A stretch of DNA of 64,000 nt. Source: Cryptosporidium bovis (taxonomy: Eukaryota; Apicomplexa; Conoidasida; Eucoccidiorida; Cryptosporidiidae). Position numbers and translations under genes: made by a program. The notes beneath the pieces are model-generated. The model was not told the DNA's origin, did no database searches, and saw only the letters and a program-made list of their open reading frames with translations. Positions 1-64,000 of the stretch are shown here, piece after piece (the stretch's first letter is position 1; each line of letters opens with the position of its first letter). The DNA is taken from contig VHIT02000017.1 of assembly GCA_009768925.2 (NCBI GenBank), positions 62,001-126,000 of the forward strand, read 5' to 3'.

Positions 1-3000
1 TATCAAATATATTAGGCGATTGTCTTGTTTCTGCTGCATTTGTCTGTTTTGCAGGTGGTCTTGATCAGATACAAAGAAACAAATTGATGGGACTTTGGAA
101 TAATATACTTGATAAATACCAACTTTCGCATTCTGATGCATCTACATTTAAGATTGTTGACTATCTTTCAAAACCAAGTGAGAGACTTATGTGGCAGAGT
201 CTTGGACTCCCAAATGATGATCTTAGTGTTGAGAATGCAATTATCATTAAACGACATATCAGATATCCTTTAATAATAGATCCTTCAGGTCACGCTACCT
301 CTTTTCTTTTAGAGCTTGGTAGGCATCCTTCTCAAGTCGGAAAATCAGGTGGCATTGGTGGGAGTGGGACAAAAACAGGAACATCAAATAAAGGAAGTAC
401 AGGTAACAGTACGATAAATGGAGGAAGCACTCTGTCTGGAGGAGGTAATAACAGTGGAAACAATGGAACAACCAACAGTGGAATTACAAGCTCGAATGCA
501 GGCGCAATCGGCATCTATGACGGAATGCCTGGGGGAAAATTGCAGACAACAACCTTTATTGATTCTAATTTTCCTAAGCTTCTTGAGTCCTCTCTGCGTT
601 TTGGATCTTCTTTGTTAGTACAGGATATCGGAACTGCTCTTGATCCTCTTATTTACGGAGTTTTAAACAAGGAGATAAGGCTTCGTGGTGGCAGATCTTT
701 GGTATCTGTTGGTGAAAATGAAGTTGATTTTTCATCACATTTTAGAGTGTATTTAACTAGTCAGGACCCAACAATACAGTACGGACCGGATGTTACTTCA
801 AGAGTAACCATGGTCAATTTTACAGCTACACCTGCCTCTTTGCTTGAACAAAGCAGAAACATTATACTTAAGGAACTGAGGCCAGATATAGACAAGAAAA
901 GGAACGATCTTATAAGGCTTCATGGCGAATATAGAGTTCAGTTACGTGAATGTGAGGATGATTTGCTACTTGCTCTTTCAAATGTAAAAGGGAACATATT
1001 AGAAGATGAAACAATTATAAACACTCTCGAAACTTTAAAAAAGAAGGCAGAAGATATTCAAAATGAGACATCCAAAATGGAAGCAACTATGCAACACATA
1101 GATAAAGTATTGTCAAAAATACTCCCTATTTCACTTGCAGTTACTCGTGTATATTTTGCTCTGCAACATTTATCATCTATTTGCTCAATTTATCAGTATG
1201 ACTTGGATTTTTTTAACAGATTATTGTATTCGGTATTAATGAAAAAAGTATCCAAAAATAACATAATTGAGGAAATTGAGGTTGATGTTGGTGTTGAAAC
1301 TGAGAGGGAAGAAAAAGGTCTTGATGACAATACATTAAGACAGTTAATGCTAGATCTGCTTTCTGAAGCTTTTGCTAGAGCTGCTCAGGGACTTTTACAT
1401 GATGATAGGGTTGTTTTGGGTCTTCAGCTGACACGGATATACATTGAAGCAATTTGTAACGTCAATTTGGATGAAGTATTGGGAGAAGAGTTAAATTTAC
1501 TAACCAAGGAATCGGTATCTGCAGTAATGACTCTTGAAAAAAGGGCAGAGACTGAAAAAACGGATGTTTTTCCAGAAGAAATCATTCCAAATACCCTAAA
1601 TCTAGATATGGAACAAAAAGGACAGCTTGGCCTGCTTATTTCCGGAAAAACTTCCAAATCATTCTCAAAATTAAGTGAATCACTAAGGCAAAATCTTAGT
1701 AACTGGGAAAAACTTATAGGGTCAAGTGAACCTGAAACAGTGTTGGAAAATAGTCTAGCATCTTCGCTTTGGAACGAATCCGATTTAGAATGCAGAAACA
1801 TTGACGAAAATGCGAGTAGCGATACCAGAGAATTACTTAAAAAGTTTAAAAAAGGTGTATTAAAATGTGTATTACTCAAGATAATTAGACCAGACAGATT
1901 AAACACTCTATTTGAGTCACTTATAACATCTGTATTGGGTGCTAAGTTTTCAAAAGGGGTCGTTGAATTTTCAAAAGACTTTCTTAGGGAGGTCGTTAAT
2001 TCCCAAATTGTTGAAACAACCCCACTTTTGTTCGTAACTTCACCTGGATTTGATGCATCCCAAGTAATATTACAACTCTCATCTGAATCTGGAATATCGC
2101 TAACCTCAATAGCCATAGGCTCTCCTGAAAGTTTGTCTAAAGCAGAAAACACAATAAAGCAATCTATGAGAAAGGGAAGTTGGGTGTTATTGAAAAATGT
2201 TCATCTTTCTTCAGGAGGCCTTGATTTTATTGAACAATTATTGCAAAACAGGCAAAACAGGCCCAATTCTGGGTTCAGACTTTTCCTAGCAACTGAACTC
2301 TCAAAGAGTCTAACTAATCCAAGCTCTAAAAGGGAAGCTATTGCAGACACACTCTCTCCATTGGGTATATCATTTAATTTAATTCGAATATCAATGACAA
2401 TTGTACTGGAAGCTCCTGTAGGACTTAGAGCGGCTTTGCAGAGAGCTAGTGAAGCCACAATTAAAACAAATATGGTTGCTTCAAACAATACTGGAGAGAA
2501 AAAAGGAGGGGTTGACTCTGGATCCACGCAAAATGCAAACACAACTATCAGCTTAAGGCTCAGATTTTTGTTGGCATTTTTGCATTCTGTAATACTTGAA
2601 AGAAAAAGATACACTCCTATTGGATGGACAAAGTATTACGACTTTAGTGAGGCTGATTTGCAGTGTTGTTTGGGTATTATTGATAAGTGGACTCCTGCAG
2701 GCCAGTCAGTCGATCCTGAACAGATACCTTGGGACGCCATTAGAAAACTAGTTTCTCAGGTTGCATATGGAGGAAGACTCGACAATATTGTTGATAAACA
2801 AATACTGAAAGTACTAATTGAGGATATTCTCTCGCCAAAATCTTTCAATGACAAATTTAGACTTATTTCGTCGACGAGTGGCTGGGAAAAACTTTTATCA
2901 AGTAAAAAGTCAGGAACTAGTTCAGAAGGTGTAACTATTTCACTTATTGCTCCAGATACAGATAAAAGAGTCCAAACTTATTTAGACTGGATAGAAACTA

Positions 3001-4385
3001 TTCCAGACAAAAATTCGCCTATTTGGCTCGGACTTTCTCCTTTGGCAGATAATGTGATTCTCGCTCAAAAGGGTCGTTCTTCTGCGAATAAGTGGAATAA
3101 ACTAGTTATTAGATCTAGAAATGAGACACCAGATCTGCTTCCAAAATCAATAAACCAGGCGAGATCAAGTGGTGAAAATAACTTATGTAAGTTTAATATG
3201 GAAAGAAATGATACCGGAATTAGAGACGGAAAAATAAATGGAAACGAAACAACTGGAATTCCATCTTGGTTGTTGAATATTAGAGATAGAATTTCCAACC
3301 TCAAACTAACACTTGAGATATTTTCGGAATACATTTTAGTTGGATCCTTCGAAATCCTGAACCACTCTAATGAAGTGCAATCGGATCCGATAACAAGATA
3401 TTATATAGGCGAGGTATCTGGCTGTTTCAGAAGCTATAAAGAAATATGGAGTGACTTGAAAGATTTGGAAGATTCTATTTTAGGTAGAACAAAGCTAACA
3501 AACACAATAAGAAGCGTTGGATTGAGTATTGCTTCAGATACTGTACCGGAAGATTGGCTTAAAAATGGTGGTCTCAGAGCATTAACATGCGGAAACTCGA
3601 ATATGTCTTCTTTGGATTTATGGCTTCCGGACGTACTAAAGAAGCTTTCTCAATACTCATTGCTGATATTGAATTTATATAAAAGACTCAAATTGAGCAC
3701 TGAAAACAAAAAGTTGGTTAGTAAAGTTGAAGAGAATGGGGAAATTCAAACACTAATTTCAAACGTAACGTCATTCTGCCCCGGAATGAAATCAATAGGA
3801 ACCAGAATCGTTTGGCTTGGAGGGATGCACGATCCTGGAGCCTTTTTCACTGCTTGTAAACAATATGCTGCTGGAATTTTAGGTTGCAGTTATAATTTGA
3901 TTGTACCGAAAATAGTATCAATTGAAGACGATCACTCTAAAGGGAATGGCATACTTGACCAATTGGTAAAACGCGAACAAAAAGATATATATGAACAGGA
4001 AGATAATACTAATAATACTTATGAAGAGAAAGATGGTCCTATATTTGCCATAGGTGGAATAACCGCAGTTGCACTTGAATGGAAAAATGAATCCAAGATA
4101 TTCGAATTAAGCATAGAAAAGGCAGTATCAGAGGTTCCCGTTGCTTGTATTCAATGGGTAAAAGGTACCCCTGATGAGATCAGAAATAGAAACAACATAA
4201 CTGATAATGGATACGAACTTAGCATATTACCTCAAAATCCCGTTGACAATTCTGTCCCTATTCCTGTTTACAAAGACTCTAGTAGAAGCAACATTTTGAT
4301 GTGGCTTAATGTACCAACAGATCCGGACGAAGACATTAAACAGTGGAGACTTGCTTCTGCTTCACTTATTTTATGGAAAGGATAA
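1..4385 (+). CDS. Dynein heavy chain, C-terminal part (5' end cut by window edge)
   Basis: Motor subunit of a dynein, a minus-end-directed microtubule ATPase. A cytoplasmic form is expected, because Cryptosporidium has no flagella. The frame is open from base 3; the first visible residues (GDCLVSAAFVCFAG) match the end of the dynein stalk/AAA5 junction, so no start lies in the window and the N-terminal tail, AAA1-4 and stalk are to the left. About 1,460 codons are present. In order they hold AAA5 (IIDPSGHA, then FRVYLTSQDP and VTMVNFTATP), a helical linker with the GNILEDE motif, AAA6 (LLFVTSPGFD, WVLLKNVHL, FRLFLATE), the RRKF/GW-like block (ERKRYTPIGW), the YGGR motif, and the C-terminal domain ending WKG. 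A Gly/Ser/Asn-rich insert of roughly 60 residues (bases about 330-540) interrupts AAA5. Confidence in the family is high; the dynein class is inferred. Confidence 0.93.
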   Translation, partial: SNILGDCLVSAAFVCFAGGLDQIQRNKLMGLWNNILDKYQLSHSDASTFKIVDYLSKPSERLMWQSLGLPNDDLSVENAIIIKRHIRYPLIIDPSGHATSFLLELGRHPSQVGKSGGIGGSGTKTGTSNKGSTGNSTINGGSTLSGGGNNSGNNGTTNSGITSSNAGAIGIYDGMPGGKLQTTTFIDSNFPKLLESSLRFGSSLLVQDIGTALDPLIYGVLNKEIRLRGGRSLVSVGENEVDFSSHFRVYLTSQDPTIQYGPDVTSRVTMVNFTATPASLLEQSRNIILKELRPDIDKKRNDLIRLHGEYRVQLRECEDDLLLALSNVKGNILEDETIINTLETLKKKAEDIQNETSKMEATMQHIDKVLSKILPISLAVTRVYFALQHLSSICSIYQYDLDFFNRLLYSVLMKKVSKNNIIEEIEVDVGVETEREEKGLDDNTLRQLMLDLLSEAFARAAQGLLHDDRVVLGLQLTRIYIEAICNVNLDEVLGEELNLLTKESVSAVMTLEKRAETEKTDVFPEEIIPNTLNLDMEQKGQLGLLISGKTSKSFSKLSESLRQNLSNWEKLIGSSEPETVLENSLASSLWNESDLECRNIDENASSDTRELLKKFKKGVLKCVLLKIIRPDRLNTLFESLITSVLGAKFSKGVVEFSKDFLREVVNSQIVETTPLLFVTSPGFDASQVILQLSSESGISLTSIAIGSPESLSKAENTIKQSMRKGSWVLLKNVHLSSGGLDFIEQLLQNRQNRPNSGFRLFLATELSKSLTNPSSKREAIADTLSPLGISFNLIRISMTIVLEAPVGLRAALQRASEATIKTNMVASNNTGEKKGGVDSGSTQNANTTISLRLRFLLAFLHSVILERKRYTPIGWTKYYDFSEADLQCCLGIIDKWTPAGQSVDPEQIPWDAIRKLVSQVAYGGRLDNIVDKQILKVLIEDILSPKSFNDKFRLISSTSGWEKLLSSKKSGTSSEGVTISLIAPDTDKRVQTYLDWIETIPDKNSPIWLGLSPLADNVILAQKGRSSANKWNKLVIRSRNETPDLLPKSINQARSSGENNLCKFNMERNDTGIRDGKINGNETTGIPSWLLNIRDRISNLKLTLEIFSEYILVGSFEILNHSNEVQSDPITRYYIGEVSGCFRSYKEIWSDLKDLEDSILGRTKLTNTIRSVGLSIASDTVPEDWLKNGGLRALTCGNSNMSSLDLWLPDVLKKLSQYSLLILNLYKRLKLSTENKKLVSKVEENGEIQTLISNVTSFCPGMKSIGTRIVWLGGMHDPGAFFTACKQYAAGILGCSYNLIVPKIVSIEDDHSKGNGILDQLVKREQKDIYEQEDNTNNTYEEKDGPIFAIGGITAVALEWKNESKIFELSIEKAVSEVPVACIQWVKGTPDEIRNRNNITDNGYELSILPQNPVDNSVPIPVYKDSSRSNILMWLNVPTDPDEDIKQWRLASASLILWKG

Positions 4386-4658
4386 CTTTCAACAATAGAA
4401 TATGCAACCAATAAAAATCACGGTGATTTTAATGATTACACAATATCACTCGTTAGATCAGTAGCTTTAATGATAGATTAATAAATACAATATGCTAGTA
4501 TTAACTTTCATTTCTTTATGATTTTATCGAAGTAAAATTATGCTAAAACTTAAATGTTTATGTGATCACAACTTTCCCTCTTCTTTCATTTATAACATCA
4601 GTTTAAATTAATTAGATTGTTGGTATTACCACTTAAACATAAGATAATATTGTTATAC
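4386..4658. other. Short convergent 3'-3' spacer
   Basis: AT-rich spacer between the stop codons of the dynein gene and the phosphatase gene, which face each other. No coding frame, RNA motif or repeat was seen. Confidence 0.6.
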
Positions 4659-6839
4659 TTAACAGGACTGATAAAACAAATCCCAAAACTTATCACTCTC
4701 TTGATTCTCAAATTCAAAATAGATACCATTAATATTTTTTAATGTTATAAATGACATATTATTTATAAATAGTAATACAAGATCGAGAATTCCAAGCTTG
4801 TGGTTTTTGCTAAAGCGCACGCTTCTATCCGAATAACTTAAAACCAAATCCCTAATATCATTGTCAGATGTTTCATGATTACTAATTATTTCTTTTGCTT
4901 GGTTGAAAAAAATAGTGTTTGAACCCAACCAAAAGTAAATAGTAAACTCATTTTCTACACCTGAAACAACGCCAGGAGACGGTAATCTTCCGTTACATCT
5001 CTCAGAGGCAATAACAAGTGGGCAGACTGACTCTGGAAGAAGATCATCCGAGTCAAAATATTTGAGTGATTCACTTTTTTCAGAAAAGTAATCAGGATAC
5101 CTGTACAATAATATGTTATTGTTATTAATCAATGTGTTTGACGATAATTTATTCAATTTACCATAATCTTGGTTGTCTTCATTCACAAACTTTAAAGAAA
5201 GTAATTTGTTTTCAGATATATTTAGCTTTGGAATAAACACTTTGGAAGTGTTAATACCTCCTGAATTAATGCCAACTGGTTTTGGATTAAGTGTTGGCTT
5301 ATTTTGAAGTATAATATCGTTATTTTCTGAAACTAAATGACCAGTACCAGTAATATCAAAGCTGTCATTTTCATCTGTGTTTAGTGTTTTATATTGATTT
5401 ATAGAAAGGTTATGCGATTTGAACTCAAATTCGGTTCTTTTTTTGTCGTTATTTTTGTCATTGGAACCAAAATCAGTTTCTTCTTTTTCAAACTCATTAT
5501 CTGATGAGTCGCGTAGAGGATATACAACGTCATCAAAATAGTTTGAATTGAGTGAGGATGAAGAGGATGGAAGTGATGAAAACGACGATTCTACAGTAAC
5601 AAGAGAATCTAATTTAGAATCATTACCTTCAACTTCATTATTTACTATTTCACTTTCATCAATTTCTGAATTAACAACCGACTTTGTCATACTTTTTATT
5701 GAAGGAGACGAAAAACTGCGCTGTAATGCTAATCCCATTCCACCACTACAACTACTTGGATAATAGTAACCATTGCCGTTGTCATCATTACTCTGACTAT
5801 TTGGAAATAGTATATTTATAAAATCATCGCTTTCGTTATTTTCCATGAAGTATTCTAGTATCATTAATGAAGAACTAACATTTGTTATATTTTCTATATT
5901 TAAATTATTCTCATCTCTTAATGCTCCTAATATTAAATCCACACGGATATCCAAATTTTCAAGCTCAATGGAATTTTTTATTCCCATTTCTATAAATAAT
6001 ATTTGCCTACAAAAACGCAATGCACCCATTATACATTCTCTTAACATTTCTTTTCTTACTTGTCTACCGATCCAAATCCATATTTTTTCTCTTTGATTAC
6101 TGCATTCTTTTTCTAATAAAGTTTGCCTTAATAAATATATTTTACCTGAATCCGGAAAAAAGTGCTGACTTCCATCACTTTTCCAATTAATTAAACATGC
6201 TGGAACATTATTTAATATAAAATATAGCTTTGTAGAAACAATAATATATTCCCTCTCCAGAAATAAAACCGAATTACCGATATTTTTATCACCATTTTCT
6301 GAATTACATTTTCTTTTATCTATATCTTCAAGTTTAACTCCATTCGAAATATTTAATGCTTTTTGGAAAAGCAATAACTGATAGGTAAATCCTATATTTG
6401 GACTTGATGTACTCCTACATAATCTTACATATTCAGATACATCATTAAAAGTTCTTTTCTCCTTCCACATTAAATAACCTATTACTATACTTGATGACCT
6501 GGATACTCCTTCTTGACAATGCACCAATATTTTATTATTATTATTGCCATTATTTTGATTAAATTTTTCCTCCATCCATTCAATACTATCATAAAGTACA
6601 CCTTCTATACTTTCTTGTGGGTTATCTTGAATAAAATAGGTTTTGTACTCGATTTTATCACCAAACAAATTCATACATGTATCACCCGATACATTAATAA
6701 CGTGACTTATTCCATATTCTTCCAATATTTTAATATCATTTGCAATATAATATCCTCCCAAATAAAGCTTGTCTTTAATTATCTCGCTGCATATCTTTCT
6801 GTATTTTTTTATGACATCCAGACGTTCATTTGTTAGCAT
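4659..6839 (-). CDS. Dual-specificity protein phosphatase with gelsolin-like regions (plant MKP1-type layout)
   Basis: Predicted phosphatase acting on phospho-Tyr/Ser/Thr. The N-terminal DSP domain (residues about 15-165) has YLGGYYIAND, the general acid D72 in FIQDNP, and the complete catalytic loop HCQEGVSRSSS with C108 and R114, so it should be active. Residues about 195-285 (CLINW ... FFPDSGKIYLL ... IWIWIGRQ) resemble a gelsolin fold. A second weaker copy lies near 575-700 (YPDYF ... FDSDDLLPESV ... IYFWLGSN). The stretch between is Asn/Ser-rich and probably disordered. DSP followed by gelsolin is the layout of plant MAPK phosphatase 1; that parallel is from memory, and the gelsolin calls rest on short motifs. 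It starts at a clear ATG (6837-6839), stands divergent from the TRAPPC12-like gene and convergent with dynein. Confidence 0.8.
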   Translation of the reverse strand: MLTNERLDVIKKYRKICSEIIKDKLYLGGYYIANDIKILEEYGISHVINVSGDTCMNLFGDKIEYKTYFIQDNPQESIEGVLYDSIEWMEEKFNQNNGNNNNKILVHCQEGVSRSSSIVIGYLMWKEKRTFNDVSEYVRLCRSTSSPNIGFTYQLLLFQKALNISNGVKLEDIDKRKCNSENGDKNIGNSVLFLEREYIIVSTKLYFILNNVPACLINWKSDGSQHFFPDSGKIYLLRQTLLEKECSNQREKIWIWIGRQVRKEMLRECIMGALRFCRQILFIEMGIKNSIELENLDIRVDLILGALRDENNLNIENITNVSSSLMILEYFMENNESDDFINILFPNSQSNDDNGNGYYYPSSCSGGMGLALQRSFSSPSIKSMTKSVVNSEIDESEIVNNEVEGNDSKLDSLVTVESSFSSLPSSSSSLNSNYFDDVVYPLRDSSDNEFEKEETDFGSNDKNNDKKRTEFEFKSHNLSINQYKTLNTDENDSFDITGTGHLVSENNDIILQNKPTLNPKPVGINSGGINTSKVFIPKLNISENKLLSLKFVNEDNQDYGKLNKLSSNTLINNNNILLYRYPDYFSEKSESLKYFDSDDLLPESVCPLVIASERCNGRLPSPGVVSGVENEFTIYFWLGSNTIFFNQAKEIISNHETSDNDIRDLVLSYSDRSVRFSKNHKLGILDLVLLFINNMSFITLKNINGIYFEFENQESDKFWDLFYQSC

Positions 6840-7091
6840 TTTTTTCCTATTTATTTGACTAAACTATATATTAGTTTTTGATGTAACAATTAATTTATTG
6901 TTTTTGCATAAATAAAAATAAGTATCCCATTATACTGTTATTTGGAATCTATTTTTACGTGAAATCCTCTGTTCTATTATAAACTCCCTTAGAATATAAC
7001 TATTCAAAAATAAGGTTTATTTATTTACTGAATAAAATTTGACAGGTTATTTAAATTTTAGTGTTTAGATAAATGTCACCAAACATACATT

Positions 7092-7093
<2 letters not shown>

Positions 7094-7132
<39 letters not shown>

Positions 7133-7170
7133 GCATATATATATACATATATGTACATTATATAAACATA
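7094..7170. repeat. (TA)n-rich microsatellite
   Basis: An uninterrupted TA run of about 29 bases (7094-7122) is followed by imperfect TATATG/TACATA units to about 7170. It lies in the divergent spacer and is likely length-polymorphic. Confidence 0.85.
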
Positions 7171-7498
7171 TATTTCGTATTTTTTTCACATTTGAGTTCC
7201 CCTATGCTCTAATGTTTTGAGACTCTCCACTCAGTCGACCAAAAAATCAAATAAATAACAGTTTTTATTATAAATTGTAATTAAAACTTTACTATTTCCC
7301 TTATTCTCTTTGTAATTTATAACTCTTAATAATAAAATACAAGTTAACCTGATTGTTTTATTCGCGATATAACTATTATTGAAAGAAACGTGCATAAAAA
7401 AATAAGAATTTAAATAATTGGTAATATGACAAATAAATCTATATTTTATTTATTTCTTTATTGTTCCCACTCCTTTATTGCTTTCAACATTACATGCA

Positions 7499-7516
7499 AA
7501 TACATGTACATGTATT
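7499..7516. repeat. 18-bp perfect palindrome (AATACATGTACATGTATT)
   Basis: The 18 bases read identically on both strands and contain two overlapping ACATGT units. They lie about 490 bases upstream of the TRAPPC12-like start. This could be a dimeric protein-binding site or chance in AT-rich DNA. Confidence 0.6.
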
Positions 7517-8004
7517 GTTTTTTCCTCTTAATTCAGCGGGAACCTCATGTTTACACTAAAATGCGAGCTAACCCTTAAAATTAATAATTCTGGCATATGA
7601 AAATTAGAAAATGGCGGTAAAAGCGGATCTCCTATAATTAGTTCTGGGGCTATAAAAAGGAAGCTCCCAGACTTCACTTATTAACCTCTGAGAAATAAAT
7701 GGTATTTAAAATTTATTTGAGAATGGACTGCTAAAAATTGTGGATATATAGGATAACTTTTTGAATGAATCATGATATTTATGTAAGAAATGACTTAAAT
7801 GGAACGTTACCATATTAACGCTTTTTTTTCTATTCTCTTACATTTTTATACTTAAATTACATATATATCTTTATTAATATTTTTTTTGTTTGTTTTTTAT
7901 TTGAATTCAATCTCTTTAAATTTGGTAGACATTCCAAAAATAATTGAAAAATAAAAAAATAAATGGTGTAAATAAGTTATACATCTTCAACACAAAAAAT
8001 AAAT

Positions 8005-9729
8005 ATGGACAAAAACAAAGGTAAGGAAGGAAAAACCACGAGTAATGAAAAGAAATACAACAGAATTAACCAAGAAAAAATGACTGAAAGTAGTGTACAA
8101 GAAAAAACTAAATGCACGGCAGAGCTTAGTGAGATAGAATATTTTGTGAGCAAGGACAAAAAGCGTTTAAAAATAAAAACGGAAGAGCTTGTTGTATTAG
8201 AAAGTCTCATTTTAAATGGTGAATATTCGGAATGTATAGATAAACTGATGGTGCACTATAATAATGGCAATTTATTTGAAGATTATTTGTCAGATTTAAT
8301 TCCGGATAAAATAGAATATAAATACAATAACAAAATATTATTTGATTCCTCTGAAAATCATCTTTATGATATTTCTGGAATAATTATTTTAGGGTTGATA
8401 ATTCATTGTTACATTTGCAAAAATGATTCTCTTGGAGCTTTTCACATTATAAAAAAGTTCGAAAGAACTTGTTTTGTTTCAGATAGCAACGAATTTGAGC
8501 AAAATATTAGTTCAGGTGATCAAAACGATAAAAATGAAAATGACAATTTTAAGGATGTGAAAAATAATGAACTAATAAATAGTTTTATATCGTTTTGTAA
8601 TTGTTTTTCTCTTGATATTATTACGGAGGAATTACTATTAAAAGAGAAAACGGATGAAAATTTAAAGTATTGTAAACATATATTTAAACTTGCTGAAATA
8701 TTTTATTTCTTTAGAATTCAACTCTTATTTTGGAAATTAACAATGTATAAGTCATATAAGATTCCAAGCATCTCACTATTTCAACCAAACAATGATAATA
8801 ATACAGGAAATAACCAAAATAGTTCAACTTCAAAATGTACCAGCTCTATAAATGGCAATGAAAATATAAAAATAGAAGATTATTGCGTCTTCTATGATCA
8901 GTCAATTGACGAGTTGTATTTATTAATTAATGAAATAGGAAATATACTAAATATTGTAAAAAGTAAAATAACATCACTTGATGAAATAGACACGGAAAGC
9001 TATAAAGTAAGAGGAAATGAAAAATACGAAGAAACATTGAACAATGACATCCGCTCAATTAATGACTTAAATTATGATTCCATATTTAAAAATTGGACAT
9101 TTAAATATAAAGTGATATTACTTATACTAGTAGAAGCTTTGACATTAAAAGATTACTATCAAGAGGCAATTAGTATCATAAAAGATTCAATTGAAAATTA
9201 CTTTCCAGAGTATAATATTTCACTTTTATCTATGATCGTAAGAGTATCTTTGCAACATGGAAACTTTAGACTTGCAAACGAAATAATAAATAAAATGGAA
9301 GAAAGCATCCAGGATCCGAGGCACAATAGTAACGTAAACATAGCTCATTATAGATTTACTCTTGGTCTTCTCAATATGGCTCAAGACGATCCCGTAACTG
9401 CTTCACTTAACTTTAACACATCAGCTGCCCTTTACAAAGAGATGGCAAATAGTCTAAGCAAGGACTATTTACTTCCATGTTGTGTCTCCTTAAATAATCT
9501 TTCTGTTGCCTCGTTTTATTCAAGTAAGCTAACAAATTCAGTTTCTATACTAGAAAATCAAATATATAATCAAAACAACTTTTTTTTAAAATCCCAAAAA
9601 CTTTTTACGACTAACTTTAAAAATCTTAAAACTCTCTATCAATTTTCCCCAGAAAGGGATAGGTTAATTAACGAACTTAACACAGTTTCTAAAAATGCTC
9701 TCAAGTACACTATTGTTATTGATTATTAA
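8005..9729 (+). CDS. TRAPPC12-like TPR protein (TRAPPIII tethering complex subunit)
   Basis: 574-residue soluble protein. The first 60 residues are Lys/Glu-rich and probably disordered. The C-terminal third has TPR-type helical pairs: residues about 450-475 (HYRFTLGLLNMAQDD ... ASLNFNTSAALY) and 490-525 (SLNNLSVASFYSSKLTNSVSILE). It ends with FKNLKTLYQFSPERDRLINEL, which matches the C-terminal NL-TLYELES block of TRAPPC12/TTC15. The family acts in vesicle tethering at the early secretory pathway and Golgi as part of metazoan-type TRAPPIII. The N-terminal half is divergent, with acidic Asn-rich inserts. The ATG at 8005 follows an A-rich leader. If not TRAPPC12, it is another TPR scaffold protein. 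A TRAPPC8-like gene lies 22 kb away on the other strand. Confidence 0.6.
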   Translation: MDKNKGKEGKTTSNEKKYNRINQEKMTESSVQEKTKCTAELSEIEYFVSKDKKRLKIKTEELVVLESLILNGEYSECIDKLMVHYNNGNLFEDYLSDLIPDKIEYKYNNKILFDSSENHLYDISGIIILGLIIHCYICKNDSLGAFHIIKKFERTCFVSDSNEFEQNISSGDQNDKNENDNFKDVKNNELINSFISFCNCFSLDIITEELLLKEKTDENLKYCKHIFKLAEIFYFFRIQLLFWKLTMYKSYKIPSISLFQPNNDNNTGNNQNSSTSKCTSSINGNENIKIEDYCVFYDQSIDELYLLINEIGNILNIVKSKITSLDEIDTESYKVRGNEKYEETLNNDIRSINDLNYDSIFKNWTFKYKVILLILVEALTLKDYYQEAISIIKDSIENYFPEYNISLLSMIVRVSLQHGNFRLANEIINKMEESIQDPRHNSNVNIAHYRFTLGLLNMAQDDPVTASLNFNTSAALYKEMANSLSKDYLLPCCVSLNNLSVASFYSSKLTNSVSILENQIYNQNNFFLKSQKLFTTNFKNLKTLYQFSPERDRLINELNTVSKNALKYTIVIDY

Positions 9730-9802
9730 GTATTTGTTTTTTCACATGGACTTAACCTGCTTTTGAGATAAAACTAATTAATTTTTTCAGTTTGTTACAC
9801 CT

Positions 9803-9991
9803 TCAAACCCAATCAATTTCCCTACTTTTTATATGGTCTTCTCTCGTCTTTTGGTTAAAAACATTTGTTATTCTTTCCATCCTAAACCACTCTTTGTTAT
9901 AGTACTTCATTAAGTCAGTCTTTATTCTCCTCCATTTTTCTACTTGAGGGTATAAATAACTTATGAACTTATCATCCGTAGTAATATCCAT
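9803..9991 (-). CDS. Small charged protein, unrecognised (62 residues)
   Basis: Short frame from ATG 9989-9991 to a TGA at 9803-9805. The protein is rich in Lys, Arg, Glu, Trp and Tyr (core VEKWRRIKTDLMKYYNKEW) and lacks the Leu/Phe/Ile-poly-T composition of chance frames on this strand. Nothing identifies its function. It has no signal peptide or membrane segment. It is convergent with the TRAPPC12-like gene (74-base gap) and would share a 959-base divergent spacer with the SPC2-like gene; a 16-bp palindrome with a TGCATGCA core lies about 160 bases upstream. An upstream in-frame stop sits nine codons before the ATG, and an acceptor-like AAATAG lies between, so a 5' exon is possible but not needed. 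Confidence 0.45.
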   Translation of the reverse strand: MDITTDDKFISYLYPQVEKWRRIKTDLMKYYNKEWFRMERITNVFNQKTREDHIKSREIDWV

Positions 9992-10151
9992 TCCCGATAA
10001 TATGTACTCTTTCCTATTTCAACTTTAACTAATTGCTAACTTGATAATTATTGATATAGTATTCCTTCAACAATCTTTATCCTCTCTCAAGTATTTGCTT
10101 ATTTTTATCTTTACAATTAAATAAATATTTTATTTGATATTTTTATTTATT

Positions 10152-10167
10152 TCCGCATGCATGCGGA
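10152..10167. promoter_or_regulatory. 16-bp palindrome with ApiAP2-type TGCATGCA core
   Basis: TCCGCATGCATGCGGA is a perfect palindrome whose GC-rich arms stand out from AT-rich surroundings. The TGCATGCA core is a known target type of apicomplexan AP2 factors. It sits about 160 bases upstream of the small gene at 9991 and about 785 bases upstream of the SPC2-like gene, so the former is the likelier target. Confidence 0.55.
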
Positions 10168-10599
10168 TTAATTATTGCAAATAAGACAAGAAAAAAACCC
10201 GCCCTTGACATTATATTTTCACCCCCTTTCTTAAAAACACATGGAAACGACCATAATTAAAGAAACCCTTATCAATATTGAAAATGAAGTAAATAATAAT
10301 ATTCCAAATTCAGTATGTACACAGAATTTGCACTAACAAAACATATATTTTGTAGTTTGTAAGTTCGTGAGTTTCTTTTTCTCTAAATGAACAAAAATGG
10401 TACACTGAAATACCACACACAAACATAAATAATGGGTAAACATGATTTTCCAAAGGTAGAGAGATTTTTGATCGTAGAATAATGCAATTACATTAATAAT
10501 TGTGCATCAAATTATCCAATCGCAATATTAAGAAAGAAAATGTATTTTCTTCCGCCTGATATTTTGCCAATTATATCGCTTTTTTAATACGAAACGGTA

Positions 10600-10608
10600 G
10601 GCGGGAAA
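10600..10608 (+). promoter_or_regulatory. E2F-type site GGCGGGAAA
   Basis: The sequence matches the canonical E2F half-site (TTTCCCGCC on the other strand) and lies 343 bases upstream of the SPC2-like start. E2F-like elements are a recognised class of upstream motif in Cryptosporidium. Function here is inferred. Confidence 0.4.
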
Positions 10609-10950
10609 TGCCCAACTTATATTTTTTATAAAGGGAAATAAAAATACCCTTGGGAATATTAAAATCTCACTATATAAACAGCGACTAGTGGGAAAATTGA
10701 CAATATAATTTGGGAACTTTTTTTTAACAAACGGAAATCCATTTAATAAATTTGAGACGTAGTAATAAGATTATCAACTAAATACTGCAGTTAATTTATT
10801 GAATAAACAATAAAGAAACATATATAAATATACATATAGACGATTGAGCATTGGATCTTTTACTTATTTTTTCTTGTATTAAAGTTTAAGTACTTGATGA
10901 TTTACATAGTTGGTAAACTCTAACAAATAAATAGTGTTTGAATTTATAGA

Positions 10951-11598
10951 ATGAACGGAAAAATATTAAATAATCTAAAAAACAATACAGAGAGAGAGGA
11001 AATAAAAAGAAAACTATATCTCGAATTTGAGTTATTTAAAGTATCGAATCTCTACAATGAAAACGACTTAATTAAGTCATTATCATGTGTTGCATCGTCA
11101 TTAATATCGATTTCTGGATTGAAGGAAGAGATCCAAATATATCACAGAAAGAACATATTGATGTTTATAGCAGTTATATTCGGTTTGTTCGGTTCAGTCA
11201 TATTTAAATTTCCGGAAAACAAATCAAAGATACTATTTTGTGTTATTGGTTTTTTCATTACGATGTTTGGAACTGTTTTGGTTGATACTTACTCACCATT
11301 TCCCGGACATTCTAGTTCTTATACCATCCCATCTGACAAGAACGAAAATCATTCAAATTTTTCACCCAAAAATATATGGAACTACAATAAAAATGCTTCA
11401 TATATTACTATAAAGCTTGACCGCCCCACAAATAATATTGAATTCACTATTCAAAAAGATGATCTTAAGGTGGCACAAACAACATATATTGGAAAACTAT
11501 TTGCTTCAGATGGGTATATTAATACTGATTTAGTTTTTGATGTCATAAGCAAACTCATTATTGAATTACACTGTAATTCAAACAAAAAGAAAAATTAG
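10951..11598 (+). CDS. Signal peptidase complex subunit 2-like protein (SPC25)
   Basis: 215-residue protein with the SPC2/SPCS2 layout: a cytosolic N-terminal part of about 65 residues, two closely spaced membrane segments (about 69-86 and 93-112) joined by a KFPENKSK turn, and a cytosolic tail. The turn and second segment resemble the family's FPESKPVL...YF block. SPC2 is a non-catalytic subunit that helps couple signal peptidase to the translocon in the ER membrane. Length is close to the usual 180-230 residues. The ATG at 10951 follows an AT-rich leader with no competing upstream ATG in frame. Identification rests on topology and one short motif. Confidence 0.68.
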   Translation: MNGKILNNLKNNTEREEIKRKLYLEFELFKVSNLYNENDLIKSLSCVASSLISISGLKEEIQIYHRKNILMFIAVIFGLFGSVIFKFPENKSKILFCVIGFFITMFGTVLVDTYSPFPGHSSSYTIPSDKNENHSNFSPKNIWNYNKNASYITIKLDRPTNNIEFTIQKDDLKVAQTTYIGKLFASDGYINTDLVFDVISKLIIELHCNSNKKKN

Positions 11599-12029
11599 CT
11601 ATTTTTAATTGATTTTTGAAAGTAAGATGATAAAATAACTTTGTTTCCGTTGTTTTGTCTTCTTTTTATATTTTTAATGCTTTTTTCTCCCTTTTTACAA
11701 CTAAATGGAAAAAATATTGACTTTTTTGTAAAGATTTGATCGGGACGAAACACTTAACTTTCAAGTCATAGTAATTATATATAAAAATTTAAAATATAGT
11801 TAATTAGAATAATATTGATGGATACTAGAAAAATAAAATAACAAGTTGCACTATTCATATTGTAAAGGTCAGCTTAAGACATTTGCCTTGTAATTTTTTC
11901 GACCGTAATAAAAACGGGTGATATGGCGCCAATTCCACTTTGGTCATCTCAAAAAAAATATTTAATGCGTTGAAAAAACAATAATGAATTTGATAAAATA
12001 AATGATTCACAGACAGATATTTCTTAAAG
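11599..12029. other. Spacer upstream of the LRR gene
   Basis: 431-base spacer. The only clear element is the TGGCGCCA site near its right end. No coding frame was seen. Confidence 0.5.
11924..11931. promoter_or_regulatory. E2F-like palindrome TGGCGCCA
   Basis: Perfect 8-bp palindrome, 99 bases upstream of the proposed first ATG of the LRR gene (12030). This is exactly the E2F-like consensus reported as enriched upstream of Cryptosporidium genes. Its position supports 12030 rather than a downstream codon as the true start. Confidence 0.5.
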
Positions 12030-15000
12030 ATGCAAGAACTATCTAGATATTCAAAAGAAATATCTAAAATAAGAGGTATGTTCGTTATATAATTCTTTTT
12101 AACCTTATTTTTTGGTGTTGACTATCTACTAGCATTTAAGTGGGGAGTATGCATGTATGATTTACTTATGTGTAGTTGCTTCATAATACTTGAGAACACC
12201 AAATAACAATAAAAGGTGCAATTGAATTTAAAAATTTTTGATAATAACTAACAAATAATTATTTTGTTGGGTATTAATTTTTTTCAGAGTCAATAAGCTA
12301 CTCATTATTGGAAAGTAAGATAGAAACAAAAACAAATCAAAGGAGAAAAAAGAAGGAAAATGACAAAACTGAAAAAAGTATTGATATTAGTAATGTCTCA
12401 GAATCGTTTGCAACACTAATAGAGTTGGAAGACCCTGCAGGTATGTTATTTTTAGTATTGAAGTTTGTAGAAAAAAATTAAATCAAATGTACACTGTAAA
12501 TTATTTTTTTATAAACTAATTAAATAATAAATTAATTAATTAACTAATTAACTAATTGTTTAACTACTAGAATTGGATGTTATATTTAATGGTAAAAAGG
12601 ATAAGTTTAGAAAGCAGATATTGGGTTTAATTAATGATGATAAGGAAGAAGTTAAAACAAAAATTAGGGGTGAAAAGGCCAATTTAAGTAGGAGTATAAG
12701 ACTAGATACAAATTCTCGTCTAGGTTTAAACACATATATTTATTCAGATGGTAGAGAGTGGACACCAGCAAACCCGAGTTTAATGTGGAGGAAAGGAAAA
12801 GATACGGAAAACACAACAACATTGCCGTCTTCGATAGCAAATCAAAGAGCATTAATGAACGATCCAGGAATGATAAGAGAATTGGAAAATGAATTACAAC
12901 CGGTGAAAAATTCAATAAAACTTTCCTCTACAGGTGAAAAGTTATATGATATTAATGTAGGTGAATTGATAAAGGCAAAAGAGGTGTGGAAAGATGAACC
13001 ATTAAAACATATAACCAAGGTGAAGTGCCTGGAGAGTGACTTAACCGTAAATTCTTCATCAAAAAAGAATAAGGAAAATGTGAATCCAATTTATGAAGAA
13101 TCAAAAGTACCTACTACGGAGTTAGTTACGCTAGAGGAATTTGGTGGAATAAAATTACCAGTTAGAACTGTTGCAAATATGATTAAACATGCCTCTGAGA
13201 AGGTAGAGAGGACGATCGCTGAAAAAGAAGGGTCATTGGAGATGAAGCTCTTAAATTTGGTTGATCCAATGCACTTTAAAGAGAAACACGAAAATAAATC
13301 AAGAAAAGACATATTGAATGACAATAACGCAAGACAAGAAGAATTTGATCAAAAGGAAATTAAAAAGATATTATTCGGTGATTTTATAGATAAAAAAGCA
13401 GAAGAAATTCATATGAATGATATCAGATGGTTAAGAATGATAAATACAAATTTCGAAAAACACTTGGGAATAAAGTTATCAGAGAGAGTATCATTGGAGA
13501 ATTTTGGAGATGGTTCAGTCAAAGATAAAAATAGTAAAAGTGGTAAGATGAGTAGTAAGGAGTTTTCTGAATTAAGAAAACAGTTTGGATGGGAAACAAA
13601 AGATGTTAGTGATCAAACAAATAACGAAGTTGAATATGATATTTATGGTGAAACAGTGAATAAAAAGGCCATTTCTGATGAATCAATAGTAAAGCGTTTA
13701 ATACAGAATACAACACTGTATCCGTGTTTTGATGAGGTACTTTTTGAGAATTCATTTAGAATTCATCCAGAAAAGAGGTTAAATAGTGTTACATTAATAA
13801 CAGACCACTTAGATGCAACTTCAATTCCAGATTCTGGTGATTTATTGATAAGTATCCATAAAAGACAGTACACACCACCATTAGCTGAAAACTTTCCGAA
13901 GGGTTTGCCGTCACAAGTACAGGATCCAAGAATAATATGGCAAAAAGAATTTTTAGAAATACCGTATGATGTGACCGCAGATTTGATTAGGAAAATTCAA
14001 ACGGGTTCATGGGATGAAATTGCAAATGATGTAGCTAAAAGTAGTTACGGATCTATTCAAATAAAGTCAGTGGAGTCAATAGCAAGTATCAAAAAACTGC
14101 TTTTAAATGAGCTAAGTTATAATACAATGTACAGTGTTGATGAGCCTTTTGATGTTTCACCACCAAAATTAAGCAAGGTCGAAAGAGAGCAAGTGAATAA
14201 AGGAATAGGCACCAAACCACAGTTACTTAATAATAAATTAGTATTAACACCAAAAAATAATATTCTATCTCGGTATAATAAAACAATTGAGTCTAGTTTA
14301 TTGTCAAATCCAATAAATGGTATATTAGGCGGAGGTAGTTCATTGGTTAAGGAAAATAAGAATACAATAATTGATAAGGAATCGACGGAAAAAATTAGAA
14401 ATAATGTTTCAGTGCTAACATCTATTCCAGATTCTGAACTTTATGAGATAGCACTTTGGAATAGATATGAATTTCCCCATGAAGACTCAAATAAAGGTAC
14501 AATTAGGAAATTTAAATTAAACAAAGTGTTTGATGGTGAGCCATTAACAAGACAAAAGATTATCGAGATGTCTTGTTCGTGGGATGAGATGTTGGAAAAA
14601 CAATCTTCGGAGAGGAAAGAGGGATTGCAGCTATTAAAGAATTTTCAAGTTGAAAACGATGTTAATAATGACCCTGTTGCAAATCTTTCCAATATAACAA
14701 AAGAATGTTATAATTCAATGAATAAAAAAGATATTAAAAAAATAATCGATACCATAGAGGAGCATTCAGATTCAATTGATTTAACGAATAAGTTTAATAT
14801 TTCAGGTCAAGATTCGAAAAAAGTTGCAGTGGGACAGGTGTTAGGTACAGGCATTGGTGGAGCTGGAGGGGGAATTAAAGGAATAAGTAATTTATTGATA
14901 AGTGGAATGAAAAACTTCTCAGGAGCAACTTTGAATAATAGAGTTATGAGCCCACCAAGTAATCTTGTTTTTGATGAGGGCGATAGGGATTCACTTAAGG

Positions 15001-16823
15001 CAAATAATGCACAAAATAACATTTTTAGAAGAATAAAACAATCACAGAAATCTAATAATAGAGGAAATAGAGATTTTGGAAATAATGATGATTATGATGA
15101 AGACGAATATAGTTCTGTTGTTGATGAGTACTCCGAGGAATTTGAAGACTTATCAACAGATAATGAAGAAGATTACAGTTTATTATGTGGGCCTATAAAT
15201 GTACAAGAATGGGAACCAACAAATTTAATGATGACAAAGAGTTTATTCAAATCTATGAATAGCGTATTTGTAACTTTATCTTCTGTATTATTTAAAGACA
15301 GAAAAGCCAAATACAGAGTGGAAGTTTATGAATTATCTGAACATGGAATAGTTGTCTGGATGGGTAGGGATCCAACAGGTGTTAAAGAAAAATTTGCAAA
15401 CTGTTGTGGTAGTGAAAGAGGAAAATTAAGAGTAAAGGGAGGAATTTACATAACCCCAGAAACAGTCATATCACCTATTGAACCATGTACTGAAATACCT
15501 GGTAATTTTTCATTTAGTGTGACAGGAGTTAGTCTATCACAATTGTTATCTAAAGGAATGGTAACGAAACAATTGGAATTTGTTAAAAAATACATTTCAG
15601 AAAAAAAGAGTCGAATATCAAATAATAAGAGTGAGGATGATGAAGGTAATAAAAATGACTCAATAGTAAATGGTAATAATAACTTATATTATAACAGAGC
15701 AGGAATAACATCAAACAATCACCTAGATGAAAATAGTATTCTGGGAAACCAAAGGCATTGTTATGGTATAAATATAGATATAAATAGCTACGAAAATATT
15801 CTTGATAAAAATAAGGAAAGAAAGAAGATTAATGATTGCGATATATTGGAGTTGATACCTATTTTGAACAGTAAATTTATACCTGGAGTAAATACCATCT
15901 TAGTTTCAACTAAAGATCCGTTTTTGAGGGGTATATTACCGTTATCTATAAAAGGATTGCAAAATGTAACAATAAAATTTAGTTTAAGAAGAAATAGATT
16001 ATTGCTTTGGAGATCAATTAAATGCCAAATATGGAGAATACAATACATTGATTTGTCTCTAAAAAATTGTTATTTACCCTCAAAAAAAATACTATCATTT
16101 ATAACTAATTCATATTCAAAAGTTAGCTCAAATAATTCATTTGATATGAGTGGTATTAGATTTCAAGAAAATATATTTCTTCATTGCATAAATGTAGCTT
16201 TGTCCAGAAGGGATCCAAAAGAAATTATATTTAGGGGTTGCTATATGGGTGACGATGGATTCTCAAAAATATTCCCATTATTAAAACATTCAAAGTCTTT
16301 GGGAAAATTAGACTTAGGAATGAACAATTTAACAGCTCGTTCTCTCCCGTTAATACTTGAAGTAGTTAAAAATTCGAATTGTAAGAAATTGTGGCTCGAC
16401 TTTAATAACATAGGCCCAAATAAGACAAAGAAGGAGTTTGCCTTGTTTATTAAACACATATTATTTTCGACAAGCATTGAAAACATAAATCTCTCAAGAA
16501 ACAAAATCAATGGAAGGTGTATTGATTTTCTAGACACCATAATAGATAACTCAATTCTTAAGAACAAAAATTTAGAAACATTAAGTTGGTGCTCAAACGG
16601 TAATACTCAGCCTGAAATCGAAACATTGCTTTTGGCTATCCAACCATGCTGCACCAAACTTTCAAAAGTCTATTTGGGAGGGAATCCTATTGAAAGAATT
16701 GATGCATTCAGGAGAAGATTTCACCCCATACATATCAATATGGAAGATACTTCTAGTCACTATTTAATGAAAACAAGTGTCAAGAAGGATAATGATACCA
16801 ACTCAAATAATTATTCTAGATAA
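12030..16823 (+). CDS. Large leucine-rich-repeat protein, three exons
   Basis: Proposed exons are 12030-12075, 12288-12440 and 12571-16823, giving 1,483 residues. The main frame has no ATG at its left end (it begins just after an acceptor, ACTAG, with the sequence AATTGGATG). Two small upstream exons supply ATG 12030-12032; both donors are GTATGT, acceptors are TTTTTTTCAG and ACTACTAG, and both introns are phase 1 with all junction codons intact. The C-terminus (about 1290-1440) carries LRRs of the ribonuclease-inhibitor type (LGKLDLGMNNL, KKLWLDFNNIG, IENINLSRNKI). Residues around 960-1110 form a compact Cys-containing region of unknown fold. The N-terminal two thirds have no recognised domain but include a motif IWQKEFLEIPYDVT. 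Function is unknown; scaffold or adaptor is a guess from the LRRs. Confidence 0.75.
12076..12287 (+). other. Intron 1 of the LRR gene
   Basis: GTATGT donor and T-rich tract ending CAG, 212 bases, phase 1. It contains a TGGGGAG element (about 12141) and GCATG (about 12150), motifs usually found upstream of genes. Confidence 0.7.
12441..12570 (+). other. Intron 2 of the LRR gene, with tandem CTAAT-type units
   Basis: GTATGT donor, ACTAG acceptor, 130 bases, phase 1. The last 55 bases are an imperfect tandem of TTAACTAA/TTAATTAA units, giving several branch-point-like CTAAT sequences instead of a polypyrimidine tract. Confidence 0.7.
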
Positions 16824-17566
16824 ATGCAATTAATAGTCAAATCTAAAGTTTCTATTGTTATCTCTAACATATAAATCATGCTGAACCTAAACTCTGAAGT
16901 CACATTAAAATTATTTCAAAATTTAATAGTAGTTAGATGCGCCTCAAGTGGCGATAAAAAGTTCTATTATTAGATTGTTGTTATATTCGGTATTAATTAA
17001 ATTAATATTAAATATCCTATTTACACAGGTGCAATCAAATCTATTTATTATGCACCCCTCATTTTTTTAAATGAAATTGCATGAATCTACCCGCCATTTG
17101 GCTTCCCCACTTACCCGCGGACTCCTTCTCTTATTTTGTTGGATGCAATTAAAGTGAATAATGAGCGCTTTTTTTAGTGGTAGATTATATTTAGAGTTTT
17201 TAGTGACAGTAAAGTTTTTCATATTAAAAGAAAATTAGAGTTTATTTTTGTTTTACATGAATATTTAAATGTATTGAAGATATACTCCAAACAATTGGAC
17301 ACATATCATTACATAACAGATTGTTTTTTTGAATCTATATACAAGTCATTTCAATATTTAAATATATAGGAATACAAATCTTTTTATCAATTATAATTTA
17401 ATTTTTCATATAAGAAGAGATTAACCTAATAATTACAACAACATACATTTTCATTCCCTTACAAGGGATACCAAGTATTGTTTTTTTATTACTAATTAAT
17501 GATATTATTTCTTATATAACAAAAGGAATATTTAGAACAATTTTCAATAATTAGACAGGTATCATA
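16824..17566. other. Spacer between LRR and PDI genes
   Basis: 743 bases. It contains CACCCCTC (about 17053), CCCGCCATTTGGC (about 17091) and TTCCCCAC (about 17104). Two of these are G-box-like on the - strand, and together they form a probable PDI promoter cluster about 460-515 bases before the start. No protein-like frame or RNA gene was seen. Confidence 0.45.
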
Positions 17567-19453
17567 ATGAAATATCATTTTTTGAAGTTAACATTAGCAA
17601 CTTTGGCATTTATTCAGATTTTTCTAAATTTTGTGTCTGGTGTTGAATTTCGGGATGCTAAATTAAACAACATCGATAATGGCGATATTAATTTAACAGC
17701 GGACATACCATTGAATAATAAGAACGATAATGAGCACATTATTAATCAAAATTTACAGCTAACAACTCCTTCTCCCTCATTAATTAGATATACTAGTGAA
17801 ATTGAAAATCATGATTTAGACAGTGAAAATCTGAATCTAGTTAAACAACTTAGCCATGAAGATGTTTACAATTTTACTAGAGAAGACTCTGTTATACTTT
17901 TTTACGTACCATGGTGTATGTTCTGTCGTGAAATAATTCCAGAATTTAACAAAGCTGCACAGATTTTGAAAGATAAAAAAATTAAGTTTGGTAAAATAGA
18001 TGCTAATGAACACAGGCAAATTGTTTTAATGGAACAAATAATTAAATTCCCAACAATAAAAGTATATTCTGAAGGAATCGGACATTATTATAATGGACTA
18101 TCTAATGCTGTATCAATTACTAATTTTATTAATACCGAATTTGATCGTGATTTATCAATTTTAGATGTTGAATCTCTTAAGTTATTTACCAGTACTGACA
18201 AAAGTTCTATTAAAATGATAGCAATAATTAATGAAACACTGACAAATTCAACAAATACCGTCTCAGTTTCATATTCTAAAATATCGCGTAAATATCATAA
18301 TATATTTTTTGCTCATACATTTTCAAACAATACTGATATTGTTAAATATATTTTGTCCAGAAACAATAACTCAAAACTTGTAAATAATGAATCAAATCTG
18401 AATAGTTTACTTGCAATAATTACACCTTGGAACGATAATTCTGAATTATTCGACATAGATAATACTGAAATTAATGGTAATAATTTTGAACAAGGCGTAA
18501 TATTACTCGACAATATAGATTTTAACAATTATGATCTCTTGGAAAATTTAGTTCATAAATATCAATTTCCACTAATTATAGATTTCAATCCCTTTATTGC
18601 CCAAAAATTATTTTCAGTGAATAAACCTATTGCTTTTTTATTTATAAATAAGGATACACCAAATTATGATTTATTCATGAAAAGATATAGAAATTTAGCC
18701 ATTCAATTTAGAGGTGATATTATATTTGTTAGAAGTGGAAATTCTCTTCCTCATGAAAAAAGAATTAGTCAAGTTCTCGTTAATGATGAAAACGAATTCC
18801 CAGTTATATCAATTATTAGAGTACCTGAAGAAAATAATGACAATAAAAATATATTATTACCACCTAATATGCCTCAAATGAAACAATCCCAAACTCCATT
18901 AATTTATAAGTATCATATTTATGGCCAACAACTTTTACAAAATTCAAATATTGAACATTTTATTAATGAATTTATTTCAGGAAGAATCGAACCTTACTAT
19001 AAAAGTGAGGAACCACCTTCCGAAGAAGACAACACAGGAGCTGTTAGAATTGTTGTTTCGAAGACGTTTAAAAAAGAAGTTATTGATAATGATTTAGATG
19101 TGTTTATAGTGTTTTTTGCACCTTGGTGTGGACACTGTAGAAAACTTGAACCAGATTTCCATTCTCTCGCATTAAGACTTCAAGGTTTAAGTGACAAATT
19201 AAGAATAGCAAAGATTGATGGTTCTCAAAATGATGTTCCAAACATACAAATATTTGGTTTTCCAACGTTATTACTTTTCAGATCTGGTCAGAAAGACCAA
19301 CCAATGTTTTATGGAGGTGACAGAACAATTGTTGAGATGATTCAATGGCTTTCTGAAAACATTGCACATAAATTTGATCCTCAAGTTTATCTTAATCCTG
19401 AAACTGCATTTGAAGATGATGATCTTGATATGGCTTTATCTCATGAATTATAA
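17567..19453 (+). CDS. Protein disulfide isomerase-like protein, two thioredoxin domains
   Basis: 628-residue ER-lumen thiol oxidoreductase. A signal peptide is visible at residues 1-25 (MKYHFLKLTLATLAFIQIFL). Thioredoxin domain a (about 85-195) has active site PWCMFC (C117, C120) and a cis-Pro loop KFPTIKV. Two redox-inactive middle domains follow (about 200-480, Asn-rich). Domain a' (about 500-610) has the classic PWCGHC (C521, C524) and GFPTLLL. The a-b-b'-a' layout and length fit PDI, slightly longer than the usual 500 residues. The protein ends LSHEL, a weak relative of the HDEL/KDEL retrieval signal. The CMFC site is atypical and should give domain a a different redox potential. It is convergent with the kinase gene (68-base gap). 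Confidence 0.88.
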   Translation: MKYHFLKLTLATLAFIQIFLNFVSGVEFRDAKLNNIDNGDINLTADIPLNNKNDNEHIINQNLQLTTPSPSLIRYTSEIENHDLDSENLNLVKQLSHEDVYNFTREDSVILFYVPWCMFCREIIPEFNKAAQILKDKKIKFGKIDANEHRQIVLMEQIIKFPTIKVYSEGIGHYYNGLSNAVSITNFINTEFDRDLSILDVESLKLFTSTDKSSIKMIAIINETLTNSTNTVSVSYSKISRKYHNIFFAHTFSNNTDIVKYILSRNNNSKLVNNESNLNSLLAIITPWNDNSELFDIDNTEINGNNFEQGVILLDNIDFNNYDLLENLVHKYQFPLIIDFNPFIAQKLFSVNKPIAFLFINKDTPNYDLFMKRYRNLAIQFRGDIIFVRSGNSLPHEKRISQVLVNDENEFPVISIIRVPEENNDNKNILLPPNMPQMKQSQTPLIYKYHIYGQQLLQNSNIEHFINEFISGRIEPYYKSEEPPSEEDNTGAVRIVVSKTFKKEVIDNDLDVFIVFFAPWCGHCRKLEPDFHSLALRLQGLSDKLRIAKIDGSQNDVPNIQIFGFPTLLLFRSGQKDQPMFYGGDRTIVEMIQWLSENIAHKFDPQVYLNPETAFEDDDLDMALSHEL

Positions 19454-19521
19454 TGTGATTTTTATTTTTACTTTATTTATTTAATACTAATATAAAATAA
19501 AGAGTGTTTAGTTACATTAAT

Positions 19522-21303
19522 TTACTTATTTTGTGTATTTAAATTTTGTTCATTAAATGCATTATTATTGATTTGATTACGATACATCATTGTACTTCTA
19601 AGTATTTGTTTTCCCAATTTGTGTATATTTGTTTGCTGTTTATTAAATGAATTACCACTATTGTTTTTTGAAGAACAATAGTTGTAGATTGTATTAAATG
19701 TAGGCAAACAACCCGAATGTATCCTAGAACATCCAATACTGGTGTAAGTGAGTTTGTTGTTATTTAAACATTTAAAACATTTGCATGTTGGAATAAATGT
19801 TTTAACTTCGTCCTCTTCATGTTGTATTTGCACATTTTCATCCAATATTTTATTTAAGTATAATCTTGTTATACATCTCCAAGAACCCTCCAATTTCGAA
19901 AATATATTATTTAAAAAGAATGAATGTGATAAACATGATGCTGCTGATATTCTTTTCGACGGACTTTTATCAAGTAATCTTCCAAATAAATCTAAAGCAT
20001 CGTCAAACCAATCAAGTTCACCTATATTATATTTACTCAAAACATGACTTTTTAATTGTTTTTCCAGTTTTGCAAAGTCAAATTTTATTATTTTTTCATT
20101 TGCGTCACAATGTATTTGATGATTGCATTCAATTAACCTCTTTCCTGTAATAAGCTCATAAAAAATTGTACCAATTGACCACATATCTACTTTTTCATCA
20201 TACTCATTATTAGTATAAACCTCTGGAGCCGTTGCAAAGCAAGTGCAACAATGACCTTTGAGTTTTCCATTTACTGGTATTCCTGAATTGCCTAGGTCGC
20301 ATATTTTCATTTGTGAATTACATACTTCAATATCTTTGATAACATCAGTCAACATTAAATTTGCTGTTTTTAAATCCCTATGAACAACTCCTTTCAAATG
20401 CATTTGATTCACTCCAACTAATAGTGTATACATTAAATTCCTAACAGCATTTATTGGAAGACCATTTTTGTATTTAAATCTCAGTAATTGACGAATAGTT
20501 CCACCATGAAATAATTCCATTATCAAATATTCTCTATTGTCTGTTCTATTTTGAAACCAATCTAATTTCCTAACTACATATTCACTTTTGCATTTGTCTA
20601 AATAATCCGCTTCTCGCGATAAAGAACCCGAAACCTCTGATTTAACAGCAACAAACTCAAAAGTTTCTCTATTTATACCTAGAAAAACCTCTCCATTCCC
20701 TCCTTTACCGAGTGAAGCCTCTGGAATTATTATGTAACTCTTACTAATGTCATTATTTTTCCTACTATTGAAATCACCTATTTGCTGCATATTATTAATT
20801 AAATTCTCAAATTTTGTATTTTGATCATTTTCTTTGTTAATATTAATTTTACATGCTTGTATTTCTGTATTAAATCTTATTTCGTCCCCAAATATTTCCG
20901 AAACATCTTGAGATTTTAATATAAATGCAATATTACATTCATTTGGCTGTGATGTCATTACTCTTAATTTTGTTCCAGATGAGACAACAATTATGTCAGG
21001 AAATAATGGAATTGGCAAATAAGACCCTGTTATACAATCTTTATAGTAATACTTGCATGGTTCGTTTAAATTATTCTCGCTTTTTCTTGTTATTCTAAAT
21101 TCACGATCTTCATTTTTAATCCATAGATCAAAACTACTAGTAATACAGGCAGGTGGGTCTGGGTATGAAATATCAACATCAGTTATTCCATCCTCAGGGC
21201 CAATTCTGTATCTTACATTTGATTTTAATGTATGAATTTGAATTATTGGTGAAACCTGCAGAAGGAAATATAAATTTTCGGTTTTTTTCAATAAAGATGC
21301 CAT
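19522..21303 (-). CDS. Serine/threonine protein kinase with DLG in place of DFG
   Basis: 593 residues from ATG 21301-21303; the four codons upstream are open but begin with TTG, so they are not used. The kinase domain (about 195-470) has the glycine loop GKGGNGEV, VAVK lysine, catalytic HRDLKTAN, DLGNSG instead of DFG, TAPEVY and DMWSIGTIFYE, so all catalytic residues except the DFG phenylalanine are standard and activity is expected. The N-terminal 190 residues have no recognised domain. The C-terminus has a Cys cluster (CKCFKCLNN ... CSRIHSGC) that could bind a metal. The kinase family could not be assigned; it does not look like a CDPK (no EF hands). Confidence 0.82.
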   Translation of the reverse strand: MASLLKKTENLYFLLQVSPIIQIHTLKSNVRYRIGPEDGITDVDISYPDPPACITSSFDLWIKNEDREFRITRKSENNLNEPCKYYYKDCITGSYLPIPLFPDIIVVSSGTKLRVMTSQPNECNIAFILKSQDVSEIFGDEIRFNTEIQACKININKENDQNTKFENLINNMQQIGDFNSRKNNDISKSYIIIPEASLGKGGNGEVFLGINRETFEFVAVKSEVSGSLSREADYLDKCKSEYVVRKLDWFQNRTDNREYLIMELFHGGTIRQLLRFKYKNGLPINAVRNLMYTLLVGVNQMHLKGVVHRDLKTANLMLTDVIKDIEVCNSQMKICDLGNSGIPVNGKLKGHCCTCFATAPEVYTNNEYDEKVDMWSIGTIFYELITGKRLIECNHQIHCDANEKIIKFDFAKLEKQLKSHVLSKYNIGELDWFDDALDLFGRLLDKSPSKRISAASCLSHSFFLNNIFSKLEGSWRCITRLYLNKILDENVQIQHEEDEVKTFIPTCKCFKCLNNNKLTYTSIGCSRIHSGCLPTFNTIYNYCSSKNNSGNSFNKQQTNIHKLGKQILRSTMMYRNQINNNAFNEQNLNTQNK

Positions 21304-21685
21304 TAATTCATTCAATTAAATTATTGCCAAAAAAATATCATCTTAATATTGTTTATCCTTTTTTTGTATAGATTATTTATACTATTATTTAAATTATTGC
21401 CACTAGTCCTAAAAATTTACCATTCAAAAATGAAATTAGCGTATTTTTCTCGATTTTTTTGCTTTGCTTTTGTTATATTTTAATTAAATAATACCAATGT
21501 AACTTTTTACTTTATTTGAGAATAACTGTAGGAAATATAATATTGAAAAACAGTAATTTCAAAACATTTAAAAGAAATATATATATTCTACTTCCTACAA
21601 TAATGTCCTCATTATTTATGGTTAATGTTATGGTATTTATTATTTATATTGGACTCATTTATCATTTTTTTGTAATACGCACACA

Positions 21686-21708
21686 ACACGTGTCATTTAT
21701 TGCATGCA
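21686..21708. promoter_or_regulatory. ACACGTGT plus TGCATGCA palindromes
   Basis: Two perfect 8-bp palindromes lie seven bases apart (21686-21693 and 21701-21708). The second is the classic ApiAP2 target; the first contains the E-box CACGTG. They lie about 380 bases upstream of the kinase ATG and about 600 bases upstream of the DHHC gene. Confidence 0.45.
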
Positions 21709-22111
21709 CTTTTTGCAATACCGTCGTGGCAGCAATTCCACATTGGCATTACCGGTACTGAATTATTATTTGCATATGTCCACATGAATTATAAAAAAAT
21801 ATTATTAAAAATGGAAGCACACAATTGTGAAGGTGATACTGGTAACTATAAGTAGAGAATAACTATATGTGAGCTTAGTGAATTATTTCAAGCAATGCAA
21901 AATAAATGAATTTGGTGGCCTAGCAAAATGAAAAAAAAAGTTACCATTTTGGACAGGGAAGGTTCTTTTAGATTGAGAGTTTGTACTGCAAACGAAATAA
22001 AAAAATAACAAGTTCAAACAGTTAAATTCATAGTTTAAAAAAATTTAAATAGGATGATGGAGTATTTAATCTTACGATATATCATTAAAAATGCCATACA
22101 TATTTAGGAAA

Positions 22112-22178
22112 TGTGGGGAGCACTGGTGGGGTAAGGAATTTAGATGCTATAAGATACATATTTTTGTTAGGCGGAAAA
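22112..22178 (+). promoter_or_regulatory. G-box pair and E2F-like site upstream of DHHC gene
   Basis: TGTGGGG (22112-22118), GGTGGGG (22125-22131) and AGGCGGAAAA (from about 22169) cluster 125-190 bases before the DHHC start codon. The G.GGGG pattern is a reported Cryptosporidium upstream motif. This is the probable core regulatory region of that gene. Confidence 0.45.
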
Positions 22179-22303
22179 TATTTTTGTGAAATATAAAAAT
22201 AAAAGATCAAGGAAAATCGAAATACAAGATTTTTTACAAACTGTTTGGTAATTCAGTATATTGAGGAAAGAATACATAAAACTAATATTGAAATGTTATT
22301 CAA

Positions 22304-24658
22304 ATGGAGTTAAGTAAGGGATCTAGTCGTTATGGGGCAGAGTACACTGCAAATGAATTAGCAATTGCAGCTCAAAGAAGGGATAAGAACACATTGCACA
22401 ATATTATTCAACAACTAATAGAAACAGGAAATATAGAAATATTGAATGAGTCAAGTGCACTTCATTGGTCGGTGTATTATCGTTGGGATGATGTGGCAAT
22501 TAATTTGATTAATCTGGGTTGTGATCCATTTACAGGTGATATTAATGGAGATACGGCAATTCATTATTGTGTGAAATCAGGAAACTTTTCAATGTTAAAG
22601 TACTTTCACGAAAAATATGGAAGTAGAATTTTCTACGTAAAAAATAGAAATAATTTTGGTCTTATGTTAACTGCGGCTTCTGAAACTTCAGAGGGTAAGA
22701 TACATGAAGTACTTAGAATAATGGAATGGCTTTATTTAAAAGGTTATTCATTAGAAGAACAAGATATATTGGGTCAGACACCTCTTTTTTGGTCAGCAAA
22801 AAGAGGTAATTTTCCAGTTATACAATGGTTAATAAGTCATGGTGCGAACTCAGGTCATAGGGATCACAAAGGTAACACATTACTTCATGCAGCATGTTCA
22901 GCTGATATAGATGATGAAACTGTGAATTTTTTGTGTGATTTAGGTTTGATACATTTGTACCCATTTACAAATTATGAGAGTCAAATGATAGGTAACACCG
23001 TTTTTCAAATATGCTGGACTAGAAGAAATTATTGGTTGGCAATGGTACTTACTTTTTGGTATTACCATAACAAAATATTTGGAAAAATAGCGTTTTTAAA
23101 AAATCCATATGCAATTTACTATTGGTTTATTTCTGTTTTAAATTTTGTTGTGGCCTGTATAATGGTTAGTACCATGAAATTATATAGTGAATATTTGGAT
23201 AATGTTGAATCAAATTGTACTTATCTGTGGTTTTTACTATTTACAATATCACAAATGTTTTGGTTGTTATCAAACGTGGGTAATACGAACTATGTTAAGT
23301 ATCCAATATATCAAAAATTAATTCCAAGATTGCAACATGACAAAATGCTAATATTGGAATCATATGGTTTATATTTACCATTATTGACTACTCAATCACA
23401 AAGAATGAGTAGAAGTTCGAGTATATATAAATTAATGCAAAAAGAAAATGAACAGGTAATATTAAACAACAACTTAATTGAATTGAATAGAATGGCTTTT
23501 TATGGTGAAAATATGGATATTAATTACTATAAAGAGTGTTATAACAATCATATATTAAGACAAGTAGAATTGTCAAATGAAGTAATAGCTTTAATGCCAT
23601 TTGTATCTAAAGAGAGACAGTCTTATCATACAAAGTTATATTTGGATATAATTGAGGGCAAACCAATAAATACTTCATCACCAATAACACCGAAAATATG
23701 CGTAACTTGTAGAATTGAAAGACCATTTAGGGCTCATCATTGTTCTGATTGTGGTTATTGTGTACAAAGATTTGACCATCATTGTGTTTGGATAGACTCG
23801 TGTGTTGGATATGGTAATCAAAGGTCATTTTTTTTATTTTTGTCATTTTTAATGGCGTCATTTATATGGTATTATTATTTACTCAGACACTACTGTTCAC
23901 AGAGATTTCAGTTTTCTGCATCAATGAAAAAAGTATCTGCATCGGAATTAAATGGACCAGGCAACAATGGTGGTTTCGGTAGCAATAATTGGTTTTCACT
24001 ACGAACAGGGGATTTGTTTTTTGGAGGTAATGAAATAAAAGACATTAGTTTTCATGAGAAAATATACTACTTTGTTACTTCAGATCCATGGTTTGCCTTG
24101 ATTGTGTTTAACAGCTTGGCAAATATTCCATGGATGGTATTCGTATTGTACCTACTTGTAAGACACGTCAAATCTATATTAACCAACGTTACTTTTTATG
24201 AATATTATAAAAAACCTGAATCAATAAAAAAGAGATTTTCAGGGAATAGTATGGAAGGATTTTGTTACGATATGAGTGGAAGAACATTTAATTCTTGTAT
24301 AAGGAGTATAATAGCGTACTTCATGAAAAATAATTCATTTGATAGTGCTGACTTTTTTTCAAATGTAAGACAACATGAAAAAATAGTGGGTAGCACTGTT
24401 GAAACAAATTCTATGTTTGAAAACAATAATGTACCTTATTACAATATATCGCACAACAACAATATCCAATTAATGGGAAATAACGTTCACATCGGTGCAG
24501 ATTATAATATTGGTAATAATGAAATGAACATATATCAAGGAAGTATTAAAAATGACGTTAACGGTTCTATATATAATAGTAATCAGTATGTAAATCCCGT
24601 TATGACACCGAATATGGGATCAAATTATTACCAAGTAAATCAATATGGTGTTAATTAA
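22304..24658 (+). CDS. Ankyrin-repeat DHHC palmitoyltransferase (HIP14/Akr1 type)
   Basis: 784-residue membrane enzyme that S-palmitoylates protein cysteines. Residues about 45-235 hold ankyrin repeats ([63 protein letters not shown]). Membrane segments lie near 266-290 and 307-326, then the Cys-rich domain (CVTC ... [25 protein letters not shown]) with the catalytic DHHC at 491-494, then segments near 512-531 and 598-625. The tail is Asn-rich. The layout is that of ZDHHC13/17 and yeast Akr1, usually Golgi or endomembrane, where ankyrin repeats recruit substrates. The start ATG is preceded by an A-rich leader. Confidence 0.93.
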
Positions 24659-24989
24659 TTTGAATAACAATAAATTGAAGTGTTAATGAAAACAATCACA
24701 ATTTTTTTGCCAAATTTTAATAAGGCCATGCAAAGAGTTACTGGTTTAGATATTATCATCGAAGTAAATTATGTTTATTATCTTGTTCAGTACTGCGTAT
24801 TTATTTTCACAGGCGGGGCAAAAAGTTGTAGAAGTCAATTTTTACAAAACAAAATATAAAGATAATTCCAATTTAGGTATTGGTTTTGGAGTGAAGAATA
24901 AAAGTAAAAGAGGTTAAATATATAATAGTTAGTGGGATACAAGGCAATTGTCATATGTGCATTCTTTTATAAATTAATCTATTATTGTA
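24659..24989 (+). other. Short spacer before the SEN1-like gene
   Basis: 331 bases with one GC-rich element, AGGCGGGGC at 24811-24819, about 170 bases before the helicase ATG. It combines a G-box-like run with an E2F-like GGCGGG. Nothing else was seen. Confidence 0.45.
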
Positions 24990-27900
24990 ATGTTAATGAA
25001 TAAAAAAGAAAATGCGTTTAGAAAACAAACAAAGAAAAGACAAGATGAAAAAGAGGACAACAATGCAGATGAGGAAAATGATATTGTATCAAAGTTGGAT
25101 AATTATAAGATAGAAAGTTTTGATAGTATATTGCTGAGTTGGGATTTCTTTGAGGATATAAAGGAAGAAGAGTTTGGAGTAGAAAAGGATAAAGAAAAGG
25201 GTTTGGTATATTCATATAATATAAATGGAGAGAAATGTGAAGTGAGGAATAACCCTGGAGTATTTAGTGGAATATTGGACTATATGAGTTATTTTTTTCC
25301 TTTGTTTTTATTAGAATGTCAGCAATCAATACAAAGATCAAAACAAATAGAAATGAGTGAATTTGAACCTTTTGCTTTGTTGGAAATAAGGAATAAAGTA
25401 GTTGCAAATGAAGATTTAAAATTTTATACATTAAGATTCGAGAGACAAAAAGTGACCGATGATTCAGTTTATTATTCACCACAAGATTTAGTATTGATAG
25501 TATTTGATTTTGAAGTTGATTTGAAAGGTAGTAATTTTAGTTTAGAATCTCCAGGAAATATTGAATTAAGTCATGTATTAGGTGTTGTTCAGAGTTCAAG
25601 TTCTAATGGAAGGTTGTCTGTTAATGTTTTGAATCCAAGTTATTACTTGGAAGCAAAAAATCCTGGTAAAAGTATACCAACAATGTGTAATTCAAAGAGG
25701 GTAGAAAAAAGATTACTGGGTTTTAAGGAGTCTCTGGATGGTTTAATAAATTCGAATGAGAATGATGAAAGAATATGGAGGATATCAAGGATTACTTCCT
25801 TTGCAACTAATTACAGAGAATTGAGTGGTTTATTCTCTTTAAAAGATTTGCCTTTAAAAAAGGCTATTTTATCTAAAAAGTCAGAAAAAACTGAAAATAT
25901 AGACTATATGAAGATTCCAACTGTTTTGGAAAAAAGATTGGAGAGTATTTATAACCCATCTCAAATGGAAGCGTTGAGAGAGTGTTTAAAATATAATGGA
26001 ATAAGTCTGATACAAGGCCCTCCAGGTACCGGAAAAACAACCACAATTATTGGAATAATAAGTGCTCTTTTATCTTCAAATATAGATCATTTAAATAAGA
26101 CGGATAATAACAAAGAGGATACAACTTATAAAAAGAGAAAAACAAATGAGCATAATTATAATGGTTTAGAAACAGATGTAAGTGATAGAGGTGGTTTACC
26201 ACAATTAATTAAAGCAAAACCTTGGTGTTATGGTCCAGATTTTGTTCCATGGTATGATACGGAAATGCGAGACTTGGTACCTTGCCACAAAAATGATATT
26301 GAAGTAAATAAATTAGTTTTAGATATGAGAAATCACAAAACTGGTCCAAGAAAGCTATTGATTTGTGCTCCTTCAAATGCGGCTATAGATGCAATAGTCA
26401 GAAAGTTGATTTATAATCAAAACACCGGTGAGGGTGGAATATTAGATAGTATGGGTAATTATTATTCTCCAGTATTGGTAAGAGCAGGCCCAAACTTCCA
26501 CCCGGATTTAAACGAATACAGTTTAGAGTACAAACTTCAACAGAGATTGGAGAGAAATGGTTATGATATTAGAACTTGTAAACAAGAAATTAGGCAGCAA
26601 ACTCAGTTGAAGATATTGCAAGAATCACAAATAACATGTGCAACGCTGTCAGTATGTGGAAGCAAAGAACTTACGTCAATATTGAGTCAAGCTAAAGGTT
26701 ATAATAATGAAATACCAAAAGTAAGCTCTTTTTTATATAATAATAATAATGTTGATAATTCATCTATAAGTGGTATTGGATCAACATACGGCACTCTTTC
26801 TGGAGATACATCTATTAATACAAGTAATAATGGTGTTGGTATAAATAATGGTCAGCAATTATTATTTGATACGGTAATAATAGACGAAGCATCTCAGGGA
26901 GTAGAATTATCTACGTTAATACCATTAAGATTGGGTTGTAAAAGACTTATATTAGTAGGTGATCCTAAACAATTGCCCGCAACGGTGCTTTCAAGAAAAG
27001 CAATAGAACACAAATATGATATATCATTGTTTCAAAGACTGCAAATGAGTGGGTTTCCAGTTGTAATGTTGGGAGTTCAATATAGAATGCATCCAGACAT
27101 ATCAGCTTTTCCCTCAAAACATTTTTATGATGGTGAATTAATGGATTACGAAGGTATAGTAAAAACGAGAAAACCAATAATACCTTGGGAAGGAATTCCA
27201 ATATTTAAGCCGCTTACGTTTTTCTCGGTTAATTCTGAAGAAGATCAGGGAAAGTCCATATCAAATCCTATAGAAGCAGAATTCGTTTGTCAGATATTAG
27301 AGCTTTTGGGGCTCATATTGCACGAATATCATATTAGACAAACAGGTGAGAATTCAAAAGAATCAGGAATTTCTAATGAGGCATCTGTTTTACCCAATTT
27401 ATGCAATAAATCTCCATCCGAATTAGGTTTTCGCTCGATTGGAGACTCACATTTAAATAGACCGTGGTATGAACGTATAGCTGTAATATCACCTTATAAT
27501 GAACAAGTTAAATTAATAAAGGACAAAATAAGAGAAAAATTTAATCTAGGTCAGGATACAGTTTGTCCGATAGACGTATCTACAGTAGATGGATTTCAAG
27601 GACAAGAAAAGGACTATATCATTTTTTCTGTTGTTAGGTCGCAGTATGTGGAAGATGATAATGTAGATAATAATGTTAGAAAAACAAACGCAGGTTTTAT
27701 AGCTGATAAAAGGCGTATTAATGTTGCATTAACCAGAGCAAAGTATAATCTTTGGATAGTAGGCAATAGCAGATACTTATTGGGAAATCCAGAGTGGAAG
27801 AGTTTGTGGAATTACTCTTGCAAGAACAACTGTCAATTTTCTGTTGATTTCAAGAGATTTGGAGCAATGAATAATTATCTGAAATATTGGTTGTTTACTT

Positions 27901-28292
27901 ATTTACAAAGAAAGGAGGACATGAGAAATACGTTAAGAAATTATGTTCCAGATTTCATTAATTCATTGACCATAGATTGTTCTGTTTTTGAAAAAAATTG
28001 TGAGGACTCGGTAAATATTGAACAAAAATCAAGAATAGATTCTTCTTACTTCGGTAAATTAAAGGAAAAAACACCAGGATACGAATCAAAGCACAAAAAA
28101 AGGCACAAACTACTTAATAAAAGCAAAAGTTTATCAAGTTTACAAGAATATATTGGAGATGACAAGAAAGATCAGACAGTGCACTTTAAAGATATCAATT
28201 TAGAGATATACTACGATATGAATGAATACGACTTGACAAATAGTTTTGAGAACAAGTACAATCGGGACGAGAATAACGAATTAAGTGATTAA
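24990..28292 (+). CDS. SEN1/senataxin-like superfamily 1 RNA/DNA helicase
   Basis: 1,100-residue ATP-dependent helicase of the UPF1/SEN1 group. Motif I is GPPGTGKTT (about 343-351), Ia LLICAPSNAAIDAIV, II DEAS (about 632-635), III LVGDPKQLPATV, IV LGVQYRMHP (about 695-703), V VDGFQGQEKD and VI NVALTRAK (about 910-917), all intact. SEN1 proteins act in transcription termination, R-loop removal and non-coding RNA processing in the nucleus. The preceding 340 residues include the beta-barrel-like region typical of the group. Low-complexity inserts lie between motifs I and Ia and before motif II (Asn/Gly/Ser-rich). The C-terminal 170 residues are Lys-rich and may localise it to the nucleus. SEN1 is favoured over UPF1 because no Cys/His-rich N-terminal domain is present. 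Confidence 0.88.
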   Translation: MLMNKKENAFRKQTKKRQDEKEDNNADEENDIVSKLDNYKIESFDSILLSWDFFEDIKEEEFGVEKDKEKGLVYSYNINGEKCEVRNNPGVFSGILDYMSYFFPLFLLECQQSIQRSKQIEMSEFEPFALLEIRNKVVANEDLKFYTLRFERQKVTDDSVYYSPQDLVLIVFDFEVDLKGSNFSLESPGNIELSHVLGVVQSSSSNGRLSVNVLNPSYYLEAKNPGKSIPTMCNSKRVEKRLLGFKESLDGLINSNENDERIWRISRITSFATNYRELSGLFSLKDLPLKKAILSKKSEKTENIDYMKIPTVLEKRLESIYNPSQMEALRECLKYNGISLIQGPPGTGKTTTIIGIISALLSSNIDHLNKTDNNKEDTTYKKRKTNEHNYNGLETDVSDRGGLPQLIKAKPWCYGPDFVPWYDTEMRDLVPCHKNDIEVNKLVLDMRNHKTGPRKLLICAPSNAAIDAIVRKLIYNQNTGEGGILDSMGNYYSPVLVRAGPNFHPDLNEYSLEYKLQQRLERNGYDIRTCKQEIRQQTQLKILQESQITCATLSVCGSKELTSILSQAKGYNNEIPKVSSFLYNNNNVDNSSISGIGSTYGTLSGDTSINTSNNGVGINNGQQLLFDTVIIDEASQGVELSTLIPLRLGCKRLILVGDPKQLPATVLSRKAIEHKYDISLFQRLQMSGFPVVMLGVQYRMHPDISAFPSKHFYDGELMDYEGIVKTRKPIIPWEGIPIFKPLTFFSVNSEEDQGKSISNPIEAEFVCQILELLGLILHEYHIRQTGENSKESGISNEASVLPNLCNKSPSELGFRSIGDSHLNRPWYERIAVISPYNEQVKLIKDKIREKFNLGQDTVCPIDVSTVDGFQGQEKDYIIFSVVRSQYVEDDNVDNNVRKTNAGFIADKRRINVALTRAKYNLWIVGNSRYLLGNPEWKSLWNYSCKNNCQFSVDFKRFGAMNNYLKYWLFTYLQRKEDMRNTLRNYVPDFINSLTIDCSVFEKNCEDSVNIEQKSRIDSSYFGKLKEKTPGYESKHKKRHKLLNKSKSLSSLQEYIGDDKKDQTVHFKDINLEIYYDMNEYDLTNSFENKYNRDENNELSD

Positions 28293-28698
28293 TGAGTTAA
28301 TATAATTTAGAGTAGATTATACTTATTTATATTTGAAAACAACATATATATAACTATTTATAGTTAAATTAATTTGCATAAAATTATGTGTATTTTTGTA
28401 ATTAATTTCTGAATTTAATGAACCTTAAATGCAAAAGTAGTCATTTTGTATAAATTGTTTGTGGCAAAAAGGAATGAGTATATTGCATTTTATCGCTTAT
28501 TATATTTCGTTTCAAAGCATTGTTGTTAGGTTTGAATTTAATATTTTCTAATAATAAAAAAAATGAGTTATTAACAGTAAAGTTACCGGTTATTGCCAAC
28601 AAATTAAAGGTGCTATAAAATAGTATTATAAATAATTGTACCTGAAGTTCGTATTTTAGTACTTGAAAGAAGTTATATAAACACAAAATAGGTATAAA
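28293..28698 (+). other. Spacer before the histidine phosphatase gene
   Basis: 406 AT-rich bases with no motif stronger than ACCGGT near 28585 and no protein-like frame. Confidence 0.4.
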
Positions 28699-29604
28699 AT
28701 GTGGTTTTTTATAAGACACGCTGAATCCTTTAATAATTCTACGAAAAATAATGATTCAACAGATACAAAAAACAAATATAATGATAAAAGAGTGCCTGAC
28801 CCACACTTAACAGAAACAGGATTTAAACAAGCAAAAATAACAGCAGAATATCTAGCATCTAAAGACAACAAGGTTTGGCAACAACAGGGCGAAGATCAAA
28901 AAGAAGTGTGCCTAACCGAACCTATATTTGGAGGGATATACTGCTCCCCAATGCAGAGATCGTTAGACACTGCCTTCGAAATACAAAGAACATTAGGATG
29001 TCCAGTTTATGTAAATGCGGAGTTGTGTGAAGTTGGAGGCGTATTTCACGGGAAAAGGAACCATGGCTATGAAGGTGAAGTTGACAACAGAACATGTACT
29101 GGGAAAAAAAGGCAAGACATATTGAAAGAGTATCCAGAATTTATACTTGATGACAATATTACAGATGAGGGATGGTGGGGAAAACCACAAGAAAGCTTCA
29201 AAGATGCGATCAAAAGAGCACATAAGGTCTCGGAATGGCTTTGGGAAGTAAGTTACAATAATATTTCGCAATACGGAGTAGAGTCTCAAAGAAGAGTGAA
29301 CATTCTGATTACACACGGACTCTTTCAAGATTTGTTAATGAAAAAACTCCTCCAGAGGGAACCACTTCCTTCCTGCGAAGAATCTCTTTTCTTTCCATGT
29401 GAAAATTGTGCCATTAGCCAAATATCACTGGTTAAAAATCCTCATCCAGACAAAAAGAGTTCAGGGGGTACGGAGAAAGGAGAAGTAAAGTCGAGAATGT
29501 GCATATGCATTAAGTGGAACTCAACTTCTCATCTTACAGATGAATCTCTCAGAAAATCTGCTAGAATATTTCCTTATATGGAGAAAATAAAAAATATTAA
29601 CTGA
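28699..29604 (+). CDS. Histidine phosphatase superfamily protein (phosphoglycerate-mutase-like)
   Basis: 301-residue protein of the branch using a phospho-histidine intermediate. It opens with FIRHAES (R6, H7 nucleophile), has SPMQRSLDTA with the conserved Arg, the acidic element LCEVGG, and the second catalytic His in ILITHG (about 205). All catalytic elements are present, so it is probably an active phosphatase. It is longer than cofactor-dependent PGAM (about 250) and lacks the PGAM-specific LPLCESL-type block, so it is more likely a phosphatase of unknown substrate than the glycolytic mutase. No signal peptide is visible. Confidence 0.8.
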   Translation: MWFFIRHAESFNNSTKNNDSTDTKNKYNDKRVPDPHLTETGFKQAKITAEYLASKDNKVWQQQGEDQKEVCLTEPIFGGIYCSPMQRSLDTAFEIQRTLGCPVYVNAELCEVGGVFHGKRNHGYEGEVDNRTCTGKKRQDILKEYPEFILDDNITDEGWWGKPQESFKDAIKRAHKVSEWLWEVSYNNISQYGVESQRRVNILITHGLFQDLLMKKLLQREPLPSCEESLFFPCENCAISQISLVKNPHPDKKSSGGTEKGEVKSRMCICIKWNSTSHLTDESLRKSARIFPYMEKIKNIN

Positions 29605-30092
29605 TATTTATCTTCAGAAAAGGCGCCACGCAAGGCGGGTACCACTTGAGACGGACAAACTAGACGAGTTAATATATAAATAAATAGAGTAAAAAATTGT
29701 AATGCGGTTATTATTGTATTTAACATACCTATCTGACTGTTAGTTATTAGTAATATACTTGTGTTTTTGAACGAATTTGAACTAGTGATAATTTTACGTT
29801 TATTATACAATAATTAATATTATAGTTAATTTATTAATAACTAAATAGGCACTTCAACTTTACATACCCTTATTTTTGAATTTTAGTATACACTCGCCTT
29901 GTATTTAAATATATTGAAAAAACAAAGACATGATAAATTACGTATAATAATAAAGTCAATTATATATTGAGAATAAAGTAAAAAGGAGCAGATTTAATAT
30001 TAGTAGTCGACAGGAATCTATATTTTTATTCTCTTCAAGTTTATATAGAGTCATTGAGGAATATATAGAGGATTTAATAGGAGAATAATAAA
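29605..30092 (+). other. Spacer and promoter region of RPS5
   Basis: 488 bases. A GC-raised patch at about 29620-29667 contains GGCGCC (29622-29627) and GGCGGG. The rest is AT-rich. The patch may serve RPS5, 430-470 bases downstream, or mark the 3' region of the phosphatase gene. Confidence 0.4.
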
Positions 30093-30683
30093 ATGGCAAC
30101 CTTTTCAACATCGGATGTAAAGTTATTTGGAAAATGGTCCTATGATGATGTCAATGTTTCTGACTTATCTTTAGTTGATTACATTGCCGTTAAGGACAAG
30201 GCTTGCGTGTATGCACCAATAACTGCAGGCAGATACCAAGTTAAGCGTTTTAGAAAGGCATTGTGTCCAATAGTAGAGAGACTCGTTTGTTCTTTAATGA
30301 TGCACGGGAGAAATAATGGTAAGAAAAACCAGGCAATTCGCATTGTACGTGCTGCTTTTGACATCATAAATCTCGTTACAGATCAGAATCCAATTCAGGT
30401 GTTTGTCGACGCAGTTAAAAATGGAGGTGCTCGTGAAGATTCTACAAGTATCGGTTCTGCAGGTGCTGTTAGACGTCAAGCTGTTGACGTTTCTCCATTA
30501 AGGCGTGTTAACCAAGCTATTTATCTAATTTGTACCGGTGCTCGTAATCAGGCATTTAGAAACATTAAGACAATAGCCGAATGTCTTGCAGATGAGATTA
30601 TGAATTGTGCAAAAGAGAATCCAAATAGTTATGCTATTAAGAGAAAAGACGAGGTTGAACGCGTAGCCAAGGCAAACCGTTAA
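30093..30683 (+). CDS. RPS5: 40S ribosomal protein S5 (uS7)
   Basis: 196-residue small-subunit ribosomal protein that sits in the head of the 40S subunit at the exit site. Conserved eukaryotic blocks are clear: [11 protein letters not shown] near the start, [30 protein letters not shown], the central [15 protein letters not shown] and the C-terminal [16 protein letters not shown]. Length is near the 204 residues of human RPS5. Base use is less AT-rich than neighbours, as expected for a highly expressed gene. Single exon; the ATG lies in AATAATAAAATGGC. Confidence 0.97.
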
Positions 30684-31287
30684 GTGCTTCCGGTCTTATT
30701 ATTCGATGGATACTGGATATACTTTTACTGTATTCTTAAGAAGAAGCTACTCTTTTAGTTTAATTAGAATGATAGTATACCAGGATATGAAGGGTTAATG
30801 TGATCTTTCTAATCCGAATAAACTTTCTTAAATTCACGTAATTGTCTTTGCATGTATTTATCATTTAGTTTATTTCGATACATTAAGCATTTGAGCTTTT
30901 AGCTTCTCACCTGTTTTTTTCAACCTTTGTTTATTGAATTTGAGGTTGGTATGGAGGAATTTGCATACATGTTGCTCCAGTTGGTAGGCATAGCTGCACA
31001 ATTGCTGTTTCAAACAAGTCATCGTTGCAACAGATGAATCCTACGCCAGGTGTAAAATTGAGGTAATATTGCCTTAATTAAACATTTGTTACTGTGTGTT
31101 GACTTTATAATTAATGAATTAGTACTTGAATTATTTGGCATGGCGATAAGTTGTCCAGGATAATGAAAGCCAATAAACTATTAAATTAGCGTTGTATTTG
31201 AATAGTTAATGCAAACAATGCATAAAAAGCGTGATAAACACAAATTTATATACAAATATTTAAAAATAGTAAAAGAGACAAATGTAA
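30684..31287. other. Convergent spacer with an unexplained GC-raised island
   Basis: 604 bases between the stops of RPS5 (+) and TRAPPC8 (-). Most is AT-rich, but 30931-31077 is visibly richer in G+C and open in a frame on each strand. See findings. Confidence 0.5.
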
Positions 31288-34200
31288 TTAAGTCCTAATT
31301 ATATATCGTGTTTGGCTAGGTTTTTGGAGAATAACGTCTTTCTTAAAATAATCAATCTCAAATTTTCTAGATTTTTGAGTAGCTGAAAAACCAACAGAAA
31401 AAACATCCCCTACTTTTGAGTTACTTAGTTCGTCAGTGTAAATCCAATAATTAAGTAAGTAAAGAACATTGTCGTTGTTTACTCCATTAGGAAATGTCTC
31501 AGCTATATTGTGATTAATATTGTTAACGTCGTAAAATGAAGTGTCAAAAGCATTATCACCACTATTGTTTGTTTTCGATGACATTAATTTACCATTACTA
31601 TTATTATAGGTATCTAGAATTCTATGTCTCGAATTCTTCTTTTGTACCTTATTTGATTTTGATTTTTCAATATAAGCTGGAAGAAACCTATTGTTTTTCT
31701 CAGAATACTTTCCACCAACATTTGATGAAAAGGGGGAGTGTTCAAGATAATCAATATGGCTTTTCAATTGAAATTTGAGAAATTCAAAATTTTCATTCTT
31801 TTTAAAACCGTCAAGATTAATCTCAGGCTTCCAATTTAAATAGTAGACGAAAACAGCTCCTGAAGTATTTAACTTATTTTTGCTGAATAAAATTCCATTA
31901 TGGCTTTTACCTTTATTTTTGTTATTGGACGAAAAAAATGGAATCTTGTTTCTCATGATTACCTTAATTGAACTTGTCGAAAATATCCCTTTAAAGGGAA
32001 TAATTGAGATTAACTTGAAGCTTGCTACGTTTCTTGGATCCAGTTTAAAGTGTGTCAAAGTTGTTCCTACCCAATTTAGCTCACCGGACTCCAAGATGGA
32101 TGATGATATTCTTTTATGTTTAACTCTTATACACTCATTTTCAGAGTCAACCTTGTTACTACTGTTGTTCTTTGATGGCACAAGTTCGTAATCAACTTGA
32201 GGATTGTGTGTGTCACATACCATTGTACACATGATTGTAGAATCTAATGAAACATTCATTACAGATATATTTGCTTCTATTGTGTCTAAAGATTCGAGGT
32301 TTAGACAATCTTTAGTATTACACTTTTGCTTATAATCTTTCAATGTGTTGTTTCTCGTGTTCACAAGCAAAGATAGAGGCTGATGCTTTTCTTTAAACGT
32401 GTCTCTAATGTCAACTACTGAGAACGGATCTGATAAATTAACTTGACGAATGCATATCATTCCAAAACAATTGGGTGAAGCTAAATTCCCCTCAGTTTGA
32501 CTTCCAACAACACTATTATGTTCATAAAAGTCTTGAGTCAATAACCAAGATAAAACCAAGTCGATATTCATGATCGAGAGTTTGTTTAAATTAATGAAAT
32601 TGTGCAAATCTAGCAATAGTTGTAATGTTTCATTAGGTCTAATTAGCATTAATTTCGGATTATTACCCCTTAAGTACAAATTATGATAGTTACCATTTAA
32701 CAAATTATTTGTATCATCACAATCTTTGACAGAAAGCCTAATCTTTGGAATTGCTTCTATATTACAGTCTCTCTTTTCGACAAAAGAGTTCTCATCAAAA
32801 TTCGAGTTACTGGCTAACCACTTACTTGGATAAGAAGAAATGTCGTAAATGGATATTTCATCTAAAGACTCGTTTTTTATCCTCAGTAACAATTTGTTCA
32901 CATTTTGATTTTTTCCTGGAAATACTGTACACGAAGCGGATATAGAGTTCTCAAAATTGAACCCAAGATTTGCAAATGTAATGCATCTACTCACCTTCCC
33001 TTTGAGTAAGCCTGAACTCTGATTCTGAAGCTGACTACTGTTGCTGCCACTTTGAGCGTTATTTTGATCATCACCAGTTTTTTTGCAATTTAGCAACACA
33101 AAACAAACGCTCCCTCTACACTTTGAATTTACCCATATTGATAAAATAAATTCACTAGGTACTCCAATCCCCCCTTCATGATTCGCGAGTTTGAATATAA
33201 ATCCTTCACAATTTTTCCCACCACTATTATTGTCATTAAGCATAATATAGTCGTTAGAACAGTTGTTTACATCTATATAGTGACTGGTGTTAAATGATGG
33301 GATTACAAGTAACAGAGAATCCTTATTGGCGTTGCTATTCTTAATTTGATTCACTATTTTAATCGGAATATTGTATTTAATTCCAGAATACAGAAGTGAA
33401 TCATCTCGATCAGTATGGTGATCTTTAGTTACGCCATTGCAACTTTTGGTTATATTACCAAACGTAACTGAAACATCTTGAGAGTGACTTAGTATATTGA
33501 CCTTTTGTATTCCGTAATTGTCCCTGGATTGGGACGAGGTGTGGATATTATATTTATTTTGAAAGTTGAATTTTCCTGCAAGTTTATCAAAGTAAATAGA
33601 ACAAGTGCTAAAGTTTTGCCTAATAGGTATTTTTCCTTCTAAAAAGAACGAAATACCTAGCAAGAAGAGCTCGCCAGATTCAAGCGGAAGAACAGAGAGT
33701 TTCTGTACTTTTAGTTCTTTTGGCTCCAAAGTAATGGTCTTCTCAAAAAACACGATACCAGACTGGTTGTCGACATAAACATCTTTACTTGTAGTATCGG
33801 AATCCTTACAAATGTGTATTTTTCCTGTTGAACCGTCCTGAATTCTAAGATGACCCCATAATTGCATTGATTCACACTTAATTGGAAAAGATAACGGATT
33901 GTATAAATAAAATTCAACACTACACATTTTTCCAATAGTTGAAAATCTTGTTGAATTGTTTATGTAATGTTGATTATGGATACACTTGAGTTTTTTGATC
34001 AAATATTGTGACTTTAATTCCGAAATCTCAGACGAATCTAGACCCACATCCACTTCTAATAAGGCGTTTATCTTCTCTACCAAAGAGCAAAATTCGTCCT
34101 CATCGCCACCAATGATGTTGTTAGAGGATTTCACCGAGTTTTGCATCTTATTTTTTGTTACATTTTGCCTTTTATGATATTTGTGATTACAAAAGTTGTT

Positions 34201-37059
34201 TTGCTTTAATAAATCTGTTATAATCGGAGTGTTGCTACAGCCACAATTAAAAGTATAGTTAGCATCAACGACTATGTCACTTTCCCTTCCAAATGTTTTT
34301 GAGAATGAATCGGAGTCCGTCTCTATGATCAATAAAGATCCAAAAGGGAGTAAAATTGGAAGAGGTATCTTTAGTTGCGATTGCGAACTCGGGGAGTTAA
34401 ACAACTCATTGTTTCTTTCCGATCTAGATTCGGCTTGGCTAACATATATTGAAAACGAGTTAATAAATTCATTGTAGCAGCAGAAGTTTACTACATTTAA
34501 TTTTTTCAAATAAAGTTCTTCATCTTTGCTTAATGAAACGCTTCCGTTGTTGCAATCACTCGCAAGTTCATGATTTAAGTTCAACCTCTCATTTATGATG
34601 TCCATAATTAACGATATGTAAATTATCGTAGCCTGGGAAAACATGGACATCTTTTGAAATAGCCTTGCAGAATGAATTTTGAAATACTTTTCAATGTACT
34701 TATAAGAAAATCTTTTAATTTGGTGCAAGAATATCAGATAATTCTGCAAAGATAGACTAAATAGATTTATTTTCTGAAAGGACTGAGCAGTGTTTGCTAT
34801 ACACATATTTAGGCTATTTGAGTATAGTGTACCAATTGAATTGTAAAATCTATTTCCCGTTCCATTTTGACTAGCATTACCACTTCCATTATTGAAGATT
34901 ACATTGCTAGAAACGAAGTTAATAATAATAGAAATAGTAAAGTTAAGTATACCAAACACCGAACATAATTTTGCATCTATATCAACGGAATCGATATCGT
35001 TCTTGGACAGATAATCGCCATTTATGGAAAACAGGTGTCTTGGTCTCAATCTTTTGTTTGAATTTTGCAATTCATTTGAAAGTTTAATAAGCAATTCAAT
35101 CAAACTTTTTGTTATATTGAGTGAATTGTCATAATCAGTCAATAAGATTTCGTCATGTCTGTATGCACTAAACAAGTAAATAACTGCAATAAAAAGAGGT
35201 TTCATAGAAAGCAACTTTCCAAACTCATCCTCGTTTCTCTGGAAATAATTTGACGAACTGAAACACGAACTTGAAACCGATTCAAAGTCTCCGTCAGATA
35301 ATATCTGAGCAATTGAAATTGAGAACAAAGTAGAGCCAATGTGTAAAAACGACTTATCCAATTTGTATTCTGTTAGAATTTGTTTGTAAAAGTTAACAGA
35401 CTGTTGATAAAAACCTGAAAGAAGCAATAGATCCGCCAATAATCTCGTTTGCCCCTCCAAAGATGTGCTTGAATAGTATAAATTATTGTTTCCAGCATTG
35501 CTTACAAAAGACGAAGACGAGGCTGTTTTCTTACCACTATTATAAGTTTCATTGCTTCCAGAATTTGAACCAAACAAATCAGTGCCTTCAACAGAAGACT
35601 GATGTTTAGATGTAAAAAGCGATATTTCGTGTTCAAATATTTGAGATCTTTCTTCTATATTGTTAAATACAGTTCCAACTCCAAGAGTGGAAAGAAGTCC
35701 TTCCGAATTTGAATTGCTAGAGTCATTTCTAGGTTTTCTCCATAAAATTCTAAGATGATTTTTGATGCCTTTTCTAGACTGTATAACGTAATTATTAAGT
35801 CTGTTTATAGTAGTTTCGAGCCAAGGTACGAACACATTTTTAACAGAATCTATTATAAAACTGTTCAACTGTTCCAACTCATTATGAAGAAAATATCTAT
35901 TTCCTTCATATGTTTTATTGAATTCTTTAAATGGATGGCAAAAAGTACCTGGGAAAACAACAGAACTTTCATTATTATTCAAATCGCTTGTTTTTGAACC
36001 TCTGATGTTCCAAATGTAACATATACTGTCTGGAAAAGACAACTTAAAACTAGATATTATATTTTGGTCATTCTCCATAAAATTAAAGCCTGAGTTTTCA
36101 TCGTTTATAAATATATATACAAAAGGAAAATCACAAAGGTATGATTCCTGGAGATAGTGCGGAATACACTTTCCATTGCTGAATTCTTTTCTTCCATATA
36201 TGTAATAGTTTGAATTTCCACCAATATTATCAAAGTTTTTACCTGTTTTAAGTGAATCTGTTATTTCTATTATTGATTCAATTGGATCATCCTCAGATAA
36301 ATCAACAAATATAATGCCACCTATAGGTTGCGTAATATTGTTGTCATTTAGGTAACTATATTCCTCATTAAATGCATCAAACCAACGTTTGAACCAAAAT
36401 GGCAGTTGGTTATTGTATAGTACTAGGTCATCACTAACATCTTGATTAATTTTAAATTGAAAAAATTCTTTAAGTACGTATTCAAGTTGCTTTCCACCCT
36501 TACTGATTAATAAGTTTGAAACTATTTCAGTATATGGAAATAGCTTATCAAATCCATCATATGATCTTAGTGAATTCAACATGCCACTATTGCCTACTAA
36601 CTCATTTAATGAGCCGTTTAAATTGTCGCCGCAGTATGAATCACAAAGTGATAAGAATTTGATACCAAAACTTTCATTAACCACTTCATTTTCCTGCAAA
36701 GTTATTCTAACACCTTCCAATTTATTACTTGGAATCCATATACTTTTACTATTGAGTGGCTTGTTAAGTATAGCATCCTTACTCAAATAAAAATCTCCTA
36801 CACACTCTCTACAGCTTCTTGATTCCCAATTTACATCCTTACAGCCCTCCTCAGTTTTTGACTTATTTTTTAATTCATTATTCGGTGGCCATATAAATTC
36901 TTGGCTTGACTCAACGCTAAACGGCCTCAACAATGAAGATATTGTTAATCCAAACTCACCCTCTAGAAAGTTTCTTGCCTTCTCCGAACCAAATGCTACC
37001 ACATTTGGGGATACGAATACTTTTTTAATATAATCCCTTAGAATGTCATCCTTGCTCAT
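31288..37059 (-). CDS. TRAPPC8/Trs85-like tethering complex subunit
   Basis: 1,923 residues from ATG 37057-37059. The frame is open 29 codons further but reaches only GTG, and the family homology begins right after this ATG (YIKKVFVSPNVVAFGS ... LLRPFS). Other family blocks are LLRPFS followed by a hydrophobic core, the segment FIIDSVKNVFVPWLETTINRLNNYVIQSRKGIKNHLRILWRKP (about residues 440-485, matching the RKG-L-RS/WF block of TRAPPC8) and QTRLLADLLLLSGFYQQSVNFY (about 555-580). The C-terminal half is beta-rich with Asn/Ser inserts. TRAPPC8 defines TRAPPIII, which activates Rab1-type GTPases in Golgi traffic and autophagy. It is longer than human TRAPPC8 (about 1,435) owing to inserts. Confidence 0.75.
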   Translation of the reverse strand: MSKDDILRDYIKKVFVSPNVVAFGSEKARNFLEGEFGLTISSLLRPFSVESSQEFIWPPNNELKNKSKTEEGCKDVNWESRSCRECVGDFYLSKDAILNKPLNSKSIWIPSNKLEGVRITLQENEVVNESFGIKFLSLCDSYCGDNLNGSLNELVGNSGMLNSLRSYDGFDKLFPYTEIVSNLLISKGGKQLEYVLKEFFQFKINQDVSDDLVLYNNQLPFWFKRWFDAFNEEYSYLNDNNITQPIGGIIFVDLSEDDPIESIIEITDSLKTGKNFDNIGGNSNYYIYGRKEFSNGKCIPHYLQESYLCDFPFVYIFINDENSGFNFMENDQNIISSFKLSFPDSICYIWNIRGSKTSDLNNNESSVVFPGTFCHPFKEFNKTYEGNRYFLHNELEQLNSFIIDSVKNVFVPWLETTINRLNNYVIQSRKGIKNHLRILWRKPRNDSSNSNSEGLLSTLGVGTVFNNIEERSQIFEHEISLFTSKHQSSVEGTDLFGSNSGSNETYNSGKKTASSSSFVSNAGNNNLYYSSTSLEGQTRLLADLLLLSGFYQQSVNFYKQILTEYKLDKSFLHIGSTLFSISIAQILSDGDFESVSSSCFSSSNYFQRNEDEFGKLLSMKPLFIAVIYLFSAYRHDEILLTDYDNSLNITKSLIELLIKLSNELQNSNKRLRPRHLFSINGDYLSKNDIDSVDIDAKLCSVFGILNFTISIIINFVSSNVIFNNGSGNASQNGTGNRFYNSIGTLYSNSLNMCIANTAQSFQKINLFSLSLQNYLIFLHQIKRFSYKYIEKYFKIHSARLFQKMSMFSQATIIYISLIMDIINERLNLNHELASDCNNGSVSLSKDEELYLKKLNVVNFCCYNEFINSFSIYVSQAESRSERNNELFNSPSSQSQLKIPLPILLPFGSLLIIETDSDSFSKTFGRESDIVVDANYTFNCGCSNTPIITDLLKQNNFCNHKYHKRQNVTKNKMQNSVKSSNNIIGGDEDEFCSLVEKINALLEVDVGLDSSEISELKSQYLIKKLKCIHNQHYINNSTRFSTIGKMCSVEFYLYNPLSFPIKCESMQLWGHLRIQDGSTGKIHICKDSDTTSKDVYVDNQSGIVFFEKTITLEPKELKVQKLSVLPLESGELFLLGISFFLEGKIPIRQNFSTCSIYFDKLAGKFNFQNKYNIHTSSQSRDNYGIQKVNILSHSQDVSVTFGNITKSCNGVTKDHHTDRDDSLLYSGIKYNIPIKIVNQIKNSNANKDSLLLVIPSFNTSHYIDVNNCSNDYIMLNDNNSGGKNCEGFIFKLANHEGGIGVPSEFILSIWVNSKCRGSVCFVLLNCKKTGDDQNNAQSGSNSSQLQNQSSGLLKGKVSRCITFANLGFNFENSISASCTVFPGKNQNVNKLLLRIKNESLDEISIYDISSYPSKWLASNSNFDENSFVEKRDCNIEAIPKIRLSVKDCDDTNNLLNGNYHNLYLRGNNPKLMLIRPNETLQLLLDLHNFINLNKLSIMNIDLVLSWLLTQDFYEHNSVVGSQTEGNLASPNCFGMICIRQVNLSDPFSVVDIRDTFKEKHQPLSLLVNTRNNTLKDYKQKCNTKDCLNLESLDTIEANISVMNVSLDSTIMCTMVCDTHNPQVDYELVPSKNNSSNKVDSENECIRVKHKRISSSILESGELNWVGTTLTHFKLDPRNVASFKLISIIPFKGIFSTSSIKVIMRNKIPFFSSNNKNKGKSHNGILFSKNKLNTSGAVFVYYLNWKPEINLDGFKKNENFEFLKFQLKSHIDYLEHSPFSSNVGGKYSEKNNRFLPAYIEKSKSNKVQKKNSRHRILDTYNNSNGKLMSSKTNNSGDNAFDTSFYDVNNINHNIAETFPNGVNNDNVLYLLNYWIYTDELSNSKVGDVFSVGFSATQKSRKFEIDYFKKDVILQKPSQTRYIIRT

Positions 37060-37669
37060 CTTACTTTTCACTGCAACTTTATTTCTTGTTTTTATTGAAT
37101 TAGTGTTAAAATCTCTTGTTTTGCTTCCCTTGGCAATATTTTGCACCAGTATTTATCTTTAAACAAATAAAACTGCATAAATATACAGTAAATACACTAG
37201 ATAATTACTCCTTTTAATATGCACATTAATTTCTTGCCTCAAACATATATTTATTTTTAAAGTACAACTTAGAGTTCCCCTTGAGGATGTGATTGGCGCC
37301 AATATTACATGTTTTTTTAATCTACCCCGAATATTGCTAAACATTAAAGAAATACAACAAAGTGAATTCTTGACATTTTAATGCTAAAATGTGTTATAAG
37401 ACTCTAAATATCATTAGCTTCTCATCAATCACTTTTTTACTCTGAAACGTTACATTTGTTTCGTGAATATATGAGACATTTACATTTGATCTAAAACAAA
37501 TGTATAAAGTGACATGTAGCATTCATGATTTTTGTGTTAACCGTAATTCGGGAAATTAACTGCTACTTTAGAGACAAAAAGAGTGGTTACTAAATATAAG
37601 TTTTCTTATTTCATAATTTTACAATATAAAAGAAATTTAGAAATAAATAAACATACATGGTAACTATAA
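37060..37669 (-). other. Spacer upstream of TRAPPC8, with promoter motif
   Basis: 610 bases between the coiled-coil gene stop and the TRAPPC8 ATG, both on the - strand. The clearest element is TTGGCGCCAA. No protein-like frame was seen apart from the short open extension of TRAPPC8. Confidence 0.5.
37293..37302. promoter_or_regulatory. E2F-like palindrome TTGGCGCCAA
   Basis: Perfect 10-bp palindrome, 234 bases upstream of the TRAPPC8 ATG chosen here. Same core as the sites at 11924 and 55950. Confidence 0.5.
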
Positions 37670-39664
37670 TTAATATTTAATCATGGCCAATCTTCTGACC
37701 CTATATTTAAGATTAGATATCGTAGCATTAAGCTCAGAATTAGAATTTTCAAGATCAAAAACCTTTTGTTTCAAGCTTGTGATCTCGTCTCTCAAATGAG
37801 ACTCATTGAAACTGCCATTGTTATTCATAGTTAGAGAAATATATTTCTTGTTTAGTTGATTGTGTTGGTCTTTAAGTCTGTTAAAATCGAATTTGAGATT
37901 AGAAAGTTCTTTTGATAATTTAGACTTTTCAGTTGCAATATTTTTTATCACCTCTTGTTTTTCGGAATTTTGAGACTCAAGTTCAAGTATTCTACCTTGA
38001 TATTCACTTATCTTCTGTATTTCATCTTTATAATTATTCAAGTCGTATTTTTTATATAATTCCAATTCACTATTTATATTTTCAATTTCCAATTTACTTT
38101 TCTCAACTTTATCAATTAGTTCAACCTTCTCTTGATTTGAATTATCAAGTTTAACTTTTAATTCCAATATTTCAGATTCCATATCTTTAATTTTTTTTGC
38201 ATTCGCATTTTCTGTAGACAATTTAATGTTTTCACTCAGAATGCTTTTGCTGCAGTTACTACAAGTGTTTCTATTTGATTCAGAAGACGTTTCTTTGTCG
38301 TTGTTTGAAATATATATTCCACCATTATAACCATATAATAAACTCTTGTTTGTATTGAAAACATTATTCTCGCCTTTTTTAGACTCGTATACTGAATCGT
38401 TATTTGATTGAATATCACCACATTTCTCTTCTTTTTTATCTTGAATATTTATTTGTGATATAATTCCTTGATAAGCAGAAATTGTTTCGGAAAGTTCATT
38501 CTCAAGAATTAGTTTTTCATTTTTTATTTTGTTCTTGTCTTCAATATGTTTTTTCTCTTTATATAACAAGTCAACTATGTCCTCCTCAAGCTTAGTTGTG
38601 TAACTTAATATGTCTAATTTAATATAGTCATTTGTTTCATTATCATTTATGTTATTATGTGCGCCCTTGTGAGTACCAAATCTAGAATCCAATATATTAC
38701 TCCATAGCGTACATTTTAATATTGTTTCTACTGAAATTAAGTGTTTCGCATTTAAACATCTAATAGTTAGTGTTAATATATCCCTAGAATTTTTGCTAGT
38801 TGCCTTGACCCTAATACTTTGTTTATGCAAATCATTTCCAGAAATCAATGTAAATTCACAATGATTGTTCGTATCAAGTATAACCTGTATGTTGCCTCCA
38901 AAGTACTTTGCTGACCATTCAGTTCTCTTTTCTGCATTAAGTCCAATACTCGAACTCATACCGTCCCTTAAAACCTTAACGTCTTCTGTTGTTATAACTA
39001 ACAAATCTCTAATTAATTCCATTGAATTTAAACTATCTAAATAATTGTTTTTTTTAGGATCAAATAATATATCGTATTCATTTCCAAGTAATTTCACTGG
39101 AAATCTAACTATTCCAGATCTTATTGAATTTAGAAGCGACTTCCTCGTTGAATCATCTATGCAAATAGGGCCCAATTCACCATATGTTATATTTAATTTA
39201 TCTTCCGTTTCTATTTTTGGTTTTATCTCTACTAATATTATTGTTCCTATATCATCTGCCGTTAAATCGTACACTCTTTGATTTTGTTCTATATTTGGAA
39301 TATCTATAAAGTTCTCACCGTATTTTCTTCTCCACTTTATATCTAGTTCTGAAAAGTTAACATTCGAATTTATTGATTCGATCTCCAATTTTCCCATCGA
39401 GTTTAAATCACCACAATTTATTTGGATCAATCTTAATTCTTTCATCAATCTTCCATAAATTTGACCGACCTCTTTTCTAACCGTTTCATTACTTCCAACT
39501 AAACTTGGTTCTCTTGTCGTCGTAATTGCATTAATTCCAGGCTCTCTCGTATTGTTATTTAAACCATCTATTGTATTATTTATGCTTGTTAGAACATCTA
39601 AACCTCTTTTAACAGTTTCTGATCCAAAAACAAGTGACTTTATTCCGAACTGAGCTTCCTTCAT
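37670..39664 (-). CDS. Coiled-coil protein with AIR9-like beta segment
   Basis: 664 residues, single exon. Residues about 80-175 contain IKWRRKYGENFIDIPNIEQNQ, YDLTADDIGTIILVEIKP and YGELGPICID, the pattern (W-R...Y-LT-DDIG) seen in AIR9-type A9 domains of plant and protist microtubule- or cytoskeleton-associated proteins. Another beta-rich stretch follows to about 320. Coiled coil is strong at about 355-400 and 488-655, with heptad Leu/Ile/Lys/Glu content. An Asn/Ser linker separates them and has a small CSNCSKS motif. A cytoskeletal or scaffold role is likely but the AIR9 link rests on one motif. No signal peptide or membrane segment. Confidence 0.6.
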   Translation of the reverse strand: MKEAQFGIKSLVFGSETVKRGLDVLTSINNTIDGLNNNTREPGINAITTTREPSLVGSNETVRKEVGQIYGRLMKELRLIQINCGDLNSMGKLEIESINSNVNFSELDIKWRRKYGENFIDIPNIEQNQRVYDLTADDIGTIILVEIKPKIETEDKLNITYGELGPICIDDSTRKSLLNSIRSGIVRFPVKLLGNEYDILFDPKKNNYLDSLNSMELIRDLLVITTEDVKVLRDGMSSSIGLNAEKRTEWSAKYFGGNIQVILDTNNHCEFTLISGNDLHKQSIRVKATSKNSRDILTLTIRCLNAKHLISVETILKCTLWSNILDSRFGTHKGAHNNINDNETNDYIKLDILSYTTKLEEDIVDLLYKEKKHIEDKNKIKNEKLILENELSETISAYQGIISQINIQDKKEEKCGDIQSNNDSVYESKKGENNVFNTNKSLLYGYNGGIYISNNDKETSSESNRNTCSNCSKSILSENIKLSTENANAKKIKDMESEILELKVKLDNSNQEKVELIDKVEKSKLEIENINSELELYKKYDLNNYKDEIQKISEYQGRILELESQNSEKQEVIKNIATEKSKLSKELSNLKFDFNRLKDQHNQLNKKYISLTMNNNGSFNESHLRDEITSLKQKVFDLENSNSELNATISNLKYRVRRLAMIKY

Positions 39665-39921
39665 ACTTTGAAATTAAGCTTTACTCATACAAGCCTGTCA
39701 TCAAATTTAAATTATTAAATAATTATGTTAAAAAAACTGTACTTCTAATTAACACAGTTAACTGGAAAAATACAATAGTAGTAGTGTGTTCACCTATTCA
39801 CTATTTATCCTTATATTTTCAATATTGTACTACTTTTTATTTCATTTACTCTTTATTCCCTGGAAATATATTCACTATATTCCTTCATTTAACCTTAAGT
39901 GTACAACAATTCTAAATCTGT

Positions 39922-39934
39922 GGGGCCGGCGCCC
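39922..39934. promoter_or_regulatory. GC-rich element with GGCGCC core
   Basis: GGGGCCGGCGCCC combines a G-run with the E2F-like GGCGCC core (39928-39933), about 260 bases upstream of the coiled-coil gene ATG on the - strand. It is one of the most GC-rich short stretches in the window. Confidence 0.4.
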
Positions 39935-40337
39935 AATAGTAAAATACATGGCATTTCCAATCTAGAAATGCAGCTCAATTATTTTAATGCAGAAATTGTA
40001 GTTTGCTTTCAATAAGTAGTGGAGGGATTGGGAAAAGTACATTATAAGTGCAAGAACACCACTATAGTTACGATTTAAGTAGTTATATGGCGTCAATTCG
40101 ATAACAACATGGTACAAATTTAACGACACCTTAGTCAGGGAATTGTTATGAAATGTACTAAGTTACACAAAATGATTTGTCTGATTTACTAGACAAACAT
40201 AAACCCAGTCAATACATTTACACTACACAAAGTTAAATAAAAAATAATTAAATTAATGCATCAATTTGAAAAAATAATAATAGTAATAATTCAATATTTA
40301 ATTTCAAAAACTAACACCTGTGGTACATCTTCATTTC

Positions 40338-40355
40338 ATTATTATTATTATTATT
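40338..40355. repeat. (ATT)6 microsatellite
   Basis: Six ATT units just downstream of the giant gene's stop codon, in its probable 3' untranslated region. Confidence 0.8.
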
Positions 40356-40373
40356 AGTATTATATACAGTCAA

Positions 40374-43300
40374 TCAAATGAAGGAATTAAATGGAGGTTT
40401 CCTTGTGTTAATTGACTCCGAATTTCCTTCGGAATTCTTTCTACTTTGTTGATAATAATCAAATCCTTGGTGAAAGCTATTTAGAGAAGTGTGATTATTA
40501 GTGAAATCGTGGTGAATAGCCGGGGGGACTAAACCACCGTTCGTGTTCGTCAAAATGCCTTGAGTAATTAAATTGTGTTTTTGCTGCATATTTACTTTGT
40601 TAAGGTCACCTCCAAGCATTGTTACTGTTGATGGGAGAGAAGACATAGGAGCTGCAGAGTGCTGTTTTTCTGAAGGCATTGTTGTGAATATGGAGGGCTG
40701 GTGTTGCTGGGAAGGTATTTGACCCTGTAATTGTCCTTGCATTCCTCCTCCCCAAGTATTCATTATATGTCCATTTACTTCGTTTCCAGCTCCCAAGCTA
40801 TTCCAAAAGTTGTCCACACATCCCCACCTCCCACTAATAGCATCGTTATTCTGAATTTGTGGTCCTTGTTGGTTCCAGATTTGTTTTGTTCCAGAGCTTA
40901 AGTTATTATGCATCGAACCAATTACGCCGCTATTTCCACCACTTGCAATCTCAACGTTGATACTCTGACCTGCAAGACTGTTTAAAATGCTCCCAGTACT
41001 ATTACTACCACTTGTATTATTGTTAATGTGAGCTGCGCTATTTACACCATCAGATAAGTAATTGCTTATTCCCATTAAATGATGTGATGGCTGCTGGATC
41101 TGCCTTTGTCCTTGGAGACCAATTCTAAAAGGAACGGAATTAGCATTCAACACACTTGTCGCACTACCACCACTGTTAGTATTTGTTGATGATACTGAAG
41201 TATTGACTTTAACACCTTCGGACCCCATAAGCATCAGGTCATCGTTAACACCAGTATTAACATTATTATTATGCATCATTCCTTGTTGAATGTGCCCGAA
41301 TGGATTCTTTCCAAAGTTTCCAATGTTGTTTATCTCAGAAAGACAGGAAACCAAGCTTGGATGCGTATTCACAGCAAGGAGGTGGCTCCCACCATTACTA
41401 GTGTTGTTCACATGTTGCTGACTCATCATACTTCTAATGTTACTATTGTTTTGCAACATGTTCACGTGCTGAGGGTATTGAGAAACAGATTGGTGTTGCA
41501 GTAGTTGCTGTTGTTGCACACCACCAACTCCCAATACACCACCTACAGTGCCTGTAAATCCAATATTATTTGTCCCAATACTTTCTCCTCCGCCACTGTT
41601 GCTCCCAAATACATTCTTTATTGCAATATTAGTGTTGTTCGTTGAAGCAGTCAGTGAAGAGTCAAAGGTTGATCCTGAGAACTGATCCGGCAAATTAACG
41701 ATACCTGAGGCACTGTTACCAATATTATTATTGTCTGAGGTTGTTGGAGCAGTTAAGATGTATGGTGATGAGCAGTAAAAACTGTTGACATTGATGTTGG
41801 AAGAACTCATACCAGAATTGACACTGCTACAGTCGTTTACGCCATTAAAACTGTCAATAATACTATTGTTTATGTTTAAACCTCCTCCAATTGCATTTCC
41901 GGTTCCATTCCCAACTCCGGGTGTATTTTGTACATGACAAGTATTGTTACCTGTAACAGCGTATTGAGAATTAGGCATCCCTAAAAACGGTGTAAGTCCA
42001 AATCCCAATCCAGGGAGCGAAGATATCAAAGTGTTTGATATATTAGAAGTGTCTCTATCAAACTCATCACCATTCTCGTAAAAACTTAATGGAATTGAAA
42101 AGTTAAAAGAGGGACTTTGCAGATTAAGTAAGTCAAGAGGCAGTGACGCACCATCCTTCTTTCTATTAATATCTTTACAGCTCCTAATGTTATTTTTATT
42201 ACCACCAGAAACCGGGATATTCTTTCTGTCATAGTTCACTTCATTTAAATCAAGTCCATCATCTACATTCTGTGGGTCATTTCTATCGACTTCAATAATT
42301 GTATTAGTTTGACTAACAATGCTTTGTGAACTAGCGAATTCACTGTTTGAATTTCCAAATAAGTAAGAGATTCCGGAACGTTTTTCATCGCTTATTCGCT
42401 TATCGTCCCTCTTTTCCCTCCCTCTTTTCTCGCACTCCTTTCTTTCTTCCCTTCTAACCTTATGATCATTATCATGAACGTTATTCTCACATGAAATATT
42501 CCCCTGTAATACACCCCGTTCACAATTCTCAACTCCATCGGAAACAGTTTTTAACAAATTCTCAGGAGCGTCTATTGGTGGTGTTCCCCTGTCCTCGAAA
42601 TCCTCATCTTTTGTTTCATCATCGTCTGCAGCATCTTGTTTTTCATCTTGTTTTACAACGCCAATATTGTCACTGGTGGTGTTTAGTATTTCATTGCTGT
42701 CAATAAAGTCTCTATAAAATGAACAACTATGCATATCTCTAAATCTCTCTGTGCTCTCAAAGTCATTTTCCAGTAATTCCATCACCTCCCTTGGTACAGG
42801 AGAAAATACTTGTATCATCTCGTTATTATCTAAAAGCTTATTTTGGATTTCCAAATCGGGATTTGGGAATTCAAAGTGAGTGCAGTAAAAGAACATATTT
42901 GGGAAATATTTTCTGTCTAAATTCAATTGTTTTTGCCCAAGGTACTTCGTATCACCTACAATAGTGTGACCAATTTGATGCATATATGTTCTTATTTTAT
43001 TTACGTTTCCCAATTTCGTTGTACAAGTACAAAGAGAAAAGGTTGAAGGAGAACCACCTTTGTAATTTTTAAACTTTAGATGTTGGCAAACGCTATATTT
43101 CGCTATACTCTCAGTACCATCTGAAGAAAGACACTTTGAAAATATTCTGTTAGCAGAGTTGCATACTATGTTGGATATGGATATATTGGTGTCGGATGTA
43201 TTCTGCATCTGTCCATGGCAAAGAAAGGAAAATTGAAATTGCATTTTTGATAAATTCTCAACATTCTTTATGTAAACGTTCATAAGATTTCTGTTTTTGA

Positions 43301-46300
43301 AAAACAATACAGGAGCTCCGATATCAACACCAAACTTAACTCCGAATAATTCAGAGTAAGAGTTGCCGTCAATAATGTCACTATTCTCATTATTGTAAAT
43401 GGAATTTGAGTCATTTAATAAAAAGCATTTTTCACGAAGATAGTGGTAAATGCTCTCCATTCTTCCACTGTTAAGCGCATCCTCAAAACTAATTCCTTTG
43501 TTGCCACAACTGTATGAACAATACCAAAATGGAGGTTTAAAAATGACGCACCAGTTTCGTTCATTAAGAAGTATTTCAGGAACCTCCTTTCCGACCTTTC
43601 TCATTTCGTCTAGTTGAGATTTCTCATAAGTAAAGTCATCTATATCATTAAACAAAATAATGCTTTCTATGTACTGAATAAGATCCAAAGTTTTTTTACT
43701 TTGTGATACAATAGAATTTGATTTTGAAGAAAAGTATTCACATGAGCTTACTATCGTAAGTTTAATTATTTCCTCGTATATACTTAGTTTGTCAGTTATT
43801 CTCAGTGATGATATCCAATCTGGGCATTGGTATTCAAACATTGATATATTATCATCTACAAAATTCTTTGTCGTATACTGCTTCAAACCAATGCAAAATG
43901 ATGTTATTCTAATTAAAAGATTTTCCACACCTTTTACTCCTTGCATTGTAGATATCGTGTTCATGGCATCTTTAATATCAAATATGTAAAAGAAGTAACA
44001 AAGTATTATTATTGACTTGACAGATTTGTATCCTGTTGACTTAATAAGTGAGTTTGCCTTAACATAGTCTGTTTTAGGAAGCAGGCCCAAATATAACTCA
44101 ATTATTGATGAAGGTAAAAAACCAATTTTAGAAATAAGGTATTTCGTGAATGAAATAACTATCCTTATTTGCAAAGGCAAGACTATCTTGTACATCCTTA
44201 TTTCTTTATCCCTTCTATTTTCATGTTCATTTAATTCATTGGATCTCATTGTTTTTGTCAACTCGGATTTAATTTGATTTTCTATACCAGTTAGATAGTG
44301 TAAATTTGTTTCGTTCGAAAGATATCTTTTAATGTACTGTATAACCTCTCTTTGCAATGTTTGAATGTCAACCTTTTTGTTATTCCCTATCAAAGTCATA
44401 TTATTCAGTAAATCACCAAAACCTCTCATCCAATTCGAAAATGATAAATATGACTCTTCATAATTTCTTTCACCTAGACTTTTCTTCTCAACGTCAAATT
44501 TCCCAAATAACGATGATACGTAATACTCCGCATATTTTTGGATTGTCAACTCGAGTATTTGACTTATTAAGTTCGAAACACTAAACGAGTCATTTGAAAC
44601 AGAGTTGACAGTTATATTGTACAACTCATCTGGAACACTTAAAAACCTCTCTTTTCTTGAATCCATCGTCTTTCTGTCAACACTGCTGTCTACTTGTTCT
44701 TTTCTGTTTTCTGTATTGAGTGACAATGAATCAGAAGTTTCTTTCCCGGTTTCACTATTATTTTCTTGATTAGTATTGACTCCGGTACTTGTATTTGTGT
44801 TGAGATTGTTGTCAGTATTATTGAAAGTAATAGCTGCATCACTAGTAACTTCAATACCCTCCTCATTATTTTTACAGACCACTTGGCTGCTTTTAATGTT
44901 TACCGAGTTGCCAATATCAAATTCATTGTCTGTTTTTTGCTTTCCAGATACCGAAACATCAATTTCAGATTCTTTTAATGCTAAAGGAGATGATTCTGTC
45001 TTGAATCTCTCTTCATCTTTAACAATACTGTCCTCATTCAAATTTGTTATAACTGCCTCTTGTTCTGAAGATTTTATACTTTGTGACTCCAATCTTCTTT
45101 GCGCATTTAGAGCCTTAACAATGCTGGATTTTTGGAGTGAAGGAATTCCAGGAAGTTTCTTTGACGACTTTTTCTTCTTTTTTGAAACAGATGAGACGCT
45201 ACTAGTTATGTCAACATTTTGGCTAGGACTTGAATTTTGAGGGTTCTTTTTGCCGTCATCTGCTAGACCCAGTGGTCCTCCTACGGCATTAGTAGTAGTA
45301 ACGCCTCCGCTTCCTTTCCCCCCTACAATACTTCCAATTCCTATTCCAGCACTTCCTATGCCAATTCCAACGGCCCCATCTTTTCTGTGAACAGAAGATG
45401 AATTAACAGGAGCAGCTGACGAATAAAATGATTTTCCTAAAAGATTTCCTCCAATGTATCCAGCAGCAGTTGATTTAAGGGTACGTGATAAGTCATCTGG
45501 GGAAACTTTGTAACTTGCTAGATTGTGTTTAGAGTTGATGTCTAAGTAATCTATTGGAGCCACAAACATTCCATCTACGTCTTCCAAATTCGACTTAGCT
45601 CCAGATAAACCTCCACGGTCAGAATTTTCCGTTATAAGGGATGAAACAGAGATTTTGCTAGGATCATCACTCCCGCAAAGAGTGGATGCTGCAGCCATGG
45701 CAGCTACCGAGGAAGGGTTTTGCAGTAGTTTTTCAAAAGCTGGATGACCTTTTTTAATGTCAAAAACTCCACCTGTTCCTATTCCAAAACCTATCCCTCC
45801 ATTTAATGCGTTATTTCCAACTCCCGAGGCGACGACATTTGCAGTAATGCCACCATTCTTGCTATTTCCTCCACCTAAATTTGCCCCCTTTCCACTGGAA
45901 GCAACAACGCCAGCAATACCATTAGGGTCTGGAGAAAATCCAGCAAGGCTTCCAATGGCACCCAGATGTCCGAACCCACCCATGCCAGATACACCAATTC
46001 CACCAGAAATTGGTGAATCTGGACCGCAAAATCCCTTGATAATCGGTGGTGTTGCATTGAAAATCCCAAAGTTCGAAAGCCTCTTTGAATTCATACTCGA
46101 AATAATGGTCAAAAGTTCGTCTCGTGTAAAAGTTGATGGAAGATCCTCAAAAATAGTTGAATAAGAATTGGTGGAAAGAGCCGCTGAGATAAAAGGGGAA
46201 ATGAAAGGACATTCTGTTATAGAAGGCTGTGAATTTTGGCCGTTTGTACCTCTTTTCTGAATAATAAATACATCTCCAGTAGTTCTGTTTATTTTTTTAA

Positions 46301-49300
46301 TAGAGGATGTCCACCTCCTCACATTCTGACAAACTCTAACATGGCATTCCTCCATAACCATATAGTCCTCTGCACTAGGCGTCTCTTTGCTCGCACTTTT
46401 CGAAATGAGTCCCATTTTTCTAGCTCTTGGAAAAACCCAGGTTGCAATACAGTCCCTGAGAGACTTCCTGGCCTCGCAAATGGAAGCACTTAACAAAGTT
46501 ATGTTAAGAGTGTTTGGATCAAACCATTTAAATATAAGTAAAGGAGCTATTGAATCGTCGTTCATCGGAAACTTTGTATTCGACCATAATGGATCTATCA
46601 ACTTTGCTCTAAACATATTTGAAAATAATCTCGGAACCGTTTGATTTATTGCTCTCGAACCATTACATGTTGTTGAATGTGCTATTCGGCTTGGACAAGA
46701 GTACAAATGTGGCAAATACAATTCGTTAGACTCCCCTGTTATTTGAGAAGAGGATGCTTGTGCAGCACCGTTGATGAAATTGCTTACATTACCACCTCCT
46801 CCAGGAACAAGAATCGAGGCAGATGCACCTGTTGAGATGGAAGATGCTAGCACGGAGTTCATCTGGTTACTTGTAGATTGTGGTGGTGGTTGCAGCTTGA
46901 GCTCCGGTGGCACACACAATAACACTGCGACATCACAAAATGTAATATAATTTGATTTCAGTGGACAATAGTAATGGTGTTCCAAAAAGTCATTCGGATG
47001 CATATATGTATACACAAGCCTTCCTCTCCTTGTGGGATCTGTATCTGGACGTAAGGAATAAAGACAAAACACGTCTAGGGGATTGTTAGGAACCCAACTA
47101 GAGTCTGGATTGTTGTCAATATCTTGAATGGATGAAAAATTCATTGAATTCTTGCTTTTGCCGTGCTTTCCAGAAGAGGAGTTAGTTTGTTGCAGACCTT
47201 GGATCAAGCATTGTTGTGTAGCACCTCCAATAAAGTTTTGTCCAGGGTAGTTGTTATGGCAAGTAACACCATCAACAGAAGTTGTTGACGCAACACCAAA
47301 TATACTGTTTCTGGACTGGGGGGTATCTATTGGAGAATGATCTAAAGCAGACTCATTCAAACTACCTCCTATTTTGGTATCTAAAAACTGAAGATAGAGG
47401 ATCTTCCTTATCGCATTATAGAGATGTCTTACTGTGGCAAGTCTGTTTACATACAACACTCTTGATGCACATAAATTGCTCTCAGATGCAAAAGAGTCTC
47501 TTCCAATAAGGTCATGTTCAAATATAATACCAACTAACAACGGGGAAGAAACAACGTGAAAGCTGTGAAGCGGAATAAATACGTACGGGTCAACATAACT
47601 AAACGCAACCTGGTTTACTTGTAAATGTTGTATGGCTTCTGACAATGGATTTACATAAACGGATCCACTGTTGCCGTTTCCCCCAGATCCTCCTAAACCC
47701 GAAGAACTTTTACTTGAAGAGGAACTCTTTTTCTTATTTGATTGTTTAGAGGGAGTGTGATCTCTTGTTCCTGAAGTAACTCCATTCTGTGTTTTTGCAC
47801 ACTGTCCATTTGCATTACCAAGATGGGTTAACGAAAAGGGCAAAATAAGTCTTTTTGATAAATTGAAATTGTTTTCAACTGGCAAAACCTCCCCATTTCC
47901 GTTACTAATTGTGTTTTGGATCTTAATTTGTTCAATGTAATGATGTTGCTCCAGTTTCAATGAAGCCCTATAGGTAAATGAAGTGAGTGCAACTTGCATA
48001 ATATAGACCACTATGGGGATCACAAAATGTGAACTCCCTACTTCACTTGTGAAACGATCTATCATTCTATTAGTCGGACACGTTATTGAACAAGAAGAGG
48101 ATCCGGTTCCCCCTGCCCCACCTGGTCCAGGAACACATCCCAAATTTGCCGACTCTAGAGCAGCTAACACTTGGTTTATGGCTGCACTAAATAGCTGTTT
48201 GTTATCGCAAAATCTAATCAAGTTGAGCGGACAACAACTAGACTCCAGTAAAAACTTTGATTCTGTTAAGAATCTCGCACAAAGGTCTTCAGGAGTGAGT
48301 CTCGGATCGAAAAGCAAATCATCGCTATTCTTGAATAAAAGTCTTTTTAAACGCATAGTTATAGTTACCGGTAATAAATCATATGCAAATTGAAGCAAAT
48401 AAGGCCATAAAATACTGTGCAACCTGTTTACTAACAACAACGAATTTTCATATATAGAAGAGGGTAAACTCGTTACGCAACCTGTAAGTACTGCATTTGG
48501 AACGGGATTATTAAATTTTGTTTGTAGCGTTAATTGACACTTCTTATTACTCTTTTCGTCTTGACCAGCTTGTGTTGCTGATAATACATCTAAAGCACTA
48601 ACACCATCAACAGAATCCTTATTCTCAGCATTATTCCCATCTATAGCATCAACAACTTGTCCCTGACACGTTTGGATCTTGTTTGCCGCACCTGAAGATC
48701 CTGGCTCTGTTAGCAATAGGAAAAGTTCAGACTCAGATAAAATGTAGTCCTCCTCTTCCTCTGGAACATCAAATTCATTAAGAAGCTTCTTTATATCTGA
48801 AAAGACTGAATTTGTTAAAACTCTCAAGTGAGGAACCACATTTAATACCGATAAAAGATCCTTTGGATCCAAATCAGGACCAAACATTGTTTCCAATATA
48901 AGCCCCCAAAACTTAGCTACTGAATGTTTAAGTGGACGTCCAGACATAAGTGAGTCAAAAAACGCTTGCGCTGACTGAGTGAAAACAGTCTTTCCCGAAA
49001 TAATCATGCAAGGATCTACCGAAAAGGCCTGAATTAGTGGTTCTTGCAACTGAAAATGGTTGTTTACCTGTGGCCAACCCCATCTAAAATCAACAAGAGT
49101 CCAAAGAGCATTTGGATCTATTGATAGTCCTGAATCCATCAACGGATGTCCAAATACACAAGTCGTTGAGTCGCAAACTGTTACATTTGCAATGTCCACA
49201 CACATAGATATTTGATCTAATTCTGATGTAGGAACATCAAAATGGTTGCAACTTCCTTCAGTGTGATTACTACCATCTACATTGTTACCATTACCACCTG

Positions 49301-52300
49301 TTATGTTATTTGTTATACTACTCACTGTATTTCCAGGACTGTTAGAAGCTGCTTGTGTGGACACCCACGACGGTATATATTGCAATTCCTCTTCTGTAAC
49401 TTCTAGAATATCTAGTGTATCTTGATACAATTCAGGATTTATAGATTTTAAATCGCAATCTGCCAATACATCACCTGCTGCTATTGAGTCTATATAATCC
49501 TCTGCAACATAAACTGCTGCTGCACAAAAGAAACCACCATGACATTTCCATTCTGTAAATTCTATTTTAGGTATTAGTCTTTCAATTAAACCATCACACA
49601 CTCTAAACCAAGGACCATCTTCTTCCGGACGAATGAGCAATTGATGTAAACTTCTCCCGGGTGCACCACCAATTCCACCTCCTGTGCCTCCAGAACCGTC
49701 TCCTTCTCTGATTATAACACCATAGAGTGAATACCATTTCTCCAGATACTGACTTGATGATCCGAAGAAATTACTATCTGAGTTAGGTGACTTTCCATTG
49801 TATTTTCGCCCGCTTGCATCATCCAATAAGGAATCCAATTGTATTGAAACATCATGATTATCAAAACCTTCAACTTCCCCCTCCTCCGAACCATAATCTA
49901 AAGAACACTCATCGTCATTGGAATTTTCTTCGTTATTTACATCTGAATCTTCGTTTTTGGTTTTCACATTTAATTTCCCATCTTGACTTAAAACATTAAT
50001 ATTCGAGTCGCTTTTTTCACCATTGTTCTCATAAACCACACCTTCAGAATCCGAACAACCATCATTGTTGATACTCCCAAGTGCTTTTGTTTCAACTACG
50101 GACGACTCCGATGTCTTGTCTAAATTATTTTTAATATTTTTTGACAAAGAATCCTCATTGCAGCTATTTTCATATTCTTCTAGTCCCGTTCCTTCCAGTT
50201 CTGCCTTTTTGTTAAAAACGGATAATAAAAAGTTGGTTCTCTTGCTATTAGTCAAATTAATCTTTTCAGAAGGTCCCACATTTACAGCACTCTCATTATC
50301 ATTTTTATTCGTTTTTTGATTCTTCATAGTACCAGAAACACCACCAGTACCAACATTTTTTTGATTTACGTTGCCATCAAAACCAACCTGATTAAAATTA
50401 GAACCATCCGTTTGTCCAACACCGCCGTTGCAACTAGCAGTCAAAGGAGTAGAACCCTCTAATAGGAACGAGGCCTCCAGACGGAAAGGAACATCAAACA
50501 ACTCCCCTTTCTTGGCATTTTTAGGAGGAGTAAAGTAGATAAAAAGTGTCTCTGGAAACCTCTTAAACCTTCCTGCATATTGTTCGATTGCCTTTGGAAT
50601 TGAATGAACGTGTTTAGCTCGCAAACAACAAGTAGAATAGTCAGAGAAACAGTCTCCGCCGTCCTCAGCTACGCTTGAAAACAACACTCTACAGGTATTG
50701 TCAAATTCTGTAGGGACTCTTAAATCTTCTTCTAACTCAAATATAGACGATATTGAAAATCCACTATTATTATCATTGTCGTTTGCCTTTTTTTCGGGTG
50801 CTTCAAAAAATTGATTCGTATTATTGTCCAAATAAACAGCTTTTCTGTTAGGTCCCATAGGAGAGTTCTGGTTATCTCTTGAACTATTGCTGCTGTTACT
50901 ATTGTTGCCACTACCACCTCCTGGAAGAGACTTTCTGTGATGCGCCGCTATTTGCAGAATCGTATGTGCAGACTCCAGGTAAATTGCTCCAAATACAAAA
51001 CAATGAAAGCGCATAAGAGGGTCTGATACGTCTATTCTTTGTAAATCATTCATATAAAGAGCCTTCATTACCTTAGAACAATTTGGAGGGGGTGGTAATT
51101 TGCATCTAGAACACTCCAGTTCTCCATACTCTTCAGAAGAAACGTTTCCAGTATCAGCATAAGAATTATTTTGTTTTTGTGAAGATGAATGACTAACAAC
51201 ACTTCTGTCCTTAAAAAAGTTCTCACCACCACATTTACAACAACGAGAAGAGTTACACCAACCATCAATTATAGTAGGATCAGTTGCAATCCTTTCTTGC
51301 CAATTGTGTCTAATTGATCTTTTAACGGAATATGCTATTGGCCAAAGAGTCATATAAGCAAATGTTTTTTGAAGAGCTTCTATAATGGATGTTTGTGAGC
51401 TGTTTGAATTAGTTGTATCGGGTCTCTTTAATCGATCAGAATTCTTTTCCTGTGATTGATAGGATGAAGAATTTTTCCCGGATGAATTGTTGCTCCTATT
51501 TATAATTTTATTGGAGTTCCAAGTGAAAACTGCTCTTCTAAATTCTTTAATGTGGTAAAGAAGATGTACAAAGGCAGGGACAAAATCGACGTTTAAGTGA
51601 GATTTCACGGTGGGAACAAACAAATTGCTACTCGACCAAAGAAGCCTGTCCATTATTGAAAGTGGACCTGGAGAACCCATTACGTTCGCTATACCATTTC
51701 CCATTGGTAAATTACTTCCATTAAATACTAGTGATGAATTATTGTTGTACTGGTTATTTGGCAATATCGTTGGAAGTGGAGGAACACCGTAGACCTCTGA
51801 AATTGACATACCTGTAGAGTCTGAAGAATGAATAGGGTATTTTGTTAGTCCTCTATTGTTCTTCTCCGCCATTTCATGAAACGGACAAAGGTTAGTGTTC
51901 ATAGAACCAAGAGAACCTGAAGAACAAGATGGTGAGAAAGGAGATTCAGAACTGTCATTCCTATACTCACCATCTTCATCATATTCATTGTTGTCATACT
52001 CATCAATAACATCATCGTCATCACCAACATCATACTCTCTGTCTTTATAACTTTTACCTCCATTTTTTGACATATTACCTTCAATGCAGTGTTTAAACTG
52101 AGAAACAGTGGTCATTGTAGATGCATTTCTATATGGAAGAGTACCCCATATATTCCAAGGCCTGCATTTCGGGGAACGAGACCAAATCCTCGGAAATGGT
52201 GGTTCTGCTCTTCCTCTTATAAGAACCGTTCCCTCTTCGTCAACAAAACCCGCTGATTTTGTAAGCCTTGCATGAGAAACCATTTTATGCCATCCTCTAC

Positions 52301-53338
52301 TCATTGCATCGTGGGAAAAGGTCCAGTGAGCCCATGAAGTTATATTTGCTTTCGGGTCCAAAAAGTTAACAACTGAGAGTTGAAAACGGACATTTGGGAA
52401 AACCCAATCATCAGGATAAGATTCGTGGTAAAGGGCTTCTAAAAATACGCTTAAATAACTATTTTCCGAATCGTTGCAGCTCCCTCCTCTTGGATGAACC
52501 AACAATCTGTAATAAAATCCTCTACAATAACCTATTTGTGGTGACTCCATGTCAATTGGAGTTTTTGCAATCTTCCAAAAATTTCTTATTGGAAAGTCAA
52601 TATACATCTTATCGTCGGAAGTTCCGACATTTCCACTGCAACATGTATTACCATTACCAGCAACACCTCCATCAATTGAACCCTTATTGTTTCCGAAACT
52701 ACTTGCATTCCCATTAATACCTACACCTATCCCTGCGCAGGAGTTTTGACCCGACGAAGTACTAGATCCACTATTATTACTACTTCCAGTATTACTGGAA
52801 GATTCAAGCATATTTCCAGAACCTATCATATCATTGTTACCAACTAGATTACTTGCAGCTGAACTTGAACTGTATTCATCTTCGTTGTATGAACTGGAAT
52901 AACGACTCCTTCTTGTATTCGTTGAAAAGTTTGGGAGTCTTGGCCCTACCGGATACAAACCACTGTACACCTTGCCAAAATGACAACTAGAACGTGAAAC
53001 TTTGTCATAGTAGTCCAAACTCGATTCTTCCAAAGCAGAATGCGGCTGTATTTCAACTTCTGTCGGCCTTAGGTCCCTAAGCAGTGACTTATCGTAAAGG
53101 ACGTCCTGAAGGTCTTCGGGATCATCTTTGCAACCCATTTGACCCCAAGTAGGTATATTTAAACCTTTTGGAAGTCTACAAAGTTATTTACTTCAACCTT
53201 TAATTCATATATGGTCTATTATTATTTTTTTAAATTATTTATCTCAGATTTTCTCGGTATTCTCTCCTACGCTCACATCCTAGAGGGGTGTCTTTTAAGA
53301 AATTCCCGCACGCGCCTTTGCGATTGCTCGGTACTCAT
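40374..53338 (-). CDS. Giant MATH-domain protein with USP-like and RluA pseudouridine-synthase-like regions, two exons
   Basis: Proposed exons are 53277-53338 and 40374-53175, giving about 4,287 residues; a 101-base intron with GTGAGC donor and TTTGTAG acceptor joins codons exactly. The N-terminus leads through KGLNIPTWGQ into the long frame. A MATH domain lies at about 212-349 (FWKIAKTP ... GYCRGFYYRLLVHPRGG ... SWAHWTFSHDA), as in USP7. At about 546-575, SHLNVDFVPAFVHLLYHIKEFRRAVF resembles the USP start but lacks the catalytic Cys box. Residues about 3228-3460 resemble an RluA-type synthase: VIFKPP, VDIGAPVLFFKN in the place of HRLDxxTSGLLLFAKN, and IRTYMHQIGHTIVGDTKYLG. The rest is low complexity; the last 550 residues are Asn/Gln/Gly-rich. 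Function is unknown. A ubiquitin-pathway or RNA-related scaffold is possible. Confidence 0.7.
53176..53276 (-). other. Intron 1 of the giant MATH gene
   Basis: 101 bases with donor GTGAGC (53271-53276) and acceptor TTTGTAG, phase 2. An in-frame TAA lies 17 codons before the internal ATG at 53138, so the frame cannot simply extend without splicing. Confidence 0.65.
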
Positions 53339-54174
53339 TTAAATATTGACTCTAACAATAATAGTAATTAGTATTTTTTGCGTATTAGTTATTTTGACAA
53401 ATAAATAAACAGATAACGTTGTTGATGTATACTTGTATACTACTTTAAACGGAGTATTTTTCCTTGTAATCCTATTTAGAATTATTATTTACAATTGTAT
53501 ATCAATATGTAAATATGGTTAATAGTTGCGAGTCTTGATTTAATGTATGTCGCTGACTTTTTATAAATGTCACCTTTTTTAAACTTGATAGTGTCTAGTT
53601 AAACCGGATGAATATGGTATAGAGGTTTGAAATGTATTTGTTTATGCAGATTTATGTATGTATACTTCGTATGTACGTTTATATGTGAGTGCATTTACAT
53701 TTATTTTGTTCTTGAGTATAGCTTCTGTATAAGTTGGTTATATTTGTGGTGGTTTTGGTTGCAGAACAGATTAATTTGGGCTGTTGATGTGATTTTCTCT
53801 TTGATCTTGGTTTGGATTTATTCGGATAAATAGTGAACCCGAAGGTAATTTTATTGGTTTCGGTTTTTTTGTCTTATTTGTTGCTTAGTTATATGCAGAT
53901 TTACGTACAATTCTCCCCCTGAACCTCCTGTAAATCTTGCTTTCAACCGATCGCAATTAGAATGAATCTCGGGAATCAAGGGAATATGCAGACATCTGGG
54001 GAAAAATAGCAAATTTAAAAGAAAAATCAGCATAACTTATAAGAAAGTTGAAATAACATGAAATTTTATTCTAAATATAGTTGATATTAAACATCGAGTC
54101 ATTTATTCAATTATGAGATAACGTATTAATTAGCAAACTAATCCGTTGAATTAAAAGGAATCATTAACTAAAAA
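53339..54174 (-). other. Spacer upstream of the giant gene, with exon-like island
   Basis: 836 bases. The part at about 53600-53845 is A/C-rich on the - strand, like a 5' leader. The part at 53851-53995 is GC-raised and looks exon-like (see findings). No complete gene could be built from it. Confidence 0.45.
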
Positions 54175-55695
54175 CTATTCGTCTCGAGAACATGAAGTCT
54201 GATTTCCGTCGAGTATGCTCTCAATGCTGTCTAATAAAGTGCTTTCTTGTGTTTCTTCCAATATATCAGGAGAACTTAAGTATAAATCAAGTTTGGAATG
54301 GTCGTATAATTCCACACTGTATCCGTACTTTGCAATAATTTCAGGAATTTCTTTCAAATAAAGTGACTCTTTACAAGAATGAGAAATAGTTTCAATTGGA
54401 GAATTTACAGTTTCAAGTGAATACATGCTATTTTCACCATTTAAACGTTCATTTTTGTTAACATTTTTGGCAGTGTATTTATAATCTAATGATAAAGATG
54501 GAACTAAAGTCCTAATAGCTTTTTGAAATTTTGCTTCCAAATTAGTTAGAAATGAAGTAAATTCATTTTTATTTTCAACGTAAATTGTATCAAGTAATTT
54601 TTCGACATACGTCTTTGAGTACTTCACATTTGGTGGAAAAATGGATGGCTTACACTGTACATAAAGGTTTACATGTACATTTTTAATATCACAAAATTTA
54701 TCTGGGATATTATTGTCTCTATTTACTTGTAATAGTAAAAACAAATAATCCAAAAGTAAATTAGGATTCAATTCGACTATTGGTTTTTGAAACCTTATTG
54801 GAACCCATTTCTTATTTAATTTACTGTATTTATATTCATGTGGAGCATCATAAAATGTAAAGTTGTATTCTTGATGTATATTTATTGATTTGTGAATATT
54901 TTGCTCTATTCCAACATTTTCAAACGAAAATACAGTTAACGTACTGTTTCCTTGTGGATTTGTATTTGTATTTATACTCTGATTCTTGATTATCACTTTA
55001 CCAGAATACTTATTTACAAAATGTGTTATAATCGTACAGTTACCATCTGTTTTTATTGAATATATGAATCTCGTGTCAAAATAACCATTATTTGTATTGT
55101 TTTTATCTGTAAATAATTTACAATTGTCTAACATACTACCTTTTGATACCCTCTTCCATTCGAAAACAGGTTCAAAAATGTTTCTAAGCAGTGAATTACC
55201 AGATCTTAAATTAGTTAATGTATTTGATTTTCCTATAAATATTGTTCTGTATAATTTCTCGTAACTGAAATTCTCAAGTCCTCTTTCTCTATCTTTCTTT
55301 ATAATTCTGTGAACGCAATCTTCCTTTGAGAAGTAATCTTCAGAATTTACATTGCATTTGCCACATGTAAAAGCCTCTAAATAAGGTTTATTTCCAAGAG
55401 GTAAATTCGTATTAGAAAGTATGTTTCTATAACTTGATTTTAAACAATCACATTCCTCACATATTTCCAAACCTGAAATTCTTCTGTTTAATATTTTTGT
55501 TCGATTTAAAATCGAACCTTCTTCTACTAATATTCCATTTTTTATATTTATATCATTGCAAATACTTTCATTCTTAACTTCAACAGAGTCATTGCCAAGA
55601 ACCAATATTGCGTTTAAAACGCCTATAATATTTATCAGCAAAGCTACTGACCTGTATATTCTGAGATTCTTCATATGGTTACATTGTTCTCCCAT
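54175..55695 (-). CDS. Secreted cysteine-containing protein, unrecognised
   Basis: 506-residue protein with a probable signal peptide: the hydrophobic run SVALLINIIGVLNAILVL follows a basic stretch. If translation starts at Met8 (ATG 55672-55674) the signal is better shaped than from Met1, so that start is possible. The mature part has about a dozen cysteines (CEECDC, CGKC, and single Cys spaced through the rest) and several N-glycosylation sequons. No membrane segment or GPI-type tail follows, so it should be soluble or lumenal. No family was recognised. In an apicomplexan such a protein could be lumenal, secretory-organelle or surface; nothing here decides. An E2F-like site lies 255 bases upstream. 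Confidence 0.75.
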   Translation of the reverse strand: MGEQCNHMKNLRIYRSVALLINIIGVLNAILVLGNDSVEVKNESICNDINIKNGILVEEGSILNRTKILNRRISGLEICEECDCLKSSYRNILSNTNLPLGNKPYLEAFTCGKCNVNSEDYFSKEDCVHRIIKKDRERGLENFSYEKLYRTIFIGKSNTLTNLRSGNSLLRNIFEPVFEWKRVSKGSMLDNCKLFTDKNNTNNGYFDTRFIYSIKTDGNCTIITHFVNKYSGKVIIKNQSINTNTNPQGNSTLTVFSFENVGIEQNIHKSINIHQEYNFTFYDAPHEYKYSKLNKKWVPIRFQKPIVELNPNLLLDYLFLLLQVNRDNNIPDKFCDIKNVHVNLYVQCKPSIFPPNVKYSKTYVEKLLDTIYVENKNEFTSFLTNLEAKFQKAIRTLVPSLSLDYKYTAKNVNKNERLNGENSMYSLETVNSPIETISHSCKESLYLKEIPEIIAKYGYSVELYDHSKLDLYLSSPDILEETQESTLLDSIESILDGNQTSCSRDE

Positions 55696-56425
55696 AAATA
55701 TTTGTTGTTCTAACCTACTATTTACTCTTAACTTTTTTCCTTTCTATTTACGCTTAAATTTTAGTTCTTTTAAAATGATAAAAAAAATTATAAAAATAAA
55801 AAACTATAATACAAAAGTAATGGAAAGATAAAGGGCAGTGATACAACTCACTCCTTATTCTTGTTTATAATGTTTGAAATTTTAATTTCTAATTATATTC
55901 ATACTTTTCTAATTTCAACTTTATTCAGATAGGTACCTTATGACGTTTCGGCGCCAAAAAACTAATATTTTTTGGATTTAAGAATACTGACAAAAATGCC
56001 ACATTTTTGACTCTTCTTGAATAGAAAGCTGTTAACACATTGTTATTAAGAAAGAACAAAAACAATTTAGAATAAGACTAAGTGATTTTTGAAAATTTTG
56101 ACATTGTAATCACAATTTTCATCGAAGAAGGGAGCTCATATAAAACAACAATATTACATTTTTACTACTAATAAGGAAAAGTTGTGTGGTTATATCAACA
56201 AAACAAATTAGTGCAAGGTGTTTCCTCTTGTATTTTGCTTTAGCCTAAACAATGGAAAGCAGTATATGTACATTTCGAAATTATGATAAATAATTATTTC
56301 CGCTATATCTAATCTGAGGTAAGAGACTTGTTCAAGCCTATAATATATTCATTTTTGCCGTGAACAAAATAAAATGCCTAATTTTTAGCCATAATTTATA
56401 CAGTTTAACCAAGATTTGACACTAA
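55696..56425 (-). other. Spacer upstream of the secreted-protein gene
   Basis: 730 bases between two - strand genes. Apart from the GGCGCC element it is AT-rich and shows no protein-like frame, tRNA or repeat. Confidence 0.5.
55950..55958 (-). promoter_or_regulatory. E2F site TTTGGCGCC
   Basis: Reads TTTGGCGCC on the coding strand of the secreted-protein gene, 255 bases upstream of its first ATG; a canonical E2F consensus (TTTSGCGC). Confidence 0.5.
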
Positions 56426-57229
56426 CTATTCAAATTCATCGTTAATGTCATACCTCATAGTTGGATCTTGTTCGTCGTGATATTGAAGATTCATATCAAC
56501 ACTCAAAAGAACGGACGAAATAGAATCCTCATCATCAGGTTTAAGTGAAACATATGAAACAATGCTATAGTCCTCCAAAAGGTTTGCCAAGGCAATATTT
56601 AAGGGCATCATATGACTTGGAGTAACCTTTTCTAGATCCGAAACCAAGGTCAGCGAATCTTTTTGCAAAAAAGCCGACACAAGCTCCTCATCTTGAACAA
56701 TGTCGCACTTTGTTATTACATTTACGTGAGGTATTTCAAGTTGTATCATTGTACTTAATGCAGAAACAGATCCAGCTACAAATTTACTAGAATCTGTCAA
56801 AAAGCCAACGTCTAAACAATAAACTCCACATATTCTAAAGTCCCACCTTTGTAATGCATTTACAAAAGCTTTCATTACTGGGAGATGTGTAAACAACTCA
56901 ATTTGCCCGGGACAATCAAATAAAATGTAGTCATTATCGCCAAAATTGTTATTTAATTGTTCTTCTAGCCAGTCAAAATTCTCAACAAAATATTCCATTG
57001 CAAAAACCTGACTTCCATTCGGACCCAAATTTATCTCCTCCATAACATCGTCTAATGAAATTAAATCTCTTATGTCCAATTGACACAAATAATTGAAGTC
57101 TTCCGCTGCTGGATCTAAATTCACAACATGGCATGTTCGGCCTACAATTTCACAGTGTTTTTGTATTATCGAACAGTATGTTGATTTGCCTGACCCTGCT
57201 GGACCAACGACTAATTGAGCAAATTTCAT
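56426..57229 (-). CDS. GPN3: GPN-loop GTPase 3
   Basis: 267-residue GTPase needed for assembly and nuclear import of RNA polymerase II in other eukaryotes. P-loop GPAGSGKST (9-17), NLDPAAE (37-43), the family-defining GPN loop at 69-71, DCPGQIELF (switch), and TKCD (base recognition) are all intact. MEYFVENFDWLEEQL and QRWDFRICGVY match GPN3 better than GPN1 or GPN2, and the length fits. It is divergent from the CS-domain gene across a 325-base promoter region. Confidence 0.95.
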   Translation of the reverse strand: MKFAQLVVGPAGSGKSTYCSIIQKHCEIVGRTCHVVNLDPAAEDFNYLCQLDIRDLISLDDVMEEINLGPNGSQVFAMEYFVENFDWLEEQLNNNFGDNDYILFDCPGQIELFTHLPVMKAFVNALQRWDFRICGVYCLDVGFLTDSSKFVAGSVSALSTMIQLEIPHVNVITKCDIVQDEELVSAFLQKDSLTLVSDLEKVTPSHMMPLNIALANLLEDYSIVSYVSLKPDDEDSISSVLLSVDMNLQYHDEQDPTMRYDINDEFE

Positions 57230-57554
57230 ATTATAGCCGAATAATATTTTGATCCAACTAGTTTACCTCTTTCCTTTATATATATATATCCGTTATTTTA
57301 TGAAAACCAGGCACTAAGAACGACCACTTTCGCGTATATTTATGATTAGATCTTTGCTATAAAATATAAACTAATATATTTATATATAATCACAAATTCA
57401 CATCTTATTTTCGCTAGTCAACCACTAACTGAAATACTCAGATTGTCGTTACCTCCAAAAACCCGCCTGTTATACTATGTATGGCGCTCAAAGCACGGAA
57501 AATAAATAGATGGGTGCTTTCTTGATGTAGCAAAAAAGTGACATTTATCTGAAA
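57230..57554. other. Divergent promoter between GPN3 and the CS-domain gene
   Basis: 325 bases with a TA run at about 57280-57292, AAACCCGCCTG (about 57459) and TGGCGCTCAAAG (about 57482). The last two are weak E2F-like elements within 100 bases of the CS-domain gene start. Confidence 0.45.
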
Positions 57555-58307
57555 ATGTCAAGAATAGACTATTCCAAATGGGATAATATAACTGTCAGCA
57601 GTGAAGATGAGAGTAATATTTTCTCTAATAATTCTGATTCAAATTGCAGAGTTACTAAATTTGATACACCTCAAAAAATAACTATAGGGGGGAACGTTAA
57701 AAAGTTGGAAAGAGAGGATAAGTCAGTTATTAATAGTGAATATGTGGATAGTAGTTGTAAAAATAAATGTAATTCTGTACAAAATAAGTTGTTTATATCA
57801 GAAAACAAAGACCCAAGAATAGATGATTATGTTTGCTGCAGAAGTTCCAACACTAAATGTGAATACTATTGGAAACAAAGTAGCAATGAAGTTAAATTAC
57901 TTATTCCAATAGACGAAACCTTACCTAGAAAGGATATCAATGTCTTGGTCAACAATAATAATATTATGATTAAAGCTAAAAACAAAACAATAGTATCTGA
58001 AGAATTTGCACATGAAATCAATAATAACGAGGATTGCATTTTTTGGTCAATTATTAAACTAAAATCAGAACCTAATGACATTTATAAAAAGATGATTTTC
58101 ATCGAGCTCGAGAAAAAGCAAATAGATTCAACCATTAGGGTTTGGTGGAAGAGTGTATTTAAAGGTGGACCAGAGACTAATGTTGATAAATTTAGAGAAT
58201 TAACTGAGAAAGAAACTGACAGAAATAGAAAATTTGAACAATCATGGATAAAAGCTCATGAAGAGTTTAAGAGAAATATTAAAAATAAACGTATTAACCT
58301 AATTTAA
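57555..58307 (+). CDS. CS-domain protein (NudC/p23-like co-chaperone)
   Basis: 250 residues. The CS fold spans about 102-205: YYWKQSSNEVKLLIPI, DINVLVNNNNIMIKA, EDCIFWSI and the beta strand IFIELEKK followed by WWKSVFKGG, an arrangement typical of NudC-type CS domains. The first residues, IDYSKWDNITVSSEDE, resemble the YSKWD-I-VSDDE start of Hsp90 co-chaperones such as Cdc37 and some CS proteins. A role as Hsp90-linked or dynein-linked co-chaperone is inferred. The C-terminus is Lys/Arg-rich and helical. It is convergent with COG7 (55-base gap). Confidence 0.72.
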   Translation: MSRIDYSKWDNITVSSEDESNIFSNNSDSNCRVTKFDTPQKITIGGNVKKLEREDKSVINSEYVDSSCKNKCNSVQNKLFISENKDPRIDDYVCCRSSNTKCEYYWKQSSNEVKLLIPIDETLPRKDINVLVNNNNIMIKAKNKTIVSEEFAHEINNNEDCIFWSIIKLKSEPNDIYKKMIFIELEKKQIDSTIRVWWKSVFKGGPETNVDKFRELTEKETDRNRKFEQSWIKAHEEFKRNIKNKRINLI

Positions 58308-58362
58308 GTTTGTATATGTATACGCATATTTTTAATATTTTGTTGAGTATTAAATATAACCA

Positions 58363-61332
58363 TTATTTATCTTTTTTTCCTTTTTGAATCAATGATCTAT
58401 ACCAGTATTCAATTTTTGAATCGTTTATATTATAGTATTCTGAATTTAGATAGTCTATTTTCATTATTATATACATTAAAGACTGGGATAAGCCAATTAA
58501 TTCTTTACTTGGATTCCTATCATCATCAAATTCATTATTATACAATATAAGGATATCAAATATACTTATTAAATATTTAACATCAACAAATAAACTAGTA
58601 TAACCAAATGCTTCCATTTCTTCTATATCAATTATTTGTCGTTTTATTGCATCAAAAACTATTACTGATACTTTTTCAATTATTTTTTTTATTAAATTAT
58701 TTTCTGAATTAACAAAAAACTCTTGTACAATATTGTTTTCTGTGTTATTGTTAAATATTGATTCGATTATAACTGCTATATTAAGTAGATACTCACCTAC
58801 AGATACAATTAGATTTGAAGGTTGCAACTTATTCTTCTCTATGTATATTATGACTTTACTTTCTATCTCGTCAAATTTATTTGATGATTCATTACCATCA
58901 GTTTCATACCTTAAATTTTTGCTTACATTCCACAACTCAAGTCCCTTATAACCCTCTAAAGAAGCTAGTATAGGATACGAACAACATTGGGACATTATTT
59001 CTATTGAATCCAATATTATTTGTGATATAAACCTAATTGAATCTAAGTTAATAATAAAATTAGTTATATCTTCGTTCTTTATTTTTTCTCCGTGACAAAA
59101 TAGTATATCTTTTAATTCATTATTCAAATTATTAGGTATTGAATTTTTTATGCGATCAAATATTGAGTATTGAGTAAAGTCTATTTTATTTTTCAATAAC
59201 AATAATTTCAATATAAACATGCAGTTGTTGGTGCTTTTGCTGTAATTGTTTATGCTTTCGATTTGTTTTTCATCATCAATAGCATTAACATGAATATCAA
59301 CGCCGTTACTGTCACTATGGATTCGGCCACCATAGTTATTATTGATACTTGAATTAACAGTTCTACAATGAATAATGACATCATGTATAGTGTCTCTAAA
59401 TGTTTTTTTTGTCTTTAACATTGTACAGTAAAATAAAAAACATGAATTTAGTAGTTCTTTATCTAAATAATTAATTATAGTTATATTTTCATTGAATTTT
59501 TGATTTACATTCTTCACTAGCTTTAGTGTTTGTGATCTTATTGCATTCTGTATTGGATTTAATAAATGTATTAGCTCATTCTCAAAATAGTATTTTGTCG
59601 AATAATCAATCATATTTACAAATAACATTATATAATCTTTATTAGGTAATGGTTTCATTATATTAAAATTCATATTGTTATCAAATACCCTTTCCTTCTT
59701 GAATAAATTATTTATCTTATCTACTAGAAAAGTATTTTTAACCTCTATTTCCTTCGAATAATCTGATATAGGTATTTTATTATTTACAATTGAATTTATA
59801 TCAATAGATATTCTTTTCAATACTTGAAATATAGAAGAGACATCACACAATAATATTGACTGAACTACATTACTTCCATTGTTTAAAAGTGTTTCTGATA
59901 GATCATTTATCATAAACTCATCATTTAACAAATAATTAGATATAATGTTATGAACACTATTACAATCGGTGTTTTCATTATCAACATCTTCATTAACAAT
60001 AACATTATCATTCTTAGTACCGCTACATATAATCATATTTATACCGTTTATTACAGATACCAATATTCTTTCACAAACTGCTTGTATTTCTCTTATATCT
60101 GTTGTTAATATACTATCTTGATTGATTCCGAATATTGAATCATTTTCGACATCATATTTTTCAGAATCATTCTCTGGAAACATAAATATTGAATTAGTTA
60201 TAGTTATTAATATTGTATCTAAAAATTCTTTTATATTATATAAACACACTTTCAACAAATTGTTAGTTATATTTTTAATAAAATCTGATGTTTTGTCTTT
60301 AAATCTTATAAATAAGTCATTTATTACCTTTCTTCTTGTAACTATCAATTCATTGAACCAACTGAAATATCTTCTTATTGCGTCATCCTCACTTATTCTC
60401 AACATATCTTGAGAAATACCTATTCCTTTTAAATCTTGAATCGAAAATAAATATATTATTCTATTCAAATTTTCGCTATTACTATCTGTGTTATCAAAAT
60501 CAATATTTTTTCCATTCTGAGATCCGAAAGTTGTTAGTGACCAGACTAAATTCCAAACCAAATTAATCTGATTAATTATTACACCAACAAAATACTCGTA
60601 TAATCTTAAATCTTGATCTAATTTTGAGTAAATATTTAATAAATCAAACAACAATTCATTATTTGGATCCACAATAAATAAATCTAAAAATATATTGTCC
60701 AGTGTTGATATTACACTCTTCTCTAGTAGTCTAAATCTCTCTATTCTATTCAAAAATTCTGGTATTGATTCTAAACTACTCACCAATAATTTTAATAAAC
60801 ATATCTTGTCAATAATATCGTAAAATTCATCCCCTTGTTCTTTAATTAACAATGTAAAATTGTCTTTATCTTTAAGTATATATTCTATTTCCGATAATAA
60901 CGATTCAAATTTACTATTATTTATTAGTAACTTCATTACATTTTCTAATTTCTCTTTTTTTTGAAAAAGCATTATTACTTCCTCTATTGAATTATTATTT
61001 GTATACTTTTGTTCATTTTTTGAAATTATACTTGAACATTCACTTATTTTGTTTGTTAATTTATCCATCATATTTCTATTCTCTTCATTCGATAACATGA
61101 AGTCATTTAACATGTCATTTATATTAGTCATTTTTGATTCTATTGATTCCGTGTATTCTGTTATTATTGAAGTACATGATTGAGATATACTTAGTAGTCT
61201 ACCTTCCAAATCATCTACATTCTCACCTTTGTTATGTACTTTTCCTTGTCTTAATGCATTATTTAACCATACAATCGCTGAAAAATCGTCATCGTAAAGT
61301 CTTTTTAGATTTATTTTACCTTCTGAATCCAT
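58363..61332 (-). CDS. Conserved oligomeric Golgi complex subunit 7-like (COG7)
   Basis: 989 residues. The N-terminus carries the COG7 signature YDDDFSAIVWLNNALRQG (about 13-30; human DDFDVKEWINAAFR), then helical coiled-coil regions (KMTNINDMLNDFM ... EVIMLFQKKEKLENVMKLL), and IYSKLDQDLRLYEYFVGVIINQINLVW (about 234-260), which matches the DRMPQLLAYYYKC region. COG is a tethering complex of the Golgi for retrograde vesicles; COG7 is in lobe B. Length exceeds human COG7 (770) because of Asn-rich inserts. It sits 164 bases from the MO25 stop, both on the - strand. Confidence 0.72.
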   Translation of the reverse strand: MDSEGKINLKRLYDDDFSAIVWLNNALRQGKVHNKGENVDDLEGRLLSISQSCTSIITEYTESIESKMTNINDMLNDFMLSNEENRNMMDKLTNKISECSSIISKNEQKYTNNNSIEEVIMLFQKKEKLENVMKLLINNSKFESLLSEIEYILKDKDNFTLLIKEQGDEFYDIIDKICLLKLLVSSLESIPEFLNRIERFRLLEKSVISTLDNIFLDLFIVDPNNELLFDLLNIYSKLDQDLRLYEYFVGVIINQINLVWNLVWSLTTFGSQNGKNIDFDNTDSNSENLNRIIYLFSIQDLKGIGISQDMLRISEDDAIRRYFSWFNELIVTRRKVINDLFIRFKDKTSDFIKNITNNLLKVCLYNIKEFLDTILITITNSIFMFPENDSEKYDVENDSIFGINQDSILTTDIREIQAVCERILVSVINGINMIICSGTKNDNVIVNEDVDNENTDCNSVHNIISNYLLNDEFMINDLSETLLNNGSNVVQSILLCDVSSIFQVLKRISIDINSIVNNKIPISDYSKEIEVKNTFLVDKINNLFKKERVFDNNMNFNIMKPLPNKDYIMLFVNMIDYSTKYYFENELIHLLNPIQNAIRSQTLKLVKNVNQKFNENITIINYLDKELLNSCFLFYCTMLKTKKTFRDTIHDVIIHCRTVNSSINNNYGGRIHSDSNGVDIHVNAIDDEKQIESINNYSKSTNNCMFILKLLLLKNKIDFTQYSIFDRIKNSIPNNLNNELKDILFCHGEKIKNEDITNFIINLDSIRFISQIILDSIEIMSQCCSYPILASLEGYKGLELWNVSKNLRYETDGNESSNKFDEIESKVIIYIEKNKLQPSNLIVSVGEYLLNIAVIIESIFNNNTENNIVQEFFVNSENNLIKKIIEKVSVIVFDAIKRQIIDIEEMEAFGYTSLFVDVKYLISIFDILILYNNEFDDDRNPSKELIGLSQSLMYIIMKIDYLNSEYYNINDSKIEYWYRSLIQKGKKDK

Positions 61333-61496
61333 ACTGTTATCTTTCTATTTTGTACATAAACACTTTATTCACTTAATAATTTATTTCATCCGGCTTGTCA
61401 TTGCCGCTACTATATGCAACGTTATACAGGGACCCCACTTTAATAATAAGCCAATGTTCGATACACAATTGTGATTATTCTCTTTAATTTTCGATT
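61333..61496 (-). other. Short COG7/MO25 spacer
   Basis: Only 164 bases remain between COG7 and MO25 once the second MO25 exon is included. No motif was recognised beyond GTGGGGTCCC on the - strand (about 61427-61436). Confidence 0.45.
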
Positions 61497-63065
61497 TCAT
61501 AATTCATTTAACTTGTTAATAATAAACTATAGATAAATAATTTTGAATTAATATTTCATATATATGTCTTATTTGAAACAAAATTTTAAGTAAATAAGAA
61601 AGAATTTACTTGTATATTGAAGTATTAGTTTTCAACAAATAACCTGTGTTTGTTTCAAAATATAGCAATGATAGTGTAAACTTACCTCCTTGTCACTGCC
61701 AAATTGCTCGTCTATCCTACTATTCTGAAACTGAAGAAGCTGTATTATTTTATTTTTGTTACTTTTAAGTATATTTAAAATGTCACTAGATTTTTTTGGA
61801 TTAGCTATAAACAATTTGAAAATATGAAATGCCTCAAATGAAATTGTCTCTAAATTTGATGATATTAAGTCCATAAATATCTTTAGATATTCACTATTTC
61901 CTGAAAATAATGTCATCACTTTAGATAACTCCTTTACAGATAGTAGTTGATTTAATAATCTTAACCCATATCTTTGTGGAACATATTCATTTGATTGTAT
62001 TAAATATTTAAATATATTACTAAAAAACAAATCAATATTTTTTAATATGTAATCATTCGTTATTTCTGGTGAAATAAATAAATAACAACGTAATGTTGTA
62101 ATTGAATCTGATGATATATCAAAGCAATTATTACCGGATAATTTTATCAATTTAGTTAATAATTCATCCTCATACAATATATTTTTAATTATTTCGTAGC
62201 TTATTATTTTAACTGAATCAGGAATATGAAATGTTTTATTTATTTTTTTATCGACTATTTCAGAACTTTGTGTAAGATTTAATAATGTTGATATATCTCT
62301 TAATACCTCACCTATTTTATATGTGATTGGAATAATTTGATAATAATTCATAAGTAACTCAAAAAATTCATGGTTGTTATTGTTTATCCACGATAAAATA
62401 ATATATTTTTCATTATATTTATCATCTAATTTATCTTTAATTATGATCGAATATTGAACATTTCTAATCTCAACAACGATTAAAAGCGATATTATACCTG
62501 CCCATAATGAATTCTCTTTCTTTGACATAAAACCAATCATGCATGCTATATTTAATATGAGTTTATTACATATTATATCGCATATATAATATATTCTCTC
62601 ATTCATTTTTTTCATATCCTCTATTTTGTTCGTAAAATATTTTCTACTTTCATATTTATCGTCTTCAATTAAATTAGAAATCTCGAGATTAAATAATTCA
62701 GTTAAATCTTTCTCTTGTAGGTTTATTATATTTGAGAGTATTTCTTTTATTGTACATAAATTATCTTTATTTAAACTATTTTTGCCCTCAGAAACTGCTG
62801 TATTTAAAATATTGTTTTCTGAATTAAACTTATTTACTATTTTTCTCCTGGTCTCTTTATTTGATATATCTTTGAATTTTTCATCATTTTTGCCCACAAA
62901 AACAGAATTGTTTACCGATTTTATTATTTCATTATTTATTTCATCACATTTTTCACCCAAAGTCAAACATAATTTCATATACTCTTTATCGTCATATAAT
63001 TTTAATTCATTGTATTTTAGAGATTCATTAGATTGCTTTCCTGATATCTGCAACCAATTGAACAT
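61497..63065 (-). CDS. MO25/CAB39 scaffold protein, two exons
   Basis: Proposed exons are 61686-63065 and 61497-61526, giving 469 residues. MO25 is a scaffold that activates STE20-type kinases. The C-terminal half is clear: FDISSDSITTLR, NYVTKRQ-like YVPQRYGLRLLNQLL, SFEAFHIFKLFIANPKKS and DEQFGSDKE. The long frame runs past this into an unrelated tail, but a perfect GTAAGT donor follows the GAG codon, and after a 159-base intron the acceptor TATCTATAG leads to FIINKLNEL and a stop, matching the MO25 ending (YLIKQIRDL). Residues 1-130 are divergent and Lys/Asn-rich; the family is usually about 340 residues. A TGCATGC element lies about 220 bases upstream. Confidence 0.85.
61527..61685 (-). 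other. Intron of the MO25 gene
   Basis: 159 bases, GTAAGT donor (61680-61685), CTATAG acceptor, phase 0, AT-rich throughout. Reading through it instead would add a 17-residue tail without MO25 similarity. Confidence 0.75.
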
Positions 63066-63728
63066 TTAAAATTCATTAAAACTACTATTTAAACTAGACA
63101 AATGACAGAAAAATAATATTTTAATGTAACTTATTCGTTTTGTTCACTTTAATTCCAATCAGATAATAAAACAAATATTTGTTTAGACTAATTCAATAAA
63201 TAATATATTAACACATCTGATTATTGTATGCACTATTAAGGTTTTAATTTGCATGTAATATACAAATGTTTCAATAAAAAGAATGCATGCGCGGTAAAGT
63301 GCTAAGTTTATCCACATAATTACCTCTGCAAGGGAAAGCAAGGACAAAACAATTAAGTAGTCGATAATGAAGCTAGAAAGAATGAATTATCAAAGATTAA
63401 ATAAACTAGGATAAGATACGCTCTATAGATTTATTATAACTATTTCGATATCAAATGGTATTAACGAAACAAACATGCATTTACTACATATTGTCCACAG
63501 TAATAAATGCTTTAAACCATAATTAGGCTGTTAGCTTCAGTGTAAACACTAACCGAATAACCATTTTTATTTCTAATAAAAACAAAGCGAACTATTTGCT
63601 GTAGTAATTTGTTTTGTTTTAATGGTAATTAGATTAAATATGACAAACAATTTTTCAAAAAAAAAAGCTATTGTTTCAACAAACTAGAATCTGAAACCAT
63701 TGAAAGTTTAAGTGCATAACACTATATT
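63066..63728 (-). other. Spacer upstream of MO25
   Basis: 663 AT-rich bases. The only clear element is the TGCATGC-GCGG stretch. No protein-like frame or RNA gene was seen. Confidence 0.5.
63284..63293. promoter_or_regulatory. ApiAP2-type TGCATGC element
   Basis: TGCATGCGCG in an AT-rich setting, about 220 bases before the MO25 ATG on the - strand. The TGCATGC core matches the ApiAP2 target type seen at 10152 and 21701. Confidence 0.4.
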
Positions 63729-64000
63729 TTAGCTCATCTTTCTTAGGAGCTTTATTTTATCATTAGTTAATGTCAACTCAATTTTTCTTATGTCAAGTTG
63801 GACAATGCTTATATATATCTCAATGATTTCCTTTAGATTTTTTCTTGCTTCTTCAATTCCAGTAGATGAACAAATACCAAAGTGTTCAAATTCACCAACT
63901 TTTTCGAGGAAGCTTGACAATTTCTCTTGCAACTTATATCTCTTCTCAAGAATTTTAAGTAACTTTTTGTAAGAAATACCGGAATATCCGCTCAGAGTAG
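63729..64000 (-). CDS. C-terminal end of an unidentified gene (cut by right window edge)
   Basis: The frame is open from the right edge to a TAA at 63729-63731, about 89 codons, with no intervening stop and no convincing start, so the gene continues outside the window. The visible part is helical and charged: GYSGISYKKLLKILEKRYKL, then EARKNLKEIIEIYISIVQ and IRKIELTLTNDKIKLL. It resembles the end of a coiled-coil or helical-bundle protein. Function cannot be named from this part. Confidence 0.6.
   Translation of the reverse strand, partial: TLSGYSGISYKKLLKILEKRYKLQEKLSSFLEKVGEFEHFGICSSTGIEEARKNLKEIIEIYISIVQLDIRKIELTLTNDKIKLLRKMS

What the first reader, a model, noticed from the sequence alone, without database searches (positions are those of the whole stretch)
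40374..53338. Giant MATH / USP-like / RluA-like fusion protein
One gene of about 4,290 residues joins a USP7-type MATH domain, a USP-like start lacking its catalytic Cys box, and a C-terminal RluA-type domain whose HRLD motif reads VDIGAPVLFF. This would link ubiquitin-type binding with RNA-modification-type architecture. It may be a pseudoenzyme scaffold or a divergent active synthase. I know of no described protein with this combination.
Basis: partly seen in the sequence, partly recalled or inferred. Interest (0 to 1): 0.75.

Follow-up and report, generated by a model that had tools for sequence, protein, structure and literature searches.

The report
Giant two-part pseudoenzyme of Cryptosporidium
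A 4,254-residue protein of a Cryptosporidium parasite joins a MATH domain to relatives of a ubiquitin-removing enzyme and of an RNA-modifying enzyme, and in alignments both relatives lack their key catalytic residue, so it likely works as a scaffold that would hold proteins and RNA rather than as an enzyme.

The parts
40374..53138 (-). single open frame, 4,254 codons plus stop, about 466 kDa
   Evidence: mass computed; eight homologues P0002-P0009
52236..52592 (-). MATH domain, residues 183-301
   Evidence: Pfam MATH_2 E 6.3e-11, 43.1 bits, cut-off 32; 60% identical to the Besnoitia homologue over 177 residues
49353..51641 (-). USP7-like pseudo-catalytic region, residues about 500-1262, in four conserved blocks with low-complexity inserts
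   Evidence: co-linear blocks with P0007 and P0009; UCH 33.0 bits in P0009, cut-off 23.9; MAFFT with the genome's own USP7; structure model failed
51585..51587 (-). Asp518, in the column of the USP catalytic Cys
   Evidence: Asp in 8 of 8 aligned family rows, Cys in the genome's own USP7
51102..51242 (-). two CxxC pairs (633-636 and 676-679), possible zinc site
   Evidence: zinc binding inferred
46236..46592 (-). likely USP7 ICP0-binding (ubiquitin-like) domain, residues 2183-2301
   Evidence: PF12436 E 0.0054, 16.6 bits, below its cut-off 27; 27.7 bits in P0009; residues 2190-2297 41% identical to P0007 over 109 columns
42741..43589 (-). RluA-type pseudouridine synthase domain, residues 3184-3466
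43314..43340 (-). degenerate motif II, residues 3267-3275 (VKFGVDIGA); Gly3270 in the catalytic Asp column
43230..43232 (-). Phe3303 in the column of the conserved Tyr
42984..43010 (-). degenerate motif III, residues 3377-3385 (GNVNKIRTY for GRTHQIRVH); Arg3383 kept
40377..42698 (-). low-complexity tail, residues 3481-4254, rich in N, S, G
   Evidence: composition; residues 3480-4254 24% identical to P0005

Best explanation
This single 4,254-residue gene encodes the Cryptosporidium member of an apicomplexan protein family that joins a MATH domain, a USP7-like region with Asp in the catalytic Cys column, and an RluA-type domain with Gly in the catalytic Asp column, so it likely works as a non-enzymatic adaptor that would hold client proteins and RNA together. 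Shown: the frame, the MATH domain, the co-linear family, the RluA homology, and the replaced residues in alignments. Predicted: the RluA fold (model). Inferred: that the MATH domain binds client peptides as it does in USP7, that the pseudo-USP and Ubl parts bind ubiquitin or partners without cleaving, and that the RluA domain still binds RNA or an RNP without modifying it. In the sampled coccidian and transcriptome relatives the RluA part keeps its catalytic residues and probably still makes pseudouridine; the loss is then specific to Cryptosporidium and looks stepwise (C. muris keeps the Asp and Tyr but not the H and R; the others have Gly; the window's lineage also has Phe for Tyr).
For: Eight homologues were found and all were examined (two of the three searches scored only the candidates sharing most words, so the family may be wider). 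BLASTP of the window protein against Besnoitia gave 8 co-linear blocks from MATH to RluA. P0009, a transcript-derived ORF marked complete, carries MATH, USP7_ICP0_bdg and PseudoU_synth_2 above their cut-offs in one frame. Asp stands in the Cys column in 8 of 8 aligned rows, and P0002, not in that alignment, reads the same. The genome has a MATH+UCH gene with an intact Cys box elsewhere and a canonical RluA-type gene, L001, so neither activity need come from this protein. A profile built from the six Cryptosporidium RluA rows alone finds P0009 (E 9.9e-38) and the canonical L001 (9.2e-06) and no reversed decoy among 85 targets. The RluA core (3300-3430) is 90% identical to P0003 and 75% to P0005, while four linkers are 45-71% and 17-28%, which points to a kept fold.
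Against: The pseudo-USP model failed (pLDDT 35.9, pTM 0.29), so the USP fold rests on sequence. The window's own segment gives no UCH hit; 3 of 5 A2 rows do at E up to 10, C. muris does not, and the profile of A2 against PDB gave no USP. hhalign to the own USP7 covers only the C-terminal, His-side part, so the exact Cys column rests on MAFFT, though the window's box has no Cys in any nearby register. No binding, localisation or RNA data were available for this protein. The first part of the RluA domain (3181-3265) is only 71% and 38% identical to P0003 and P0005, about linker level, and the core only 44% to C. muris; P0004 and P0005 appear to lack the first strand. All this also fits plain decay. 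No coding-DNA comparison was possible, so selection was judged from protein identity only.
Confidence: 0.6

Rival explanations
1. The RluA domain has no role left in Cryptosporidium and is decaying; only MATH, pseudo-USP and Ubl parts matter.
For: Motif II, motif III and, in the window lineage, the Tyr are replaced; P0004 and P0005 appear to lack the first strand too. MATH is 92% identical to C. muris, the RluA core only 44%, and residues 3181-3265 stand at about linker level.
Against: The RluA core is 75% identical to P0005 and 90% to P0003, where four linkers are 17-28% and 45-71%; the model still has the fold.
Confidence: 0.25
2. The RluA domain is a divergent active synthase that uses Asp3272 of VDIG.
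For: Asp3272 lies two residues from the catalytic column; Arg3383 is kept.
Against: The column of Asp3272 is Glu in relatives whose catalytic Asp is intact, and Glu in P0004 and P0005; the alignment is ungapped to the 'KN' that follows, and RluC's RLD aligns at the same place. The Tyr is Phe and HQIR is NKIR.
Confidence: 0.05
3. The USP-like region is an active protease with another nucleophile, or is not USP-derived at all.
For: The window segment alone has no UCH hit and no usable model.
Against: P0009 passes the UCH cut-off (33.0 bits), the family has MATH before it and a USP7-type Ubl after it, and no Cys stands in the box in the Cryptosporidium rows.
Confidence: 0.08

Closest known systems
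Records named 'large having a MATH plus (possible) UBC hydrolase plus type I pseurousyn plus hexapeptide' (P0002, P0005; Cryptosporidium)
   Same: same gene family and domains; P0002 is 96% identical
   Different: the name implies enzymes and, as listed, says nothing of lost catalytic residues; no repeated hexapeptide stood out
Toxoplasma and Besnoitia MATH / RNA pseudouridine synthase superfamily proteins (P0008, P0007; 6,535 and 6,719 aa)
   Same: co-linear blocks, Asp in the USP Cys column
   Different: RluA motifs HRTD, Tyr and HQIR intact
Plasmodium falciparum PFE0570w / PF3D7_0511500
   Same: called RNA pseudouridylate synthase and MATH and LRR domain-containing protein, 1,187,585 Da; the C. 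hominis homologue's record name also says MATH and LRR
   Different: its sequence could not be fetched here; orthology is inferred from names
USP7 (a Plasmodium UBP-1 is described as homologous to USP7)
   Same: MATH first, USP-like region, likely ICP0-binding Ubl
   Different: no catalytic Cys; the Asp of the MATH 'DWG' stretch of solved USP7 (Asp-Arg-Gly in the genome's own USP7) is Ser in all nine; fused to RluA
RluA family: RPUSD1, RluC, RluD
   Same: fold of the predicted model and sequence profile
   Different: catalytic Asp, Tyr and the HR and HQ of the motifs replaced

Membership tests
USP7-type deubiquitinase | N-terminal MATH domain | tested here: met
   Pfam MATH_2 43.1 bits, cut-off 32
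USP7-type deubiquitinase | UCH/USP domain over the curated cut-off | tested here: inconclusive
   no UCH hit in the window segment or C. muris; 33.0 bits in P0009, 22.5 in P0007, cut-off 23.9
USP7-type deubiquitinase | catalytic Cys | tested here: not met
   Asp in 8 of 8 aligned rows
USP7-type deubiquitinase | catalytic His | tested here: inconclusive
   a His lies one column away in 7 of 8 rows, Tyr in C. muris; register uncertain by one
USP7-type deubiquitinase | ICP0-binding Ubl domain (PF12436) | tested here: inconclusive
   16.6 bits in the window, cut-off 27; 27.7 bits in P0009
RluA-type pseudouridine synthase | RluA fold | tested here: met
RluA-type pseudouridine synthase | catalytic Asp of HR(L/T)D | tested here: not met
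   Gly3270
RluA-type pseudouridine synthase | conserved active-site Tyr | tested here: not met
   Phe3303; role of the Tyr is recalled
RluA-type pseudouridine synthase | conserved Arg of HQIR | tested here: met
   Arg3383
RluA-type pseudouridine synthase | Pfam PF00849 over cut-off | tested here: not met
   no hit in the window segment; 3 of 6 A1 rows hit at E up to 10, best 8.4e-24
apicomplexan MATH / pseudo-USP / RluA giant family | the three parts in this order in one frame | tested here: met
   co-linear with P0007, P0008, P0009
apicomplexan MATH / pseudo-USP / RluA giant family | one mRNA | tested here: inconclusive
   no RNA data for the window; P0009 is a transcript-derived complete ORF

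The most novel reading that the evidence does not exclude
A USP7 copy that lost its protease in an apicomplexan ancestor was fused to an RluA synthase to make a ubiquitin-guided RNA-modification machine; in Cryptosporidium the RNA enzyme then died as well, stepwise within the genus, leaving a giant double pseudoenzyme that couples ubiquitin or client recognition to RNA binding with no chemistry left.
Probability: 0.35. Interest if true: 0.75.

Novelty: new variant of a known kind. Interest (0 to 1): 0.55.

Why it matters
Inactive relatives of USPs and of pseudouridine synthases are each known (recalled), but a fusion of the two would physically link the ubiquitin and RNA systems. The family has members with an intact-looking RluA domain and members with a dead-looking one, so comparing them would show whether the protein's job needs the modification or only the binding. 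A P. falciparum gene that by its names appears to be of the same family was reported with 57% attenuated growth in an insertion screen (PMC2952599, passage) and as a gametocyte hyperproducer (PMC10269797, passage; its row lacks the asterisks that two other rows bear), so it may well matter to the parasite.

Tried and rejected
Pfam on the whole 4,254 residues gave nothing, and phmmer of the whole protein against PDB nothing; cutting into pieces was needed. phmmer of the MATH and RluA pieces alone against PDB gave only chance hits. One search failed because my coordinates were out of frame. Weak hits below cut-off were set aside as noise: Ezh2-like CXC, Som1, DUF4834, DUF2670, COG4_m, Vert_HS_TF and NCBIfam GrdX. 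PF12436 searched over the genome found nothing, with no control ringing: it says nothing. The pseudo-USP structure model was unusable, so no fold search was made with it. Profile A2 against PDB found no USP, A3 (MATH) against PDB nothing at E 0.01. The 'hexapeptide' of the record name: among the four commonest six-residue words printed for each of nine proteins, only homopolymer runs occur four times or more; two short tandem arrays lie in the gene. An endocytic role through UBP1/K13 was considered: the micropore paper has no MATH or pseudouridine in its main text (PMC10105704, passages); not pursued. TGGT1_306660 (called PUS1 in PMC11321763) and TGGT1_312370 are both named RNA pseudouridine synthase superfamily (passages), but I could not tie either to P0008, so I draw nothing from them. 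PFE0570w and PF3D7_0511500 passages in PMC5082630, PMC5071865, PMC8184011 and PMC10283033 added names and an exon insertion only.

Full report
Source. The window lies in a genome of 9,064,136 bases in 43 contigs. Its giant protein is 96% identical to P0002, whose record name is cut after '[Crypto', and 70% to a protein of Cryptosporidium ryanae, so I take it as a Cryptosporidium near C. ryanae.

The frame. One frame runs from the ATG at 53138 to a stop at 40374, 4,254 residues. The sixteenth codon before the ATG is an in-frame TAA. In 100 shuffles of the same stretch the longest open frame was 188 codons, mean 117. Eight homologues, all examined, came from three searches (searches scored only the candidates sharing most words): five further Cryptosporidium proteins (P0002-P0006; 2,982-4,251 aa), Besnoitia (P0007, 6,719 aa), Toxoplasma (P0008, 6,535 aa) and a EukProt transcript-derived ORF marked complete (P0009, 4,462 aa; species not shown). 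BLASTP of the window protein against Besnoitia gives eight blocks in the same order, from MATH to RluA, and the others keep that order. That makes a chance or assembly fusion very unlikely.

MATH. Residues 183-301 match Pfam MATH_2 with 43.1 bits (cut-off 32). It is the best kept part: 92% identical to C. muris and 62% to P0009. Aligned to a solved USP7 chain (2f1z) through the genome's own USP7 gene, the Asp of the 'DWG' stretch is Asp in the own USP7 (DRGW) and Ser in all nine family members (SRGW). That this Asp is a peptide contact in USP7 is recalled. It suggests a changed client specificity.

USP-like region. It runs over residues about 500-1262 in four conserved blocks between low-complexity inserts. 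The window segment alone has no UCH hit, and 3 of 5 aligned rows have one at E up to 10; P0009 passes the UCH cut-off (33.0 bits against 23.9), P0007 nearly does (22.5) and C. muris has none. In a MAFFT alignment with the MATH+UCH gene of the same genome (L002/L011) the catalytic Cys column is Asp in 8 of 8 family rows; P0002, not in that alignment, reads the same. The own USP7 matches solved USP7 over its intact Cys box. The His register is uncertain by one column; C. muris has Tyr there. hhalign to the own USP7 aligned only the His-side part (E 9.7e-06). A profile of the non-Cryptosporidium rows reaches the own USP7 weakly (E 4.1e-05 and 1.6e-04 among 85 targets), one of the Cryptosporidium rows does not. 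The AlphaFold2 model from five rows failed (pLDDT 35.9), so the fold is not shown. A likely USP7-type Ubl follows at 2183-2301: 16.6 bits in the window, below the cut-off of 27, and 27.7 bits in P0009.

How it most likely works. The genome has its own MATH+USP gene and its own RluA-type synthase L001, so neither activity needs this protein. I infer that MATH picks clients, that the pseudo-USP and Ubl parts bind ubiquitin or partners without cleaving, and that the RluA part binds RNA or an RNP. In coccidia the last part probably still modifies RNA. These steps are untested.

What is known. Record names of P0002 and P0005 already list MATH, UBC hydrolase and 'type I pseurousyn'. PFE0570w of P. 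falciparum is an RNA pseudouridylate synthase with 57% attenuation in an insertion screen for growth (PMC2952599, passage), appears as PF3D7_0511500 among gametocyte hyperproducers, in a row without the asterisks that two others bear (PMC10269797, passage), and is a MATH and LRR domain-containing protein of 1,187,585 Da elsewhere (PMC4140736, passage). That PFE0570w and PF3D7_0511500 are one gene is recalled. Searches of the held library for MATH domain with pseudouridine synthase and Cryptosporidium, with Toxoplasma and pseudouridine, with USP7 and Cryptosporidium, and for the record's wording gave 0 papers. A 2008 survey of apicomplexan ubiquitin enzymes (PMC2408969) and a 2022 review (PMC9552668) hold no 'MATH' in their main text (term counts and passages). 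I therefore found no paper in this library that describes the lost active sites; most subscription papers are not in it.

Noticed in passing
window 51102-51242 (-), residues 633-679: Two CxxC pairs inside the pseudo-USP region, kept in four of four Cryptosporidium rows checked (window, P0003, P0005, P0006); Besnoitia has a Cys-rich stretch there, P0009 has none. Could be a zinc ribbon like that in the fingers of many USPs (recalled).
   Followed up: partly
window 53130-53138 (-): The protein starts MGC in the window, P0002 and P0003, and MGN in Besnoitia and Toxoplasma, which could allow N-myristoylation; P0004-P0006 and P0009 do not start so.
   Followed up: no
window 40001-54000: The giant gene has a higher GC content (0.34-0.39 in 2-kb steps) than the rest of the window (0.24-0.34), apart from 1-4000 (0.36-0.37), where another long frame lies.
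   Followed up: no
window 24990-63065, neighbours: Of nine neighbouring frames scanned, six match Pfam families: a helicase-type AAA pair, histidine phosphatase, TRAPPC-Trs85, ATP_bind_1, CS and Mo25; three have none. None of the six is a ubiquitin or RNA-modification family.
   Followed up: partly
G000:C18:93323-95287 (L002, L011): USP7-like gene of the same genome with MATH and UCH in one frame, intact Cys box, and a long insert in its MATH domain.
   Followed up: partly
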